Shown here: piece after piece, positions 1 through 64,000 of the stretch
How positions within the stretch are numbered: the stretch's first letter is position 1
Layout of the letters: each line of letters opens with the position of its first letter
Program-made: the position numbers and the translations under genes
Notes under the pieces: model-generated
Seen by the model: only the letters and a program-made list of their open reading frames with translations
The model's database searches: none
Told to the model about the DNA's origin: nothing
Assembly (NCBI RefSeq): GCF_003046475.1
Contig: NZ_PZZZ01000002.1
Span: forward strand, 558,001-622,000
DNA: 64,000 nucleotides
Origin: Mycoplana dimorpha
GTDB taxonomy: Bacteria > Pseudomonadota > Alphaproteobacteria > Rhizobiales > Rhizobiaceae
Reading direction: 5' to 3'

Positions 1-150
1 GCCGTGATGCCCGGTTCCTCCTTCGGCGAGGGGGCGTCGAGCTTCATCCGCATCAGCCTGACGGTTCCGGAAGAAAAGATTGACGAGGCCTGCAGGCGGA
101 TGTCCGCGCTTGCCGCGCGCTCGGGCTTCAGAAAGGAAAGACGCGCATGA
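1..150 (+). CDS. C-terminal end of a PLP-dependent aminotransferase (partial)
   Basis: Only the last 49 codons are in the window, in frame from base 1 to a TGA at 148-150. The visible peptide (AVMPGSSFGEGASSFIRISL...) has the Gly/Ser-Phe-Gly-x-x-G-x-x-x-x-R-I-S segment typical of the C-terminal small domain of class I/II aminotransferases, where the arginine binds the substrate carboxylate. Its stop overlaps the ATG of the next gene (ATGA), so the two are translationally coupled. The partner is an AruI-type decarboxylase, so this is probably an AruH-like arginine:pyruvate transaminase. The family is fairly clear, but the exact substrate rests on the neighbour alone. Confidence 0.75.
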   Translation, partial: AVMPGSSFGEGASSFIRISLTVPEEKIDEACRRMSALAARSGFRKERRA

Positions 151-1751
151 CCAGCATGAAAACTGTCGGGGAGGCGATGGTCGACCTTCTCGAGGCAAAC
201 GGCGTCGAGGTCGTCTTCGGCATCCCGGGGGTGCACACAGTCGAACTTTACCGGGGCCTGGCCGGGTCGAAGATCCGCCACATCACGCCGCGGCACGAAC
301 AGGGCGCCGGCTTCATGGCCGATGGATACGCCCGTGTCACCGGCAAACCGGGGGTGGCGCTGGTCATCACCGGACCGGGGCTGACCAATACGATCACGGC
401 GATGGCACAGGCCCGGCAGGATTCGGTGCCGATGCTGGTGATCTCCGGCGTCAATCGGCGCAATTCGCTGGGCCACGGTCGCGGCCTGCTGCATGAATTG
501 CCGGACCAAGCGGCGCTGATGAAGAGCTTCGCGCTGCACTCGCACACACTGGTCGATCCGGCCGACCTTCCATCGGTGATTGCCCGGGCCTTTTCCATCA
601 TGGGATCGGCGCGGCCAGGGCCGGTGCATATCGAGATCCCGACCGATGTGATGCCGCTGCCGGCGGGAGATATCGTGACAGGGCCGACCCGCGTTGCCCG
701 GCCCAGCGCGGACGCGGCCACGCTCGGCGAATTGGCCCGACTGTGCAATCAGGCGCAGCGGATCGTCGTGATGTGCGGCGGCGGCGCGATCTCCGCCGAC
801 AAGGCGGTGACGGCGCTGGCCGAGAGGCTGGATTCGCCGGTGGTGCTGACGACGAACGCCCGAGGCATGCTGTCCGGCCATCCGCTGCGGGTGCCGGCAA
901 GCCCGAGCCTCAAGGCGACGCGCGCGCTGATCGCGGCGGCCGACCTCGTCATCGGCCTCGGCACGGAAATGGGCCAGACGGACTATGACATGTATGCAGA
1001 CGGCGCTTTCCCGACGCCGAAGCGCTTTGTCCGCATCGACATCGACGCCCAGCAACTGGCCCGCGAGCCGCGCGCCGACCTGCCGGTCCTTTCGACGGTA
1101 CTCGCGGCCGTGGAGGGTCTGCTGCCGCTGGTCGATGCCCACGATGCGGAGGGCGCCGAGCGCGCCCGCACGACACGGCAAGCCGCATGGGAAGAGCTTT
1201 CGCCCAAGTTGCGCACCGAGATCGGCGTGATCGGCATGATCTACGAAGCGCTGCCGGAGGCGATCGTCGTCGGCGACTCGACCCAGGCCGTCTATGCCGG
1301 CAATCTCTACCTCGACGTCGCCCGGCCCTTGTCCTGGTTCAACGCCGCCACCGGTTTCGGCGCGCTCGGCTATGGCCCGCCGGCTGCGGTCGGGGCGGCG
1401 ATCGGAGCTCCCGAGCGTCCGGTCGTCTGTCTCACCGGCGACGGCGGCTTCCAGTTCTCGCTGGCGGAAATCGGCTCGGCGGCCGATGCGGGTGCGAAGG
1501 TGATCTTCCTGGTCTGGAACAATGACGGTTACGAGGAAATCGAGAACTACATGGTCGATAACGGCATCGAGCCGGAGGGCGTAAAGCCTTCGGCCCCCGA
1601 CTTCCTCGACATCGCCAAGGCCTATGGCGTGCCCGCGGTGCGGCTCTCGGATGTCGACGAACTCGCCCCTGCGCTCCGGGCGGCTGCGGGCCGCGCCGGG
1701 CCGAGCCTGATCGAGATCCACCAGACCCGGACGAGGGGGGCGACCGCCTGA
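147..1751 (+). CDS. aruI: ThDP-dependent decarboxylase, 5-guanidino-2-oxopentanoate decarboxylase-like
   Basis: This 534-residue protein has the three-domain acetolactate-synthase fold: an N-terminal pyrimidine-binding domain (residues 1-170, with the E of RHEQGAGFMADGYAR that activates ThDP), a central domain (about 190-320), and a C-terminal pyrophosphate-binding domain with the GDGGF...WNNDGY metal/ThDP motif (about 430-460). The second GDG-N motif ends in NNDGY rather than NNxxY of true acetolactate synthases. Together with the preceding aminotransferase this points to the AruH/AruI arginine transaminase route, in which 2-ketoarginine is decarboxylated to 4-guanidinobutyraldehyde. The start overlaps the upstream stop. 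An oxalyl-CoA- or benzoylformate-type decarboxylase is a less likely alternative. Confidence 0.75.
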   Translation: MTSMKTVGEAMVDLLEANGVEVVFGIPGVHTVELYRGLAGSKIRHITPRHEQGAGFMADGYARVTGKPGVALVITGPGLTNTITAMAQARQDSVPMLVISGVNRRNSLGHGRGLLHELPDQAALMKSFALHSHTLVDPADLPSVIARAFSIMGSARPGPVHIEIPTDVMPLPAGDIVTGPTRVARPSADAATLGELARLCNQAQRIVVMCGGGAISADKAVTALAERLDSPVVLTTNARGMLSGHPLRVPASPSLKATRALIAAADLVIGLGTEMGQTDYDMYADGAFPTPKRFVRIDIDAQQLAREPRADLPVLSTVLAAVEGLLPLVDAHDAEGAERARTTRQAAWEELSPKLRTEIGVIGMIYEALPEAIVVGDSTQAVYAGNLYLDVARPLSWFNAATGFGALGYGPPAAVGAAIGAPERPVVCLTGDGGFQFSLAEIGSAADAGAKVIFLVWNNDGYEEIENYMVDNGIEPEGVKPSAPDFLDIAKAYGVPAVRLSDVDELAPALRAAAGRAGPSLIEIHQTRTRGATA

Positions 1752-1932
1752 GCGGTATCTCAAGTGCTCTGCCCTTCAAAGCCGTGAAAGCCGGTCCGGC
1801 CCATCCGCCGGGTCGGCTTCGCCTCGGCCGACTGCAGCAGGCGCTGCTTCAGTGCTTGTATGCAGCAGGTGGAGACGATGAATAAAATCCTCAACCATCG
1901 CCTTGGCGCCGATCAGCTTGACGGTGGTTAGT

Positions 1933-1960
1933 AAAAAAAGCCGGCGGGCGAACCCGCCGG
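1933..1960 (-). terminator. Intrinsic terminator, UUCG loop and U7 tail (minus strand)
   Basis: Perfect 8-bp stem (1941-1948 / 1953-1960), UUCG loop on the minus strand, and a run of seven T after one C. It works only in the minus direction, because on the plus strand the hairpin is followed by AATATG. The rest of 1752-2315 holds no gene I can support. Confidence 0.75.
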
Positions 1961-2010
1961 AATATGCTCGGTCTCCAATCCGAGCAGGTGCAGTGACAAG
2001 CACCTGAAAA
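1933..2010 (-). ncRNA. Candidate small RNA with three stacked hairpins
   Basis: Read on the minus strand, three stem-loops follow one another with almost no spacer: a 7-bp stem (2000-2006 with 1985-1991, 8-nt loop), a 6-bp stem (1980-1985 with 1966-1971, loop AUUGGAGA), and an 8-bp GC stem closed by a UUCG tetraloop (1953-1960 with 1941-1948) followed by C and seven U. The last is a textbook intrinsic terminator. No coding gene lies on this strand for kilobases upstream, so the terminator should belong to a short independent transcript. I found no convincing -35/-10 pair, so the 5' end is a guess. The layout resembles trans-acting sRNAs of Rhizobiales, but I do not recognise a named family. 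Confidence 0.5.
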
Positions 2011-2315
2011 AGAGACGCATGGCGAGCCGGATTTGTTCCCGGGAATACCCAAGACAGATCACTTTTTGTCTCACCGCCTGTGATTGCGAGATTTTTCAAG
2101 TCGCCTCCCTCAGGCTAGACTGTTTCCAAACTTGGTCATCGGCAATAACCGTTCATGTATCAGATCAGAGGCATCAGACGATTGAATCCCTGTTGCCGGT
2201 AGTGGGAGTTTGCCTGACCTTGGAGGAGCTCCTGAGGCGACCCTCGTTCGTGCCGGATGTCGGCGGGAGACGAGAGCCTGCGTGACGGGGCTGCAAGGGA
2301 GCGGATGGCCAACCG

Positions 2316-4532
2316 ATGACCGTCAACGCGCAATCAGGTCTGTTTCTTCTGAAATTGCTGGCGTGGCTCGGTTCCGCGGCCGCACTGTTGCTGCTGTTTT
2401 ACATGCAGTTCGCCCCCGCCCTCGTGCACCTTACGCCTGTTGACGGAAGCCGGGACGTCCACCCCGGCCGCGCCTTCAAGGTGCGCATCGGCAATGCCGC
2501 GGCAGTGCGTCACATCAATGTCTCCCTGCGCAACGATGCAGGCGACATCCTCCCGGTTACGTTCGACATCGACCAGACCGCGAAGTTGATCACGATCGAG
2601 CCCGTGTCGATGCTGGAGCCGTCCCGCGCCTACACGCTCTGTCTTTCCCACCTGTCGGAGACCGCCTGGCTCCGCAGGATGCTCGGCGACGGACCGACAA
2701 GCGTCAGCTGCGCATCTTTCACGACGCGAGCCGCGCCAGCACCCCGGCCCCCGAAGGCCGGCGCAGTGGTGCTCGTCGTGGCAGGCCAGCACAGCGCCCT
2801 TGCCTCCTACTACGACGAAATCCTCAAGGCCGAAGGTTTGAATCTGTTCGATTCCGTACCGGAGGAACATTTCGATCCGGAAAGCATCGGTCGCTACGGA
2901 ACGATTATCCTGGCAGGTGCAGTTCTGCCGCCTGCGCAAGTGCAACGTCTCCAGGACTGGACGACGAACGGAGGGAGCCTGGTGGCCATCCAACCGAGCG
3001 ACGACCTGCTTGCGATGTTGTGTCTGTCAAGAACGGGCAAATCGGTTTCGAAAGCCTATTTGCGCGCCAACGCGCAGGTGGAGGCAGTTCGCAGCTTTAC
3101 GCACCCACTCCAGATCCATGGCCGGATCGATCTGGTCGGGCCGCGCGCGGACTGCGGGACTGGAACTTCGGGGGGCGGCAGTTCCCCACTCGGCGGGGAC
3201 ACAGTGGCCGTTGCCGGGCTTTACGAGACCCCCTTCAAGCCTTTCCCGGCGCCTGCGATCGCGACGCGCAGCTGGGGCAGGGGGACCATAACCGGCTACT
3301 TCTTCGACCTTGCCGCCTCGGTTGCGCATACGCGGCAGGGAAATCCTGATTGGGCAGACCAGGATCGGGACGGTTTGGCGCCGCGGCGTCCGAACGATCT
3401 TTTTTATCCCGACTACCTGGATCTCGATCTGATCGGTGTGCCCCAGGCCGACGAGCAGCAGCGCCTGTTCGCCAACATCATCCTCTCGAAGTCGCACATC
3501 CCGCTTCCCCGCCTCTGGTATCTGCCCGGAAACCGCCGGGTGGTCTTGATCATGGTGAGCGACGACCACGCCACCAGCAACGGCACTGCTTCGTTCTTTG
3601 CAAAACTGTCGCGCCGGAGCGATCCGAACTGCAGGCTGGAGCGCTGGGAATGCCTGCGCGCCACCTCGCTGATGACACCGGCCACCCATGTGGCGCCGGA
3701 TCTTGTCAGAACCTATCACGATCAGGGCTTTGAGTTTGGCGTGCACGTGGACACCAACTGCAAGAACCAGGACCCAGCGAAGCTCGCAAATACGATCCGT
3801 CGGCAGATGGATGAGTTTCGGGACAAGTATCCCTTTCTGGAACCGCAGCGGACGCAGCGGCTGCATTGCATCGTCTGGAACGGCTGGACGGAAGCTGCAA
3901 GGGTGCAGCAGGACGAGGGCATCCGCTTCGACATGAACTACTACAGCTGGCCTCCGGGCTGGCTCCACGGCCGCCCGGGTTTCATGACCGGCTCCGGCCT
4001 GCCGATGCCGTTCGTGACCGAAGATGGGAGCGTTCTCGGAATCTATCAGGCGGCTACGCAACTGGTGAACGAGAACAAGGTGCCGCAACGGGAGGGGGTG
4101 CGGACCATGATCGAGGCGGCAACCGGCCCGGACCAGTTCGTCAGCGCCCTTGTTACCCATTACGATTTTTCGGACGATTACGGAGACATCCTGATCGACG
4201 AGGCTGAACGGCACGGCGTAGCACTGATCTCCGCGGCGCAGATGTTGACCTGGCTCGATGGTCGCAACGCGTCCGGGTTCACCGAGATCAACTGGCACGA
4301 GGGTGTCCTGAGCTTTACCCAAAATGTGGCCCCGGGGGCGGAAGAGGCGCACATATCGCTGCCCCTCCATTCGGCCGCTGGCCGTCTTGTCAGCCTCAAT
4401 TGCGCCGGGCAGGCTTTGAGATTCGACGAGGTGGACATCAAGGGTCTTCCGGTCGCTTCTTTTCCGGCGCGAGCGGGCCGCTGCGAGGCTACCTATGGGA
4501 ACGCGGCCCAGTTGGGATGGATCCCGAATTGA
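2316..4532 (+). CDS. Membrane-anchored multidomain protein with polysaccharide-deacetylase-like domain
   Basis: 738 residues. The order appears to be: one N-terminal transmembrane anchor (about 9-35); an Ig-like region of the Big_5 type (about 38-130, opening HLTPVDGSRDVHPG); a Pro-rich linker; an alpha/beta region resembling a class I glutamine-amidotransferase-like fold (about 148-380, VVLVVAGQHSALASYYDEIL); then a segment resembling the NodB/polysaccharide-deacetylase barrel (about 405-650), with the paired aspartates of VLIMVSDDHATSNG near residue 412 and FGVHVDTNC near 473. The canonical TFDDG is replaced by VSDDH, so activity is uncertain. The bulk is predicted to lie in the periplasm. 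It leads a run of four same-strand genes that act on acyl groups or glycans. I know no characterised homologue, so the function is inferred from fold-like motifs only. Confidence 0.6.
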   Translation: MTVNAQSGLFLLKLLAWLGSAAALLLLFYMQFAPALVHLTPVDGSRDVHPGRAFKVRIGNAAAVRHINVSLRNDAGDILPVTFDIDQTAKLITIEPVSMLEPSRAYTLCLSHLSETAWLRRMLGDGPTSVSCASFTTRAAPAPRPPKAGAVVLVVAGQHSALASYYDEILKAEGLNLFDSVPEEHFDPESIGRYGTIILAGAVLPPAQVQRLQDWTTNGGSLVAIQPSDDLLAMLCLSRTGKSVSKAYLRANAQVEAVRSFTHPLQIHGRIDLVGPRADCGTGTSGGGSSPLGGDTVAVAGLYETPFKPFPAPAIATRSWGRGTITGYFFDLAASVAHTRQGNPDWADQDRDGLAPRRPNDLFYPDYLDLDLIGVPQADEQQRLFANIILSKSHIPLPRLWYLPGNRRVVLIMVSDDHATSNGTASFFAKLSRRSDPNCRLERWECLRATSLMTPATHVAPDLVRTYHDQGFEFGVHVDTNCKNQDPAKLANTIRRQMDEFRDKYPFLEPQRTQRLHCIVWNGWTEAARVQQDEGIRFDMNYYSWPPGWLHGRPGFMTGSGLPMPFVTEDGSVLGIYQAATQLVNENKVPQREGVRTMIEAATGPDQFVSALVTHYDFSDDYGDILIDEAERHGVALISAAQMLTWLDGRNASGFTEINWHEGVLSFTQNVAPGAEEAHISLPLHSAAGRLVSLNCAGQALRFDEVDIKGLPVASFPARAGRCEATYGNAAQLGWIPN

Positions 4533-4725
4533 CGTTGGCAAGGGCATAGCCGCCTGCCTGGAAGCCACACGTCCACTTCGGCGCCTGGTTTTGCCAGCAG
4601 GGCGATACGAACGATTGCTTTCCTGTCGCTTGGGCGTAATTGCACTTCTTCTTAAGTGTTATCGACAGTTTCACTGCCTCAACCTACCCTAGCGGACTGA
4701 TTGTCTCGGCAACGGGTGCCTGAAG

Positions 4726-5802
4726 ATGGACGTTGAACTGATTTCACGGGCGTCAGTGTTCTTCTCATTGAAAGACGCCTGGAACGAACTTGCCGGCAAT
4801 TTCAAATCTCCTCTCCTGCGCCATGAATGGTGTTCGTCGAACATCGCTGTGTTTTGCTCCCCACCCGATCGGCTGGCGACGTTTGTCGTGCGGTCTAACG
4901 GAAAGATGCGGGCGGCGGCTCCGCTGAAGATCGTCTATCACTCGCGTGTGCCTCGTCTGGAACCGCTGTCGGCATATGAACTCGGTGAGCCGAGCGGGTT
5001 TCTCTATGACAGCGATGAGGCACTGACGGTCCTTGTGAAGGCCATTTTCAGATCCGGCTACTCCCTTGCCATGCACCGGTTCAGCGTCGACGGGCCAGAG
5101 ATGGAGTTGATGAAAGATCTTGTGCCGCGGCGGGCGCTCTACAGCCAAGGCCGGGGAAACAGCAGCTACACCGTCCCGCTCCAGCCGACCTGGCAGAGCT
5201 TCGAAGCAACCATATCGGCAGGACGCCGCAGTGACCTGCGCCGTTACAAGCGGCGGGCCGAGCGTTTCGGCAACCTCCAGTTCGAGGCCGTCAGTCCGAA
5301 TCGTCCGGCCCTCGACCGCTATCTCGAGGAGTTTTTCCAGGTCGAGGCTTCCGGCTGGAAGGGAAGGAGTGGCTCGGCCATTCTGATGTCGCCGTTGCGG
5401 ATGCGTTTTTTCACCGAGTACGCACGCACCATCGCCGACCAGGGAATGCTGCGGATGTACTTCCTGAGGATCGATGGCCGCACTGCAGCCGCACGTTTCG
5501 CTGTGGAATGCGGTAATCGGTTGTGGGATCTGAAGATGGGCTACGATGAAAGCTTGAGCGAGTGTTCGCCGGGCGTGCTGCTCACCCAGGAAACAATGCG
5601 CGATGCGATCGATCGAGGGCTGGAAGCCCATGAGTTTCTAGGCAAGGCGGAGGCCTGGGAACGCCACTGGCCGTGCGAGCAGAATGATCTGACCTCGATC
5701 AGGATCTATCCCTTTTCGATCAATGGGGGGCTCTCCGTCCTTCGGGATGGCTATCAGTTCGCCTCGAAGCGCGTTTTTAGCCAAACTAATGCTGAGAGTT
5801 GA
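4726..5802 (+). CDS. GNAT-fold acyltransferase, CelD/BcsL family
   Basis: 358 residues, cytoplasmic, no signal peptide. The layout fits the Acetyltransf_6 (CelD/BcsL) family: an N-terminal half with the SPLLRHEWC segment common in this family, a basic central helix (GRRSDLRRYKRRAERFGNLQF, about 164-185), and a C-terminal GNAT fold containing RMYFLRIDGRTAAARFAVECGNRLWDLKMGYDES and ending in a FLGKAEAWERHW segment equivalent to the family's YDFGxGxExYKxxW. Relatives are found in exopolysaccharide and cellulose loci and are thought to acylate sugars or lipid-linked intermediates. It lies 193 bp after the deacetylase-like gene. Substrate unknown. Confidence 0.7.
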   Translation: MDVELISRASVFFSLKDAWNELAGNFKSPLLRHEWCSSNIAVFCSPPDRLATFVVRSNGKMRAAAPLKIVYHSRVPRLEPLSAYELGEPSGFLYDSDEALTVLVKAIFRSGYSLAMHRFSVDGPEMELMKDLVPRRALYSQGRGNSSYTVPLQPTWQSFEATISAGRRSDLRRYKRRAERFGNLQFEAVSPNRPALDRYLEEFFQVEASGWKGRSGSAILMSPLRMRFFTEYARTIADQGMLRMYFLRIDGRTAAARFAVECGNRLWDLKMGYDESLSECSPGVLLTQETMRDAIDRGLEAHEFLGKAEAWERHWPCEQNDLTSIRIYPFSINGGLSVLRDGYQFASKRVFSQTNAES

Positions 5803-6044
5803 TCCGCTTATGCGGAGCCGGATGTTGCCGATCCTCCAGTACAGTCGCGCTTGTTTGGCTGGCCGCGCCGATGGCAGCGTTGCGCGTGGCAGGAGGACAT
5901 CAAGTGCCCATCGAGCCGTGAGATCGGCCTTTACGTGTAAGTATTTTGATGAGGTTGACCCGCCATCCATGGTGTGGAGAAAATGCCCTTGTCGTGTTGC
6001 GTGTCGCATTCCTGGTTGGTCCAGTCAAAAATGGAGTGTCCGAG

Positions 6045-7070
6045 ATGCCGATGCGCGGTTCTGTGGCAGAGTATCACTATGAGCATGCCGACGTGGACGA
6101 TTGGCGCAACTGGTTACGCCGCGCGCCGGTCAGCTATGTGGGGCAAAGCGATGCCTACGGTGAAGGCAAGGCCACGCAAGGCTGGTCGGTTTCACGGGTT
6201 GTTTTCCGAAACCGCAACAGGGCCGTAGCCGCATGCCAGATCCAGGAACGCCGGATCGCCGGCATTCTTGTCGTATCCCGGGTGCATCAGGGGCCGCTTT
6301 TTTTCGACTCCAACCCGTCCCCGGATGTCGTGCTCGGCGTCTATCGTGCCTTGCGTAAGGGCTGGGGCCGGCTATGGACCGGACCGCTGGTGATTTCGCC
6401 TGCTCTCGTCGATACCCCGGAGAACCGCAAGATCCTTCGCCTGGCGGGCTACCGGAAGCGCTCTGATGTCGCGGTTCAATCGGCCCTGCTCGATTTGAAC
6501 GGCACCGAGGGAGATCTTTTCGCCCGGCTATCGTCAAACTTCCGCAATCGTTGCCGGAAGGCCGAGAAGGCGGGCGTCACGGTGGACGTTTCCAACAGCC
6601 CCGAGGTCATTGACTGGCTGGTCAGGAACAATATCAACACTCTGTCCGCCAAGAATGTGTTCGCCAACACGGTCGAGTTTTATCAGGCGGTCGCAAGAGC
6701 GGCGGGTGACGATTTCTTCGTCCTGCGAGCACTTCACGGCGACGAACCTGTTGGCGGAGCAATCTTCCTGCGGACGGGAAACACGACCAAGTACGAGATC
6801 GGCTGGCGTTGCCCGAAGGCCCATAATCTGTACCTTGGATATGCCCTCATGTGGAATGCGATCAAGGAAGCGAGGCGGCGCGGGGCAGTGCTCTATGATG
6901 TGGGTGGCCTGGGCGATGCGGGCGGCTTTACCCGGTTCAAGCGCGAAATGAAGGGCAGGGAATACCAGCTGATCGGGGATCACATCGGCTTTGACCTGCC
7001 CGATACCCCGAGCCTGCGCCTGATACCCAGCCAAATCGGGCAGTTTGCCGCGCTCGCGATCGTCACTTGA
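6045..7070 (+). CDS. FemAB-like aminoacyl/acyltransferase (GNAT superfamily)
   Basis: I chose ATG 6045 because GGAG lies 8 nt upstream. The frame stays open to an ATG at 5946 that has no ribosome site. The 341-residue product has FemAB hallmarks: the basic helix NFRNRCRKAEKAGVTVDV (about 164-181), a second-domain segment with DFFVLRALHGDEPVGGAIFL, and the closing LYLGYALMWNAIKEARRRGAVLYDVGGL motif. FemX/FemAB proteins transfer amino acids from aminoacyl-tRNA to peptidoglycan precursors, and many proteobacterial members sit in polysaccharide loci with unknown acceptors. Its fold is related to that of the preceding protein, so the two may be old duplicates that act in series. Substrate unknown. 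Confidence 0.7.
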   Translation: MPMRGSVAEYHYEHADVDDWRNWLRRAPVSYVGQSDAYGEGKATQGWSVSRVVFRNRNRAVAACQIQERRIAGILVVSRVHQGPLFFDSNPSPDVVLGVYRALRKGWGRLWTGPLVISPALVDTPENRKILRLAGYRKRSDVAVQSALLDLNGTEGDLFARLSSNFRNRCRKAEKAGVTVDVSNSPEVIDWLVRNNINTLSAKNVFANTVEFYQAVARAAGDDFFVLRALHGDEPVGGAIFLRTGNTTKYEIGWRCPKAHNLYLGYALMWNAIKEARRRGAVLYDVGGLGDAGGFTRFKREMKGREYQLIGDHIGFDLPDTPSLRLIPSQIGQFAALAIVT

Positions 7071-7166
7071 GCACGGCCCTGCAAGCTTCCGGCGCATAGC
7101 TAGCCTGTCGGGATGCTCGGATCTCTGCGGTATGCATGGGGAAGCTGATCAGTATTCGGTGGCGAA

Positions 7167-8102
7167 ATGCGAAAAGTAGTTGCTGGCCTGATCGTGCTCC
7201 TTTTCATGTATTTCTTCGGTGCCATGAGTGCACGGCACGACATCTTCCCTTGGCCGCAGCTTGTCGAACTGAGAGAGCGTTTCCCCAGGGCAAAAGCCGC
7301 AGAGGAAAGCCGTTACATGTTCGAGCCTGACGGCCGCCTCATTGCCGACGAAACCAAAACCGCCGTTTCCTGCCCGAGGCAAACCGATCGAACCGCGGTT
7401 CTACTGGTACTCGGCCAATCCAATGCTGCAAACCATGCCGGCCAGCGGTACAGATCGCAGTATGGCCCGCGGGTCGTCAATTTTTACGGAAAACGATGTT
7501 TTGTCGCGGCTTCGCCACTCCTTGGGTCGACCGATACGAGGGGAGAGTATTGGACATTGTTGGGAAACCTGCTGATCGCATCGGGTGACATCGACAACGT
7601 GGTGATCGCGCCCCTCGCGTTTTCCGGCTCGGAGATTGCACGATGGGCGCAAGGTGGCGACCTCAACGCACTTTTGGTCGATACGGCGAGGCAACTTAAA
7701 GACGCCGGTTATCGCGTGACGGATGTCCTATGGGATCAGGGGGAGGCCGACTACGTCAAGGCTACAAGCGCGGACACCTACCGTGCGGGATTACTGTCCA
7801 TGGTCGATACCCTGCGTCAGGAAGGTATCGACGCTCCCGTCTACATTACCATTGCCTCGAAATGCCTGGAGCCGAGCAACGGAGGCTTGAAGACACATGC
7901 GCCGGACAATGCAATCGTGCGTGCTCAGTTGGCCTTGTCCAAGGGTGGAAACGGGTTGAAGGAGGGCGTGAATACCGACGCACTGCTCGACGAAGTCGAT
8001 CGTTACGACGATTGCCACATGGCTGCCACCGGCGCGGAGAAGGTGTCGCGGGCATGGGCTGGCCTTCTGCTCGCTGATCGCCAGACAGCGCATGCCCAAT
8101 GA
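7167..8102 (+). CDS. Secreted SGNH-type carbohydrate acetylesterase (sialate O-acetylesterase domain)
   Basis: 311 residues with an N-terminal signal peptide or anchor (about 4-21, VVAGLIVLLFMYFFGAM), then the SASA/DUF303 esterase domain. Visible blocks are LVLGQSNAANHA (about 80-91; Ser nucleophile in GQSN), IAPLAFSGSEIARWA, WDQGEADY (the usual WHQGESD with His and Ser replaced), and a C-terminal DDCHMAATG carrying the catalytic Asp-x-x-His pair. It probably removes O-acetyl groups from an extracytoplasmic sugar polymer. It is the last gene of the 2316-8102 run, so one cluster contains candidate acyl-group writers and erasers. The 296 bp after it hold no gene I can see. Confidence 0.75.
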   Translation: MRKVVAGLIVLLFMYFFGAMSARHDIFPWPQLVELRERFPRAKAAEESRYMFEPDGRLIADETKTAVSCPRQTDRTAVLLVLGQSNAANHAGQRYRSQYGPRVVNFYGKRCFVAASPLLGSTDTRGEYWTLLGNLLIASGDIDNVVIAPLAFSGSEIARWAQGGDLNALLVDTARQLKDAGYRVTDVLWDQGEADYVKATSADTYRAGLLSMVDTLRQEGIDAPVYITIASKCLEPSNGGLKTHAPDNAIVRAQLALSKGGNGLKEGVNTDALLDEVDRYDDCHMAATGAEKVSRAWAGLLLADRQTAHAQ

Positions 8103-8398
8103 TCAGAGCAAAGGATCTCCGCGGGCGTCCTTCTGCTGGCGGTCGCGCGGACCGCGGCTCCAGTTTCACCATCGCTGGCGAACTGCGGCACCTTCCTTGG
8201 GCGGCGCGGATCGAGACTGCGATCTCTCCCAGGCAACGTCGATCTGCAGAAGAGGGGCTGGGCCCATTGCCATGTTGCAATCATGTCGCGTGGATTTGCC
8301 GAAGTCGCTTGGGAAATGCAGGAGATGCCCTTGCAACATGGCGCAACATGAATTTCCGCATGAAGCGGCTTCTGTTCTGACAGTTTCGCCTGGAAAAA

Positions 8399-8474
8399 TG
8401 GTGCCCGGAGGCGGATTTGAACCACCGACACGCGGATTTTCAATCCGCTGCTCTACCAACTGAGCTATCCGGGC
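8399..8474 (-). tRNA. tRNA-Phe (GAA)
   Basis: The minus strand reads as a complete cloverleaf: acceptor GCCCGGA/TCCGGGC with discriminator A, D-arm AGCTCAGTTGGTAGAGC, anticodon stem GCGGA/TCCGC with loop TTGAAAA giving anticodon GAA, TTCAAAT in the T-loop, and an encoded CCA (complement at 8399-8401). A short T-run follows the CCA. Confidence 0.96.
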
Positions 8475-8649
8475 ATCCGTGTGGTTCTCGATTGAAAACC
8501 GCGGGGCGCTTGGTTTCGCCCCGGAAGCGAGCGGGGTTATAGCATCTTGCTCGACGGTGTCCAGCCCCCAGAACGGTTTTTCGCCGGAAAAAACTGGTTT
8601 AGGCAAGCTGCGGAAAAGATTGATCTTTCGTTCCGCTATGCGACAGCCG

Positions 8650-8856
8650 CTACTGGTCTTCGTCGGGCTTTGCCTCGTCGTCGCTGACCGGAATGGAATA
8701 GGAACCGGACAGCCAGCGGTTCAGGTCAAGGCTTCGGCAGCGCTCCGAACAGAAGGGATAGTGCTCGCGTGTCGATGGACGGCCGCATTCGGGGCAGGGG
8801 CGCGTTTTACGCAGCGGTTCGACCTTGGCGGCCGGCTTTTCAGTCTTGGGTGTCAT
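8650..8856 (-). CDS. yacG: DNA gyrase inhibitor / zinc protein YacG
   Basis: 68 residues, the usual size. It has the four zinc ligands of the treble-clef fold (RPCPECGRPS near residue 20 and FCSERCRSLDLNRWL near 35-45), and an acidic C-terminal tail. In Escherichia coli YacG binds the GyrB C-terminal domain and blocks DNA binding. The start lies 3 bp after the maf stop, so the two are co-transcribed, as is common in Rhizobiales. Confidence 0.92.
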   Translation of the reverse strand: MTPKTEKPAAKVEPLRKTRPCPECGRPSTREHYPFCSERCRSLDLNRWLSGSYSIPVSDDEAKPDEDQ

Positions 8857-8859
8857 CTC

Positions 8860-9480
8860 TCAGGCCTCGGCCCAGCGCCGTTGGACGTCATAGCCCTCGC
8901 CCGAAAGCAGGGCCAGCGTTTCCTGCAGCGGCAGGCCGACGACATTGCTGTACGATCCGACCAGCTTGACGACGAAGCTGCCGGCGATCCCCTGGATCGC
9001 ATAGCCGCCCGCCTTGCCGCGCCATTGTCCCGAAGCAAGATAGCTCTCGATGTCGCGGCTGGAAAGCCGCTTGAACCGGACCTTGGTGTCGACGATCCGT
9101 TGCCGGATCTTCCTGTCGGGCGTGACCAGGCAGATTCCGGTGAAGACGCGGTGGCTGCGGCCGGAGAGAAGATGCAGGGCGCCGGAGGCCTCGTCGACCA
9201 TCTCGGTCTTCGGCAGGATGCGTCGGCCGACCGCCACGACGGTGTCGGCGGCGAGGATGTAGCTGCCCTCGGCGCCCGGATCGCCCTTGATCGCCGCAAG
9301 TGCTGCTTCCGCCTTGCCGGTGCACAACCGCCTGGCCAGCGAGCGGGGATGCTCCGATCGCTTCGGCGTCTCGTCGATGTCCATGGGCATCAGCCGGGCG
9401 GGCTCTATTCCCACCTGCGCCAGAAGCTCCACGCGGCGCGGCGAGCCGGATGCCAGGATGAGCTTGTTTTCGAAAGCCAT
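8860..9480 (-). CDS. maf: Maf-family nucleoside triphosphate pyrophosphatase
   Basis: 206 residues. The N-terminal [19 protein letters not shown] is the Maf signature (the SxSPRR phosphate-binding loop), followed by KAEAA, ADTVV (about 77-81, catalytic Asp), and [15 protein letters not shown] near 155-169. Maf proteins hydrolyse non-canonical or excess NTPs (dTTP/UTP or m7GTP) to the monophosphate and limit their incorporation. Flanked by infA upstream and yacG downstream on the same strand. Confidence 0.92.
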
Positions 9481-9529
9481 GGAACCTCGAGGAAGCCGGG
9501 CGGGCAGGGCGGCGGCCGGACGAGCGGGA

Positions 9530-9748
9530 TTACTTGAAGCGGTAGGTGATGCGGCCCTTGGTCAGGTCGTAGGGCGTCATCTCGACGAGCACCTTGTCGC
9601 CGGCAAGCACGCGAATGCGGTTCTTGCGCATGCGGCCGGCCGTATGGGCGATGATCTCGTGTTCGTTCTCGAGCTTTACTCGGAACGTGGCGTTCGGCAG
9701 CAGTTCCGTGACGACGCCGGGGAATTCGAGGACTTCTTCTTTTGCCAT
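9530..9748 (-). CDS. infA: Translation initiation factor IF-1
   Basis: 72 residues, the exact family length. A single S1/OB-fold domain with the conserved [62 protein letters not shown] sequence. IF-1 binds the 30S A site during initiation. The 117 bp upstream probably hold its own promoter. Confidence 0.97.
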
Positions 9749-9865
9749 ATTGTAGTGGTGATCCTTCGTTGACGGGCGGCAGGATGCCTGCCTGTCGAAT
9801 TTTGCCGGAAACTACACAATCGCCGGTGTTTTGTGAACACCAATGATCCGGCTTTCTGCATTTGC

Positions 9866-10342
9866 TCAATTGGAGACCGGCATGCCGGGTCCGAGCCGGG
9901 TCGCGATCAGCGAAGCCAGGTGGTTCCGAACGTCGCGGTAGGCGGACAGAATCTGGTTGCGCGTGCCGGTGGCGACCGTCGGGTCGGGCGTCGCCCAGTA
10001 GACGACCTCGATGGCATTGGCGCGTGTCAGCTCGAGCGCCGCATGGTGTGCCTCGGGCGCGAGCGTGACGATGAGGTCGAAATAGTCGTCCTCCAGCTCT
10101 TCGAACGAGCGGGGTGCATGGCTGCCGATCGAAAGTCCGATCTCGTCGAGGACCGCGTCGACGAAGGGGTCGCGCTCGCCGGGACGGATGCCGGCGGAGG
10201 CCACATAGGTGCCGACCGGCAGGACACTGCGGGCGATCGCCTCGGCCATCGGCGAGCGCACCGCATTCATGCGGCACAGGAAAAGCACCGACCGAGGGGT
10301 TCGCATCATGGCCTGCCCCTGTGCGTCGTGCCCCGCCACCAT
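9866..10342 (-). CDS. Low-molecular-weight protein phosphatase family protein
   Basis: 158 residues from ATG 10342, 4 nt after the UPF0262 stop. An ATG at 10309 also has an upstream AGGGG, so the start is not certain. The N-terminal VLFLCRMNAVRSPMAEA holds the CX5RS P-loop of LMW protein tyrosine phosphatases and ArsC-type arsenate reductases, and the C-terminal part holds YWATPDPT, equivalent to the catalytic-Asp DP loop. The loop sequence differs from classical CxGNxCRS, as in the rhizobial group usually annotated simply as low-molecular-weight phosphatase. Part of the hisD-UPF0262-phosphatase-infA block; the substrate is unknown. Confidence 0.8.
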   Translation of the reverse strand: MVAGHDAQGQAMMRTPRSVLFLCRMNAVRSPMAEAIARSVLPVGTYVASAGIRPGERDPFVDAVLDEIGLSIGSHAPRSFEELEDDYFDLIVTLAPEAHHAALELTRANAIEVVYWATPDPTVATGTRNQILSAYRDVRNHLASLIATRLGPGMPVSN

Positions 10343-10346
10343 CCGC

Positions 10347-10823
10347 TCACCCGCGCCAGTAGAGAACGCAGACCAGGGTAAACAGCCGCCGCGCCGTATC
10401 GAAATCCAGCTTGATCTTGCCGGCAAGCCGGTCCATCAGCGTCTGCGATCCGTCGTTGTGCACGCCGCGACGCCCCATGTCGATCGCTTCGATCTGGCTC
10501 GGCGTCGCCGAGCGGATGGCCTGGTAGTAGCTCTCGCAGATCAGGAAGTAGTCCTTCACGATCCGCCGGAACGGCGTCAGCGACAGGATGTGGGTGGCGA
10601 CCGTGCTGCCGTCCTCGGTGGTGATGGCGAAGATCAGCTTCGAATCCAGCAACGACAGCTGCAGCCGGTAGGGACCGCCCGAATGACCCACCGGCTCGAA
10701 GAAATTTTCCTCGATGAGGTCGAAGATCGCCACCGCCCGTTCATGCTCCACATCCGGAGTGGCCCGGCCGATCGTCTCGTCCAGGACCACGTCGCACAGC
10801 CGGAACGCGGGCATCTTCGTCAT
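10347..10823 (-). CDS. UPF0262 family protein
   Basis: 158 residues from ATG 10823, 7 nt after the hisD stop. The frame extends further upstream but runs into hisD. The sequence ([36 protein letters not shown]...) matches UPF0262, an alphaproteobacterial family nearly always found next to hisD and a LMW phosphatase. No catalytic motif is evident. Its role is unknown. Co-transcription with hisD is very likely from the spacing. Confidence 0.85.
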
Positions 10824-10830
10824 CCCGTCG

Positions 10831-12129
10831 TCACCCCGACGGGTTGAGCCGGATGGCGACGGAGCGGGCATGGGCACCGAGCCCTTCCGCCTCGGCAAGC
10901 GTGATCGCAGCCGGCCCCAGGCTCCGCAGCTGGTCCGGACCGAGCCGCAGGATGGAGCTCCGCTTCATGTAGTCGAGCACCGAAAGGCCCGAGGAAAAGC
11001 GCGCCGAGCGGGCGGTCGGCAGAACGTGGTTCGGTCCGCCGACATAGTCGCCGATCGCCTCGGGCGTATGGCGGCCGACGAAGATCGAGCCGGCATTGCG
11101 GATCTTCGGCACGAAGCTCTCGGCATCGGCGGTGGCGATCTCCAGGTGCTCGGCCGCGATGCGGTTGGCGAGCGGCACCGCCTTCTCGAGATCGGGCACG
11201 AGAATGATCGCGCCGAAATCGCGCCAGCTCGCCTCGGCCGTCTCCGAGCGCTCCAGCGTCTTCAGCTGGCGGGCGACCGCCGCCTCGACCGCATCGGCGA
11301 GCTCCGCGCTGTCGGTGATCAGGATCGACTGCGCGCCGCGGTCGTGCTCGGCCTGGGCGAGCAGGTCGGCGGCCAGCCAGTCGGGGTTGTTCTCCCCGTC
11401 AGCAATCACCAGCACTTCTGAGGGCCCGGCGATCATGTCGATGCCGACCGTGCCGAAGACCTGGCGCTTGGCGGCGGCGACGAAGGCGTTGCCGGGTCCA
11501 GTGATCTTGGCGACGGGCTCGATCGTCTCGGTGCCGTAGGCGAGCGCCGCCACGGCCTGGGCGCCGCCGATCCGGTAGATCTCGTCGACGCCGGCGATGC
11601 GCGCGGCGGCGAGCACGATCGGGTTGATCGCGCCTTCTTTCGCCGGCACCACCATGACGAGGCGCGGCACGCCTGCGACCTTAGCGGGCACGGCGTTCAT
11701 CAGCACCGAGCTCGGGTAGCTGGCGGTGCCGCCCGGAACGTAAAGGCCGACCGCGTCGATCGCCGTCCAGCGCGAGCCCAGCCCGACGCCGATCTCATCC
11801 TCGTAGACGTCGTCCTTCGGCAACAGGCGGGCGTGGTGTTTCTCGATCCGCGCGGCGGCGAGTTCGAGCGCCGCGATCAGGTCGGCCGGCGTGTCGCTAT
11901 AGGCGGCTTCGATCTCCTCGGCGCCAACCCGCATGGGCGTAACGGCAAAATCAAGGCTGTCGAAGCGCAGCGAATAGGCCGCCAGCGCCTTGTCGCCGTT
12001 TTCGCGCACGTCCTCTATGATGGCGCGAACCGTCGCGTTCACGTCCTCCGAAACCTCGCGCTTGGTTGTCAGGAAGGCGGCGAACCGTGTTTCGAAGTCG
12101 CCGTCGCGATAGTCCAGCCTGATCGCCAA
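10831..12129 (-). CDS. hisD: Histidinol dehydrogenase
   Basis: 432 residues, normal length. It catalyses the last two steps of histidine synthesis, oxidising L-histidinol to histidine with NAD and zinc. Visible motifs are [26 protein letters not shown], the IAGPSEVLV loop, the [13 protein letters not shown] segment with zinc-ligand and catalytic residues, and the C-terminal [24 protein letters not shown]. First gene of the minus-strand run leading to UPF0262 and the phosphatase. In this genome it stands apart from other his genes. Confidence 0.96.
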
Positions 12130-12259
12130 TCTTTTAACTCTCGTTCGGGGACAAGACGTCCCGCTGCATCGTTGAAATAAGGGCCGGTGAGGGCAGCAGC
12201 AATCTGAGATCGCGGCTGCGCATTGTGCCTCAACGGACGTCGAAAAACTCCGGGTGAGC

Positions 12260-12697
12260 CTAGCCTGCCGGGTGGCTGGGCTTCAAGCCGGTTTCCCACG
12301 TAGCGCCCGTATCCGCAAGCTGACTTTCGATGCATTCAACGTCGAGGGCGATGGACGCCGCGCCCGACATCAGCAGTTCGATCGTTCCGTCCGGACCGTC
12401 CTCCTTCGGAGTGAAACGAATCGCCAGCAGGCAGAGCACAGCGTCGTGGTTGGACTGGTCGATGCCGATGGAGCGCACGGCCTGTACGCGCTTGAAGGCA
12501 ACCAGCGTCCGCCGCCGCTGGAAACCCTTTCGACCTTCGGCGGCCTTCTCCCACACGAAACGGTTCAGGGCTATGGTGAAGACGCCATGGCGCGCATCCC
12601 AGGTGATGTCGCCGACCTTGAAGACAGCGTCCTGCAGATGGGCAGAGACGACTGCGAGATCGTCGGCATCCAGTGCCATCAGCTTCAGACTGTCCAT
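12260..12697 (-). CDS. DUF2948 family protein
   Basis: 145 residues from ATG 12697 (MDSLKLMALDADDLAVVSAHLQDAVFKVGDI). Upstream codons in the frame are Arg/Gly-rich and unlike the family. The WEKA...RRRTLVAFKRVQAVRS and ALCLLAIRFTP-like segments fit DUF2948, a small soluble alphaproteobacterial family of unknown function encoded between murA and hisD. I see no signal peptide and no catalytic signature. The murA-DUF2948-hisD order is conserved in Rhizobiaceae. Confidence 0.85.
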   Translation of the reverse strand: MDSLKLMALDADDLAVVSAHLQDAVFKVGDITWDARHGVFTIALNRFVWEKAAEGRKGFQRRRTLVAFKRVQAVRSIGIDQSNHDAVLCLLAIRFTPKEDGPDGTIELLMSGAASIALDVECIESQLADTGATWETGLKPSHPAG

Positions 12698-12869
12698 TAC
12701 GCTCCTTTTCCGCGGGCCACGGGCCCCCTGATCCCTGCCTGGCATCCCTCGTCGGCACTTCCGGCCAGGCGGGGGGCGTGCCGCTTACCTGGCCAGCAGA
12801 TAGGGTGTCAGGCGCTGCGCCGCAACCGCGCAGGAGATGTTTCGGCAGGTCCGACGACCGCGTCGCCGA

Positions 12870-14162
12870 TCAATCGCTGACCCGTTCGACCGACGCGCCG
12901 CAGCGCCGCAGTTTCTCCTCGAGCCGCTCGAAGCCACGGTCGAGATGGTAGACCCGGGAGACCATCGTCTCGCCCTCCGCGGCCAGGCCGGCGATCACCA
13001 GCGAGACCGAGGCGCGCAGGTCGGTCGCCATGACAGGCGCGCCGCGCAGGCGCTCGACGCCCTCGATCTTGGCGGTCTGGCCGGACAGCGAGATCTTCGC
13101 GCCGAGGCGGGCAAGCTCCTGCACGTGCATGAAGCGGTTCTCGAAGATCGTCTCGGTGATGTGCGAGACGCCGGTGGATTTCGTCATCAGGCCCATGAAC
13201 TGGGCCTGCAGGTCGGTCGGGAAGCCCGGATAGGGGTCGGTGACGATGTCGACCGGCCGAATGCCGCCGCCGTTGCGGACGACGCGGATGCCGCTCTCGG
13301 TCGCGGTGATCTCGGCGCCGGCCCGGCGGATGGCCTCGAGCGCGGTCTCCAGAAGGTGGCAGTCAGTGCCCTCGAGGACGACGTCGCCGCCGGTCATGGC
13401 AACCGCCATGGCATAGGTGCCGGTCTCGATCCGGTCCGGCAGCACGCGGTGGCGGGCGCCGGAAAGCGAGGTGACGCCCTCGATCGTGATCGTGCTGGTG
13501 CCGGCGCCGGTGATTCTGGCGCCCATGGCGTTGAGGCACTTGGCGAGGTCCTGGACCTCCGGCTCGCGGGCCGCATTGCCGATGACCGTGGTGCCGCGGG
13601 CGAGCGTCGCCGCCATCATCATCACGTGGGTGGCGCCGACCGAAACCTTGGGGAAGGTATAGCGCGCGCCGATCAGGCCGCCATCCGGCGCGGTGGCGTC
13701 GACATAGCCGCCGTCGATCTCGATCTTCGCGCCGAGCGCGGCCAAGCCCTCGATGAACAGGTCGACCGGGCGCGTGCCGATCGCGCAGCCGCCCGGCAGC
13801 GATACCCGCGCCTTGCGCTCGCGCGCCAGAAGCGGGCCGATCACCCAGAAGCTGGCCCGCATGCGGGCCACCAGCTCGTAGGGCGCGGTGGTGTCGACGA
13901 TCTGCCGGGAGGTGAAGTGGATGGTGCGCGAATAGCCTTCGCTCTGGCGCTCGCGGCGGCCGTTGACGGAGATGTCGGCGCCGTGATTGCCGAGGATGCG
14001 GATGAGCTGCTCGACGTCGGCGAGGTGCGGCACGTTTTCCAGCGTCAGCGTGTCGTCCGTCAGGAGCGAGGCGATCATCAGCGGCAGGGCTGCGTTCTTG
14101 GCGCCGGAAATCGGGATCACGCCCCTGAGCTCGTTGCCGCCTACAATCCTGATACGATCCAT
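12870..14162 (-). CDS. murA: UDP-N-acetylglucosamine 1-carboxyvinyltransferase
   Basis: 430 residues from ATG 14162; a GTG two codons upstream is possible. First committed step of peptidoglycan synthesis: enolpyruvyl transfer from PEP to UDP-GlcNAc. Visible are the N-terminal [27 protein letters not shown] with the catalytic Lys-Asn, the fosfomycin-target cysteine in [16 protein letters not shown] (Cys126), and the C-terminal [19 protein letters not shown]. Inside-out alpha/beta barrel of the EPSP-synthase type. About 250 bp of upstream non-coding DNA presumably carries its promoter. Confidence 0.97.
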
Positions 14163-14408
14163 GTGCACACTACGGGCCCGTGCCCGCCCTTCTCAAATGC
14201 GGCTCCTGAGGAAGGCGCCTCTTTAGAGCATCGTTGTCTGAAAATGAAGTCCGCCGCATTCTCGCGGGGTCGGAGTATTGTGTATGACGCCGATCAGTCC
14301 ATGCGGGAGAAACCTGCCGACCCCGACCGCATGCTGGCGACGCAACGCGCCGATACATCCATCGCGGGATCGTCGCCGGTTTTCGCGCCGAAGCAGCGGC
14401 CGGGCACC

Positions 14409-14630
14409 CTAGGACGGCGATTCGTCCTTTTTTGCGGCAGGCAGGCCCTCCGTCTCGTCGGCATCGCCGGCCCGCCGTGCGCGCGCCTGCTGCTTGCGGC
14501 GGGCAAGATTGTCGCGCAGCGCCCTGGCGAGCCGCGCCTTGCGCGCGGCATCGTAGCCGGATGGCTGCGCCTTGCCTTTTCGCCCCTCGCGGTTGCTGTT
14601 TTCCGGGTCTTTGTCGTCGTCGTCCTGCAT
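14409..14630 (-). CDS. Small highly charged hypothetical protein
   Basis: 73 residues, extremely polar: an acidic N-terminus (DDDDKDPENSNREGRKGK), a basic Arg/Ala helix (AARKARLARALRDNLARRKQQARARRAG), and an acidic Ser-rich tail. It is divergent from tRNA-Thr and upstream of murA. Similar short Arg/Ala-rich proteins next to murA are seen in Rhizobiaceae, but I know no function. Nucleic-acid binding would fit the composition and is only a guess. Confidence 0.55.
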   Translation of the reverse strand: MQDDDDKDPENSNREGRKGKAQPSGYDAARKARLARALRDNLARRKQQARARRAGDADETEGLPAAKKDESPS

Positions 14631-14786
14631 GTCCTATCGATAGCGCGGATCGGCGTTCTGCAAAAGCGCGCCGTGCCATCCGGGAAATTGTTGTCGGCTT
14701 CATGCGTTTGCGGCTTGCATAGGGGGGAAGACTATGGCAATAGGCGCCTCGCTTGACGCGAACGCAGCCACACTGCTTCGCCGGAT

Positions 14787-14861
14787 GCTGCTATAGCTCA
14801 GGGGTAGAGCACTCCCTTGGTAAGGGAGAGGCCGAGAGTTCAAATCTCTCTAGCAGCACCA
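14787..14861 (+). tRNA. tRNA-Thr (GGT)
   Basis: Complete cloverleaf: acceptor GCTGCTA/TAGCAGC plus A and encoded CCA, D-arm AGCTCAGGGGTAGAGC, anticodon stem CTCCC/GGGAG with loop TTGGTAA giving anticodon GGT, and T-loop TTCAAAT. The downstream 160 bp are non-coding, with a GGGGCG/CGCCCC hairpin (14891-14911) that lacks a T-run. Confidence 0.95.
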
Positions 14862-15023
14862 TCAAATTCCCGGAAATATCAATGCTTTGCGGGGCGCCAT
14901 ACAGACGCCCCACAGCCCGACATACAGTGACTTGGGCACTTATTTGCGCACTCTTGCCTCGGACTTGCGCGCGCCGGCGGTCGGTGAATTCCGCGAGCGT
15001 TCAGGACGGGGCTCCGACAGGTT

Positions 15024-15233
15024 GTGAAACGCTTTTTGATCCTGTTCGCCGATGCGCTGGCGGCTGCTCAATCCACCGCTGACGAAGAAGCGGCGCGCTT
15101 CATCAACGGCGTGGCCATCGTGCGGTTCATGGAGGCGACGGTTGTGGCGCCAACCGATCGGTGCGAGAGCGACGGCAAGCCCGTGATGATCGCGTCCAAG
15201 GTCTCCTCATGGGAAGAGTTAAATGCCGCCTGA
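15024..15233 (+). CDS. Hypothetical small protein downstream of tRNA-Thr
   Basis: 69 codons from a GTG (MKRFLILFADALAAAQSTADEEAARFINGVAIVRFMEATVVAP...). No domain recognised. Its position just after a tRNA 3' end, a favoured integration site, and its weak ribosome site suggest either a remnant of an inserted element or a spurious frame. I saw no integrase or direct repeat of the tRNA end nearby. Confidence 0.3.
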   Translation: MKRFLILFADALAAAQSTADEEAARFINGVAIVRFMEATVVAPTDRCESDGKPVMIASKVSSWEELNAA

Positions 15234-15280
15234 GCGGCATCGCGGCGCTACACCGTAGGCACCCAGGGAGCAGCGGCCTG

Positions 15281-16903
15281 TCACCCGCGCAGGCCCGGTG
15301 CCTCCTGTCCGGTCCGTTCCACATACTCGGTATAACCACCACCATACTGGTGGATCCCGTCCGGGGTCAGCTCCAGCACCCGGTTGGAAAGCGCCGACAG
15401 GAAGCGGCGGTCGTGCGAGACGAACAGCATGGTGCCTTCGTAGGCCGAGAGCGCCTTGATCAGCATCTCCTTGGTGTCGAGGTCGAGATGGTTGGTGGGC
15501 TCGTCCAGAACAAGGAAATTTGGCGGGTCGAACAGCATCGCCGCCATCACCAGCCGCGCCTTCTCGCCGCCGGACAGCACCCGGCACCGCTTCTCGACGT
15601 CGTCGCCGGAGAAGCCGAAGCAGCCGGCGAGCGCTCGGAGCGGCGCCTGTCCGGCCTTCGGAAAGCGTTCCTCCAGCCATTGGAGTATGGTGCTGTCGCC
15701 GTCGAGCAGGTCCATGGAATGCTGGGCGAAATAGCCGAGCTTGACGCTGGCGCCGAGCGATACGTTGCCCTTGTCCGGCGTGGTCGTGCCGGTGACCAGC
15801 TTGAGCAGCGTCGACTTGCCGGCGCCGTTGACGCCCATGATGCACCAGCGTTCGCGCCGGCGCACCATGAAGTCGAGGCCGTCATAGATTATACGGCTGC
15901 CATAGGCCTTTTGGACGTTCTTCAGGTTGACGACGTCTTCGCCGGAACGCGGCGCCGGCGGGAAGTCGAAGGCGACCGTCTGGCGGCGGCGCGGCGGCTC
16001 GACACGGTCGATCTTGTCGAGCTTCTTGACGCGGCTCTGCACCTGCGAGGCGTGAGAGGCGCGGGCCTTGAAGCGCTCGATGAACCTGATCTCCTTGGCG
16101 AGCATGGCCTGCTGGCGCTCGAACTGGGCCTGCTGCTGCTTTTCGTTCAGCGCCCGCTGCTCCTCATAGAAGCCATAGTCGCCGGAATAGCTCGTCAGCG
16201 CGCCGCCATCGATCTCGATGATCTTGGTGACGATCCGGTTCATGAACTCGCGGTCATGCGAGGTCATCAGCAGGGCGCCGTCATATCCCTTGAGAAAATC
16301 CTCAAGCCAGATCAGGCTTTCCAGATCGAGGTGGTTGCTCGGCTCGTCGAGCAGCATGACGTCCGGGCGCATCAGCAGGATGCGGGCGAGCGCCACGCGC
16401 ATCTTCCAACCGCCCGACAGCTTGGCGACGTCGCCGTCCATCATCTCCTGGCTGAAGCTGAGACCGGCGAGGACCTCGCGGGCGCGCCCCTCCAGCGCAT
16501 AGCCATCGAGCTCCTCGTAGCGTGCCTGGACCTCGCCGTAACGCTCGATGATCGCATCCATTTCGTCCAGCCGGTCCGGATTCGACATCGCCGCCTCCAG
16601 CTCGCGCAGCTCCGCCGCCACCGCGCTCACCGGTCCTGCCCCCTCCATCACCTCGGCAACGGCCGACCGTCCGGCCATCTCGCCGACGTCCTGGTCGAAA
16701 TAGCCGATCGTCAGGCCCTTCTCGACGGTGACCTGTCCCTCGTCCGGCAGTTCCTCCCCGGTGATCAGCCGAAAGAGCGTCGTCTTTCCGGCCCCGTTCG
16801 GGCCGACAAGCCCGATCCGTTCGCCGCGGTTCAAGGCCGCCGAGGCTTCCATATAGAGGATGCGGTGACTGTTGGACTTGCTGATATTCTCGATGCGGAT
16901 CAT
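15281..16903 (-). CDS. ABC-F family ATPase (Uup/EttA type)
   Basis: 540 residues from ATG 16903; residues read further upstream are low-complexity and out of family. Two fused ATP-binding domains and no membrane segments. Domain 1 has GPNGAGKTT, LSGGWKMRVALARIL and VMLLDEPSNHLD. The linker is rich in charged residues with a long helix (QRALNEKQQQAQFERQQAMLAKEIRFIERFKARASHASQVQSR). Domain 2 has GVNGAGKST, LSGGEKARLVMAAMLF and LVLDEPTNHLD. ABC-F proteins act on ribosomes during translation. I cannot assign the subfamily without alignment. Divergent from pncB. Confidence 0.9.
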   Translation of the reverse strand: MIRIENISKSNSHRILYMEASAALNRGERIGLVGPNGAGKTTLFRLITGEELPDEGQVTVEKGLTIGYFDQDVGEMAGRSAVAEVMEGAGPVSAVAAELRELEAAMSNPDRLDEMDAIIERYGEVQARYEELDGYALEGRAREVLAGLSFSQEMMDGDVAKLSGGWKMRVALARILLMRPDVMLLDEPSNHLDLESLIWLEDFLKGYDGALLMTSHDREFMNRIVTKIIEIDGGALTSYSGDYGFYEEQRALNEKQQQAQFERQQAMLAKEIRFIERFKARASHASQVQSRVKKLDKIDRVEPPRRRQTVAFDFPPAPRSGEDVVNLKNVQKAYGSRIIYDGLDFMVRRRERWCIMGVNGAGKSTLLKLVTGTTTPDKGNVSLGASVKLGYFAQHSMDLLDGDSTILQWLEERFPKAGQAPLRALAGCFGFSGDDVEKRCRVLSGGEKARLVMAAMLFDPPNFLVLDEPTNHLDLDTKEMLIKALSAYEGTMLFVSHDRRFLSALSNRVLELTPDGIHQYGGGYTEYVERTGQEAPGLRG

Positions 16904-17182
16904 TGAAGGACGGCCCGGTTGGTTGGGAGCACGCCTATGCCACGGGCGGGCGCAGCTGTCACGCGAGCTGACATCCTTTGTCGCCCGGCCGCCGCGTCGA
17001 TCGACCAGGCTCTCGGCGCTCAGAAGCGGTGGTTCCGACCTGCCCGGCGAGCGGTGCGCAGGTACCTGCATCTTGCGACAGTCATGCAACCCGTGCCATG
17101 AGTGCGGCTGGGTGGCGCGCGGGCGGCCTCGGTCCGACGCAACGGGCCGTCACAGGGCAGCGGTGCAGCGAGGTGCGGTTTG

Positions 17183-18487
17183 ATGACCAAGACGGATATT
17201 GCCCGTCGCGTATACGACAATGCCTGGAAGCTCGACCCGATCGTGCGCAGCCTGCTGGATACGGACTTCTACAAGCTCTTGATGCTGCAGATGATCTGGA
17301 AGCTCTATCCGGACGTCGACGCCACGTTTTCTTTGATCAACCGGACAAAGACGGTGCGGCTCGCCGACGAGATCGACGAGCAGGAACTGCGCGACCAGCT
17401 CGACTATGTGCGCACCATCCGCTTCACCAAGAAGGAGATGATCTGGCTCGCCGGCAACACCTTCTATGGAAAGAAGCAGATCTTCTCGCCCGAGTTCCTG
17501 GCCTGGCTCGCCGATTTCCAGCTGCCCGAATACCATCTGGCGCGCCGGGACGGCCAGTACGAGCTGACGTTTGAGGGGCGCTGGTCGCACACGACGATGT
17601 GGGAGATCCCGGCGCTCGCCATCGTCAACGAGCTTCGGTCGCGATCGGCGATGCGGGGCATGGGCGAGTTCGCGCTGGACGTCCTCTATGCGCGCGCCAA
17701 GGCCAAGATGTGGGCCAAGGTAGAACTTTTGCGCCAGCATCCGGACCTGCGCATCTCCGACTTCGGCACCCGCCGGCGCCACTCGTTCCTCTGGCAGCGC
17801 TGGTGCGTCGAGGCGTTGAAGGAGGGGATCGGGGCCTCGTTCACCGGAACCAGCAACGTGCTCCTGGCAATGGATACGGATCTGGAGGCGCTCGGCACCA
17901 ACGCCCACGAACTGCCGATGGTCGCCGCCGCACTGGCGGACACCGATGCGGAACTGGCGGCGGCCCCCTACAAGGTCTTGCAGGACTGGAACCGGCTCTA
18001 CGGCGGCAACCTGCTGATCGTGCTGCCGGATGCCTTCGGCACGGCCGCCTTCCTGAAATATGCGCCGGACTGGGTCGCCGACTGGACCGGCTTCCGTCCC
18101 GACAGCGCGCCGCCGATCGAGGGCGGCGAGAAGATCATTGCCTGGTGGAAGAAGATGGGGCGCGACCCGCGCGAGAAGCTTCTGATCTTCTCGGACGGCC
18201 TCGACGTCGACACGATCATCAGGACCTATGAGCACTTCAACGGGCGTGTGCGCATGAGCTTCGGCTGGGGCACGAACCTGACCAACGACTTCGTCGGCTG
18301 CGCGCCGAAACGATTCCGGGGGCTGGATCCGATTTCGGTGGTCTGCAAGGTCAGCGACGCGAACGGCCGTCCGGCCGTCAAACTGTCCGACAATCCGCAG
18401 AAGGCGACCGGCGATCCGGCGGCGGTGCAGCGCTACCTGAAATTTTTCGGCACCGAGGATTTTGTCGATCAGGCCGTGCGGGTGTAG
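17183..18487 (+). CDS. pncB: Nicotinate phosphoribosyltransferase
   Basis: 434 residues from ATG 17183. The 27 codons before it in frame are compositionally unlike the protein. First step of NAD salvage: nicotinate plus PRPP (with ATP) to nicotinate mononucleotide. Recognisable segments are [38 protein letters not shown], the [15 protein letters not shown] loop, [11 protein letters not shown], and the PRPP-binding [35 protein letters not shown]. The 279 bp between it and the ABC-F gene is the shared divergent promoter region. Confidence 0.95.
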
Positions 18488-18586
18488 GCCAATCCCGGAA
18501 CAGCTGCCGGCGGCCCGCCGGTTCCTGCGTTCCACGACATGCAGGCGCGCCAGCGCACATGCCCGCTGGAACAATGCCGGCGGGGG

Positions 18587-18700
18587 TCAGAATATCGCCG
18601 CGGTACGGGCGGAGCGCCGGCCGTCGATTCCGATCAGTGCGGCGAGGGCGGCAAGGGTCGCGACGGTCAAAAGCATCGCGCTCATCCAAAGAACAATCAT
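18587..18700 (-). CDS. Possible 37-residue single-pass membrane peptide
   Basis: Reading the minus strand from ATG 18700 gives 37 residues with an uninterrupted hydrophobic stretch (MIVLWMSAMLLTVATLAALAALIGI) followed by a positively charged tail (DGRRSARTAAIF) and TGA at 18587-18589. GGAAA lies about 12 nt upstream. The hydrophobic-then-positive pattern is typical of real small membrane proteins, but a chance frame cannot be excluded. No homologue known to me. Confidence 0.35.
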   Translation of the reverse strand: MIVLWMSAMLLTVATLAALAALIGIDGRRSARTAAIF

Positions 18701-18824
18701 TGCTCGTTTCCAGAGGACGTCATCGTCTCGAATCGCTTATAGCAGGCAAACCTTGCTGATGGCTTGCTGATTTTGCGGCCTGCAGGGCCGCATGCGGGCC
18801 ATGGCTGAAGCATGGGGTGGCCCA

Positions 18825-18851
18825 TTAACCTTCAGGCAAGGAATTAACCAT
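18825..18851 (+). promoter_or_regulatory. TTAACC / TTAACCAT boxes upstream of the chemotaxis operon
   Basis: TTAACC at 18825-18830 and TTAACCAT at 18844-18851, about 265 bp before icpA. TTAACCAT is the alphaproteobacterial CtrA half-site, and similar boxes recur before visN, the flagellins and rem. Apart from this and the small minus-strand frame, 18488-19113 shows nothing I can support. Confidence 0.35.
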
Positions 18852-19113
18852 AAACATGACGCCACGCGTCGGAATGGGAAATCGCACCGCTTCCCAGCCA
18901 GGCATGATGCCGTACCGCCCGGACCGGTTTCGACCCGGTATCAAGCTTCAACTGAAATCGACCATGGACCGGCAAGCGGTTGCCATCATGCGCCGAGCGA
19001 TCGGAGCAGCGTGGATGATCGTCCCCGCATGACGCTGGCACCCTCTCCATGGCGAAGTCACCGGTCCGGCCCGCGACAGCGGCCGCCGGACCGCAGCGGA
19101 TGTAGGGACCAAC

Positions 19114-20703
19114 GTGCAGGAACAGCCAGCAGAACAGGCTCCGACAGCGCAGGCGGCAAGCCTTCGCGACCGCCTGAGATTCGCTGGCGTCGAACCTGCC
19201 CACGGCGAGGTGCTGCGTACCCATCGCCAGACGCTGGAGCGCCATGTCGAGACGGCGCTGCGCGACCTCTTCCAACGCTTCCAGACCTTCCCCGACGCGG
19301 CGCGCAACTTCCAGAGCGAGCGCGCGATCGATCGCCTGCACGACCTGCAGGCCTCCCACTGGAGCGTGCTGACCGATGCACGCTTCGACAGTCTCTATGC
19401 CGAGCGGGTCAAGGTGTTGGCCGATGCGGAAAGCCAGATGGGCCTCGACCCGCGATGGCGCATCTCCGGCCACGCGATCGTGCTGGAGCACGTGATCGGC
19501 GGGCTCATTGAGGAGTACTGGCCGAAGGCGATCCTTCCCGGCGCGCGGAACACGCGCCGCAAGGAACTGGCCGAGCTGATTTCCGCCTTCGTCCGCATCG
19601 CCATGGTCGATGCTGAAATCGGCGTCTCGCTGCGCTTCAACCAACTGCGCCACAATCACCACCGCGCCATGGGCGAACAGCGCCAAGCCGACCGCGGCGC
19701 GCTCGAGGATGTCTTCGGAGAGCTCATCCGCAGCCTTGCCAACCTCGACTTCACCCACAGGACCGGTGGGCAGATGCCCGAAGACTGGCGCGAACTCGCC
19801 GGCACGCTCGACGGGGCGCTTGACGAGGTGCAGCGCGGCCTGGGCGACGTCATCGCGCGGGGGGAGGAGTCCGCCGCGCTGGCGCAGGCCCTTTCGGCCC
19901 AGGCGGAACAGGTGTGCGCGCGCTCGGCGGCGCAGTCGGCTGAGCTGGCCGGTACCGTGTCGACCCTCGAGGAGATCGGCGGGCGGCTGAAGCTGAACCT
20001 GGCCGAAACACGCAAGGCCGAGACCGCCGCACAGGCGACGCGGCAGTCGGCCGAGCAAAGTGGCCGCATCGTCGGCGAGGCGATGTCGGCAATGGCCGAC
20101 ATCGAGGCCTCGGCCGAGAAGATCGGCCAGATCATCGGCGTGATCGACGAGATCGCCTTCCAGACGAACCTGCTTGCGCTCAATGCCGGGATCGAGGCGG
20201 CGCGGGCGGGTGACAGCGGCCGGGGCTTTGCCGTGGTGGCGCAGGAAGTGCGCGCGCTGGCGCAGCGCTCGGCGGATGCGGCGCGGGAGATCAAGCAACT
20301 CGTCACCGGCACCAAGGCGCAGGTAGATGCCGGCGTCGACCGCGTCAATCGCACGCAGGACGCCATCGGCGGCATCGTGCGCCAGGTGGCGGATATCAAT
20401 GATGCGATCGCCGGCATCGTCCAGCAGGGGGCCGAGGAGATCGGCGGGCTCGACGCCGTTGCCGGCGATCTCGGCCGGATCAGCGCCCAGGCCAGGGCCG
20501 ATGCCGAGCTTGCCGGGAACACCGGTCAGTCGGGTGCCGACCTTCATGCCGTCATTGCCGAGCTCGGAAGGACGATCCGGCAGTTTCACATCGGCAATGA
20601 GGCGGTGGCGGGCAGTCCGGCCGGCCGGACAGAAGCGGCGCCACTTGGCCGCCCAGCGACAGCGACGCCCCTGCTTGCCGCCGGCTATGGAGGCGGACGA
20701 TGA
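19114..20703 (+). CDS. icpA: Soluble methyl-accepting chemotaxis protein with protoglobin-like sensor
   Basis: 529 residues from GTG 19114 (AGGGA 6 nt upstream). No transmembrane segment, so a cytoplasmic receptor. Residues about 15-190 look like a globin-coupled sensor (protoglobin/HemAT type), and about 220-480 form the coiled-coil signalling domain with the invariant hairpin tip [46 protein letters not shown]. By eye the residue expected to be the proximal heme histidine (before IGL in HemAT; here [10 protein letters not shown]) is Glu, so heme binding is doubtful. First gene of the che operon, matching icpA of Sinorhizobium meliloti. Confidence 0.88.
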
Positions 20704-20818
20704 GCTTGCGTCATGTTTTTTCGACCGAGTCGAGCCGGCGCGGCGGTGCCAGTCGATGTCCGGTCGCATCGGGCCCCCGGACTTCCAACGTGCACAGACG
20801 CAGACAAGGAACACAGTG

Positions 20819-21118
20819 ATGGCGAGCAAGAAGGCGGCTCCGAAAAGCTTGAGCCTGGCACCCGTGCTTGATCTCAACGAGGCGACGGCGCTTCGCGACA
20901 AGCTGATGGCGCTGAAGGGCAGCGACCTGTCGATCGACGCTTCGGCGGTCGAGCGGGTCGGCGCGCTCTGCGCGCAGGTGCTGGTGTCGGCCGCCAGGAA
21001 CTGGGAAGTCGACAAGCGCGCCTTCTCGTTCAGCAGTGCGTCGGAGCCGTTCCTCAAGACGATGCAACTCATCGGCGTCGACATCGAACACCTGCTGGCC
21101 AAGGAGACTCAGCGATGA
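20819..21118 (+). CDS. cheS: STAS-domain protein CheS
   Basis: 99 residues from ATG 20819 (AAGGA 8 nt upstream). A single STAS-like domain (LAPVLDLNEATALRDKLMALKGSDLSIDASAVERVGALCAQVLVSAARNWEVDKRAFSFSSASEPFLKTMQLIG). In S. meliloti the protein in this position binds CheA and speeds dephosphorylation of the sink regulator CheY1, replacing CheZ. Its stop overlaps the cheY1 start (ATGA). Name given by synteny and fold. Confidence 0.85.
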   Translation: MASKKAAPKSLSLAPVLDLNEATALRDKLMALKGSDLSIDASAVERVGALCAQVLVSAARNWEVDKRAFSFSSASEPFLKTMQLIGVDIEHLLAKETQR

Positions 21119-21480
21119 AGAAGAAGGTGCTTACCGTGGATGATTCACGGACGATCCGGAACATGCTTCTGGTGACGCTCAACAATGCCGGGTTCGAGAC
21201 GATCCAGGCGGAGGACGGCGTCGCCGGGCTGGAGGTCCTGGAGGAGGCAAACCCGGACGTGATCGTCACCGACATCAACATGCCCCGCCTCGACGGCTTC
21301 GGCTTCATCGAGGGCGTGCGCCGCAATGAGAAGTATCGCGCCGTTCCGATCCTCGTGCTGACCACCGAAAGCGACGCCGAAAAGAAAAACCGCGCCCGCC
21401 AGGCCGGCGCGACCGGCTGGATCGTCAAGCCGTTCGATCCCACCAAACTGATCGATGCAATCGAGCGCGTAACCGCCTAA
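21115..21480 (+). CDS. cheY1: Chemotaxis response regulator CheY1 (phosphate sink)
   Basis: 121 residues, single receiver domain. Acidic pair D9-D10, phosphoacceptor Asp53 (VTDINMPRLDG), Thr in VLTTESD, and Lys in GWIVKPFDP. In rhizobia the first CheY drains phosphate from CheA and CheY2 rather than controlling the motor. Overlaps cheS upstream, and cheA follows after 16 bp. Confidence 0.93.
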   Translation: MKKKVLTVDDSRTIRNMLLVTLNNAGFETIQAEDGVAGLEVLEEANPDVIVTDINMPRLDGFGFIEGVRRNEKYRAVPILVLTTESDAEKKNRARQAGATGWIVKPFDPTKLIDAIERVTA

Positions 21481-21496
21481 ATCGAGGTTCTTCCCG

Positions 21497-23776
21497 ATGG
21501 ACATGAACGAGATCAAGGAAATCTTCTTCCAGGAGTGCGAGGAGCAGCTCGCCGAACTGGAATCCGGTCTCTTGAAGCTGAACGACGGCGATCGCGACCC
21601 GGAGACGGTCAACGCCGTGTTCCGCGCGGTGCATTCGATCAAGGGCGGCGCCGGCGCGTTCGGCCTGGATGATCTGGTGTCTTTCGCGCATGTCTTCGAG
21701 ACCACGCTTGATTGCGTTCGATCCAACAAGCTCGAGCCGAACCAGGATGTGCTGAAGGTCATGCTGAAGTCGGCCGACGTGCTGGCCGATCTGACCAATG
21801 CTGCCCGCGACGGCGGCAGCGTCGACGAGGCGCGCAGCAAGCAGCTGATCCGGGAACTGGAAGCGCTGGCTAACGGCGAAATGTCCGCCGCCGCCGAAGC
21901 TCCGGTCGCCCGCGCCGCGCCAGTGGCGGCGCCGGTTCCGGCTGCCACCCCGGCGGTCAACGATGAAGGCTTTCAGCCGATACCGTTTTCGTTCGACGAT
22001 TTCGGCGATGAGGAGCAGCCGGCCGAATCTGGCGTGCCGACCTACGAAATCCTCTTCCGGCCCAAGAGCGAGCTCTACGCCAAGGGCAACGAGGCGTCCC
22101 TTCTGCTGCGCGATCTTTCACGTCTCGGCGAAATGAGCATCCATTGCGACACGGACGCCCTGCCGCTGCTTGAGGACATGAACCCGGAGGAGGCCTACTT
22201 CGCCTGGAAGATCTCCATCACGACCGACAAGGGCGAGGATGGGATTCGGTCGGTGTTCGAATTCGCCGAGTGGGACTGTGACCTCGAGATCCGCGCCGTC
22301 GAGAAAAAGAGCGAAGCGGGCGTGGAGGCGCAGGACGAACTGCCGATGCAACCCGTCCCGTTCGACCTTTCGATTCTCGACGAGCCGACGGACGTGATCG
22401 TCAGCGAGCCCGAGCCGGTCTCGCCTGCATCCGCTGCGGACTTCGGGAGCAACGTCGTGCCGATGGCCGGTGCCGGGCGCGACGAGGCTCCGGCAAGCGA
22501 GCAAAGGGCAGCTGTCGCACAGCCGGCCGCCGGGCCCGCGGCAGCATCCGCCGCATCATCGGCAGCGGCTGCGCCGACCATACGCGTCGATCTCGATCGG
22601 GTCGACCGGCTGATCAATCTCGTGGGCGAGCTGGTCATCAATCAGGCGATGCTGTCGCAGAGCGTGATCGAGAACGACAACAACGGCCTGTCCTCGATCA
22701 ACATGGGGCTCGACGAGTTGCAGCAGCTGACGCGCGAGATCCAGGACTCGGTCATGGCGATCCGCGCGCAGCCCGTGAAGCCGGTGTTCCAGCGCATGTC
22801 GCGCATCGTCCGCGAGATCGCCGACGCCACCGGCAAGTCCGTCCGGCTCGTCACGGAAGGCGAGAACACGGAGGTCGACAAGACGGTCATCGACAAGCTG
22901 GCCGAACCGCTGACCCACATGATCCGCAACGCCGTCGACCACGGTCTCGAGCCACCGGAGAAGCGCCAGGCGGCCGGCAAGAACCCGGAAGGCACCGTTC
23001 GCCTGACGGCCAAGCACCGCTCGGGCCGGATCGTCATCGAACTGGCCGACGACGGCGGCGGCATCAACCGCGAGAAGGTCCGCCAGAAGGCAATCGACAA
23101 CGATCTGATTGCGCCGGATGCCAATCTGTCGGATGAGGAGATCGACAACCTGATCTTCCATGCCGGCTTCTCGACGGCCGACAAGATCTCGGACATCTCC
23201 GGCCGCGGCGTCGGCATGGACGTGGTCAAGCGGTCGATCCAGGCGCTCGGCGGCCGCATCTCGATCTCGTCCCGCCCCGGTCAGGGGTCGGTGTTCACCA
23301 TGAGCCTGCCGCTGACGCTGGCCGTGCTCGACGGCATGGTCGTCACCGTCGCCGGCCAGACGCTGGTGGTGCCGCTGACGGCGATCGTCGAGACGCTGCA
23401 GCCGGAAGCCTCGGCCATCCATTCCTTCGGTGCCAGCCAGCGCCTGATCTCGATCCGCAACTCCTTCTGCCCGCTCGTGGACGTCGGGCGGATCCTGAAT
23501 TTCCGTGCCACGCAGGCCAATCCCGTCGAGGGCGTCGCCCTCTTGGTCGAATCCGAAGGCGGCGGCCAGCGGGCGTTGATGGTCGATGCGATCCAGGGCC
23601 AGCGGCAGGTCGTCATCAAGAGCCTGGAGGCCAACTACACGCACGTACCCGGCATCGCCGCGGCGACGATTCTCGGTGATGGGCGCGTGGCGCTCATCCT
23701 CGACGTCGATGCGGTCGTCGCCGCTTCACGCGGGCAATCCCTGAAACAGGAAATCTCGCTTGCAGCGACTGGATGA
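21497..23776 (+). CDS. cheA: Chemotaxis histidine kinase CheA
   Basis: 759 residues. P1/HPt domain with the phosphorylated His46 ([15 protein letters not shown]); an Ala/Pro/Glu-rich region with a P2-like docking section (about 130-350); the dimerisation helix pair from about 362 ([25 protein letters not shown]); the HATPase domain with N box [17 protein letters not shown] (about 474), G1 ADDGGGI (about 516) and G2 [10 protein letters not shown] (about 570); and the C-terminal CheW-like domain. It autophosphorylates under receptor control and donates phosphate to CheY1, CheY2 and CheB. Confidence 0.96.
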
Positions 23777-23780
23777 CGAG

Positions 23781-24245
23781 ATGACAAACAAAGCCAAGAC
23801 CTTTGCCGAGGGCCGCGAGATCATCGCCTTCCGGATCGGCGATCAGGAGTTCTGCGTCGACATCATGTCGGTGCGGGAGATCCGTGGCTGGACGCCCGCC
23901 ACCGCCATGCCGCATGCGCCACACTATGTGCTCGGCGTCATCAATCTGCGCGGCGCGGTCTTGCCGATCGTCGATCTCTCGCTGCGGCTCGGCATGAAGG
24001 CTGCCGAACCGACGATGCGGCACGTCATCATCGTCGCACAGGTCGGCGCCAAAACCGCCGGCCTGCTCGTCGATGCCGTGTCGGACATCCTCACCGTCAC
24101 CGACGCCAACCTGCAGCCGACACCCGACATCGCCAGTGACCTGGAGAAGAACTACGCCCGCGGCATTCTCGCGATCGAAGGGCGCATGATCTGCATGATC
24201 GAGCTCGAGGCGCTGTTCCCGCAGATCGAAAGCGAGGCGGCATGA
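23781..24245 (+). CDS. cheW: Chemotaxis coupling protein CheW
   Basis: 154 residues from ATG 23781; the TTG earlier in frame has no support. A single CheW/SH3-like domain ([25 protein letters not shown]...[25 protein letters not shown]). It links receptors to CheA. Overlaps cheR by ATGA. Confidence 0.95.
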
Positions 24246-25144
24246 CCGTGTCGATGGCCTTCGATCCCAGGCTGCCTCCGGACGAGTGTCTGGCAAGCGG
24301 GGAATTTCCGCTGACCCGCCGCGACCTCTCGGAAATCGCCGCGATGATCTACGCCGATGCCGGAATCTACCTCAACGAGACCAAGGCCTCGCTCGTCTAT
24401 TCGCGCCTATCGAAGCACATCCGCAGCCTCGGCCTCAAGGGCTTCCGGGAGTATTGTGCGCTCGTCTCATCGCCGGCCGGTGCGCAGGCACGTCGCGAGA
24501 TGCTGTCGCACCTGACGACGAACTTCACCCGCTTCTTCCGAGAGAACCACCACTTCGAGCACTTGAAGACGGAGGTTCTTCCCGAACTGATCGCGCGGGC
24601 CAAGGCCGGCGGCCGGGTGCGCATCTGGTCGGCGGCCTGTTCGGACGGGCAGGAGCCTTATTCGATCGCGCTCACCGTACTGTCGATGCTGCCGAACGCC
24701 AGCGACTACGACTTCCGCATCCTGGCCACCGACATCGACCCGAAGATCCTCGCCCAGGCCCGTGCCGGAGCCTACGATGCCACGGCGCTGGAGACGGTGA
24801 CACCGGCAATCCGGAACCAGTACTTCCGCGAGGTCGATATCGACGGTCGCCGGAGATGGCAGGTCGACGAGCGGGTAAAGCGGCTGATCACCTACAACGA
24901 GCTGAACCTGATCGCGCAATGGCCGTTCAAGGGGCCGTTTGACGCCATCTTCTGCCGCAACGTCGTGATCTACTTCGACGAGCCGACGCAGATGAAGATC
25001 TGGTCCCGGTTTGCCGGCATGCTGACCGCGGGCGGCTACCTGTACATCGGCCATTCCGAGCGGGTATCCGGCGAGGCCAAGGCCAGCTTCGACAATACCG
25101 GCATCACCACCTATCGATACAACGGCAAGGAGAGACGCGCATGA
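24242..25144 (+). CDS. cheR: Chemotaxis protein methyltransferase CheR
   Basis: 300 residues. N-terminal helical domain ([19 protein letters not shown]), then the SAM-binding methyltransferase domain with [37 protein letters not shown] (the CheR SAM motif), [17 protein letters not shown] and [17 protein letters not shown]. It methylates glutamates on receptors for adaptation. Overlaps cheW and cheB by 4 bp each. Confidence 0.95.
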
Positions 25145-26211
25145 CCGCACCCGCACGCGTACTTGTCGTCGACGACTCGCCCACCATGCGCGGACTGATC
25201 ACGGCCGTCCTCAACGCGGATCCGGACGTAAACGTCGTCGGCCAGGCCGGCGACGCCATGGAGGCGCGCAACGCTATCAAGCAGCTCGATCCGGACGTCG
25301 TCACCCTCGACATCGAAATGCCGAACATGAACGGGCTGGAGTTCCTCGACAAGATCATGCGGCTGCGCCCGATGCCGGTGATCATGGTTTCGACGCTGAC
25401 TCATCGCGGCGCCGATGCGAGCCTGGCGGCGCTCGAGATCGGCGCCTTCGACTGCGTCGGAAAGCCCCAGCCGGGCGACAGCCGCCCATTCGCTGACCTG
25501 GCCGAAAAGGTGAAGGCCGCAGCGCGCTCGCAGCGCCGCCACCTGCGGCCGGAGCCGCCTGCACCACTGGCCCCGGCCGCGAACGTGAATGCGCCGGGCG
25601 CATATCGGCCCGGCCGGAAGGTCGTGGCGATCGGCGCCTCCACCGGCGGCGTCGAGGCCCTGATCACGGTGCTGCAGAAGTTCCCGGTCAACTGCCCGCC
25701 GACCGTGATCACCCAGCATATGCCGCCGAGCTTCACCAAGAGCTTCGCCGAGCGTCTCAACCGGCTGTGCGCTCCCCGGGTCGAGGAAGCGGTGGACGGC
25801 GCCCGGCTGGAAATCGGCAGGATCTATCTGGCACCCGGCGGAGACCGTCACCTGCAGATCGCCAATGCGTCGGCCCCGTGCTGTCGGCTGGTGGAGCGCG
25901 ATCCGGTCAACGGCCACCGGCCGTCGGTCGATGTGCTGTTCGATTCGGTTGCCGAGCTTGCCGGCCGCAACGCCGTGGGCGTCATCCTGACCGGGATGGG
26001 ACGCGATGGCGCGGCAGGGCTATTGAAGATGCGACACGCCGGTGCGCACACCATCGGCCAGAACGAAAAGACATGTGTCGTATATGGGATGCCGAGAGTG
26101 GCATATGAGTTGGGCGCCGTGGAGCATCAGCTTCCGCTCGCGTCCATCGGGGAGGAAATCCTGAAGAACACCGCGGCCGCAGGGAAGGAAGCGAACAATG
26201 TCTATCGCTGA
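25141..26211 (+). CDS. cheB: Chemotaxis response regulator methylesterase CheB
   Basis: 356 residues. Receiver domain (1-120) with phosphoacceptor Asp57 in [11 protein letters not shown]; a Pro/Ala linker; C-terminal methylesterase with the Ser of [11 protein letters not shown] (about 166), the His of ITQHMPPSF (about 193) and the Asp of [12 protein letters not shown]. It removes receptor methyl groups. The 3' end overlaps cheY2 by 14 bp. Confidence 0.95.
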
Positions 26212-26587
26212 GAAAATCAAGGTACTAATCGTCGACGACCAGGTCACCAGCCGCCTGCTGCTCGGCGACGCGTTGCAACAGCTTGGCTTCAAGCAGATCA
26301 CCGCGGCCGGCGACGGCGAGCAGGGCATGAAGATCATGACCCAGCAGCCGCACCACCTAGTGATCTCCGACTTCAACATGCCGAAGATGGACGGGCTGGT
26401 GTTCCTCCAGCACGTTCGCGCCAATCCGGCGACGAAGAAGGCGGCCTTCATCATCCTCACGGCCCAGGGCGATCGGGCGCTGGTGCAGAAGGCGGCGGCG
26501 CTCGGCGCCAACAACGTGCTGGCCAAGCCCTTCACCATCGAAAAGATGAAGGCGGCGATCGAAGCCGTGTTCGGGGCCCTGAAATGA
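26198..26587 (+). CDS. cheY2: Chemotaxis response regulator CheY2 (motor-binding)
   Basis: 129 residues. Receiver domain with Asp pair DD at 13-14, phosphoacceptor Asp58 ([12 protein letters not shown]), Thr in FIILTAQGD, and Lys in [11 protein letters not shown]. In S. meliloti phosphorylated CheY2 slows the unidirectional flagellar motor, and it passes phosphate back to CheA and on to CheY1. Overlaps cheB and cheD. Confidence 0.94.
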
Positions 26588-27138
26588 CCAGTGATGCCGG
26601 GATGCGTCGCATCCACGTGATCCAGGGCGAGTACAAGGTGGTGAGCGGTCCGGACGTCGTGCTGACGACGATTCTGGGGTCCTGCGTCGCCGCCTGCATG
26701 CGTGACCCAGTCACCGGTGTCGGCGGCATGAACCATTTCCTTCTGCCGGGTTCGGCCGAGGCGATGGCATCCGGCGGCGACGCAACCCGCTACGGGGTGC
26801 ACCTGATGGAACTGCTGATCAACGGCCTGCTGAAGCAGGGCGCGCGCCGCGACCGGCTCGAGGCCAAGATCTTCGGGGGCGCCCGGACGATCGCTCGCTT
26901 TTCAAACGTGGGTGAGCAGAACGCCCAGTTCGCGCGGCAGTTCCTGACCGACGAGGGCATCAGGATCGTCGGGGAGAGCACCGGCGGCGAGCATGGCCGC
27001 AAGCTGGAGTTCTGGCCGTCGACGGGGCGGGCCCGCCAGTACGCTTTGACCGGGGCCGAAGCGCAGCGCGCCGTCGCGCTGGAGCAGCGGCCGATCCCGG
27101 CACCGAAGCCCGCCGAAAGCGCGATCGAATTCTTCTGA
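26584..27138 (+). CDS. cheD: Chemoreceptor glutamine deamidase CheD
   Basis: 184 residues. The catalytic Cys34 ([15 protein letters not shown]) and His51 ([10 protein letters not shown]) of the CheD fold are present, plus KIFGGARTI and NVGEQNAQF. It deamidates receptor glutamines. The C-terminal 30 residues are a Pro/Ala tail. Overlaps cheY2 by ATGA. Confidence 0.94.
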
Positions 27139-27166
27139 GGGCGGCAGCGGCTTCGGAAACACAGAA

Positions 27167-27616
27167 ATGAACCAGCCGCAGGCAGGGCCCGGCTTGGCCG
27201 CAACGGCCGAAGATGGAGACGAAATGAAAGCCGAGTACCTGAGTGAAGCGTCTGACAGGGCGGAGTCCCTTCCGGCCGTGCTGATGCGGGTGGTTTCCGA
27301 GCTCCACGACGTTGCCATTCTGATCGAACGGGTCGAACCGCAGCTGGTCGCCCTCCACCCGGAGGACGGGCCGAACTCGGCCGAGCGCATGAGAGTGCTG
27401 CAAGGGCTCGACCTCGCGGTGCAGAAGGCCCGCGGCCTGGCTGACTTCATCGGTGAGATCACGTCCGACATGCCCGAAGGCTGGGCGGTCGACGTCACGA
27501 CTGCGCTGAACCTGGTTAAGCTCGCCGACATGCAACAGGCGTTGGCCGACGGCGGATGCCGCGACGACCATTCGCAGCCGCTCTCCGTCGCCTCGGGGGA
27601 TTTCGAGGCCTTCTGA
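27167..27616 (+). CDS. cheT: Chemotaxis operon protein CheT
   Basis: 149 residues, mostly helical and acidic (SELHDVAILIERVEPQL...ALDLAVQKARGLADFIGEITSDMP). In the position of cheT in S. meliloti. No enzymatic motif. The internal segment VSELHDVAILIERVEPQL faintly recalls CheZ-type helices, but I would not claim phosphatase function from this. Last gene of the che operon, followed by a terminator-like hairpin. Confidence 0.75.
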   Translation: MNQPQAGPGLAATAEDGDEMKAEYLSEASDRAESLPAVLMRVVSELHDVAILIERVEPQLVALHPEDGPNSAERMRVLQGLDLAVQKARGLADFIGEITSDMPEGWAVDVTTALNLVKLADMQQALADGGCRDDHSQPLSVASGDFEAF

Positions 27617-27643
27617 TTCGGCACCCCAGCGCATCGACCGCAA

Positions 27644-27676
27644 GTGCATCGATCTCCAAGCGATGCACCGACTTTT
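27644..27676 (+). terminator. Terminator-like hairpin after cheT
   Basis: Perfect 8-bp stem GTGCATCG (27644-27651) with CGATGCAC (27661-27668), 9-nt loop, then CGACTTTT. The T-run is short, so it may be a weak terminator. The rest of the 27617-27952 gap shows no gene and presumably carries the fliF promoter, which I could not define. Confidence 0.55.
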
Positions 27677-27952
27677 GGCGCGATCAAACCCAATCAGTTG
27701 AAAACGCTCGCTAAAAACCAATCTCACGTTGCGTCAGGCAGATCGCGCGCACTTTCCCAGGCTGCAATTCCGCGAAACGTTCGCGCAAGTTTCGCCGTCT
27801 AGCTTGCCGGGCGGGTCGGTCTGACCTGCGTAATTCTTGGGGCTGAAGGGGCCGATGGCTGTGGCACCTTTCCGGGATTGGGCAATTTAAACTGATCGGG
27901 CGTTGCCATTTCATGGCCGTTGGCAGCCCGGGAAAGTTCGTGCGGGAACAGA

Positions 27953-29635
27953 ATGAATCTGTTGGAACAGCTAAAGGGTATGGCCAGGAACCTGGCTTCG
28001 CTGGGGCAGGCGAAGTTGGCAATCCTGGCCGGTGCAGGGGTCGTCACCGTCGGGCTGGTGCTTGCCGCCGCCCTGTTTGTCAACAAGCCCGCCTACGAGA
28101 CCCTGTATGTCGGCCTGGAAAGCTCCGACGTCAATCAGATCAGCATCGCGCTGGCGGAAGCCAACATCGATTTCTCGACCGGGGCGGATGGTGCGAGCAT
28201 CCAGGTTCCCGTCGGCGATACCGGCAAGGCGCGGCTCTACCTTGCCGAACGCGGCCTGCCGAGCAGTTCCAATGCCGGCTACGAGCTGTTCGACAAGGTC
28301 GGATCGCTGGGCCTGACGTCCTTCATGCAGGAAGTCACCCGGGTGCGGGCCCTGGAAGGCGAAATTGCCCGCACGATCCAGCAAATCAACGGGATTGCCG
28401 CTGCGCGCGTCCACATCGTCATGCCGGACCGGGGTAATTTCCGCAAGGCGCAGCAGGCGCCCACGGCTTCGGTGATGATCCGCGCCAGCAGCACGGCCGG
28501 CCGCAAGGCCGCCGCCTCCATCCGACACCTCGTCGCAGCCTCGGTCCCTGGTCTCGAAGCCGAGCACGTGACGATCCTCGATTCCGCCGGCCAGCTGCTC
28601 GCCTCGGGCGACGACGCGGACAACAACTCGCTCAACCGCTCGCTCAACATCGTCCAGTCCGTCCAGGAGGACATCGAGCGAAACATTGAAAAGGCGCTGG
28701 CGCCGTTCCTCGGCATGGACAACTTCCGGACCAGCGCCATGGTGGCCCTCAACACCGACTCCCAGCAGACCCAGGAGACCGTCTACGATCCGGAATCGCG
28801 CGTCGAGCGTTCGGTACGGGTGACGCGGGAAAGCCAGAAATCGAACCAGAGCACGCTGCAGAAGCCTGCGACGGTCGAACAGAACATTCCGCAGGGCGGC
28901 CCCGAGGCGGGGGTAGGTCCGCAATCGAGCGACGAAGCGGACAAAAAGGAAGAGCAGACCAACTACGAGATCAACAGCAAGACGGTCGCCACTGTCCGCA
29001 ACAGCTACCAGATCGAGCGCCTCTCGGTCGCCGTTGTCATCAACCAGGGACGGCTTGCCGCACTGGTCGGCGAACCGGCGGACCAGGCCAAGATCGATGC
29101 CTACCTGGCCGAGATGCAGAAGATCGTCACGTCCGCCGCTGGCCTCGATCCGCAGCGTGGCGACGTCGCGACGCTCACGGCCATGACCTTCCTCGACCAC
29201 CAGCTGCTCGACGAGGCCGTTCCGGGGCCGGGCGTACTGGAGACGCTTACACGCAATCTGTCGACGATCATCAACGCGCTTGCATTCGTCGCCGTCGCCT
29301 TCCTGGTCGTCTGGTTCGGGTTCCGTCCGGTGGTCCGCTCCATCGCGGGTGGCAATGCGACAGCCCTGGAAGCCGACTCGGCCGGCCTCGAGCTGCCCGA
29401 CTTCTCTCCGGCCGTCGGCGTGGGCGCTGGCAGCGGCGCGCTGATGGATGGCTTCGGCTCGGACTTCGGCTTCGACAGCACGGACGATCTCCTCAGCGCC
29501 GGCGACGACAGCGAGAGCGTCTTCAACCGCCGCGTCAAGGAAGGGCCGGAGCGGCGTCTGGCCCGAATGGTCGAGATCAGCGAGGAGCGTGCGGCCAAGA
29601 TCCTGCGCAAGTGGGCCGAAACACAGGCCGCCTGA
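27953..29635 (+). CDS. fliF: Flagellar MS-ring protein FliF
   Basis: 560 residues from ATG 27953 (GGGAA 10 nt upstream). N-terminal transmembrane helix (about 22-43), ring-building domains (YETLYVGLESSDVNQISIALAEANIDF...VTRVRALEGEIARTIQQINGIAAARVHIVMP), a Gln/Ser-rich disordered region near 300-345, a second transmembrane helix (about 440-460, IINALAFVAVAFLVVWFGF), and the C-terminal FliG-binding tail (RRLARMVEISEERAAKILRKW). It forms the basal-body MS ring in the inner membrane. Confidence 0.95.
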   Translation: MNLLEQLKGMARNLASLGQAKLAILAGAGVVTVGLVLAAALFVNKPAYETLYVGLESSDVNQISIALAEANIDFSTGADGASIQVPVGDTGKARLYLAERGLPSSSNAGYELFDKVGSLGLTSFMQEVTRVRALEGEIARTIQQINGIAAARVHIVMPDRGNFRKAQQAPTASVMIRASSTAGRKAAASIRHLVAASVPGLEAEHVTILDSAGQLLASGDDADNNSLNRSLNIVQSVQEDIERNIEKALAPFLGMDNFRTSAMVALNTDSQQTQETVYDPESRVERSVRVTRESQKSNQSTLQKPATVEQNIPQGGPEAGVGPQSSDEADKKEEQTNYEINSKTVATVRNSYQIERLSVAVVINQGRLAALVGEPADQAKIDAYLAEMQKIVTSAAGLDPQRGDVATLTAMTFLDHQLLDEAVPGPGVLETLTRNLSTIINALAFVAVAFLVVWFGFRPVVRSIAGGNATALEADSAGLELPDFSPAVGVGAGSGALMDGFGSDFGFDSTDDLLSAGDDSESVFNRRVKEGPERRLARMVEISEERAAKILRKWAETQAA

Positions 29636-29848
29636 TCGCCAGCCAATCCTCGATTATGGCCCCGCCGCACTGGCCGGGCATCTGCTTGAGCGCAACAGGG
29701 TGTTCTCAGCCCGCTCAATCGGCCGGTCTGGCAGGTAGGCAGAGCGCTTTTCTTGCGGACTGTGACTCAAAAGAAACGATTTCAGGGTGCCGGATGGGCA
29801 GAGTATGTCACATGCCGGTAATTTTTCCGCCGGGACCCCACCTCCGTG

Positions 29849-29879
29849 AAAAAAAATGCACGCGGTGACGAAAGCGTGC
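29849..29879 (-). terminator. Intrinsic terminator with U8 tail (minus strand)
   Basis: GCACGC/GCGTGC stem with a 10-nt loop, followed on the minus strand by A and eight T. It is not a plus-strand terminator, since GGCAAACC follows there. The region 29636-29848 shows nothing else. Confidence 0.65.
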
Positions 29880-29930
29880 GGCAAACCGAAGAGCACGATC
29901 GGCCGAACACAAGGCGGTGGCCGATCGGTT
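29849..29930 (-). ncRNA. Candidate small RNA antisense-oriented between fliF and visN
   Basis: On the minus strand a 9-bp stem (29919-29927 with 29896-29904) is followed by a spacer and a 6-bp GC stem (29874-29879 with 29858-29863), then A and eight T (complement of 29849-29856), which is a good intrinsic terminator. No coding gene on this strand feeds it. The 5' end is unknown, and a TTAA-N7-TTAA box lies just upstream (29954-29968). It could be an independent sRNA or a short transcript divergent from visN. Confidence 0.45.
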
Positions 29931-29953
29931 CGCCAGTTCCTGAAACGCAATTC

Positions 29954-30116
29954 TTAACAGAAGTTTAAGGCCTGGGGGTCGTGAGGCTGCCCGCGGGTCT
30001 TCGAGTTGCGGGCGAATCGATTCAGAACTTCGCCGGGCTGTAAAGCCGCTGGTAGTGGTCGTGGCTTTTGAATCACGTCCATGTACACTCTTAGTCACTG
30101 ATTCGTTTGGTGAATC
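29954..30116 (+). promoter_or_regulatory. visN upstream region: TTAA-N7-TTAA box and five GANTC sites
   Basis: TTAA at 29954-29957 and 29965-29968 with exactly 7 bp between them fits the CtrA consensus spacing. GANTC, the CcrM methylation site, occurs at 30014, 30019, 30070, 30100 and 30112, and the last two form the inverted repeat GATTC-N7-GAATC. This suggests cell-cycle control of the master motility regulators. The binding proteins are inferred. Confidence 0.45.
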
Positions 30117-30179
30117 CCACCAATGCGGCTTGATCGCCAACGGCGCCGGAGTTGCGGCGCGGGGCGAGGGGACGGCGGG

Positions 30180-30953
30180 ATGATCCAGCCGAATTCGGCA
30201 ACGGGGGCTGTAATGGAAACGATCAGGGCGGATGTTGCGCCCCGGGAATCCTATGGATTTCCTGCGGTAGCCGGTGAGCGAAAGAGCGGGCGCGAACTTC
30301 TTGTGCATCAGTTGGGACGTTGCAGGGATCGTGCCAGCCTGCCGGCCGGCATGCGTGCCCTGACCCAATACGTCAATGCGTCGCACTATCTTCTTGTCCG
30401 CCACGACATGTCGTTCGAAACCGACATCGGGTTCGTTGTGGCCTCCGACTGGCCATTCGACATGGTGCGCAAGCTCGCCGGATCGATCAGCGCGGCGCAA
30501 TCGCGCATGAGCGAGTTCGACCGCTGCTGCAAACTGATGCAGCCGACCTTTGCGCAGTTCGCCGACGACGTCGCCTTGCCGGCCGGGCTGAGCCGCGAAT
30601 ACTGCGCCATCGCCTTCAATGTCGGCCGGGTGCGCATGACCCTGCTCCTGCTGTTTCCGGAACATTACGTTCTCTCCCAGAGCAAACTGCGCGACACCGG
30701 GCTGCTGGTCGGCTACTTCGCCAGCGTCTGTTGCCAGCCGACCGCGCGGCAGGAGCGCGAATCGGAGCTGACGGACCGCGAAATCGAGTGCCTGTACTGG
30801 ATCGCCGAGGGCAAGACGAGCGACGATATCGCCGTGATCCTCGGCATCTCGAGGAACACCATCAACAACTACATCACCAGCGTGATGCGCAAGACCGGGA
30901 CCAGGACGCGTTCCGAGGCAATTGCGTGGGCGGTGCGAAACAATCTCGTCTGA
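30180..30953 (+). CDS. visN: LuxR-type master motility regulator VisN
   Basis: 257 residues from ATG 30180 (GAGGGG 8 nt upstream). ATG 30213 with GGGGG 5 nt upstream is an equally possible start. The N-terminal autoinducer-like domain (about 40-180) is followed by a GerE helix-turn-helix at the C-terminus (ELTDREIECLYWIAEGKTSDDIAVILGISRNTINNYITSVMRKTGTRTRSEAIAWAVRNNLV). With VisR it forms the heteromeric activator at the top of the rhizobial flagellar hierarchy, switching on rem and class II genes. visR follows 11 bp after the stop. Confidence 0.9.
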   Translation: MIQPNSATGAVMETIRADVAPRESYGFPAVAGERKSGRELLVHQLGRCRDRASLPAGMRALTQYVNASHYLLVRHDMSFETDIGFVVASDWPFDMVRKLAGSISAAQSRMSEFDRCCKLMQPTFAQFADDVALPAGLSREYCAIAFNVGRVRMTLLLLFPEHYVLSQSKLRDTGLLVGYFASVCCQPTARQERESELTDREIECLYWIAEGKTSDDIAVILGISRNTINNYITSVMRKTGTRTRSEAIAWAVRNNLV

Positions 30954-30964
30954 GAGGAGAGCCG

Positions 30965-31708
30965 ATGGAGATCCAGCTCTCAAAAAATGCTGCTGTCAAA
31001 CCGGACGCCCTGAATGCCAGGCTTTCCAAGCCGCAACGCGCGGCGGACACCGTGGTCGCCCTGCAGTCCATGCAGAAGAAGATCGGCGCCGAGGATTTCG
31101 CCGTGCTGCGGGTCCGCGGCCATGGAGCGCCCTCGGCACGGCGGTTGGGCTGCACGCTGAGCAGCTGGGCCGACCGCGCCGAACACAATGCAGCGGCGCT
31201 GCTCGAGGCTTACGGCGATGGCCTGATGGCACACCTGGAAACCTCGATGCTCCCGGTCGTCTGGGAGGGGGCTGCGGTTTGCGAGCTGGCAGCCACGGAA
31301 CAGATGCCCTTCATCGAGCGGTTTCCGTCACAGCGCCTGCCGTGCCGCGGCATTGCCTTCCCGGTTCGCCTTGCAGCCAGCGGCAGCGGCTTCGTCGTGT
31401 TCACCGGCGATTTCCTCGCAATCGACAGCGACGTGATTGTTGACCTGCACATGCGCGCCAACCGCATCATGGTCGATCTTCTGGCTGCGGACGAAAGGAA
31501 GATGCAGCCGGCCGAAGCGCTGAACGAGCGCGAGATCGCCTGCCTGCAGATGGCCGGCGACGGCTGCATCAGCGAGGCCATCGCCGAAAAGATGGGCCTG
31601 TCGGTCCACACCGTGAATGCCTACCTCGGCACCGCGACCACCAAGCTGGATGCGGTCAACCGCATCCAGGCGATCGCCAAGGCCATCCGCCTCGGCTATA
31701 TCCGCTGA
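30965..31708 (+). CDS. visR: LuxR-type master motility regulator VisR
   Basis: 247 residues from ATG 30965, preceded by a strong GAGGAG ribosome site. N-terminal ligand-binding-like domain, and a C-terminal GerE helix-turn-helix (EALNEREIACLQMAGDGCISEAIAEKMGLSVHTVNAYLGTATTKLDAVNRIQAIAKAIRLGYI). Partner of VisN and co-transcribed with it. Convergent with the minus-strand gene ending 22 bp downstream. Confidence 0.9.
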   Translation: MEIQLSKNAAVKPDALNARLSKPQRAADTVVALQSMQKKIGAEDFAVLRVRGHGAPSARRLGCTLSSWADRAEHNAAALLEAYGDGLMAHLETSMLPVVWEGAAVCELAATEQMPFIERFPSQRLPCRGIAFPVRLAASGSGFVVFTGDFLAIDSDVIVDLHMRANRIMVDLLAADERKMQPAEALNEREIACLQMAGDGCISEAIAEKMGLSVHTVNAYLGTATTKLDAVNRIQAIAKAIRLGYIR

Positions 31709-31730
31709 GTTAGCGCTGCTTTAAGCGTCT

Positions 31731-32189
31731 CTAGGCGGCGGAGCGCGCCTCGAAGCCGCCCGTGGTCGAGCCCAGGCGCTTGAACTGCGCGTCCCGGAGG
31801 CTTGCGGCGAGCAGGGCGGTGTTGTCGTCCGGATCGGCAGCCGGATTGTCGAAGGCGACGTGGGTGATCTCTACGCCCGCCCGCTCGTTGCCGAGCTGCA
31901 GCCGCGCATAGACGGTGACGCCCTGCGGACGCAGTTCGAGGTCCAGCGTCACTTCCGGCTCGTCGCCCCAGTCGAGTTTGTAGTCGCCGCCAGCACCAAA
32001 TACGACGGTGCCGGGCAGGAAATAGAGCTCGGCGGCCGATGCGACCAGATCAGCCAGGTTCCCGTAGCACTCGAAGCGCAGCAGCGATACCAGGTCGGCC
32101 GCGTCGAGCAGCCGCAGTTCCGATGCAACCGGGCTGATGGCTTCGGCGACAATCCTCTCGCGCTGGGCGGAATAGGTGCATTTTCTCAT
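31731..32189 (-). CDS. Conserved flagellar-locus protein of unknown function
   Basis: 152 residues. No signal peptide, no recognised motif. Mixed alpha/beta with an acidic central strand region ([48 protein letters not shown]). Its ATG overlaps the flhB stop (ATGA), so it is translated with the export gate protein. The position between flhB and visR is kept in Rhizobiaceae, which argues for a flagellar role, but I cannot assign one. Confidence 0.7.
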
Positions 32190-33277
32190 CGGATCTCGTT
32201 TACCCGTCTGGTCTGGGGCGAAGCTTGGTAGACCCGGTGAATCAGCTCCGCCACGGCTTTGTAAAACACCGGCGGAATGACACTATCGACCGAGACTTGC
32301 GCAAACATGGAGCGTGCAAGCGGCGGATCCTCGAAAACCGGAATCCCGTTCTGCTCGGCAAGCTCGCGAATCTTCAGCGCGACGAGGTCCTGGCCCTTGG
32401 CGACCACGATCGGAGCATCCTGTTCCTCCCGAACGTAGCGCAGCGCCACGGCGAAATGGGTCGGGTTGGCAATGACGAGAGTGGCGCGCGGCACCGAGGC
32501 GATCATCCGTTTGCGGGCACGATCGCGCTGGATCGATCGCAGCCTGCTCTTGACGATCGGGTCACCCTGCGCCTGCTTGTGTTCCTCCTTGACCTCCTGC
32601 TTCGTCATGCGCAGTTCGGAGAGCCAGTGATGGCGGGTCCAGGCGAAGTCGATGCCCGCGATCGCGGCCGTGGCGAAGAGAATGACCATCATGATCGCGC
32701 TGGCCTTGTCGGCGATGATCCGAAGAATCGCCGCAGGATCGATGAACATGGTGTTGAGCGCCGCGAAATAGTCGTCCCACAGGACCAGGACGACGATGAC
32801 GGAAACCACGCCGATCTTGATGAGCGACTTGCCGAACTCGACGAGGCCCGGCTTGCCGAACAGCCGGCCCAATCCCTTCATCGGGGACAGGCGCGACATC
32901 TGTGGGCGCACCCGCTCCAGAACCGGGCTCGGCATGTTCTGAAGAACCGAGGCGGCGAGCCCGAACAGCATCATCATGGCGAGCGCCGGCAGGAGCAGCG
33001 CGCCGGCTTCCCAGGCGAGATGGCTGAAAAGGGCGACGACGTCGCCGCTGGTCTCGAGATCCCAGGCCTCGGGCTGTTCGAAGAGGTCCCGCAGCGTCTC
33101 GGCGATTCGCGCCAATCCGCCCGGCAGGAAGAAGACGAGAAAGAGATAGATGGCGACGGTTGATGCGAAGACCGGGATCTCGCGGGCGAACGGCGTGTTG
33201 CCTTTCTCGGCCGCGTCGCGCAGCTTTTTCTCGGATGGGGCCTCTGTCTTGCTATCCTTGTCCTCGCCGTCGGCCAT
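32186..33277 (-). CDS. flhB: Flagellar type III export protein FlhB
   Basis: 363 residues from ATG 33277 (GGAG 8 nt upstream). N-terminal [18 protein letters not shown] is the family signature, four membrane helices follow (about 30-220), then the cytoplasmic switch domain with the autocleavage NPTH motif ([14 protein letters not shown], about 267-270). FlhB switches export from rod/hook to filament substrates together with FliK. Separated from fliG by an intrinsic terminator. Confidence 0.95.
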
Positions 33278-33350
33278 GGACACCACTCCAGCAACGCGCC
33301 GGCCAGCCGCTCGGCTGCCATCGCCGCGTATTCGCCGCCATCGCGGCATG

Positions 33351-33387
33351 AAAAAGGGGACCCGCCTCCTTCGAGATTCGGGTCCCC
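33351..33387 (-). terminator. Strong intrinsic terminator between fliG and flhB
   Basis: On the minus strand: GGGGACCCG (33379-33387) pairs perfectly with CGGGTCCCC (33356-33364) over a 14-nt loop and is followed by five T. The loop contains AAGGAGG, a perfect Shine-Dalgarno sequence without a start codon behind it. It should end the motA-fliM-fliN-fliG transcript or limit read-through into flhB. Confidence 0.8.
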
Positions 33388-33425
33388 TGGACGCTCGGTC
33401 CCCGCAGCGGGGGAGTCAAGCCGGA

Positions 33426-34460
33426 TCAGGCCGCGGCCTGTGTCTCGTCCTGGTCTTTCAACTGAATCTGGCCGGCAGCGGCCAGGCGGATCGCTTCCTG
33501 CGTGATCGACCGGCGGGCGATCGCCACCTCGCGCGGATTGCCCTGGTCCGGCACCGCCAGATCCTGTTCGATCATCCGCCGCTGGCGGGCGCCGATCGAC
33601 GACAGCACCGCCTCGCGCAGAGCCGGCGGGGCGCCGCGCAGCGCTGCGGTGATGATGTCGCCGGCCACGTCGTTGAACAGCGCCACCCGGCTCCGCTGCG
33701 GCATGGCGAGCAGATCCTCGAACAGGAAGATCTTCGGGCGGACCTTCTTCACCGAAGCTGTGCTGATCGTCCCGAGCGAGGCGAGCATTTCGTCGACCTG
33801 CTCCTTCTCCAGTTCGTTCATCATCTCGGCGACCTTCACCGAGCCGGGCGAATTGCGCTCGGCCTCGAAGGCATTCATCATGTCGATCACACGGTTCTCG
33901 ATGATGGCGGCCGCCTTCGGGCTGACATCCTTGAGATTGACGGTGCGGTTGATGATGTCGGCGCGGCTTGCCTCCGGCACTTCCAGCAACACCTTGGCGC
34001 CGAAAGCCGAGGGCATCATCGACAGGATGTAGGCAATGGTCTGCGGGTGCTCCTGCAGCAGGAAGCGGGTGATGAAGGCGGCATCTGCATCCTGGAGGCG
34101 ATCCCAGATGGTCGTCTCGTAGGCCTGGAAGGCGGTCCGGCGGCCGAGCAGCCCGTCCACCTCGTCCGGCGTCAGGCCTTCCTCGAGGATGCTCTCCATC
34201 ATCTTGGCGTTGTCCATCAACCCGGCGCCCTCGGTGAAGAGGTCCTCGAATTCGTTGACGAGTTCGAGCAGTTCATGGGGCGGGATCGGCCGGAGGTTCT
34301 GAGCCGCGGCGATGATGCCCTGCAGTTCGCCCTGGGTGAAGTACTTCAGGAGCTTGCCGGCGACCGGCTTGCCCATGGCCAGCAGCACCGCCGCAGCCTT
34401 GTCTACCGGAGTGAGCGGCGCGCCAACTGCGGTGCTGCCGAAATTTTCGAAATCCATCAT
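33426..34460 (-). CDS. fliG: Flagellar motor switch protein FliG
   Basis: 344 residues. Three FliG domains: an N-terminal FliF-binding part (VDKAAAVLLAMGKPVAGKLLKYF), the middle domain with HPQTIAYILSMMPSAFGAKVL (the EHPQT motif), and the C-terminal torque domain with charged helices (FLFEDLLAMPQRSRVALFNDV...ALRGAPPALREAVLSSIGARQRRMIEQDL). It sits between the MS ring and FliM/FliN and meets MotA. Followed by a terminator. Confidence 0.95.
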   Translation of the reverse strand: MMDFENFGSTAVGAPLTPVDKAAAVLLAMGKPVAGKLLKYFTQGELQGIIAAAQNLRPIPPHELLELVNEFEDLFTEGAGLMDNAKMMESILEEGLTPDEVDGLLGRRTAFQAYETTIWDRLQDADAAFITRFLLQEHPQTIAYILSMMPSAFGAKVLLEVPEASRADIINRTVNLKDVSPKAAAIIENRVIDMMNAFEAERNSPGSVKVAEMMNELEKEQVDEMLASLGTISTASVKKVRPKIFLFEDLLAMPQRSRVALFNDVAGDIITAALRGAPPALREAVLSSIGARQRRMIEQDLAVPDQGNPREVAIARRSITQEAIRLAAAGQIQLKDQDETQAAA

Positions 34461-34506
34461 GGATGCCTCCTGAGACCTAGAGCAATCAATCTGCTCTGAT
34501 ACCGGT

Positions 34507-35133
34507 TCAGTTTCTGGATGTGCTCAAGACCTCGATCAGCTTGACCCCGAAGCGGGTGTCGTCGTTCTCGAGGATGGTGATTTCGCCCCGCCCGATGACG
34601 CGGCCGTTGACCATGACGTCGACCGGTTCGCCGATGCGACGCTCGAGCGCGATCGTCGCGCCCTCGCTCAGGTTCATCAGCGCCGAAACCGGCATCTGCG
34701 ACGAACCGAGGACGATCTGCATCTCGATCGGGATGTCCATGATCAGGCCGAGGTTGGCCTCAAGGGCGCTGCCCGGTCGCGGCTGCGTGGTGTCCTCGAA
34801 CGCGGCACCGCCGAAATCGCCGCCGCCGAAATCGCCGCCGGCAAAGCCGGTGTCGTCGAAGCTGGTCTCGCCGAAGCTGGAGGCCGCGCCGGTTCCGAAG
34901 TCGCCGCCGAAGTCGTTTCCGGTCGCCGCCGTACCGAAGTCGCCGCCGAAGGCAGCAAGGGGGTCGCTGTCCTGGCTCGCCGGAAAATCCATGCCGAAGT
35001 CGGTGGCCGCCGGGCCACTGGCGTCCTGCTTCAGGACGCCGCGCAGATCGTCGATGGCCTGCTCGAGCTCCGCGTCGTTAGCGTTGATGGTCGAGGCGAG
35101 GTCGTCTGCGAGGGGTGCTTTTTTCGGTGCCAT
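34507..35133 (-). CDS. fliN: Flagellar motor switch protein FliN with long low-complexity N-terminus
   Basis: 208 residues, longer than the roughly 80-140 usual for FliN. The C-terminal SpoA/surface-presentation domain (about 125-205: [73 protein letters not shown]) is canonical. The N-terminal 120 residues are acidic, and 60-110 are built of irregular GGDFG/FGxxxF units. Rhizobial FliN proteins are known to be long. The FG-rich stretch looks disordered. Lies between fliM and fliG. Confidence 0.93.
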
Positions 35134-35184
35134 GTGATCACTATTCCATTCGAAACTTGCCCGAGGCGTGTTGCCGGCCTGATC

Positions 35185-36111
35185 CTATCCGACGATGTGT
35201 TGCAGCAGTTCGTCTTCCGATCCGTACGTATCCTTGACGCGGACCGTGTAGCGGGCGCCGGAGCGGCCGAATTCGCAGACATAGAGCTTGCTGCCGTTGG
35301 CGCTGACGTCGACGCGGACGTCGCCGCTGTCGTGGAACGGGATGACGTCGCCGGCCTGCAGGCGGGCGATGGTTTCGAGCGTCTGGCGCTCCAGCCGGAT
35401 CCTGGCCTCGAGCTTGACCTTCGAGCGCTTCACCTGTTCGCTCAGCTGGTCGCTCCATTCGCGTCGCGTATTCGTCGTTTCGCCCTGGCGCGGAGCGGCA
35501 ATCGCCGATTTCAGAAGCACGCCCTGCGGTACGACCACGAAGAAGCTTGACAGCACCGGACCGACGCCGACGGACATCTTCACCATTGCGGCAAATCGGT
35601 CCTCCGAGCCATCGTCCGGCGACCGGCGGCTTTCGACGTTGTGAGCCGCTCCGATCGCCGGTGTGCTGGTGTTGCCCACCGCCTTCGGCAGCACGCTGCT
35701 GATCCGATCGACCACCATGGCGGCGACGTCGAGTTCGATCTGCGACAGTGGACGCGGCTCCGGTTCCTCGACCGAATCGCTGATCGCGCCGAGCATGTTT
35801 TCGACGAGCGTGATGATCAGGGGGCTGTCGCAGATGACCGCGTAATGGTCGCTCCACTGTGGCAGCGCGCAATCGGCGAGCGCCATCGCTCCTCCGAGGT
35901 CGGAGACCAACTGGCCGTAGCGGCCGACTTCGTAGCCGGCATAGGAGATCGCGACCTCGAAGCCGAACTCGCGTTGCAGGATGTCGGGCAGGAACGCGGC
36001 AAAGTTCTCGCCGAGGGCGGCGCAGCGCCTGGAGATCGTCTCACGGTCGCCGAGCTGGCCGGTGAGGCGGGCGAGCACGATGGGATCGTGTTTCGGCATT
36101 GCTGACGTCAT
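35185..36111 (-). CDS. fliM: Flagellar motor switch protein FliM
   Basis: 308 residues. A divergent alphaproteobacterial FliM: a middle CheC-like domain (about 40-210) and a C-terminal SpoA domain (about 225-300, VKLEARIRLERQTLETIARLQAGDVIPF). The extreme N-terminus (MTSAMPKHDPIVLARLTGQLGDRETISRRC) has no LSQxEIDxLL CheY-binding helix. Located between motA and fliN. The assignment rests on position and the SpoA domain. Confidence 0.9.
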   Translation of the reverse strand: MTSAMPKHDPIVLARLTGQLGDRETISRRCAALGENFAAFLPDILQREFGFEVAISYAGYEVGRYGQLVSDLGGAMALADCALPQWSDHYAVICDSPLIITLVENMLGAISDSVEEPEPRPLSQIELDVAAMVVDRISSVLPKAVGNTSTPAIGAAHNVESRRSPDDGSEDRFAAMVKMSVGVGPVLSSFFVVVPQGVLLKSAIAAPRQGETTNTRREWSDQLSEQVKRSKVKLEARIRLERQTLETIARLQAGDVIPFHDSGDVRVDVSANGSKLYVCEFGRSGARYTVRVKDTYGSEDELLQHIVG

Positions 36112-36129
36112 GATCTTGTTTCCGCTCCC

Positions 36130-37005
36130 TTACGCCGCCCTTGCGTCGCCGCCGCCGGGGTTCATCATTTCCTGTTCGACCGCGTCGATCGACGGGCGCT
36201 CATAGGACGAAATGGTCTTGCGGCCGTATTCCAGAGCCACCTGCGGGACCGAACCGTTCATGTAGGCGAGCAGGGTCTGCTTGACGATGATGTAGAGCCG
36301 GTTCTGCTTGGCGCGGACCGACTTGATGGTGGTGGCGATCGGCGAGACGACCGAATAGGACAGAAACACCCCGAGCAGCGTCCCGACGAGCGCGGCGGCA
36401 ATCTTGCCGCCCAGGATCTCGGGCGATTCGTTGATGGCGCCCATCGCCTTGACCACGCCGAGCACGGCGGCGACGATGCCGATCGCCGGCAAGGCGTCGG
36501 CAACCGTGTTCAAGGCTGCATAGGGCTTCATCTTGTCGCTGGTGATGGTCTGGATTTCCTCGTCCATCAGCGCCTCGATCTCGTGGGAGCGGGCATTGCC
36601 GATGATGATGAGGCGGACGTAGTCGCAGATGAAGGTGGTCAGTTCCTTGTTCTGCAGGACCGTCGGGGCCGACTGGAAGATCGTCGATTCTTCCGGATTG
36701 TCGATGTGGCTCTCGATCTCGTTGCGCGACTTCGTGCGCAGGTCGCGCATCAGGCTGTAGAGAACGCCAAGCGTGTCGAGATAATGGCGTTCCTTCGGCA
36801 CCTTGTGCTTGAAGGCTTCGCCCAGCGCCTTGCCGGTGTCCTTCACCACTTTCATCGTGTTGGCGATGATGAAGCCGCCGAGGCCGGCGCCGCCGATGAT
36901 CAGGAGTTCGAAGGGCTGGTTGAGCACCTCCAGGTGCCCGCCCATGGCCATATAGCCGCCTAGGACGCAGCCGAAGGTGACGATCAGACCGATGATGATG
37001 TTCAT
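36130..37005 (-). CDS. motA: Flagellar motor stator protein MotA
   Basis: 291 residues from ATG 37005 ([23 protein letters not shown]). Four transmembrane helices (about 2-22, 34-50, 170-190, 200-225), a cytoplasmic loop with the conserved charged residues ([26 protein letters not shown]), and [17 protein letters not shown]. With MotB it makes the proton channel of the stator. Motor speed in rhizobia is tuned further by MotC and MotE. First gene of the minus-strand motor operon. Confidence 0.95.
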
Positions 37006-37189
37006 TGTAAGCCCACAAGCCTCGACAGAATTCCGACGGGTATCTGCATAGGGTTCCAGCCTTGTGTGAGGCTGTACCACGTACCTCCGTGAAATCGTCG
37101 CCAGTTACAGGTTCGCACAAGCAAGGGCCGGCAGGTTGGCGCCGCATGGGGCCCTGCGTCCCGACCAGCCAAAAGTGCGGACAGCGATC

Positions 37190-37969
37190 GTGACGACGAC
37201 CTATACGAGCTACAGACTGATCACCGCCGACCTCGCGACCTCGCTCAAGCGGGTCGCCGAGCAGCCGGACGTGAAGCGTGAAAGCGCGTACTACCTGTCG
37301 AAGATCGGCTCGATCAAAACCATCGACGCATTCTTCGCCGACAGCCGTCTCTACAATTACGCGATGAAGGCGCACGGCCTGGAGGACATGGCCTATGCCA
37401 AGGCCTTCATGCGCAAGGTGCTGACGGAAGGCATCGACAGCGACGACGCCTTCGCCAACAAGCTCTCCGACAGCCGCTACAAGGACCTGGTGCAATCGTT
37501 GAATTTCGCCCGACATGGCGAGGCGGCGACCAGCTTCGACCGCGCCGGGCAGGGGGTCGTCGACAAGTACAATCGCCAGACGCTGGAAGTGAACGCCGGC
37601 GAGGAGAACACCGGGGTGCGGCTGGCGCTCTATTTCGAGCGGATGGCGTCTTCGATCACCAGCGGCTATTCGATCATCGCCGACGACGCGATTTCGCAAG
37701 TCGTCCGCACGGCGCTCCAGCTGCCCGCCGAATTCGTCGGCACCGACGTGGATCGCCAGGCCGCTTACTACGAGGATGTGCTGGACCTCGAGGATTTCCA
37801 GGATCCGGTCAAGGTCGGCAAGTTCCTCGAGCGCTTTACCGCGATGTGGGAACTCGACAACCCGTCCGGCTCCTACGATCCGTTGACGGTGTTCCGGTCG
37901 AGCAGCCTGACCGGAATTTCTACCGATCTGCTGATTTCCATCAACAACCTGAAACTTGGAGGCCGGTAA
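37190..37969 (+). CDS. DUF1217 family flagellar-locus protein
   Basis: 259 residues from GTG 37190 (MTTTYTSYRLITADLATSLKRVAEQPDVKRESAYYLSKIGSIKTIDAFFADSRLYNYAMKAHGLEDMAYAKAFMRKVL). A TTG further upstream is a weaker start. DUF1217 proteins occur in alphaproteobacterial flagellar regions next to flgF, but their role is not established. No signal peptide. The stop overlaps the flgF ATG by one base (TAATG), which ties its expression to the rod gene. Divergent from motA across a 184-bp promoter region. Confidence 0.8.
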   Translation: MTTTYTSYRLITADLATSLKRVAEQPDVKRESAYYLSKIGSIKTIDAFFADSRLYNYAMKAHGLEDMAYAKAFMRKVLTEGIDSDDAFANKLSDSRYKDLVQSLNFARHGEAATSFDRAGQGVVDKYNRQTLEVNAGEENTGVRLALYFERMASSITSGYSIIADDAISQVVRTALQLPAEFVGTDVDRQAAYYEDVLDLEDFQDPVKVGKFLERFTAMWELDNPSGSYDPLTVFRSSSLTGISTDLLISINNLKLGGR

Positions 37970-38694
37970 TGGAAACTGGGCTTTATGTCTCGCTTTCGTC
38001 CCAGATCGCGCTCGACCGTCGGCTGACGACGCTTGCAGACAACGTCGCCAATGCCAATACCGTCGGGTTCCGGGCGACCGAGATCAAGTTCAACGACGTC
38101 GTCGCCAACAACGGCAAGGCCAAGATCGCCTTCGTGAACGAGGGCAACGAATATCTCTCGACCCGCAACGGCGGCATGACCGAGACCAACGGCATGCTCG
38201 ACTTCGCGATCCGGGGTGAAGCCTGGTTCGCAGTCCAGACGCCCGCCGGACAGACGCTCACCAGGGATGGCCGTTTTACGCTGACGGAGAACGGCGACCT
38301 CGTGACGCTCAACGGCTATCCGGTCCTGGACGCCGGCGGCGCCCCGATCCAGATCGACGGCAATGCCGGACCGGTGAAGATCAGCGCCGATGGCCAGCTG
38401 AACCAGAACGGCCAGCCTATTGCGGCCCTCGGCCTGTTCGAGGCGGACCTGTCGGCCGGCTTCGTCCGGGCCGGCAACAGCGGCATCATTCCGACGCTGG
38501 CTCCGGAGCCGGTCGTGGATCGGATGGATGTCGGCGTCGCCCAGGGCTTCGTCGAGGAATCGAACGTCAACCCGATCTCGGAGATGACGCAGCTCATCAC
38601 CGTCACCCGCGCCTTCGAAAGCATCAACTCGCTGCTGCAGCAAAGCGAGTCCTCGATCGACAACGCCATCAAGACGCTCGGCGGCAGCCGGTAA
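37969..38694 (+). CDS. flgF: Flagellar proximal rod protein FlgF
   Basis: 241 residues from ATG 37969, with GGAGG about 8 nt upstream. Axial-protein pattern: N-terminal D0 helix with LTTLADNVANANTVGFRATEIKF, and a C-terminal helix with SNVNPISEMTQLITVTRAFESINSLLQQ. Forms part of the rod in the periplasm. fliI begins 3 bp later. Confidence 0.94.
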   Translation: METGLYVSLSSQIALDRRLTTLADNVANANTVGFRATEIKFNDVVANNGKAKIAFVNEGNEYLSTRNGGMTETNGMLDFAIRGEAWFAVQTPAGQTLTRDGRFTLTENGDLVTLNGYPVLDAGGAPIQIDGNAGPVKISADGQLNQNGQPIAALGLFEADLSAGFVRAGNSGIIPTLAPEPVVDRMDVGVAQGFVEESNVNPISEMTQLITVTRAFESINSLLQQSESSIDNAIKTLGGSR

Positions 38695-38697
38695 GAC

Positions 38698-40122
38698 ATG
38701 ATGAGCACTGCGGGGAACGAGAAGAACGATCAGCCGGCGGCCGGCGACGGCGCCCGCAAGCTGAATGCGCTTGCGGGTCTCGTGCAGCGCTATTCCGATC
38801 CCGAGTTCTCGGTCGCCCATGGCGGCCACGTGCAGACGATCGCGGCCGGTAACTACACGGTCAGCGGGTTGTCGCGGCATGTACGGCTCGGAGAGTTCGT
38901 CGCCCACCGCAGCCCCACCGGCATCCATCTTGGCGAGGTCGTGCGCGTCGAGCCGGATACCGTCGTCGTCTGCCCGATCGAGCCGGGCGAGCCGATCGGC
39001 ATTCATGATACCGTCATCCGCAAGGGGGCCTTCCGGATAGCGCCGACGGCGGGATGGTGCGGCCGCACCATCAACGCGCTTGGCGAGCCGATCGACGGGC
39101 GCGGGTCCCTGGCGCAGGGCGACGTGCGTCGGTCGATCTCCAATACCGCGCCGCCGTCGATGACCCGCCGGCGCGTCGAGACCGGTTTTACCACCGGCGT
39201 CCGCGCCATCGACATCTTCGCGCCGCTCTGCCTCGGCCAGCGTCTCGGCATCTTCGCCGGCTCCGGCGTCGGCAAGTCGACCCTGCTGTCGATGCTGGCG
39301 CGCGCGGACGCCTTCGACAAGGTGGTGATCGCGCTGGTCGGCGAACGAGGCCGCGAGGTGCGTGAATTCATCGAGGACACGCTCGGCGACAACCTCTCGA
39401 AGTCGGTCGCGGTCGTCGCCACCAGTGACGAAAGCCCGATGCTGCGCAAGATGGCGCCGCTCACGGCCGTCACGATCGCCGAGCATTTCCGCGATCAGGG
39501 CGACAACGTGCTTTTGATCGTCGACAGCGTCACCCGCTTTGCCCACGCGATCCGCGAGGTGGCGACCGCCTCCGGCGAGCCGCCGGTGGCGCGTGGCTAT
39601 CCGGCCTCGGTCTTCACGGAGCTGCCGCGCCTCTTGGAGCGTGCCGGCCCGGGAGAGGAGGGGACGGGCACGATCACCGCGATCATCTCGATCCTCGTCG
39701 ACGGCGACAACCACAACGACCCGATCGCCGATTCGACCCGCGGCATCCTCGACGGCCATATCGTGCTGGAGCGCAGCCTCGCCGACGAGGGCCGATATCC
39801 GCCGATCAATCCGCTGTCGTCGATTTCGCGACTGGCCCGCAAGGCCTGGACGCCGGATCAGGAGAAACTGGTGGCGCGGCTGAAGGCGCTGATCCACCGC
39901 TACGAAGAGACCCGCGACCTGCGCCTGATCGGCGGCTACCGCCCCGGCAGCGACGCCGACCTCGACATGGCGATCAGGCAGGTACCGGTCATCTACGACG
40001 TGCTGCGCCAGACGCCGGCCGACGGTGTGGCGGTCGATTCGTTTGCCGACCTGGCTCTGGCGCTGCGCAACGCGCCGGCGAACCAGCCGGGCGGTGTTCC
40101 TAATGCGAGGGCAAGAGGTTGA
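38698..40122 (+). CDS. fliI: Flagellum-specific export ATPase FliI
   Basis: 474 residues (ATG 38698, or the next ATG at 38701). F1-beta-like ATPase with Walker A GSGVGKST (about 200), RGREVREFIED, Walker B VLLIVDSVTRFAHAIREVA, and the catalytic ARGYPASVFTELPRLLERAG region. It energises and regulates substrate delivery to the FlhA/FlhB gate. Followed by an unknown gene 2 bp downstream. Confidence 0.96.
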   Translation: MMSTAGNEKNDQPAAGDGARKLNALAGLVQRYSDPEFSVAHGGHVQTIAAGNYTVSGLSRHVRLGEFVAHRSPTGIHLGEVVRVEPDTVVVCPIEPGEPIGIHDTVIRKGAFRIAPTAGWCGRTINALGEPIDGRGSLAQGDVRRSISNTAPPSMTRRRVETGFTTGVRAIDIFAPLCLGQRLGIFAGSGVGKSTLLSMLARADAFDKVVIALVGERGREVREFIEDTLGDNLSKSVAVVATSDESPMLRKMAPLTAVTIAEHFRDQGDNVLLIVDSVTRFAHAIREVATASGEPPVARGYPASVFTELPRLLERAGPGEEGTGTITAIISILVDGDNHNDPIADSTRGILDGHIVLERSLADEGRYPPINPLSSISRLARKAWTPDQEKLVARLKALIHRYEETRDLRLIGGYRPGSDADLDMAIRQVPVIYDVLRQTPADGVAVDSFADLALALRNAPANQPGGVPNARARG

Positions 40123-40124
40123 GC

Positions 40125-40679
40125 ATGACCGATTATGATGCGGACAAGGTGGTGCCGGCGTTGAGGCGGCGGGACGGCGATCAACGCAACCTGAGCGACC
40201 GTGTGCTGACCGTCGCCGGCGTGACACTGGCGGCAGGCGCCGCCTTCTTCCCCTGGTACGTCTTCCTGCATCCGCAGGATTTCTCCGTTCCGCTCTGGAA
40301 GGGTGACAGGCGCGACCTCCCCGATTCCCCCGCCCGCGATGTGATGAGCGTTTCGCCGTCGGCCATGATCGATGACGACCAGGACTCGCCGGAGCGTGGA
40401 ATCGATCCGATCAGGACGGCGACCGTGCCGAACCTCGGCAATGAGAACAAGACCGGCGCGACGCCGGAGGGCGCGCGTGACCAACCGCTTCCCCCGGCCG
40501 CCAGCTTCCGGCTGATGCATGTCGCCAACGGCCGGGCCCTGATCGAGGACGCGACGGGCATGTACATTGTTCGCGTCGGCTCCATCCTGCCGGACAACAG
40601 CCGGCTGGCGACGCTCGAGCAGCGCGACGGTGAATGGGTGATCGTGACCTCCACCGGCGACGTCTACAAGCGAAACTGA
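40125..40679 (+). CDS. Single-pass membrane protein of the flagellar cluster, PilP/GspC-like C-terminus
   Basis: 184 residues from ATG 40125. One predicted transmembrane helix (about 26-44, LTVAGVTLAAGAAFFPWYVFL), an acidic disordered stretch (about 60-125), and a compact C-terminal segment (RLMHVANGRALIEDATGMYIVRVGSILPDNSRLATLEQRDGEWVIVTSTGDVY) that looks like the small beta domain of PilP or type II secretion GspC. Immediately follows fliI, a position kept in Rhizobiaceae. Function unknown; a periplasmic scaffold for rod or ring assembly would fit. Confidence 0.65.
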   Translation: MTDYDADKVVPALRRRDGDQRNLSDRVLTVAGVTLAAGAAFFPWYVFLHPQDFSVPLWKGDRRDLPDSPARDVMSVSPSAMIDDDQDSPERGIDPIRTATVPNLGNENKTGATPEGARDQPLPPAASFRLMHVANGRALIEDATGMYIVRVGSILPDNSRLATLEQRDGEWVIVTSTGDVYKRN

Positions 40680-40710
40680 TTCGCCTGATCGCACCGTCCT
40701 GCAGTCGACA

Positions 40711-40737
40711 GCCGCCGGAGAGAAACCCGGCGGCTTT
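40711..40737 (+). terminator. Hairpin terminator after the fliI unit
   Basis: 8-bp stem GCCGCCGG (40711-40718) with CCGGCGGC (40727-40734) and TTT after it. Short T-run, so termination may be partial. The following 120 bp should carry the flgB promoter. Confidence 0.5.
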
Positions 40738-40857
40738 CGCGTTGAAGAGCCTCGATTTTGAGGCAAATCGGCCGAAATGCGAGGAACGCTAGGCCGGCAA
40801 GTCCCACGCAAGATTGACGCCATAGGTTCCGGTCGAACAAGGATGGAGCTTGTCGTC

Positions 40858-41238
40858 ATGCAACCAATTCAATTCTTCGAACTGGCTTCCAGACAGGCCG
40901 AATGGCTCTCGGTGCGCCAGTCAGTGGTTGCCGGCAACATCGCCAACGCCAACACGCCCGGCTATCTGGCCAAGGACGTGACGCCCTTCCAGTCGGTGCT
41001 CGAGAACACCGGCATCCGGATGGCCGCCACCAATCCCGCGCATTTCACCGAAGCGCGCCTCAGCAGCGAGATCACCGATGTCGAGCCGAACGAGGATGTG
41101 GGCGTGCAGATCTCCGGGAATTCGGTCGGTCTGGCCGAGGAACTGATGAAGCAGGGGCAGGTCAAGCGTGAGTTCGAGCTCAACGCGGGCCTCGTCAAGG
41201 CGTTTCATCGCATGATGCTGATGACTGTCAGGAAATAA
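40858..41238 (+). CDS. flgB: Flagellar proximal rod protein FlgB
   Basis: 126 residues from ATG 40858 (GGAG 9 nt upstream). The FlgB motif [27 protein letters not shown] is present, and the C-terminal helix ends [14 protein letters not shown]. First gene of the flgB-flgC-fliE-flgG-flgA-flgI-motE-flgH-fliL-fliP run. Confidence 0.95.
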
Positions 41239-41240
41239 CA

Positions 41241-41660
41241 ATGGATCCGCTTGTCGCTTCAATGAAGGTCGCCGCCTCCGGTCTGGAGGCGCAGTCCACC
41301 CGCATCCGCATCGTTTCGGAAAACCTGGCCAACGCCCGCTCGACGGGCGATGCCCCCGGCGCCGACCCCTATCGCCGCAAGACCATCACCTTCGTTTCCG
41401 AGCTCGACCGCACCAGCGGTGCCGCGCTGGTCGAGGTCGATCGCCTTGCCGAGGACGAGAGCGATTTTTCGGCCGAATTCGACCCGGGCAATCCGGCGGC
41501 TGACGAAAAGGGCATGGTCAAGATCCCGAACGTCAACGTGCTGGTCGAAATGGCCGACATGCGGGAGGCGAACCGCTCCTACGAGGCCAACCTGCAAAGC
41601 ATCAAGCAGTCGCGCGACCTGATCAGCGCGACCATCGACCTTCTGAGGGCATCGCAATGA
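41241..41660 (+). CDS. flgC: Flagellar proximal rod protein FlgC
   Basis: 139 residues. N-terminal [26 protein letters not shown] and C-terminal [39 protein letters not shown] are diagnostic for FlgC. Begins 2 bp after flgB and overlaps fliE by ATGA. Confidence 0.95.
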
Positions 41661-41998
41661 TTGAACAGGTCCGGAGCGTATCCTCGCTCTTTACGACATC
41701 GGGTCCGGCCGGCGCCACGATGGAAACCTCCATCGCCGGCAGCGCGGCACAGACGGCAATGCAGCCGGCGGCGCAGCCGCCGATGAGCTTCGCCGCGGTT
41801 CTGGGCGACGTGGCGACCGATGCGGTCAACGCGATGAAGCTGAGTGAAACGAAATCCTTCGAGGCGATCCAGGGCAAGGCGAGCACGCGCGAAGTCGTCG
41901 ACGCGGTGATGAACGCCGAGCAGGCGCTGCAGACGGCGATCTCGATCCGCGACAAGGTCGTGACCGCCTATCTCGAAGTCGCCCGCATGCAGATCTGA
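41657..41998 (+). CDS. fliE: Flagellar hook-basal body protein FliE
   Basis: 113 residues. Helical protein joining the MS ring to the rod. The C-terminal [38 protein letters not shown] is the conserved part; the N-terminal 40 residues are Ala/Thr-rich and variable. Confidence 0.92.
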
Positions 41999-42008
41999 GG
42001 ACCGTGCC

Positions 42009-42791
42009 ATGAAAGCTCTTGCCATCGCCGCAACCGGCATGAACGCGCAGCAGACCAATCTCGAGGTCATCGCCAACAACATCGCCAACATCAACACCAC
42101 CGGCTACAAGCGGGCGCGGGCCGAATTCTCCGACCTGCTCTACCAGACCGAGCGGGCCCAGGGTGTGCCGAACCGCGCCAACACGGCGATCGTGCCGGAA
42201 GGCGCCATCATCGGCCTCGGCGTCAAGACCGCCGCGGTGCGCAACCTGCATCTGCAGGGCGGCCTGACGCAGACCGGCAACTCTTTCGACATCGCGCTGG
42301 TCGGGCGCGGATGGTTCCAGATCGAGGCGCCGGACGGCACGATCCTCTACACGCGCTCGGGCGCCTTCAACACCAATGCCGACGGCCAGCTCGTCACGCT
42401 CGACGGTTACGCGGTCGCTCCGGGGATCACCGTGCCGGCCGATGCGACCGACATCACGATCAACCGGTCGGGCCAGGTCTTCGCCACCGTCGGCGGCCAG
42501 CAGCAGGACCTTGGCCAGATCACGCTGGCGACCTTCGTCAACGAGGCCGGCCTGGAGCCGCTCGGCGAGAACCTCTTCCGTGAGACCGAAGCCTCGGGGG
42601 CTGCAACCGTCGGCGCGCCGGACGAGAACGGCATCGCCTACATGCAGCAGAACTATCTCGAGGCCTCCAACGTCGATCCGGTGAAGGAGATCACCGACCT
42701 GATCTCGGCCCAGCGCGCCTATGAGATGAACTCCAAGATCATCCAGGCGGCGGACGAGATGGCGGCCGTTGTGAGCAAGAACCTCCGATAA
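42009..42791 (+). CDS. flgG: Flagellar distal rod protein FlgG
   Basis: 260 residues, standard length. [40 protein letters not shown] at the N-terminus and [33 protein letters not shown] at the C-terminus are the FlgG signatures. Forms the distal rod through the periplasm and P/L rings. Confidence 0.96.
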
Positions 42792-42812
42792 TCTGAAGCA
42801 GACGAGGGAAAC

Positions 42813-43331
42813 ATGATGTTTCGCCTGAAACAGACGAGCGCAGGGAAGAAAACGAACGGAAGGGCGAGAACGTTCGCCGCGTTCCTCGCCCTGACGTTTG
42901 CAGGCGTCGCGGTCGGACTGGACGCAGCTCCTGCCGTTGCCCAGGTGCGCTATGCGGTCGTGCCGAAGCGAACCATCTATCCCGGCGAGCAGCTCGACCC
43001 GACGCAGCTCGAAGAGGTGGAGGTCACCAATCCCAACATCGCCCCGGGCTTCGCCGAGGAGATCAATGCCGTCAGCGGACTGGTCACGAAGAAGACGCTG
43101 CTGGCCGGGCGGATCATTCTCGTCTCGGCACTGCGAGAGCCCTTTGCGGTGGCGCGCGGCAAGACCGTCCGGCTCGTCTTCCAGAACGGCCCCCTGACAA
43201 TCTCTGCGTCCGGCATGCCGCTCGAAGACGCCGGCGTCGGCGACCTCATCAAGGTCCGCAACATGGATTCGGGCGTCATCGTCTCGGGAACCGTGATGGG
43301 CGACCATACAGTGCACGTGGTGGCAAAATGA
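42813..43331 (+). CDS. flgA: Flagellar P-ring assembly chaperone FlgA
   Basis: 172 residues. A cleavable signal peptide (basic N-terminus then AAFLALTFAGVAVGLDAAPAVAQ, about 20-44) followed by a SAF-like domain (YAVVPKRTIYPGEQLDPTQLEEVEV...VRLVFQNGPLTISASGMPLEDAGVGDLIKVRN). It helps FlgI assemble in the periplasm. Overlaps flgI by ATGA. Confidence 0.93.
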   Translation: MMFRLKQTSAGKKTNGRARTFAAFLALTFAGVAVGLDAAPAVAQVRYAVVPKRTIYPGEQLDPTQLEEVEVTNPNIAPGFAEEINAVSGLVTKKTLLAGRIILVSALREPFAVARGKTVRLVFQNGPLTISASGMPLEDAGVGDLIKVRNMDSGVIVSGTVMGDHTVHVVAK

Positions 43332-44443
43332 TCAGACCGCTCCTGTCGCGCCTCTTGGGCGTCGTCGTCGGGCTCGCTCTTACGGTTGCGCCGGCCCATT
43401 CGGCCGCGCGCATCAAGGACGTCGCATCCCTGCAGGCGGGACGCGACAACCAGCTGATCGGCTACGGTCTCGTCGTCGGACTGCAGGGAACCGGCGACAG
43501 CCTGCGCTCCTCGCCCTTCACCGAACAATCCCTGCAATCGATGTTGCAGAATCTCGGCATCAACACCGAGGGCGAGCGGTCGCGCGCGCGCAACGTCGCA
43601 GCCGTGCTCGTCACGGCGACGCTGCCGCCATTCGCCAGCCCCGGAAGCCGCATCGACGTGACGGTCGGGTCCCTGGGTGACGCGACGTCGCTGCGCGGCG
43701 GGTCGCTGGTGATGACCTCGCTTTCCGGCGCCGACGGGCTGATCTATGCGGTCGCGCAGGGGTCTGTCGTCGTGACCGGCTTCAACGCGCAAGGCGATGC
43801 CGCGTCGATCCAGCAGGGTGTCACCACCGCAGGCCGCGTTCCGAACGGCGCAATCATCGAGCGCGAACTGCCGGCCCGTTTCAAGGACAGCGGCGACCTG
43901 GTGCTGCAGCTGCGAAACCCGGACTTCTCCACCGCGGTTGGAATGGCCGATGCGATCAACCGCTTCGCCGCGGCCCGGTTTGGCGGCCCGATCGCCGACG
44001 CCCGCGATTCGCAGGCGGTGTACGTTTCGAAGCCGAAGCGTGCCGACCTGGCCCGACTGATGGCGGATATCGAAAACCTGGTGATCGAGACCGACGTGCC
44101 CGCGCGTGTCGTCATCAATGAGCGCACCGGCACGATCGTGATCGGTCAGGATGTGCGGATCTCTCAGGTGGCGGTCAGCTATGGCACGCTGACGGTCCAG
44201 GTGACGGAGATGCCCCAGGTGGTGCAGCCGGAGCCATTCTCCCGTGGCGTGACGGCGGTGGAACCGAACACCGACATCGTCGCCCAGCAGGAGGGCGGCA
44301 CCGTCGCTATCCTGAACGGCCCGAATCTCCGCACCCTCGTCTCTGGGCTCAACAGCATCGGCGTGAAACCCGACGGGATCATCTCGATCCTGCAGGGGAT
44401 CAAGTCCGCCGGCGCGCTTCAGGCAGAACTGGTGCTGCAATGA
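43328..44443 (+). CDS. flgI: Flagellar P-ring protein FlgI
   Basis: 371 residues. Signal peptide (1-26, ending PAHSA), then the family start ARIKDVASLQAGRDNQLIGYGLVVGLQGTGDSLRSSPFTEQSL. RVVINERTGTIVIGQDVRISQVAVSYGTLTVQV and LNSIGVKPDGIISILQGIKSAGALQAELV close the protein. Periplasmic bushing around the rod. Overlaps motE by 4 bp. Confidence 0.96.
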   Translation: MIRPLLSRLLGVVVGLALTVAPAHSAARIKDVASLQAGRDNQLIGYGLVVGLQGTGDSLRSSPFTEQSLQSMLQNLGINTEGERSRARNVAAVLVTATLPPFASPGSRIDVTVGSLGDATSLRGGSLVMTSLSGADGLIYAVAQGSVVVTGFNAQGDAASIQQGVTTAGRVPNGAIIERELPARFKDSGDLVLQLRNPDFSTAVGMADAINRFAAARFGGPIADARDSQAVYVSKPKRADLARLMADIENLVIETDVPARVVINERTGTIVIGQDVRISQVAVSYGTLTVQVTEMPQVVQPEPFSRGVTAVEPNTDIVAQQEGGTVAILNGPNLRTLVSGLNSIGVKPDGIISILQGIKSAGALQAELVLQ

Positions 44444-44982
44444 CGATCAGGCAAAAACGGCTTTCCCTTTTCCGCAAGCTGCGCCCGGTGCTGCTGCCGG
44501 CGGCGGCCGCACTCATGCTCGCCATTCCCGGCGCGCTTGCCGAGGAGCGCCCGGTGATCGTCACCAGCAAGGCGACGGCAGACGAGATCCGCGAGTTCTG
44601 CACCAACATCTCCGACAAGGCGCGTGACCAGCGCTACCTGCTGCAGAAGCAGGAGCTGGAAAGCCTGCAGAAGGATGTCGACGGCCGCATCGCAATGCTC
44701 GAGAAGCGGCGGGCGGAATACGAGGACTGGCTGAAGCGGCGCAACGATTTCCTTAAGGTCGCCGAGGCCGGCCTGATCGAGATCTACAAGAAAATGAAGC
44801 CCGACGCGGCCGCAGCCCAGCTGCAGAAGATCAATCCCGAGATCGCCTCGGCGATCGTCATGAAACTCAATCCGCGCATGTCCAGCCTGATACTCAGCGA
44901 AATGCAGCCCGACAAGGCCGCCTTGCTCGCCAGCATCATCGCCAGCGCCGCCGACCCGAACACCTCGAAGGACCCGTCATGA
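44440..44982 (+). CDS. motE: MotE, periplasmic chaperone of MotC
   Basis: 180 residues. Signal peptide (about 1-34), a coiled-coil helix (EFCTNISDKARDQRYLLQKQELESLQKDVDGRIAMLEKRRAEYEDWLKRRNDF), and a C-terminal MgtE_N/FliG-like helical domain (MKPDAAAAQLQKINPEIASAIVMKLNPRMSSLILSEMQPDKAALL). A single mature-region cysteine, Cys54, sits where S. meliloti MotE is reported to form its disulfide dimer. MotE stabilises and targets MotC, which binds MotB and sets motor speed. Its stop overlaps flgH. Confidence 0.88.
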   Translation: MTIRQKRLSLFRKLRPVLLPAAAALMLAIPGALAEERPVIVTSKATADEIREFCTNISDKARDQRYLLQKQELESLQKDVDGRIAMLEKRRAEYEDWLKRRNDFLKVAEAGLIEIYKKMKPDAAAAQLQKINPEIASAIVMKLNPRMSSLILSEMQPDKAALLASIIASAADPNTSKDPS

Positions 44983-45689
44983 AGAAGCTCGCACTCGCCA
45001 TGATGGCAACTTCGCTGCTGTCTGGCTGCGCCAACCAGGCCGTCAGGGAAATCGGCCGGGCGCCATCGATGAGCCCGATCGGCAGCGGCCTGCAATACGC
45101 GCAGACGCCGCAGATGGCTTTGTATCCAAAGCAGCCGGACAACCGCATGGCCGGCTATTCGATCTGGAGTGATGCGCAGGCGAACCTCTTCAGGGACTTG
45201 CGCGCGATCAACGTCGGCGACGTGTTGACCGTCAAGATCCGCCTGAACGATGAGGCCGCCTTCGACAACAAGACCAACCGCAGCCGGGTAAACAAGAGCG
45301 GCATGAACTTCGGCATCAGCGGGCAGACGCAAGACGCCAGTATCGACACCAAGGGAGACCTCAACTACGGCTCCTCGACCAGCACCAAGGGCGATGGCAA
45401 GACCGAGCGCTCGGAGCGCTTGAGCCTTATGGTCGCAGCCGTCGTCACCGGCGTGCTCGAGAACGGCAACCTCTTGATCAGCGGTTCGCAGGAGGTACGG
45501 GTCAACCACGAACTCCGCATCCTCAATGTCGCCGGCATCGTGCGGCCGCAGGATGTGGATTCGAACAACCGGATCTCCTACGAGAAGATTGCCGAGGCGC
45601 GCATCTCTTACGGCGGCCGCGGCCGCTTGACCGAGGTGCAGCAGCCGCCATGGGGTCAGCAGGTCGTGGACCTCTTCTCGCCGATCTGA
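44979..45689 (+). CDS. flgH: Flagellar L-ring lipoprotein FlgH
   Basis: 236 residues. Lipoprotein signal with lipobox LLSGC (Cys19). The conserved SIWSDAQANLFRDLRAINVGDVLTVKI and ENGNLLISGSQEVRVNHELRILNVAGIVRPQDVDSNNRISYEKIAEARISYGGRG segments identify FlgH, the outer-membrane ring. Confidence 0.96.
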   Translation: MKKLALAMMATSLLSGCANQAVREIGRAPSMSPIGSGLQYAQTPQMALYPKQPDNRMAGYSIWSDAQANLFRDLRAINVGDVLTVKIRLNDEAAFDNKTNRSRVNKSGMNFGISGQTQDASIDTKGDLNYGSSTSTKGDGKTERSERLSLMVAAVVTGVLENGNLLISGSQEVRVNHELRILNVAGIVRPQDVDSNNRISYEKIAEARISYGGRGRLTEVQQPPWGQQVVDLFSPI

Positions 45690-45722
45690 CCGGCGTCTAC
45701 GAATCAGGAGCGGAACACGGAC

Positions 45723-46232
45723 ATGGCGGACGTAGACCAGGGCGGCGAGGCACCGAAGAAGGCCTCGCCCATCGTCACCATCGCGATCGTCGCGGGCCTC
45801 AGCGTCGTCGCCGCTGGCGGCGGCTGGTTCGTCGGCAACATGCTGGCGCCGGCCCCTGCCGAAGCCGAGGCGACGGCCGTCGCGCCGGAAGGCGAACAGG
45901 CCGGCAAGACGGGTAAGGACGGCGAAATCCCGCGCCTTGCAACCGAAGAGAACGGCATCATCGCGCTGGAGCCCTTCACCAGCAATCTCGCCTATCCGGC
46001 CGACAACCTCGTGCGCATGGAAGTGGCGCTCGCCTTTAAGGGCGCGCCGGACCCGGTGCTCGCCGAGGCGATCCACCAGGACATCATGGCCTACATGCGC
46101 ACGGTGTCATTGCAGCAGATCCAAGGGCCGCGCGGCTTCCAATATCTCCGGGACGACCTGAAGGAGCGGGTTGACCTTCGCTCTGAAGGCCGCGTAACGA
46201 ACATCATGTTCCGGACCTTTGTGATCGAATGA
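45723..46232 (+). CDS. fliL: Flagellar stator-associated protein FliL
   Basis: 169 residues. One N-terminal membrane helix (about 17-38, VTIAIVAGLSVVAAGGGWFVGNML), an Ala/Glu linker, and the periplasmic SPFH-like domain (FTSNLAYPADNLVRMEVALAF...LRDDLKERVDLRSEGRVTNIMFRTFVIE). It supports stator function. Overlaps fliP by ATGA. Confidence 0.93.
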   Translation: MADVDQGGEAPKKASPIVTIAIVAGLSVVAAGGGWFVGNMLAPAPAEAEATAVAPEGEQAGKTGKDGEIPRLATEENGIIALEPFTSNLAYPADNLVRMEVALAFKGAPDPVLAEAIHQDIMAYMRTVSLQQIQGPRGFQYLRDDLKERVDLRSEGRVTNIMFRTFVIE

Positions 46233-46969
46233 TTCGATTTCTGACGACGACCTTCGTTGCCCTGCTGGCGATGACCACCATTGCATTTGCGCAGCAGACG
46301 CCGGCGCAGCTTCTCAACACGCCGATCGACGGCTCCGTCGCCTCCTGGATCATCCGCACCTTCGGGCTCTTGACCGTCCTCTCGGTAGCGCCGGGCATCC
46401 TGATCATGGTGACGAGCTTCCCGCGTTTCGTGATCGCCTTTGCGATCCTGCGCTCCGGCATGGGGCTGGCGACGACGCCGTCGAACATGATCCTCGTCAG
46501 CCTTGCGCTGTTCATGACCTTCTACGTGATGGCGCCGACCTTCGACCGTGCCTGGGAGAGCGGTGTCCAGCCGTTGCTCGCCAACCAGATCGACGAGACG
46601 GAGGCGGCCAAGCGCGTCGCCGAGCCGTTCCGCGCCTTCATGACCGCCAACACCCGCGACAAGGACCTGCAGCTCTTTGTCTCGCTCGCCGAGGAGCGCG
46701 GGCAGACGGTGGTCGAGGACGACAAGGTCGACCTGCGCGCCGTCATCCCGGCCTTCATGATTTCGGAGATCCGCCGCGGCTTCGAAATCGGCTTCCTGGT
46801 CGTTCTGCCCTTCCTCGTCATCGACCTGATCGTCGCCACCATCACCATGGCGATGGGCATGATGATGCTGCCGCCGACGACGATCTCGCTGCCCTTCAAG
46901 ATCTTGTTCTTCGTGCTGATCGACGGCTGGAACCTGCTGGTCGGCAGCCTGGTGCGCTCGTTCAGCTGA
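46229..46969 (+). CDS. fliP: Flagellar type III export gate protein FliP
   Basis: 246 residues. Cleavable signal peptide, then four membrane helices, with the family segments LLTVLSVAPGILIMVTSFPRFVIAFAILRSGMGLATTPSNMILVSLALFMTFYVMAPTFD and GFLVVLPFLVIDLIVATITMAMGMMMLPP. Core of the export pore. Last gene of the flgB unit; fliQ, fliR and flhA are not in the window. Confidence 0.96.
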   Translation: MIRFLTTTFVALLAMTTIAFAQQTPAQLLNTPIDGSVASWIIRTFGLLTVLSVAPGILIMVTSFPRFVIAFAILRSGMGLATTPSNMILVSLALFMTFYVMAPTFDRAWESGVQPLLANQIDETEAAKRVAEPFRAFMTANTRDKDLQLFVSLAEERGQTVVEDDKVDLRAVIPAFMISEIRRGFEIGFLVVLPFLVIDLIVATITMAMGMMMLPPTTISLPFKILFFVLIDGWNLLVGSLVRSFS

Positions 46970-47216
46970 TTTTTCGTGTCATCCGGTCGCCGTTTTCGCT
47001 CCTCCGGCACGCCCACTGGCCATGCAGGAGGCGTTGACTCTTGATCGTGGTTAATTTGCTTGGTTTATACTTTGTTGCACGGAGCATTCCATTAACTATG
47101 GCCCTGCTCGGCTCGAAATCTGCCTGCCACCATTAAGAACCTGGCAAGAATCCGAACCTAGTTTCGGTCGCACACGACAGGTTTGGTTTCCGAAATGTTA
47201 TCTCAGGAGCCAAGTG

Positions 47217-47295
47217 GCATGAGGCCGATCTGTAGTAGCCGGTAGTATTAAGAAGTCCGGTATGTCCCACCAGTAGTATTCCGTAATAAGGGACA
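47217..47295 (+). promoter_or_regulatory. flaA leader: GCATGAGGC and TCCGGTATGTCCC boxes with Shine-Dalgarno hairpin
   Basis: GCATGAGGC at 47217-47225, TCCGGTATGTCCC at 47256-47268, and GGGACA at 47290-47295. TGTCCC (47263-47268) pairs perfectly with GGGACA, which overlaps the ribosome site AAGGGA five bases before the ATG. The direct repeat GTAGTATT (47242-47249, 47273-47280) has its second copy in the loop. The gap 46970-47300 holds no gene, and its promoter was not located with confidence. Confidence 0.6.
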
Positions 47296-47300
47296 GTAAC

Positions 47301-48491
47301 ATGACCAGCATCCTGACCAACGCCAACGCCATGGCAGCGCTTTCGACGCTGCGCTCCATCTCCTCCAACATGGAAGACACGCAGAGCCGTATTTCGTCCG
47401 GTCTGCGCGTCGGTCAAGCCGCCGACAACGCCGCCTACTGGTCGATCGCCACGACCATGCGTTCGGACAACATGGCGCTTTCCGCCGTGCAGGACGCCCT
47501 CGGTCTCGGCGCCGCGAAGGTCGACACCGCCTATGCCGGTATGGAATCGGCCATTGAAGTCGTCAAGGAAATCAAGGCCAAGCTCGTTGCCGCCACCGAA
47601 GACGGCGTCGATAAGTCCAAGATCCAGGAAGAGATCAACCAGCTGAAGGATCAGCTGACCTCGATCGCCTCGGCCGCTTCGTTCTCGGGCGAAAACTGGC
47701 TGCAGTCCGACCTGAGCGTTTCGACCACCAAGTCCGTCGTGGCCTCCTTCGTTCGCGACGACCAGGGCAACGTCTCCGTCAAGAAGGTCAACTACGCGCT
47801 GAACGGCGGCAACGTGCTGTTCGACACCTCGGGCGGCAACCTGGGCATTCTCGACAAGACCTACAATGTCTCCCAGAAGAGCGTCACCGTATCGGTCAAC
47901 ACCGATGGCGTTTCCTCCGAGCACACCGTTGCTGCTTACTCGGTCGACGACCTGATTGCACAGAACGCCACCTTCACGACCAACACGGTCGGTGGCAAGA
48001 CGACCCAGCTCGCTGACGTCGGTGGTGCCTACTACGTCAAGATCGACGACAACAACTGGGTCGCAGCTGTCGACGTCACGGGCACCGGCCAGGAAGCGGT
48101 TCACGACGAAGGCGGCACCTACTACGGTATCGATACCAGCGCTGCCCCGGCCACCAACGTGTCCGCTCCGAGCTCGATCAAGGACATCAATATCGTCGGC
48201 ATGAACCCTGCTCAGCTCGACGCCCTGATCTCCGGCGTTGACGCGGCCCTTACCGACATGACGAGCGCTGCTGCCGACCTTGGTTCGATCGGCATGCGTA
48301 TCGACATGCAGGAAGAGTTCGTCAAGAAGCTGAGCGAATCGATCGACAAGGGTATCGGTCGCCTCGTCGACGCCGACATGAACGAAGAGTCCACCCGCCT
48401 CAAGGCTCTGCAGACGCAGCAGCAGCTGGCCATCCAGGCTCTGTCGATCGCCAACTCCGACTCGCAGAACGTTCTGTCGCTCTTCCGTTAA
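47301..48491 (+). CDS. flaA: Flagellin FlaA
   Basis: 396 residues. N-terminal D0/D1 (MTSILTNANAMAALSTLRSISSNMEDTQSRISSGLRVGQAADNAAYWSIATTMRSDNMALSAVQDALGLGAAKVDTAYAGMESAIEVVKEIKAKL), a variable surface domain (about 145-285), and C-terminal D1/D0 ending in SIANSDSQNVLSLFR. Principal filament subunit in rhizobia with complex flagella. Codons are highly biased, as expected for an abundant protein. Nearly the same as FlaB over most of its length. Confidence 0.95.
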   Translation: MTSILTNANAMAALSTLRSISSNMEDTQSRISSGLRVGQAADNAAYWSIATTMRSDNMALSAVQDALGLGAAKVDTAYAGMESAIEVVKEIKAKLVAATEDGVDKSKIQEEINQLKDQLTSIASAASFSGENWLQSDLSVSTTKSVVASFVRDDQGNVSVKKVNYALNGGNVLFDTSGGNLGILDKTYNVSQKSVTVSVNTDGVSSEHTVAAYSVDDLIAQNATFTTNTVGGKTTQLADVGGAYYVKIDDNNWVAAVDVTGTGQEAVHDEGGTYYGIDTSAAPATNVSAPSSIKDINIVGMNPAQLDALISGVDAALTDMTSAAADLGSIGMRIDMQEEFVKKLSESIDKGIGRLVDADMNEESTRLKALQTQQQLAIQALSIANSDSQNVLSLFR

Positions 48492-48525
48492 TCGGACGGC
48501 ACATTCGTGGCATGACGGCAAACGA

Positions 48526-48562
48526 GCCGCACCCGGAAACGGGTGCGGCTTCATCATTCTTT
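48526..48562 (+). terminator. Intrinsic terminator of flaA
   Basis: Perfect 9-bp stem GCCGCACCC (48526-48534) with GGGTGCGGC (48541-48549), 6-nt loop, then a T-rich TTCATCATTCTTT. flaB is therefore transcribed separately. Confidence 0.8.
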
Positions 48563-48650
48563 AAGCATCTTCTGGCACGCGCGCGCACACGCGAAAGGTG
48601 CAAAATAAAATCACTGGCTGTGCCATTTGGCGGGTCCGTTTAGTGCTTCA

Positions 48651-48790
48651 TTAACCAACCATGGGTTAGCTAAGCCTCATCGAGACGGCGAGTTAACCTT
48701 GAAAATTAACGGGTTAGCAAGCATGACGCTGTGCGCCGGCTCCCGGTACGGTCCGGAATGTCCCTTCACACATCAGCCATTCAAGGGGCA
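48651..48790 (+). promoter_or_regulatory. flaB control region: TTAACC boxes, GGGTTAGC repeats, leader hairpin
   Basis: TTAACC at 48651 and 48693, TTAA at 48706, and a direct repeat GGGTTAGC at 48663-48670 and 48711-48718. Then GCATGACGC (48721-48729), TCCGGAATGTCCC (48752-48764), and the stem TGTCCCTT (48759-48766) with AAGGGGCA (48783-48790; one G-U pair), which covers the ribosome site AAGGGG before ATG 48799. Confidence 0.6.
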
Positions 48791-48798
48791 CCCACGAA

Positions 48799-49989
48799 AT
48801 GACTAGCATTCTGACTAACGTCGCAGCCATGGCTGCGCTTTCGACGCTGCGCGGAATCGCCTCCGGCATGGAAGAGACCCAGGCTCGCGTATCCTCCGGT
48901 CTGCGCGTCGGTCAAGCTGCCGACAACGCCGCCTACTGGTCGATCGCCACGACCATGCGTTCGGACAACATGGCGCTTTCCGCCGTGCAGGACGCTCTCG
49001 GTCTCGGCGCCGCGAAGGTCGATACCGCCTATGCCGGTATGGAATCGGCCATTGAAGTCGTCAAGGAAATCAAGGCCAAGCTCGTTGCCGCCACCGAAGA
49101 CGGCGTCGACAAGTCCAAGATCCAGGAAGAAATCGACCAGTTGAAGGATCAGCTGACCTCGATCGCTGCTGCCGCTTCGTTCTCGGGCGAGAACTGGCTG
49201 CAGTCCGACCTGAGCGTTTCGACCACCAAGTCCGTCGTGGCCTCCTTCGTTCGCGACGACAAGGGCCATGTCTCCGTCAAGAAGGTCGACTACGCACTGA
49301 CCGGCGGCAACGTGCTGTTCGACACCTCGGGCAACAACCTGGGTATCCTCGACAAGCAATACAACGTCTCGCAGAAGAGCGTCACCGTATCGGTCAACAC
49401 CGATGGCGTTTCCTCCGAACACACCGTTGCTGCTTACTCGGTCGACGAACTGATTGCACAGAACGCCACCTTCACGACCAACACGGTCGGTGGCAAGACG
49501 ACCCAGCTCGCTGACGTAGCAGGTACCTTCTACGTCAAGATCGACGACAACAACTGGGTCGAAGCTGTCGACGTCACGGGCACCGGACAGGAAGCGGTTC
49601 ACGACGAAGGCGGCACCTACTACGGTATCGATACCGCCGCTGCGCCGGCCACCAATATTGCCGCACCGTTTTCCGTCGCCACCATCAACATCATCGGCAT
49701 TTCGAACGCCAACCTCGACGCCCTGATCTCCGGCGTTGATGCGGCCCTCACCGACATGACGAGCGCTGCCGCCGACCTCGGCTCGATCGGCATGCGCATC
49801 GACATGCAGGAAGAGTTCGTCAAGAAGCTCAGCGAATCGATCGACTCCGGTATCGGCCGTCTCGTCGACGCCGACATGAACGAAGAGTCGACCCGCCTCA
49901 AGGCCCTGCAGACCCAGCAGCAGCTGGGCATCCAGGCGCTGTCGATCGCCAACTCCGCTTCGGAAAACATCCTGACGCTCTTCCGTTAA
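48799..49989 (+). CDS. flaB: Flagellin FlaB
   Basis: 396 residues, the same length as FlaA and almost the same sequence, including most of the variable domain. Differences cluster at the N-terminal 30 residues, around 255-300 (TAAAPATNIAAPFSVATINIIGISNANLDALISG) and at the C-terminus (SIANSASENILTLFR). Secondary filament subunit. Own promoter region and own terminator. Confidence 0.94.
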   Translation: MTSILTNVAAMAALSTLRGIASGMEETQARVSSGLRVGQAADNAAYWSIATTMRSDNMALSAVQDALGLGAAKVDTAYAGMESAIEVVKEIKAKLVAATEDGVDKSKIQEEIDQLKDQLTSIAAAASFSGENWLQSDLSVSTTKSVVASFVRDDKGHVSVKKVDYALTGGNVLFDTSGNNLGILDKQYNVSQKSVTVSVNTDGVSSEHTVAAYSVDELIAQNATFTTNTVGGKTTQLADVAGTFYVKIDDNNWVEAVDVTGTGQEAVHDEGGTYYGIDTAAAPATNIAAPFSVATINIIGISNANLDALISGVDAALTDMTSAAADLGSIGMRIDMQEEFVKKLSESIDSGIGRLVDADMNEESTRLKALQTQQQLGIQALSIANSASENILTLFR

Positions 49990-50016
49990 TCGTTAAGATA
50001 TTTCACGAAATCGAGA

Positions 50017-50039
50017 GCCGCCCCCCAAGGGCGGCTTTT
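50017..50039 (+). terminator. Intrinsic terminator of flaB
   Basis: 7-bp stem GCCGCCC (50017-50023) with GGGCGGC (50029-50035), 5-nt loop, then TTTT. Confidence 0.8.
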
Positions 50040-50077
50040 GCGCATTGTTAAACTTCATAAACGCTCTTTAAGATTTG

Positions 50078-50210
50078 TTAACCATCGCCGGCTTAACTGC
50101 GCTCATCGTAACGATGGGTTAACCAAGACGAAGCAGCGGTTAACGGCATCAGGCCAGACCATCGTGCCCGGCGCTTCCGGGATGTCCCTCATCTAGCCAA
50201 TCCAGGGGCA
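50078..50210 (+). promoter_or_regulatory. flaD control region: TTAACC boxes and leader hairpin
   Basis: TTAACCAT at 50078-50085, the palindrome GGTTAACC at 50117-50124, and GGTTAACG around 50139. Then GCATCAGGC (50146-50154), TCCGGGATGTCCC (50176-50188), and the stem TGTCCCT (50183-50189) with AGGGGCA (50204-50210; one G-U pair), which covers the ribosome site 7 nt before ATG 50218. Confidence 0.6.
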
Positions 50211-50217
50211 AATCATC

Positions 50218-51462
50218 ATGACCAGCATTTTGACCAACGTCGCAGCGATGGCTGCACTGCAGACCCTCCGCTCGATCGACACGAAAATGGAAGAAACGCA
50301 GTCGCGGGTCTCCAGTGGTCTCCGCGTGGGCACCGCCTCCGACAATGCTGCCTATTGGTCGATCGCGACCACCATGCGCTCTGACAATATGGCCTTGTCC
50401 GCCGTTCAGGACGCTCTCGGGCTGGGCGCCGCCAAGGTCGACACAGCCTATGCTGCAATGCAGACAGCTGTCGAAGTCGTGAAGGAAATCAAAGCGAAGC
50501 TGGTCGCCGCGACGGAAGAAGGGGTTGATCGATCCAAGATTCAGGAAGAAATTGAACAGCTGCAGGCGCAACTGCGGACGATTGCCTCGGCTGCAAGCTT
50601 CTCCGGCGAAAATTGGCTTCAGGCCGACATAACCACTCCTGCGACAGTAGTGACGAAAAGCGTTGTCGGCTCTTTCGTGCGAGCAGCCGATGGAAGCGTC
50701 TCGGTCAAGAAGATCAACTATAATCTCGGTGCAGACACCGTTCTTTTCGATACGTCTGGAAACAAAAACGGCATCCTCGACAGAGTATTCAATGTTTCCC
50801 AGAACGCCGTGACGCTAACCGTAAATACGAGCGGCGTCGGCGCGGAGCACACGGTTGCGGCATATACGATCGACCAGCTGATCGCCGCAGGAGCGACCTT
50901 CACCACCAACACCGTCGGAACCACAACGACGCAGCTTGCGCAAGCGACCGCTGACCTGATCGTCGGCGGGGTTACGGTCATCACCAACGGCGACTACTTC
51001 GTTCAGGTAAGCGGCAACACCTGGGCGCGGGCTGTCGACGTGACCGGAACGGGCCAGGAGGCGCTCCATTACGACGGTGCCGCGATCTACTACGGCGTTG
51101 ACACCAGCAACACCCCGGCAATCGACATCCCGGCACCGGAGTCGGTTGATACGGTAGACATTACACTTCTGACCAATAATGAACTCGACGTCATGGTGAG
51201 CGCCGTTGACAAGGCTCTCGAGGTTGTCATTAGCGCCAGTGCCGACCTTGGTTCGATCGCAATGCGCATCGAAATGCAGGAAAATTTCGTCGCGAGCCTC
51301 ACAGATTCCATCGACTCCGGCATCGGCCGCCTCGTCGATGCGGACATGAACGAAGAGTCGACGCGACTCAAGGCGCTGCAAACGCAGCAGCAACTGGCCA
51401 TCCAGTCGCTGTCGATCGCCAACACCAGTTCGGAGAACGTTCTCCAGCTCTTCCGTCAGTAA
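50218..51462 (+). CDS. flaD: Flagellin FlaD
   Basis: 414 residues. Same D0/D1 ends as FlaA/FlaB, but a more divergent variable domain with extra residues (about 240-260, TADLIVGGVTVITNGDYFVQV). Codon choice is visibly less biased than in flaA and flaB (more AT-ending codons), so a lower expression level is likely. Position and length fit flaD of S. meliloti. Confidence 0.9.
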   Translation: MTSILTNVAAMAALQTLRSIDTKMEETQSRVSSGLRVGTASDNAAYWSIATTMRSDNMALSAVQDALGLGAAKVDTAYAAMQTAVEVVKEIKAKLVAATEEGVDRSKIQEEIEQLQAQLRTIASAASFSGENWLQADITTPATVVTKSVVGSFVRAADGSVSVKKINYNLGADTVLFDTSGNKNGILDRVFNVSQNAVTLTVNTSGVGAEHTVAAYTIDQLIAAGATFTTNTVGTTTTQLAQATADLIVGGVTVITNGDYFVQVSGNTWARAVDVTGTGQEALHYDGAAIYYGVDTSNTPAIDIPAPESVDTVDITLLTNNELDVMVSAVDKALEVVISASADLGSIAMRIEMQENFVASLTDSIDSGIGRLVDADMNEESTRLKALQTQQQLAIQSLSIANTSSENVLQLFRQ

Positions 51463-51507
51463 GCGGCGTCCCGGGCTAGGGGGCGACTTCGTCCCGCCCT
51501 GAAGGAG

Positions 51508-51548
51508 AAAATCCGCGGTTCCGCAAGGGACCGCGGATTTTGCGTTTG
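51508..51548 (+). terminator. Intrinsic terminator of flaD
   Basis: ATCCGCGGT (51511-51519) pairs with ACCGCGGAT (51530-51538). AAA before it and TTT after it extend the stem, followed by TTTTGCGTTT. Confidence 0.8.
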
Positions 51549-51657
51549 TCATGGTGAACGACAACCGTGCTCATCCACTCGCCCGCCTTGCGCCAAGCTT
51601 GCCGGATTGTCGAATATTTACAAAACCGTCACAAAGCCTAATAGAGCCTTAATGGCG

Positions 51658-51780
51658 TTAACCATTCGTTAACCATTTCTCGTTAACCCTTCGTTAGTAG
51701 AACGACGGACTGTCGCCCAGGGCAAACGGTTGGCGGCAGCGCGCATGACGCAGCTCCGCCGTTGCCGGTTGCCACTCCGG
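51658..51780 (+). promoter_or_regulatory. flaC control region: triple TTAACC array
   Basis: TTAACCAT at 51658-51665, TTAACCAT at 51669-51676 and TTAACC at 51683-51688. The first two give TTAA-N7-TTAA, the ideal CtrA spacing. GCATGACGC (51743-51751) and TCCGG (51776-51780) match the other flagellin leaders, but the TGTCCC hairpin arm is missing here. Confidence 0.5.
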
Positions 51781-51813
51781 CCTGAAGCAGATTTTCCAGC
51801 CAAGGCGTTTCAG

Positions 51814-52809
51814 ATGTCCAGCATATTGACCAATGCGGCCGCCATGGCCGCGCTTCAGACTCTGCGTTCCATAGACAGAAGCCTCGAGACCACCCAGGCT
51901 CGAGTCTCCTCCGGCATGCGCGTCGAGACCGCCGCCGACAACGCGGCCTACTGGTCGATCGCCACGACGATGCGCTCCGACAACCGCGCACTTTCCACCG
52001 TCCAGGATGCACTCGGTCTCGGCGCCGCGAAGGTCGATACCGCCTACGCCGCCATGGAAAGCGCCATCGAGGTGGTCAAAGAGATCAAGGCGAAGCTGGT
52101 CGCCGCCTACGGCGTCGGCGTGGACCGCTCGAAGATCCAGGAAGAAATCGAACAACTGCAGCAGCAGTTGACCAGCATCTCCGAATCGGCCTCCTTCTCC
52201 GGCGAGAATTGGCTGCAGGAGAAGATAAGCGACGGCGGAACGCCGCCGGCGCCGGTCACCGTCAACAAGCAGGTGGTGGCCTCCTTCATCCGCAATTCTT
52301 CCGGCAACGTCGCAGTGACGACGGTGGATTATCCGCTCAACGGCAGCTCCGTCCTGTTCGACCTCAGTGGCGGCAAGCTCGGGATCCTCGACAAGGAAGC
52401 GACGGCGGGTGCGGCGCCCGGAACGGCACTCGGCTTTTCCGTCTCGACCCTCGACATCAAGGACCTCGCAGCCGTCGCAGGCGTGCTGGACACGGCGCTG
52501 CCGCCGGGGCCGCACACCCCCGAGGACGCGCTCGACGCCATGGTCCAGTTCGTCGATTTGCAGCTCGAAGCAATGACGAGCGCCGCCTCGAGCCTCGGCT
52601 CGATCCAGAGCCGCATCGACATGCAGGAAAGTTTCGTCTCCACCCTGATCGACGTGATCGACAAGGGCATCGGCCGTCTTGTGGACGCGGACATGAACGA
52701 GGAGTCGACCCGTCTGAAGGCCCTGCAGACGCAGCAGCAACTCGGCATCCAGTCGCTGTCGATCGCCAACACCAATTCCGAGAACATCCTGCAGCTCTTC
52801 CGGCAGTAG
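51814..52809 (+). CDS. flaC: Flagellin FlaC (short variable domain)
   Basis: 331 residues from ATG 51814. The D0/D1 ends match the other three (MSSILTNAAAMAALQTLRSIDRSLETTQARVSSGMRVETAADNAAYWSIATTMRSDNRALSTVQDALGLGAAKVDTAYAAMESAIEVVKEIKAKLV ... SIANTNSENILQLFRQ), but the central domain lacks about 65-80 residues. It corresponds to flaC of S. meliloti, also the shortest of the set. Probably a minor filament component. Confidence 0.92.
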   Translation: MSSILTNAAAMAALQTLRSIDRSLETTQARVSSGMRVETAADNAAYWSIATTMRSDNRALSTVQDALGLGAAKVDTAYAAMESAIEVVKEIKAKLVAAYGVGVDRSKIQEEIEQLQQQLTSISESASFSGENWLQEKISDGGTPPAPVTVNKQVVASFIRNSSGNVAVTTVDYPLNGSSVLFDLSGGKLGILDKEATAGAAPGTALGFSVSTLDIKDLAAVAGVLDTALPPGPHTPEDALDAMVQFVDLQLEAMTSAASSLGSIQSRIDMQESFVSTLIDVIDKGIGRLVDADMNEESTRLKALQTQQQLGIQSLSIANTNSENILQLFRQ

Positions 52810-53139
52810 TGCCGATCGGGCACCGCTGAAGGTCGGTGACCTTCGGCGCAAGCATACCGGCGCGTCATGGACATCGGCGCGGCGGGACGCTTGGGCCGCG
52901 CGATTTGCCCTGGCGCGGCCCAAGACCTTCATCCTCGCACAAGTTTGGCGATCTAGTCTCGAAGGCTGCAGTGGGATTGTGCGCCAGCCGGCGGGCGTCG
53001 GACGCGCGGATCCCCGAAAAGATAAGGCAGCGGCGTTGAAGGATGGACATGGGTCGAGGCACGGAACAGGGCGATGCCGGGTGGGGCACTGCGGTGCGGC
53101 AGCCGCGCCGGCGGCAGGCGCAGTGAACGGAAAAGCACC
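52810..53139 (+). other. Non-coding stretch between flaC and the FliH-like gene
   Basis: Contains only an interrupted hairpin (GAAGGTC/GACCTTC, 52828-52844) without a T-run, which may end flaC transcription poorly. No gene, repeat or clear promoter is visible otherwise. Confidence 0.4.
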
Positions 53140-53766
53140 ATGAGCCTGCAGCTTGCCAGATACCTGAAGGACTTCAGCCCGCCGCGGCAACCGCATTCGC
53201 ATGCGCGCGATGGCGCGGACGAAGTCCCGTTCGACTTGCCCGAGCCACTGCCGCAGATCGATATCGAAGCCGAGCGCGCTGAGGCGTTTGCGGCCGGGCG
53301 TGCGCAGGCCGAAGCCGAACTTGCCAGCCGGCACCACGACGAGCTCGAGGCGCTCCGGCTCGCCCACGCGGCGGAATTGGCTGCACTGCGCACCCACTGC
53401 GACCAGCAGGCCGGCGCACGGATCGCGCAGCGCTTTGCGCAGATGGAAGTGCAGGTTGCCGAGCTGGTCGCCAGCCAGACGGCGAACGTGCTGGCGCCGA
53501 TCCTTGGCGAGGCCTTGTCGCGCAAGGCCATCGCCGACCTGGCGGCGATGGTCCGCGCCGGACTTTCTGGTGGCGAGGGTTTCGTCGTGACGGTGACGGG
53601 GCCGACGCATCTGTTTGAACAGTTGAGGTCGCATTTCGAGGGCGAGGCTGCGGTGTTCCGGCACCAGGAAGCCGATGACCTCGACCTTGCGGTCGAATTC
53701 GGGGAGACGGTCCTGGTGACGCGCATGGCGGCCTGGGCCGACACGATCCGCAAGGTGCTGGCATGA
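53140..53766 (+). CDS. FliH-like protein of the motBC operon
   Basis: 208 residues from ATG 53140. N-terminal linker, a long Ala/Glu/Arg-rich helix (about 48-120, IEAERAEAFAAGRAQAEAELASRHHDELEALRLAHAAELAALRTHCDQQAGARIAQRF) and a C-terminal compact domain (VTVTGPTHLFEQLRSHFEGEAAVFRHQEADDLDLAVEFGETVLVTRMAAWADTI) that together resemble FliH/NolV-type stators that bind the export ATPase. It lies far from fliI, as in other Rhizobiaceae. The stop overlaps motB by ATGA. The FliH role is an inference from pattern. Confidence 0.65.
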   Translation: MSLQLARYLKDFSPPRQPHSHARDGADEVPFDLPEPLPQIDIEAERAEAFAAGRAQAEAELASRHHDELEALRLAHAAELAALRTHCDQQAGARIAQRFAQMEVQVAELVASQTANVLAPILGEALSRKAIADLAAMVRAGLSGGEGFVVTVTGPTHLFEQLRSHFEGEAAVFRHQEADDLDLAVEFGETVLVTRMAAWADTIRKVLA

Positions 53767-54992
53767 GCGACGGCGACAACAATCATCACGGCCGCAACGA
53801 GGTCATCATCGTCAAACGCCACGGCGACCACGAGGGCGAGCATCATGCCTCGGCCTGGAAGATCGCCTATGCCGACTTCATGACGGCAATGATGGCGTTC
53901 TTCCTCGTCATGTGGCTGGTCAATGCGGCGAACGAGGAGACGAAAGCCTCCGTTGCCTCCTATTTCAATCCTATCAAGCTCACCGACGACAAGCCGGCCG
54001 ACAAGTCGCTGAAGAAGCCGGGCAAGCAGGCGCAAGGCGAAGACACCCAGGAAAAGTCGCGGAGCGACGGCGACAAGGACTCGCAGTCGGAGGGCGCGGA
54101 GAAGGGCAAGGACCAGAGCACGACCGCCGGCGACCAGGTGCAGTACTCGCAGGCCGATTTCTTCGAAAATCCCTATTCCGTACTGTCGGAGATCGCCCAG
54201 GAAGTCGGCCAGCAGGCCAATGTCAGCGCCAAGGGCGACGGCGGCGCCGCCGAGTCCGGGCCTGCCACAGGCGCTGCCGGCGGCGAGGCCTATCGCGACC
54301 CCTTCGATCCGGATTTCTGGACCCAACAGGTCGAGATCAGCCAGGCGACCAGCGCCGGCAGCGAGAACGTAGCTAAGCCGGTTCCGGGCCAGCAGGCCGA
54401 GAAGTCCGGCGACAAGCCGGATGGTGCGAAGGCGGACGACGCCGGCACTGCGGCCAAGATGGCCGACATGGCTGGCGAGAAGCCGGAGGACGGCGCGAAG
54501 CAGGCCGACGCCGGAGCTGCCGCAGCCGAGGCGGTCGAGGAAGCCGAAAAGCTGCAGAAGGAAATCGCCCAGGACATCGCCTCGCTCGGCAAGCTTGCCG
54601 AGGGCCTGACGGTGACGCCGGCCGAGGGCGGGCTGCTCGTCAGCCTGACGGATCAGATCAACTCGGCGATGTTCAACGTCGGTTCGGCCCTGCCGAAGAA
54701 GGAGATGGTGATCGCGATGGAGAAGATCGGCAAGATCCTTGCCGATCGCAAAGGGGCGATCGCCATCCGCGGCCATACCGATGCGCGTCCTTTCAAGGGC
54801 AATGGCGACAACTGGCAGCTTTCCGCGGCCCGTGCGCAGAGCGCCTACTACATGCTGGTGCGCGGCGGGCTGGACGAGAAGCGCATCAGCCAGGTCAGCG
54901 GCTTTGCCGACCGCCGCCCGAAGGTGCCCGCCGACCCGCTGGCCGACGCCAATCGTCGCATCGAAATCCTGATCCAGCAGGATGAGGGCTAG
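53763..54992 (+). CDS. motB: Flagellar motor stator protein MotB
   Basis: 409 residues, longer than enteric MotB. One transmembrane helix with the proton-carrying Asp (AYADFMTAMMAFFLVMWLVNAA, about 37-56), a long charged Lys/Asp/Ala-rich periplasmic linker (about 75-265), then the OmpA-like peptidoglycan-binding domain (IAIRGHTDARPFKGNGDNWQLSAARAQSAYYMLVRGGLDEKRISQVSGFADRRPKV). The extended linker is typical of rhizobia, where MotC binds MotB in the periplasm. Confidence 0.94.
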   Translation: MSDGDNNHHGRNEVIIVKRHGDHEGEHHASAWKIAYADFMTAMMAFFLVMWLVNAANEETKASVASYFNPIKLTDDKPADKSLKKPGKQAQGEDTQEKSRSDGDKDSQSEGAEKGKDQSTTAGDQVQYSQADFFENPYSVLSEIAQEVGQQANVSAKGDGGAAESGPATGAAGGEAYRDPFDPDFWTQQVEISQATSAGSENVAKPVPGQQAEKSGDKPDGAKADDAGTAAKMADMAGEKPEDGAKQADAGAAAAEAVEEAEKLQKEIAQDIASLGKLAEGLTVTPAEGGLLVSLTDQINSAMFNVGSALPKKEMVIAMEKIGKILADRKGAIAIRGHTDARPFKGNGDNWQLSAARAQSAYYMLVRGGLDEKRISQVSGFADRRPKVPADPLADANRRIEILIQQDEG

Positions 54993-54996
54993 CCGG

Positions 54997-56298
54997 ATGA
55001 GGACAAGGCGGCGGCTCGGAATGCTTGGCGTGGTGTTTGCTGCGGGCCTCGGGCTCGCAGCATCCGCGCATGGGCGCGACCCGGACGAGCTTGCGCCCTA
55101 CAAGATGATCCGGTCCCTGCAATTCGTGCAGGATTCGGTCGTGCTCGGCGATCACTCAGCGATGGAGATGCAGCGCTTCCTGCTGTCGACCATCGACGAG
55201 CGGCTGCGCACGGCTGATGCTTCTATCTACGCCGATCCGCGCAATGTCGATGCGGCGCTCGTCTATGCTATGAGCGGCGGAAACCCGGAGACGCTCGAGT
55301 TCCTGGTGAGGCGCGACGTGGCCGGTCATTTCGACCCGCGCATCACCGATGCGGTCCGCATCTATCTGGGCGGCCGCGGCTCCACCAATGCGCGCACCCT
55401 TGCCGAGATCTTCCCCGAGTATCGCAACCTCGCGATCGGCCCCTATCTGGCGTTGGTCTCGGCCAATTCGGTGCTGCGCAAGGATCCGAAGCTCGCGCTG
55501 AGCTATTTCGACTGGGCGCGGCTGATCGCGCCCGGCACGATCATCGAGGAGGCCGCGCTGCGGCGCTCGATCCACGCCGCCGAGCAGAACGGCATGGTGG
55601 ACCGAGGCGTCACCTATTCGACACTATACGCCCGGCGCTTCCTGCATTCGCCCTATGCCAGCCAGTTCGCCGACCTGTTCGTTCGGCTGGCGGTCGAGAA
55701 TTTCGAGAATATCGGCGAGGCGACCATTCTGGAGATACTGTCCTTCATGGATGTGCCGCGCCGGCGCGAAGTCTACCTTCGCATGGCCCGCCTTGCGGCC
55801 ATATCCGGCAAGGAGCGGCTGGCCACCTTGGCGGCGGACCGCGCGCAGACGCTGTCTGGCGAGGGCGAAGAAGTGCCGAAGACGCTCGCCGATCTCTATT
55901 CGGGCCTGGCATCGATTTCGTCTTCGAATGTCGGTGAGGCGATGGAGAGACTGATCGCCATCCCCGATGCCGAACTTTCGGCCAAGGACCGGGCGCTCAA
56001 GGAGGCTGCGCGCGTGATGGCGGAAGAGGTTTTGCGCCCGCCGGTGACGACGGACGGGGCGGAACTGCCGAGCCGGACCGCGGCGCCCGCCGCCGGGTTG
56101 ATCGAGGATATCCCGGAAGACGAGCGCATGAGCCCGACGGCTGTGGACGCCGGGCGGGCGCGGCAATCCGGCGGACCGGACACCAGGACGGCAGAGACGC
56201 CGCAAGCAACGACCGATCCCGCATTCGACGGCTACGTTGCAAGCGGTCGGTCGAAACTCGACGCGATCGACAAACTTCTGGAGGAGGAAGGCAGTTGA
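54997..56298 (+). CDS. motC: Periplasmic motor protein MotC
   Basis: 433 residues from ATG 54997 (GAGGG 9 nt upstream); ATG 54982 is possible. Cleavable signal peptide (about 8-26, MLGVVFAAGLGLAASAHG), then an all-helical repeat-rich domain (ELAPYKMIRSLQFVQDSVVLGDHSAMEMQRFLLSTIDERL...) and a disordered C-terminus. MotC binds the periplasmic part of MotB and is needed for rotation and speed control. Found mainly in rhizobia. Confidence 0.92.
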   Translation: MRTRRRLGMLGVVFAAGLGLAASAHGRDPDELAPYKMIRSLQFVQDSVVLGDHSAMEMQRFLLSTIDERLRTADASIYADPRNVDAALVYAMSGGNPETLEFLVRRDVAGHFDPRITDAVRIYLGGRGSTNARTLAEIFPEYRNLAIGPYLALVSANSVLRKDPKLALSYFDWARLIAPGTIIEEAALRRSIHAAEQNGMVDRGVTYSTLYARRFLHSPYASQFADLFVRLAVENFENIGEATILEILSFMDVPRRREVYLRMARLAAISGKERLATLAADRAQTLSGEGEEVPKTLADLYSGLASISSSNVGEAMERLIAIPDAELSAKDRALKEAARVMAEEVLRPPVTTDGAELPSRTAAPAAGLIEDIPEDERMSPTAVDAGRARQSGGPDTRTAETPQATTDPAFDGYVASGRSKLDAIDKLLEEEGS

Positions 56299-57698
56299 CG
56301 ACGATCTATACGGGCGCATCAAGCCAAATCCCCACCCATCACCCCGGCGGACGGGACCGGATGCAAGGCGAAGGCGACGGCAAGGGGGCCGGCCGCTTCG
56401 AAGACGCTTTCGAAGCCACCAGGGGCGGCAACGGTTCTGCGAGAAGGGCGGGCTCCAACGGTGAACGCGAGGAGGCCGGTCAGCCGTCTGTGGAGGAGCA
56501 TCCGGCCGGGCAGGACCGAGCGATGAGCGCGGAAGGCCACGGGTCGACGGCCGGGATCGACGCCTCGAAAACGCACCGCCATCGCTTCTCGGGCTTCGGT
56601 CGGCAGGGCGACCACGGCACGCAGCCGGATTCGGATCCGATCCGCGGGAGCCAGCTTGGTCGGTCCGCCAAGGCGCAGTCGAAGTCGCCGGGCGATCGCG
56701 TCAGCGGGGAAGCCGCCGGTGGCGACCGCGTCGACGATGCGGCGACGGAGGCCGTGTCGGTCAGCGACTATGACGGACTGCTGTCCCTTCTGACTGCCAA
56801 CGATGGAGCGACGCCCGATGCCACTGCGGCTGCATCGGTCGGCGTGGCGAGTCATGCGACAAGATCCAGCCAGATGCGCGAAACCGGTCCCGACGACTCT
56901 TCATCGGGGGCTGCGGGTTCGCCCGGACGCGGTGAGCACCATACGGCGATCGCTGGTTCGGCCGAGGAGGCCGTCATGGAGGAGCCTGTCGAGAGCGGTA
57001 GCACCGACCGGATCTTCCGCCTAGCCCGGTCGGACGGCAGGGGCAAACCGGTCGACATCGCAATCTCCGGAAATGGCGAGACAACTGCGCCAAGGGAACC
57101 GGGCGGAACCCCGGCCCGCGTCGAGACCGTCGCCGTGCTGGATTCGCGCCGCTATCTCGGACTGGCCCAGACCGGCAATTCGACCGCGGTCACGGCCGCC
57201 ATTGCCCAGGATCCGTCCTGGGCTGCCGCGTTGATGGAGACGGCCGACGGGCCGGCCGCCATGACCGGCAAGGTGGTCAACACGCTGAAGATCCAGTTGC
57301 ACCCGATCGATCTCGGCACCGTGACGGCGACGCTGCGCCTCCAGGGGGAGGCGCTGGTGGTCGATCTCAAGGTGGAAACCGGCAAGGCCTATCGCAACCT
57401 CAGCGACGACCAGGAGGCCATCGTCAGAGCGCTGCGCGGCCACGGGTTCACCGTCGACCAGGTCAGCGTGCAGCTCTCGTCGCCGTCCGACCGTAGCGGC
57501 GGAGCGGGGCAGGGCGATGCACAGGCGCAGTTCTCGGGCCAGCAGCAGGCCAGGGAAGGCAACGGACGGCAGGGCGGAGGCGAGTCGCGCACCTCTCCCA
57601 ACCGGGGCTCAGACGAAGGAATCGTACATGACAATGGGCAGGCAGGCGGTCTCGATAGCACTGGCCAGCGTCGCGGCACTGGTGGCGTCTATCTGTGA
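56295..57698 (+). CDS. fliK: Flagellar hook-length control protein FliK (formerly MotD)
   Basis: 467 residues from TTG 56295, with an exceptionally strong GGAGGAGGAAGG site just before it and a TTGA overlap with the motC stop. The first 300 residues are disordered (Gly/Ser/Asp/Arg-rich), as in FliK rulers. The C-terminal Flg_hook domain is at about 330-410 (LKIQLHPIDLGTVTATLRLQGEALVVDLKVETGKAYRNLSDDQEAIVRALRGHGFTVDQVSVQLS). Measures the hook and switches FlhB. First called motD in S. meliloti because of its place after motC. Confidence 0.9.
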   Translation: MTTIYTGASSQIPTHHPGGRDRMQGEGDGKGAGRFEDAFEATRGGNGSARRAGSNGEREEAGQPSVEEHPAGQDRAMSAEGHGSTAGIDASKTHRHRFSGFGRQGDHGTQPDSDPIRGSQLGRSAKAQSKSPGDRVSGEAAGGDRVDDAATEAVSVSDYDGLLSLLTANDGATPDATAAASVGVASHATRSSQMRETGPDDSSSGAAGSPGRGEHHTAIAGSAEEAVMEEPVESGSTDRIFRLARSDGRGKPVDIAISGNGETTAPREPGGTPARVETVAVLDSRRYLGLAQTGNSTAVTAAIAQDPSWAAALMETADGPAAMTGKVVNTLKIQLHPIDLGTVTATLRLQGEALVVDLKVETGKAYRNLSDDQEAIVRALRGHGFTVDQVSVQLSSPSDRSGGAGQGDAQAQFSGQQQAREGNGRQGGGESRTSPNRGSDEGIVHDNGQAGGLDSTGQRRGTGGVYL

Positions 57699-58200
57699 CG
57701 CCGCCGCTTCGGCGGGCAGTTGCGAGCGTGAAATCCTGGCCGCGGCATCCAAGTACCAGATCCCGGCCGGCATCCTCTACTCGGTAGGCCTGGCAGAGAC
57801 CGGCCGCAAGGGCTCGCTGCAGCCCTATGCGCTGAACATCGAGGGACAGGCCTACTTTGCAGCAAGCCAGGGGGAGGCGCTCGCACGCTTCAAGCAGGCG
57901 CGCGCCGGCGGCGCCACGCTGATCGATCTCGGCTGCATGCAGATCAACCACCATTTCCACGGTTCGCAATTCGCCTCGCCGGCTCAAATGCTCGATCCGC
58001 GCCGCAACGTCGAATATGCCGCGCGGTTCCTGGCCGAACTTCATGCGCGTCACGAAACCTGGACCATGGCCGTCGCCCGCTATCACGCGGGGCCCAACAA
58101 TGATCCCGCGCAGAAAAAATACGTCTGCCGTGTGATCGCCAACCTCGTGGCGACCGGCTATGGCAGCTGGACGGACAACGCCCGCACCTTCTGCCAGTGA
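57628..58200 (+). CDS. Flagellar-locus lytic transglycosylase
   Basis: 190 residues from ATG 57628 (GAAGGA 6 nt upstream), which places the first 71 bp inside the end of fliK in another frame. Signal peptide (about 1-27), then an SLT domain with the catalytic Glu in YSVGLAETGRKGSLQPYALNIEG, followed by LIDLGCMQINHHFHG and VARYHAGPNN. It probably opens peptidoglycan for rod passage, since no FlgJ muramidase is visible here. Matches the open reading frame between fliK and rem in S. meliloti. Confidence 0.85.
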   Translation: MTMGRQAVSIALASVAALVASICDAAASAGSCEREILAAASKYQIPAGILYSVGLAETGRKGSLQPYALNIEGQAYFAASQGEALARFKQARAGGATLIDLGCMQINHHFHGSQFASPAQMLDPRRNVEYAARFLAELHARHETWTMAVARYHAGPNNDPAQKKYVCRVIANLVATGYGSWTDNARTFCQ

Positions 58201-58288
58201 CGCAATCTGGAGTTGAATTTGCGTCGGGGCGATAAATGTGGCGCCAATTGGAAGGCAATGCGGCACACAAGAGGCTAGCGCATGACCG

Positions 58289-58457
58289 TTAACCTTTTCC
58301 ACGAAAAAATAGTCGCTTCCTGTGTCTGGCATACTAGATGTAGTCCAAATCGCCCCACAAAGGTTAATCAATTATTAAATAGTCCGGGTAATTTTATCTA
58401 ATTGCCGCTGAATCCCGCGATTCGTACCACCTTCCCAACGAGGCACCACACTGATTC
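58289..58457 (+). promoter_or_regulatory. rem upstream region: TTAACCTTT inverted repeat, AT-rich core, three GANTC
   Basis: TTAACCTTT (58289-58297) and its inverse AAAGGTTAA (58359-58367) frame 61 bp. An AT-rich tract follows (58366-58400), then GANTC at 58410, 58419 and 58453, just before the ribosome site GGAGG. In relatives rem is controlled by VisN/VisR and MucR-type proteins. Which sites they use here cannot be read from sequence. Confidence 0.5.
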
Positions 58458-58469
58458 GGAGGCGGACGA

Positions 58470-59141
58470 ATGATCGTAGTGGTTGATGAGCGCGAGCTCG
58501 TTAAGGATGGTTATACTTCACTGTTTGGGCGCGAGGGTGTTCCCTCGACGGGCTTCGATCCCAAGGAGTTCGGCGAGTGGGTCAACTCGGCGGCCGACAC
58601 CGATATCGAGGCCGTCGAGGCCTTCCTGATCGGCCAGGGCCAGCAGATGCTGGAACTGCCGCGGGCGATCCGTGACCGTTCCCAGGCGCCGGTGATCGCC
58701 GTCAGCGATAGCCCTTCGCTTGAAACGACGCTGGCCTTTTTCGATTGCGGCGTCGACGATGTCGTTCGCAAGCCGGTGCATCCCCGTGAAATCCTGGCAC
58801 GCGCCGCGGCCATCCGCCGGCGCCTGAAGGCGATCGCCAACTACACCGACATCGGGCCGATCCGCGTTTTCTCGGACGGACGCGACCCCGAGATCGACGG
58901 TGCCGTGTTCCCGCTGCCGCGCCGCGAGCGCCGCATCCTCGAATATTTGGTCGCCAACCGCGGCCGGCGCCTGTCGAAGACCCAGATCTTCAACGCGATC
59001 TACGGCATCTTCGACGAGGACGTCGAGGAAAACGTCGTCGAAAGCCACATCAGCAAGCTGCGCAAGAAGCTGCGCAAGAAGCTCGGTTTCGATCCGATCG
59101 ATTCGAAGCGCTTCCTCGGCTACTGCATCGACTGGAGCTGA
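58470..59141 (+). CDS. rem: OmpR-type flagellar transcription activator Rem
   Basis: 223 residues from ATG 58470 (GGAGG 7 nt upstream). N-terminal receiver-like domain ([20 protein letters not shown]) in which the usual acidic pair and phosphoacceptor motif are not conserved, so it is probably phosphorylation-independent. C-terminal winged helix (about 125-223, [64 protein letters not shown]). Rem activates flagellar and motility genes in exponential phase downstream of VisN/VisR. The 120 bp after it contain two hairpins without T-runs. Confidence 0.92.
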
Positions 59142-59261
59142 CCTGCGCGCCGGGCCGCCAGGCCCGGTGATCGCGAGCGCCTCGTGAGGCAACTGGCAGA
59201 CAGCCTCACGCAAGGCCCGCTCCCTACTCTCGGCAAGACATTCGAATAGCGAGGAATCAGC

Positions 59262-60461
59262 ATGAGCCTCTACGGTACCATGAGAACCGGCGTGTCCGGG
59301 ATGAACGCTCAGGCCAACCGCCTGAGCACGGTGGCCGACAACATCGCCAACGCCAACACCACCGGCTACAAGAAGGCCTCGACGCAGTTTTCCTCGCTGA
59401 TCCTGCCGTCCACCGGCGGCGCCTACAATTCCGGCGGCGTCACCACCGACGTGCGCTATTCGATCTCGCAGCAGGGGCCTTTCACCTACACCACCTCGGC
59501 GACCGATCTTGCGATCAACGGCCAGGGCTTCTTCATCGTCACCGGCGCCGACGGGATCGAGTATCTGACCCGTGCCGGCGCCTTCACGGTGATGGACGAC
59601 GGCAGCATGGTCAATTCGGCCGGTTTCAAGCTGATGGGCTACCAGTATTCGTCGACGGCGGACCCGACGATCGTCGTCAACGGTTTCGATGGGCTCAGCG
59701 AAATCAACCTGTCCTCCGGCTCGTTGAGCGCCACCGGTTCCACCGGCGGAGCGCTCGACTCCAATCTCCCGTCCAACGAGCCGGTCGGATACACGAAGAC
59801 CACCTCGCTCGTCGCCTATGACAGTCAGGGCAACACCCGTCTTCTGGACTTCATCTATACCAAGACCGCCGACAACACCTGGACGCTGGACGTGCAATAC
59901 AACGGCGCGTCGATCATAGATCCCGGCGTCCAGACGCTGAACTTCGACGCCGACGGCAAGTTGACCTCGCCGATGTCGATCGCGACGGTTGCACAGACCA
60001 TCAACGGTGCGAACTTTGCCGCACTCAACATCACCATCGGCGGCAGCACCCAGTTGAACGCCGAGTTCAACGTCTCGAACGGCAAGATCAACGGCAATGC
60101 CGCAAGCGAAGTGGTCGGCTACGAGATCAGCAGCGACGGCGTTGTTTCCCTCAAGTACGACAACGGCAAGCTCGAGCCGAAATACCGCATCGCTATGGCG
60201 AACGTGCAGAGCCCGGACAATCTCAAGCCGCTGCCCGGCAACGTCTATGCGCAGAGCAACGACTCCGGCGTCATCGTCATGGGTTATGCCGGCAACGGCG
60301 GATATGGGTCGATCCTCTCTGGCGCGCTGGAAGATTCCAACGTCGACATTGCCGAGGAACTGACCAGCATGATCGAGGCCCAGCGCAACTACACGGCCAA
60401 CTCGAAGGTCTTCCAGACCGGCTCCGAGCTGATGGACGTTCTCGTCAACCTGAAGCGTTGA
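59262..60461 (+). CDS. flgE: Flagellar hook protein FlgE
   Basis: 399 residues (AGGAA 6 nt upstream). D0 motif MNAQANRLSTVADNIANANTTGYKKASTQF, a middle surface domain rich in Thr/Ser/Gly, and the C-terminal helix EDSNVDIAEELTSMIEAQRNYTANSKVFQTGSELMDVLVNLKR. Hook subunit; leads the flgE-flgK-flgL unit. Confidence 0.95.
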   Translation: MSLYGTMRTGVSGMNAQANRLSTVADNIANANTTGYKKASTQFSSLILPSTGGAYNSGGVTTDVRYSISQQGPFTYTTSATDLAINGQGFFIVTGADGIEYLTRAGAFTVMDDGSMVNSAGFKLMGYQYSSTADPTIVVNGFDGLSEINLSSGSLSATGSTGGALDSNLPSNEPVGYTKTTSLVAYDSQGNTRLLDFIYTKTADNTWTLDVQYNGASIIDPGVQTLNFDADGKLTSPMSIATVAQTINGANFAALNITIGGSTQLNAEFNVSNGKINGNAASEVVGYEISSDGVVSLKYDNGKLEPKYRIAMANVQSPDNLKPLPGNVYAQSNDSGVIVMGYAGNGGYGSILSGALEDSNVDIAEELTSMIEAQRNYTANSKVFQTGSELMDVLVNLKR

Positions 60462-60499
60462 CGCGAGCGAGTGCTGCAATAGAACGGTAGGTTGATACG

Positions 60500-61933
60500 A
60501 TGTCGCTTTCAACGGCAATGAAAATTGCCCAGTCCAGCTTCTCGAACACGGCGATCCAGACGGCTGTCGCTTCGAAGAACATTGCGAACGCGAGCAACCC
60601 CGCCTACAGCCGCCGGGCCGCAGTCCTAGCCTCGGCGGATAACGGGGCGACGGTGGTGCAGACCTTCCGCGCCCAGAACGAGGCGTTGCAGAAGCAGAAC
60701 CTGCTCAGCATTTCCAAGTCTGCAGCGCAGGACACGACACTGGCCGGTCTCGAGCGCATCAAGACCATGCTCGGCGGCAACGACTATGAGCTGTCGACGT
60801 CGAAATACCTTGCCACCCTGCGCGACAATCTCCAGGCCCTGGCCGACAAGCCGAGCGAGCGCTCGCTTGCGGAGACGGTGATCGCCAGTGCGGTCGACGT
60901 TGCCAACTCGCTCAACACCAGCACCGAGGCGATCCAGAAGTTGCGCGCGGAGGCTGATGCGGACATCGCGACCTCCGTGGCCGAGCTGAACCGCCTGCTT
61001 GCCGAATTCAAGACCTACAACGACCAGGTCAAGGCCGGCACCGCGGCCGGACGCGACGTCAATGATGCGCTCGACGAGCGCGACAGGCTGCTGACACAGA
61101 TCTCGGAGATCATCGGCGTCAGCACGCTGGTTCGCACCAACAATGACGTGGCCCTCTACACCAGCGACGGCACGGTTCTGTTCGAGACCTACCCGCGTGC
61201 GGTCACGTTCGCGCCGACCGCCACCTTCACGGCCACGGTCCCCGGCAACCAGGTATTCATCGAAGGCGTAGCAGTGCCGGCCGGCTCGGGCGGCAATACC
61301 AGCGCCAGGGGCACGTTGTCGGCGCTCCTGCAATTGCGCGACGACATCGCTCCGACCTTCCAGACGCAGCTCGACGAGATGGCGCGCACGCTCATCTCGA
61401 TGTTCCAGGACAACGGCCAGCCGGGTCTCTTTACCTGGATGGATGGCCCGACGCAGTCGACCGTCGTGCCAGGTGCGCTGACCGACGGTCTCGCCGGAGC
61501 GATCCTCGTCAATCCGGCCCTGATCACCGCCAAGGGCGGAAACCCGCTCCGTCTTCGCGACGGGGTGAACCTCAACCAGAACACCAACAACGACGCGAGC
61601 TTCTCCACGCTGCTGCAGGGGTATGCCGCCGCGTTCCAGACGAACAGGACGTTCGACGTCGCAAGCGCCATCGACACGAACGCCAATATTCTCGACTTCG
61701 CCACCGCGTCGATCGGCTGGGTCGAGCAGTTGCGCAGCGCCGCGGTCACCGCACGGGACGACAAGGCGGCACTGCTGTCGCGCACTCAGGACGCGCTGAA
61801 GAACGTGACGGCGGTCAGCCTCGACGAGGAGCTGTCGCTGCTGCTCGATCTCGAGCAATCTTACAAGGCTTCGGCGAAACTCGTAGCGGCGGTCGACGAG
61901 ATGATCACCGCGCTTCTCCAGGCGGCAGGCTAA
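60500..61933 (+). CDS. flgK: Hook-filament junction protein FlgK (HAP1)
   Basis: 477 residues. N-terminal ALSNTAIQTAVASKNIANASNPAYSRR-type motif (here FSNTAIQTAVASKNIANASNPAYSRRAAVL), a long helical D1 with NSLNTSTEAIQKLRAEADADIATSVAELNRLLAEF, and a C-terminal helix ending SLDEELSLLLDLEQSYKASAKLVAAVDEMITALLQAAG. First junction protein between hook and filament. Confidence 0.94.
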   Translation: MSLSTAMKIAQSSFSNTAIQTAVASKNIANASNPAYSRRAAVLASADNGATVVQTFRAQNEALQKQNLLSISKSAAQDTTLAGLERIKTMLGGNDYELSTSKYLATLRDNLQALADKPSERSLAETVIASAVDVANSLNTSTEAIQKLRAEADADIATSVAELNRLLAEFKTYNDQVKAGTAAGRDVNDALDERDRLLTQISEIIGVSTLVRTNNDVALYTSDGTVLFETYPRAVTFAPTATFTATVPGNQVFIEGVAVPAGSGGNTSARGTLSALLQLRDDIAPTFQTQLDEMARTLISMFQDNGQPGLFTWMDGPTQSTVVPGALTDGLAGAILVNPALITAKGGNPLRLRDGVNLNQNTNNDASFSTLLQGYAAAFQTNRTFDVASAIDTNANILDFATASIGWVEQLRSAAVTARDDKAALLSRTQDALKNVTAVSLDEELSLLLDLEQSYKASAKLVAAVDEMITALLQAAG

Positions 61934-61937
61934 GCTC

Positions 61938-62999
61938 ATGAAGACGTCCTTCGTATCCAACATGACCATGCAGAGCACGTTGCTTCGGACCATCGCCGAA
62001 GCCCAGACGGAGCTCATGCAGCGCCAGAAAGAGACGACGACCGGGCGTCACGCCGACGTTGGCGCCGTTCTGGGCGCCAAGACCGCCCGCACGCTCAATC
62101 TGCACCGCGACCTGCAGCGATTGGATTCGCTGCTGGCCACGAACGCACTGACCCAGCAGCGGCTCAGCGCTTCACAGCACGCGCTGGGACAGATGTCGGA
62201 AGCGGCCAACCAGTTGCAGGAGACGCTTGTCGCGCTGACCGGGGCCGAATCGCACACGCAACTCGACAGGGCGAAGGAAAGCTTCGCCAGTGCTCTGTCG
62301 CTGTTCACCAGCGCTGCCAATACGTCCTTCAGCGGCGAGTACCTCTTTTCCGGCATCAACACCGACGTGATGCCGATGCAGAACTATCTTGCCGCCGGAT
62401 CGACGGCCAAGGCGGACTTCGACGCGGCGTTTTCCACCTTCTTCGGCTTCCCCCAGTCGGACCCGCAGGTGGCGAACATCACCAAGGCCCAGATGTCGTC
62501 CTTCGTCTCCGACCTTGAAGCCATGTTCATGGACACGACCCCGACGGGGACCTGGGCAACCAACTGGTCGAACGCATCCGACCAGAACATGGCCAGCCGC
62601 ATCAGCAATTCCGAGGTCATCCAGAGCTCGACTAACGCCAACACCGATGGGATGCGCAAGTTCGCGCTCGGCGCGGTGATCGGCTACGAACTGCTCAATC
62701 TCGGCCTGGCCGCCGAGACGCGCAAGGAGGTCAGCGACCGGGCGCTCAACCTGATGGGCTCCGCCATCACCGGCATCGACGGCGAGCGCTCCACCCTCGG
62801 TGTTTCGGAAGCCAGGGTCAAGCAGGCCAACATCTCGCTCGAGGCTCAATCGAAGATCCTGACGACCAGCATCAACGATCTTGAGAAGGTGGATACGAAC
62901 GAAACCGCGACACGCATCACGACGCTCGAGACGCAGCTCGAGCTCGCCTACACGCTGACGGGGCGGCTGCAGAGAATGAGCCTGGTGAATTATCTCTGA
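61938..62999 (+). CDS. flgL: Hook-filament junction protein FlgL (HAP3)
   Basis: 353 residues, starting 4 bp after flgK. Flagellin-like ends: [59 protein letters not shown] at the N-terminus and [41 protein letters not shown] at the C-terminus. Also carries [11 protein letters not shown], typical of FlgL. Confidence 0.93.
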
Positions 63000-63037
63000 T
63001 GATCAGAGACGCGACGGCAAACATGAAGGGTGTCTGA

Positions 63038-63385
63038 ATGTACCAGTTCTCATACGTCGAGATCATGGAGGATGGCGTCGAGACCTCCAGAAGCCGCGAG
63101 CGGCAGGTTCTCGACCGTTCGATCGAGCTTCTGCGCAAGGCCCAGGCGGCCAAGGACTTCGGCCGGGACGCCATCGAGGCGACCTACTACACGCGGCGGG
63201 TCTGGATACGGTTCGTCGAGGATCTCGGCAATCCGGAAAACCAGCTCGACCAGGAGCTGCGCGCCAATCTCATTTCAATCGCCCTATGGATCTTGGGGGA
63301 GGTCGAACGGATCCGCAAACGCGAATCGACCAATTTCCAGGGGATCATCGACATAACCACCATCATCAGGGATGGCATAAAATGA
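63038..63385 (+). CDS. flaF: Flagellin biosynthesis regulator FlaF
   Basis: 115 residues, all-helical ([95 protein letters not shown]). FlaF promotes flagellin synthesis and acts with FlbT in alphaproteobacteria. Overlaps flbT by ATGA. Confidence 0.93.
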
Positions 63386-63828
63386 AAAGCACACTGCGGA
63401 TCTCACTGAAGTCCGGCGAGCGCATCTTCGTCAACGGGGCGGTATTGCGGGTCGACCGGAAGGTGGCTCTCGAATTCCTAAACGACGTCACGTTCCTGCT
63501 GGAGAACCACGTGCTCCAGCCCGAGCAGGCGACGACGCCTTTGCGCCAGCTGTACTTCATCGCGCAGATGATCCTCATGAATCCGGAAGGCGCCGAGCAG
63601 TCGACGGCAATCTTCCGCAAGTCGGTGATCATGCTGCTCAACTGCTTCAAGAACGAGGAGGTGCTGGCGGAGCTGAAGCGCATCGACGGCCTCGTAACCC
63701 AGGGCCGCGCCTTCGAAGCGCTGAAGGCGATCCGGGCCCTTTATCCGATCGAGGATCGCATCCTCAACGATCACGAACTGACGCCTGCGACGGTGGAGCA
63801 CATCCGCAAGGAGATCGCCATATGGTAA
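63382..63828 (+). CDS. flbT: Flagellin mRNA regulator FlbT
   Basis: 148 residues from ATG 63382. [68 protein letters not shown] is diagnostic. In Caulobacter FlbT binds the 5' leader of flagellin mRNA and controls its stability; in Brucella and rhizobia it is linked to flagellin expression. The flagellin leaders in this window carry a shared hairpin that may be its target. Confidence 0.94.
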
Positions 63829-64000
63829 CGCCGGTCGGCGCCGCGGGAAGCGGCTACACGCCGAACGTATCGGCCACAGAATCGGGCACAGATGCGAACA
63901 AGGCGACGCTGAACTACGAGAGTTTCCTGAAACTGCTCGTCGCGCAGCTGAAGAACCAGGACCCGACCGAGCCGATGGACCCGACGCAGCAGATGGCGCA
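63822..64000 (+). CDS. flgD: Flagellar hook capping protein FlgD (partial, runs off the window)
   Basis: The first 59 codons from ATG 63822, overlapping flbT by 7 bp. The FlgD N-terminal motif [30 protein letters not shown] is complete. Scaffold for hook assembly. The rest lies beyond base 64000. Confidence 0.93.

Follow-up and report, generated by a model that had tools for sequence, protein, structure and literature searches.

The messages of the flagellin genes flaA, flaB and flaD of Mycoplana dimorpha carry, as read from the sequence and from its comparison with relatives, a leader made of two neighboring hairpins, first P1 (CCGG-loop-CCGG) and then P2 (UGUCCC-loop-GGGRCA). The evidence for this predicted two-hairpin structure is good. 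Sequence comparison shows both stems, the way in which distant genomes rebuild them and the position of P2 over the Shine-Dalgarno (SD) sequence, along with the near-exclusive association of the leader with flagellin genes and the co-occurrence of P2 with one flagellar system and one type of FlbT. The window analyzed is a stretch of 64,000 nucleotides, and all features given below lie on its forward strand.

Architecture of the leaders

A promoter-like GCATGA element (47217..47222) stands 22 nt before P1 of flaA (47239..47260), in which CCGG 47239-47242 pairs with CCGG 47257-47260 around a loop of 14 nt and which can be extended by G47238-U47261. P2 of flaA (47263..47295) pairs UGUCCC 47263-47268 with GGGACA 47290-47295 and overlaps the SD-like AAGGG; the flagellin gene (47301..48491; PF00669, PF00700) begins at ATG 47301. 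Upstream of flaB, the GCATGA element (48721..48726) is followed by P1 (48743..48756; CCGG 48743-48746 with CCGG 48753-48756), by P2 (48759..48790; UGUCCCUU 48759-48766 with AAGGGGCA 48783-48790) and by the gene (48799..49989, ATG 48799). When this leader is folded alone, the energy fold pairs CCGG 48736-48739, not 48743-48746, with 48753-48756. For flaD, P1 (50168..50180) joins CCGG 50168-50171 to CCGG 50177-50180 and is extended by C50167-G50181, P2 (50183..50210) joins UGUCCCU 50183-50189 to AGGGGCA 50204-50210, and the gene (50218..51462) starts at ATG 50218.

The initial annotation had described a single hairpin at the three genes, in which the arm after a TCCGG box (starting at 47256, 48752 and 50176) pairs with the SD stretch. 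On re-reading, its coordinates agree, as do the P2 loop lengths (21, 16 and 14 nt for flaA, flaB and flaD) and the distances from the 3′ arm to the ATG (5, 8 and 7 nt), and the perfect pair that it noticed in flaA is a U-A where flaB and flaD carry U-G. The description of P2 is correct but incomplete: TCCGG belongs to a second hairpin as the 3′ arm of P1.

P1 is also found without P2. The leader of flaC (51743..51780; gene 51814..52809) has GCATGA at 51743 and P1 formed by CCGG 51765-51768 and 51777-51780; it had been said to lack the arm, which holds for P2 while P1 is retained. The start codon of flaC is predicted to pair with coding sequence. The leader of the mcp/che operon, whose genes were named by eye from the list of open reading frames, has the same arrangement (18902..18938; GCATGA at 18902, CCGG 18924-18927 with 18935-18938).

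Comparative evidence for pairing

Both stems recur in distant genomes with changed letters: P1 is rebuilt as GCCGA/UCGGC, GUCGG/CCGAC, GCUGC/GCAGC or CCAGC/GCUGG and P2 as UGUUCC/GGAACA or UGUCUU/AAGACG. In leaders L314, L316-L318, L320 and L321, the rebuilt P2 runs right up to the start codon. An absence of compensatory changes, which the initial annotation had named as evidence against its hairpin, is thus not what these genomes display. RNAalifold proposes both P1 and P2 unaided. In the set A4 of 33 hand-chosen sequences, two core pairs of P2 vary as UA/UG/CG and CG/UG/UA and are never broken; none of 500 shuffles reached the observed covariation score of 0.152. Compensatory change is present in distant genomes and in this chosen set, and weak among near relatives, where covariation is slight, pairs changed on both sides are not more numerous than in shuffles and, in one alignment, a control slid by +3 scored higher (0.095) than the structure (0.082).

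In 86 of 181 leaders, P1 can be lengthened by a pair between the nucleotide that follows the second CCGG and the one that precedes the first; base frequencies, relatedness being left aside, predict 51.6. Among the 19 leaders without CCGG/CCGG in this count, about eight (L027, L030, L032, L046, L052, L064, L067, L078) appear mis-anchored and are uninformative on P1; the P1 stems of L047, L195 and L206 are partial only. When arms were swapped between eight P1 types, a sample selected by hand, the true assignment alone of 40,320 reached 38 of 40 pairs. The automatic version of this control went against P1 (mean of 3.2 pairs with the own arm versus 3.6 with the CCGG arm), many divergent leaders being anchored at a wrong AUG.

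Minimum-energy folds contain P2 in 157 and P1 in 152 of 188 leaders, with a modest z-score (mean -0.99). An SD-covering stem scoring at least 13 is present in 93% of 224 leaders versus 36% of base-shuffled ones. P2 has 6-8 pairs, with a median energy of -8.8 kcal/mol at 37°C and -10.6 kcal/mol at 28°C, and the SD/start region lies inside this conserved stem, as expected of an SD-sequestering cis-regulatory leader. The AUG that follows P1 is invariant, which suggests that the sequence itself is recognized and not the pairing alone. A leader peptide read from the AUG of AUGUCCC was rejected, as no frame is conserved among 192 leaders (the frame ends upstream of the start codon in 55, at it in 42 and downstream of it in 26, and in 69 it runs on beyond the stretch). 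A CsrA-type leader was rejected as well: A(N)GGA is not in every leader, L056 having at 627 TCCGGT and AAGGGGCA with no GGA (by eye, single leader).

The rebuilt P1 stems also suggest that transcription starts upstream of both hairpins; with a start inside P1, this hairpin would not form. A Sinorhizobium start-site paper gives CtrA motifs for flaA, flaC and flaD and, in the parts examined, no start positions.

Distribution of the leader and relation to FlbT

Exact copies of TCCGGNATGTCCC number three in the window, all at these leaders, and four in the whole 4.59 Mb genome, the fourth lying in different surroundings that resemble, by eye, a P-type ATPase frame. Of the 121 genomes in the family, 79 have one or more exact copies. 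Some of these are certainly chance occurrences; the control columns for the reversed pattern sum to 16 copies. Many true copies are spaced 1.1-1.5 kb apart, as tandem flagellin genes would be. A covariance model was built from 39 sequences. In the own genome, it matches just the three leaders (E 2.6e-8, 6.7e-7 and 9.2e-5; next 0.065), and since these belong to its training set, this search is informative solely for the absence of other matches. No Rfam family matches positions 45000-53000, up to E 5. Within the order, the model matches in 55 of 297 genomes (E ≤ 0.001), with a flagellin gene at 73 of the 75 match loci fetched. A class-wide search of 387 genomes, run with the stricter filters of Infernal, gave strong matches in three, all within this order. 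It also gave one match each in 18 further genomes (E 0.0016-0.05, L116-L133), about the chance number for that many genomes; simple residue patterns revealed no flagellin directly after these weak matches, L116 having one pattern about 1.3 kb downstream. No title or abstract describing this leader was found in the open-licence literature.

The window also encodes flaF (63038..63385; PF07309, 2.1e-31) and flbT (63382..63828; PF07378, 1e-41), the start of which overlaps the flaF stop and whose product is a candidate trans-acting factor. Model matches occur in 54 of 86 genomes with the FlbT type of the window and in 1 of 136 with the other FlbT only, that single match not being at a flagellin. 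PF07378 is present in all 55 genomes with matches, and all 54 with a flagellin at the match carry the window's FlbT type, match and FlbT lying on one contig, 12-34 kb apart, in 51 of them. The 32 genomes with this type and no match (E ≤ 0.001) include four with P1 only and six with neither stem, as judged by eye. The flagellar system may simply have been inherited as a whole, which would account for this co-occurrence, and any other protein of that flagellar cluster fits it equally well.

FlbT had by eye suggested a CsrA-like N-terminus, a likeness rejected at an hhalign probability of 3.4% versus one CsrA. No significant solved relative was found; of 20 members, 8 gave weak Sm_like matches, the best at E 0.0072.

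Possible functions of the leader

By sequestering part of the SD, P2 would keep translation low by default, and because it covers the ribosome-binding place, the messages may need an unlocking signal, possibly FlbT. A protein of the same cluster, most likely FlbT of the own type, would recognize the leader and open or bypass P2, so that the flaA, flaB and flaD flagellins would be translated whenever nothing restrains FlbT; FlaF is a possible antagonist. Three points here are inferences: the lowering of translation by P2 in the cell, the identity of the factor as FlbT, and its activating sign. We give this reading, a leader that stays closed unless FlbT of its own type opens it, about an even chance of being right.

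Anderson and Gober are said to have found in 2000 that FlbT binds the leader of Caulobacter fljK. As far as the accounts at hand go, that system is similar in its flagellin 5′ UTR, in FlbT and in control after transcription, and differs in that FlbT represses there. Activation of flagellin synthesis by FlbT is described in the consulted parts of reports on the Bradyrhizobium lateral system and on Brucella (PMC8429497, PMC9812332, PMC4347634). For the lateral flagellins LafA1 and LafA2, which belong to a flagellar system of the same kind, FlbT induces at the level of translation (Mongiardini 2017, as told in PMC8429497); the part of PMC8429497 consulted does not mention a leader RNA structure. 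A Bradyrhizobium sp. flagellin leader (L073) has the complete P1-P2 structure, and its gene is probably a lateral flagellin. Ochrobactrum is listed with the lateral type in a figure legend of PMC6406911, from which Brucella would have a lateral-type system. Also, assembly-tied proteins control flagellin translation at the Campylobacter flaA and Bacillus hag leaders, under CsrA-FliW (PMC4894983, in part); the protein is a different one, and the similarity of FlbT to CsrA is not significant.

The initial annotation had further proposed that filament subunits are made only after hook completion. What stands of its interpretation is a conserved, covarying hairpin over the flagellin SD that goes with one FlbT type; the tie to the hook is unsupported. 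According to the portion of a review consulted (PMC8781033), fliC production of Brucella melitensis is independent of basal body and hook.

Other explanations can be weighed against an FlbT-opened lock. The conserved letters might be sites in class III promoter DNA, the pairing being incidental: in 100 of 118 leaders, GCATSA precedes the first CCGG by 21 or 22 nt, like a bipartite promoter, and the upstream part is common to the chemotaxis promoter. (An exact upstream CCGG is missing in 3 of 121 leaders.) However, the distance to the second CCGG varies by 4-15 nt, other families rebuild both stems in different letters, and we consider this explanation very improbable. Hardly better is the prospect that temperature or a small RNA, and not FlbT, operates P2 as a switch; the length and energy of P2 would be suited to this, whereas no Rfam family matches, thermometers included. 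Flagellin mRNAs are abundant, and P1 and P2 might chiefly shield them from decay at the 5′ end, the overlap with the SD being a by-product with which ribosomes cope on their own. The retention of P1 alone on flaC and the chemotaxis operon favors this explanation, which nevertheless appears unlikely to us, as P2 keeps its place at the start although loop and spacing change, even where it is rebuilt.

FlbT might on the contrary bind and stabilize P2, alone or with a flagellin partner comparable to FljJ, and cause repression and faster decay until secretion opens, flaC without P2 being the early partner. Partial readings of the Caulobacter literature are in line with this, through FlbT-FljJ co-repression (PMC7591256) and FlbT-promoted decay of its targets (PMC4347634), as is the lack of P2 in flaC. 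Against it stand the description of FlbT as an activator in Bradyrhizobium and Brucella, the absence of flagellin matches (E ≤ 0.001) from the 136 genomes that have the other FlbT type only, and the predicted pairing of the flaC start codon, which leaves the escape of flaC putative; we regard stabilization as rather unlikely. With similar reserve, we consider a joint reading in which the leader would explain the opposite signs of FlbT. Lateral-type FlbT would be specialized for activation, docking on P1 and opening P2, flaC would be made first and play the part of FljJ, P1 would tag class III flagellar and chemotaxis mRNAs, and P2 would be a lock on flagellins only.

In its parts consulted, a 2015 review lists no FlbT recognition motif, calls the mechanism unresolved and sets repression in Caulobacter against activation in Brucella (PMC4347634). 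The leader described here is a possible reason for these opposite signs. Rebuilt across families and marking the flagellins of one FlbT type, it offers a concrete cis element that can be tested in Sinorhizobium and Bradyrhizobium.

Leaders of the flagellin genes in the window

On re-reading the sequence, the three leader motifs of the initial annotation were confirmed with their positions, arms, loops and distances, and family matches placed flaF and flbT where it had located them. Flagellin family matches were obtained for flaA and flaC, and alignment to flaA gave 90% identity for flaB and 71% for flaD. flbT begins within the stop codon of flaF, the two genes sharing the ATGA at 63382-63385, which suggests coupled translation of both regulators. 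The window has 3 exact copies of TCCGGNATGTCCC and the whole 4.59 Mb genome has 4, the additional copy standing in surroundings unlike the flagellin leaders. A search of 45000-53000 against Rfam found nothing, even with E-values up to 5 allowed.

The leader consists of three parts: a GCATGA or GCATCA element, the upstream hairpin P1 (CCGG-loop-CCGG, loop of 4-15 nt) and the hairpin P2, which adjoins P1 on its 3′ side and whose 3′ arm includes part of the Shine-Dalgarno (SD) sequence and lies 3-9 nt from the start codon. The hexamer stands 21-22 nt upstream of the first CCGG in 100 of 118 leaders, and the GCATGA-N15/16-CCGG element is kept across the order. The GCATSA-CCGG-CCGG pattern occurs at five places in the window, with the element at 18902-18939 (chemotaxis operon), 47217-47262 (flaA), 48721-48758 (flaB), 50146-50182 (flaD, GCATCA variant) and 51743-51781 (flaC). 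In its spacing, the ATGA-N15-ACCGGTAA of flaA-type leaders resembles a sigma-28 promoter, although according to PMC12826043 this class is not known to have a sigma factor dedicated to flagella.

P1 and P2 are separable, since P1 stands without P2 at chemotaxis and some flagellin leaders; P2 was seen at flagellins only. The chemotaxis leader, used as query, matched 8 of 121 genomes, and beyond its own genome five of seven loci had P1 without P2 (L252, L254, L255, L257, L258), the downstream gene of L252 and L258 being recognisable by eye as that of the window's chemotaxis operon. Among flagellin leaders lacking an anchored P2, 14 of 20 fit a loose P1 pattern, including two (L041, L203) where P2 is seemingly present and was overlooked by the script. 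Within one genus of the family, g73, four leaders (L303, L304, L306, L310) have a perfect P1 (UACCGG/CCGGUA) and AUGUC without P2, while two genomes of that genus (L212, L213) have a rebuilt P2.

Rebuilt stems and predicted folds

Compensatory changes, whose absence from homologous leaders the initial annotation named as a refutation, are present in distant genomes, where both stems are written with other letters; at the sequence level, these distant leaders are the decisive evidence for the predicted two-stem structure. P1 becomes CCAGC/GCUGG in L197, GCCGA/UCGGC in L314, L318 and L321, UGCCG/CGGCA in L316, L317 and L320, GUCGG/CCGAC in L300, L301 and L325, and GCUGC/GCAGC in L323. P2 becomes UGUUCC/GGAACA in L212 and L213. 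In L314, L316-L318, L320 and L321 it is rewritten as UGUCUUUC/GAAAGACG and runs up to the start codon. When arms were reassigned among types hand-picked after inspection, 38 of 40 pairs were reached only by the true assignment of 40,320 for eight P1 types, and 36 of 36 by two of 720, the true one among them, for six P2 types. In the six leaders with UGUCUUUC/GAAAGACG, all from family f169, P2 extends to the base before the start codon, and most carry an SD-like AGGA at the stem top or above the stem.

RNAalifold proposed both stems unprompted. Energy folding of the window leaders, begun 11 nt after the GCATGA start, reproduced P1 and P2 exactly for flaA and flaD; for flaB, P2 forms and P1 uses another CCGG, or is displaced once coding sequence is included. 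On average, bases of the SD region were unpaired with a probability of 0.35 (flaA), 0.44 (flaB), 0.33 (flaD) and 0.61 (flaC), although the flaC start codon is predicted to be paired. Among 188 leaders, energy folds contained P2 in 157 and P1 in 152, with a modest mean z-score of -0.99. In an alignment of 139 distinct leaders, which leans to the covariance model used to build it, 92.6% of cells pair and 14 cells changed on both sides, values reached by 0 of 500 shuffles. Pairs with both-side changes numbered two there, not above shuffles (436/500), and the +3 slide control scored higher for covariation (0.095) than the structure (0.082). In a 33-sequence set selected for diversity, the covariation score exceeded every shuffle and every slide, and five pairs had both-side changes, a number reached by 137 of 500 shuffles.

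Distribution and FlbT type

Exact motif copies occur in 79 of 121 family genomes, often spaced like tandem flagellin genes. From 78 named loci we obtained 155 distinct flagellin leaders, 127 of them anchorable, and 121 of these have a P2 of at least five contiguous pairs. Thirty-nine leaders, those of flaA, flaB and flaD of the window among them, went into the covariance model. In the window's genome the model found these three and nothing else below E 0.06; the weak matches L140-L143 fall on copies of a palindrome (GTCATGCCGGACTTGATCCGGCATCC or close to it) that recurs in several spots and may form a family of interspersed palindromic repeats. Across the order, hits at E<=0.001 occurred in 55 of 297 genomes and 24 of 117 genera, and strong hits were confined to this order in a class search of 387 genomes, both searches using Infernal's stricter filters and rough E-values, and all counts being non-independent through close relatives. 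With at least one locus examined for each of the 55 genomes, a flagellin gene was found at 73 of 75 loci, those of the window's genome included (exceptions L199, L202); its place directly behind the hit was noticed in individual leaders, uncounted.

FlbT (PF07378) is present in 222 of the 297 order genomes. The matches listed to the window's FlbT form two groups with a wide gap between them, one at 39-100% identity (E<=3.3e-22, 86 genomes) and one, among the matches listed, at 22-33% (E>=1e-10). Several order genomes, such as G425, G710 and G767, have one of each type. Model hits were found in 54 of the 86 genomes with the window's type versus 1 of the 136 others (Fisher p 9e-28, relatedness ignored), and that sole hit (G605, L202) is not at a flagellin. 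Hit and window-type FlbT share a contig, 12-34 kb apart, in 51 of the 54. In genera mixing one- and two-FlbT genomes (g113, g431, g453), hits occur only where there are two, yet G674 (g113) has two and no hit.

The 32 genomes of the 86 without hits were searched again at E<=0.5, flagellins were fetched for 26, and leaders were read by eye, a reading confined to these misses. P2 of at least five pairs lies near the start in 11 (G738, G722, G544, G091, G561, G663, G591, G643, G702, G719, G695); 10 were ambiguous (G735, G595, G666, G704, G684, G646, G525, G536, G683, G712), four had P1 only (G073, G622, G596, G705), six had neither stem (G776, G687, G784, G771, G676, G782), and no flagellin was found in G608. 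Searching 36 of the 136 others at E<=0.5 returned 10 loci, none with a recognised flagellin, by a pattern that overlooks true cases (L211, L215 and L216 have flagellins directly behind hits).

Leader and proposed FlbT action

A published comparison (PMC6406911) gives this 'lateral' flagellum as the only one of Rhizobiaceae and ascribes both flagellar types to certain other genera. Inheritance of the whole flagellar system would explain the co-occurrence of leader and FlbT type equally well as a functional tie between them. The coupling to hook completion proposed by the initial annotation is not supported; according to PMC8781033, fliC production in Brucella melitensis is independent of basal body and hook. 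As to direction, portions of PMC4347634 describe mRNA decay promoted by FlbT binding in Caulobacter, propose FlbT as an activator in Brucella and call its mechanism unresolved; in the lateral system of Bradyrhizobium, LafA1 and LafA2 are said, in a section of PMC8429497, to be induced by FlbT at translation. P2 would lock the leader, and an activating FlbT would relieve the lock. By inference, such an activating FlbT would suit a leader that is locked by P2 and so far seen with a single FlbT type.
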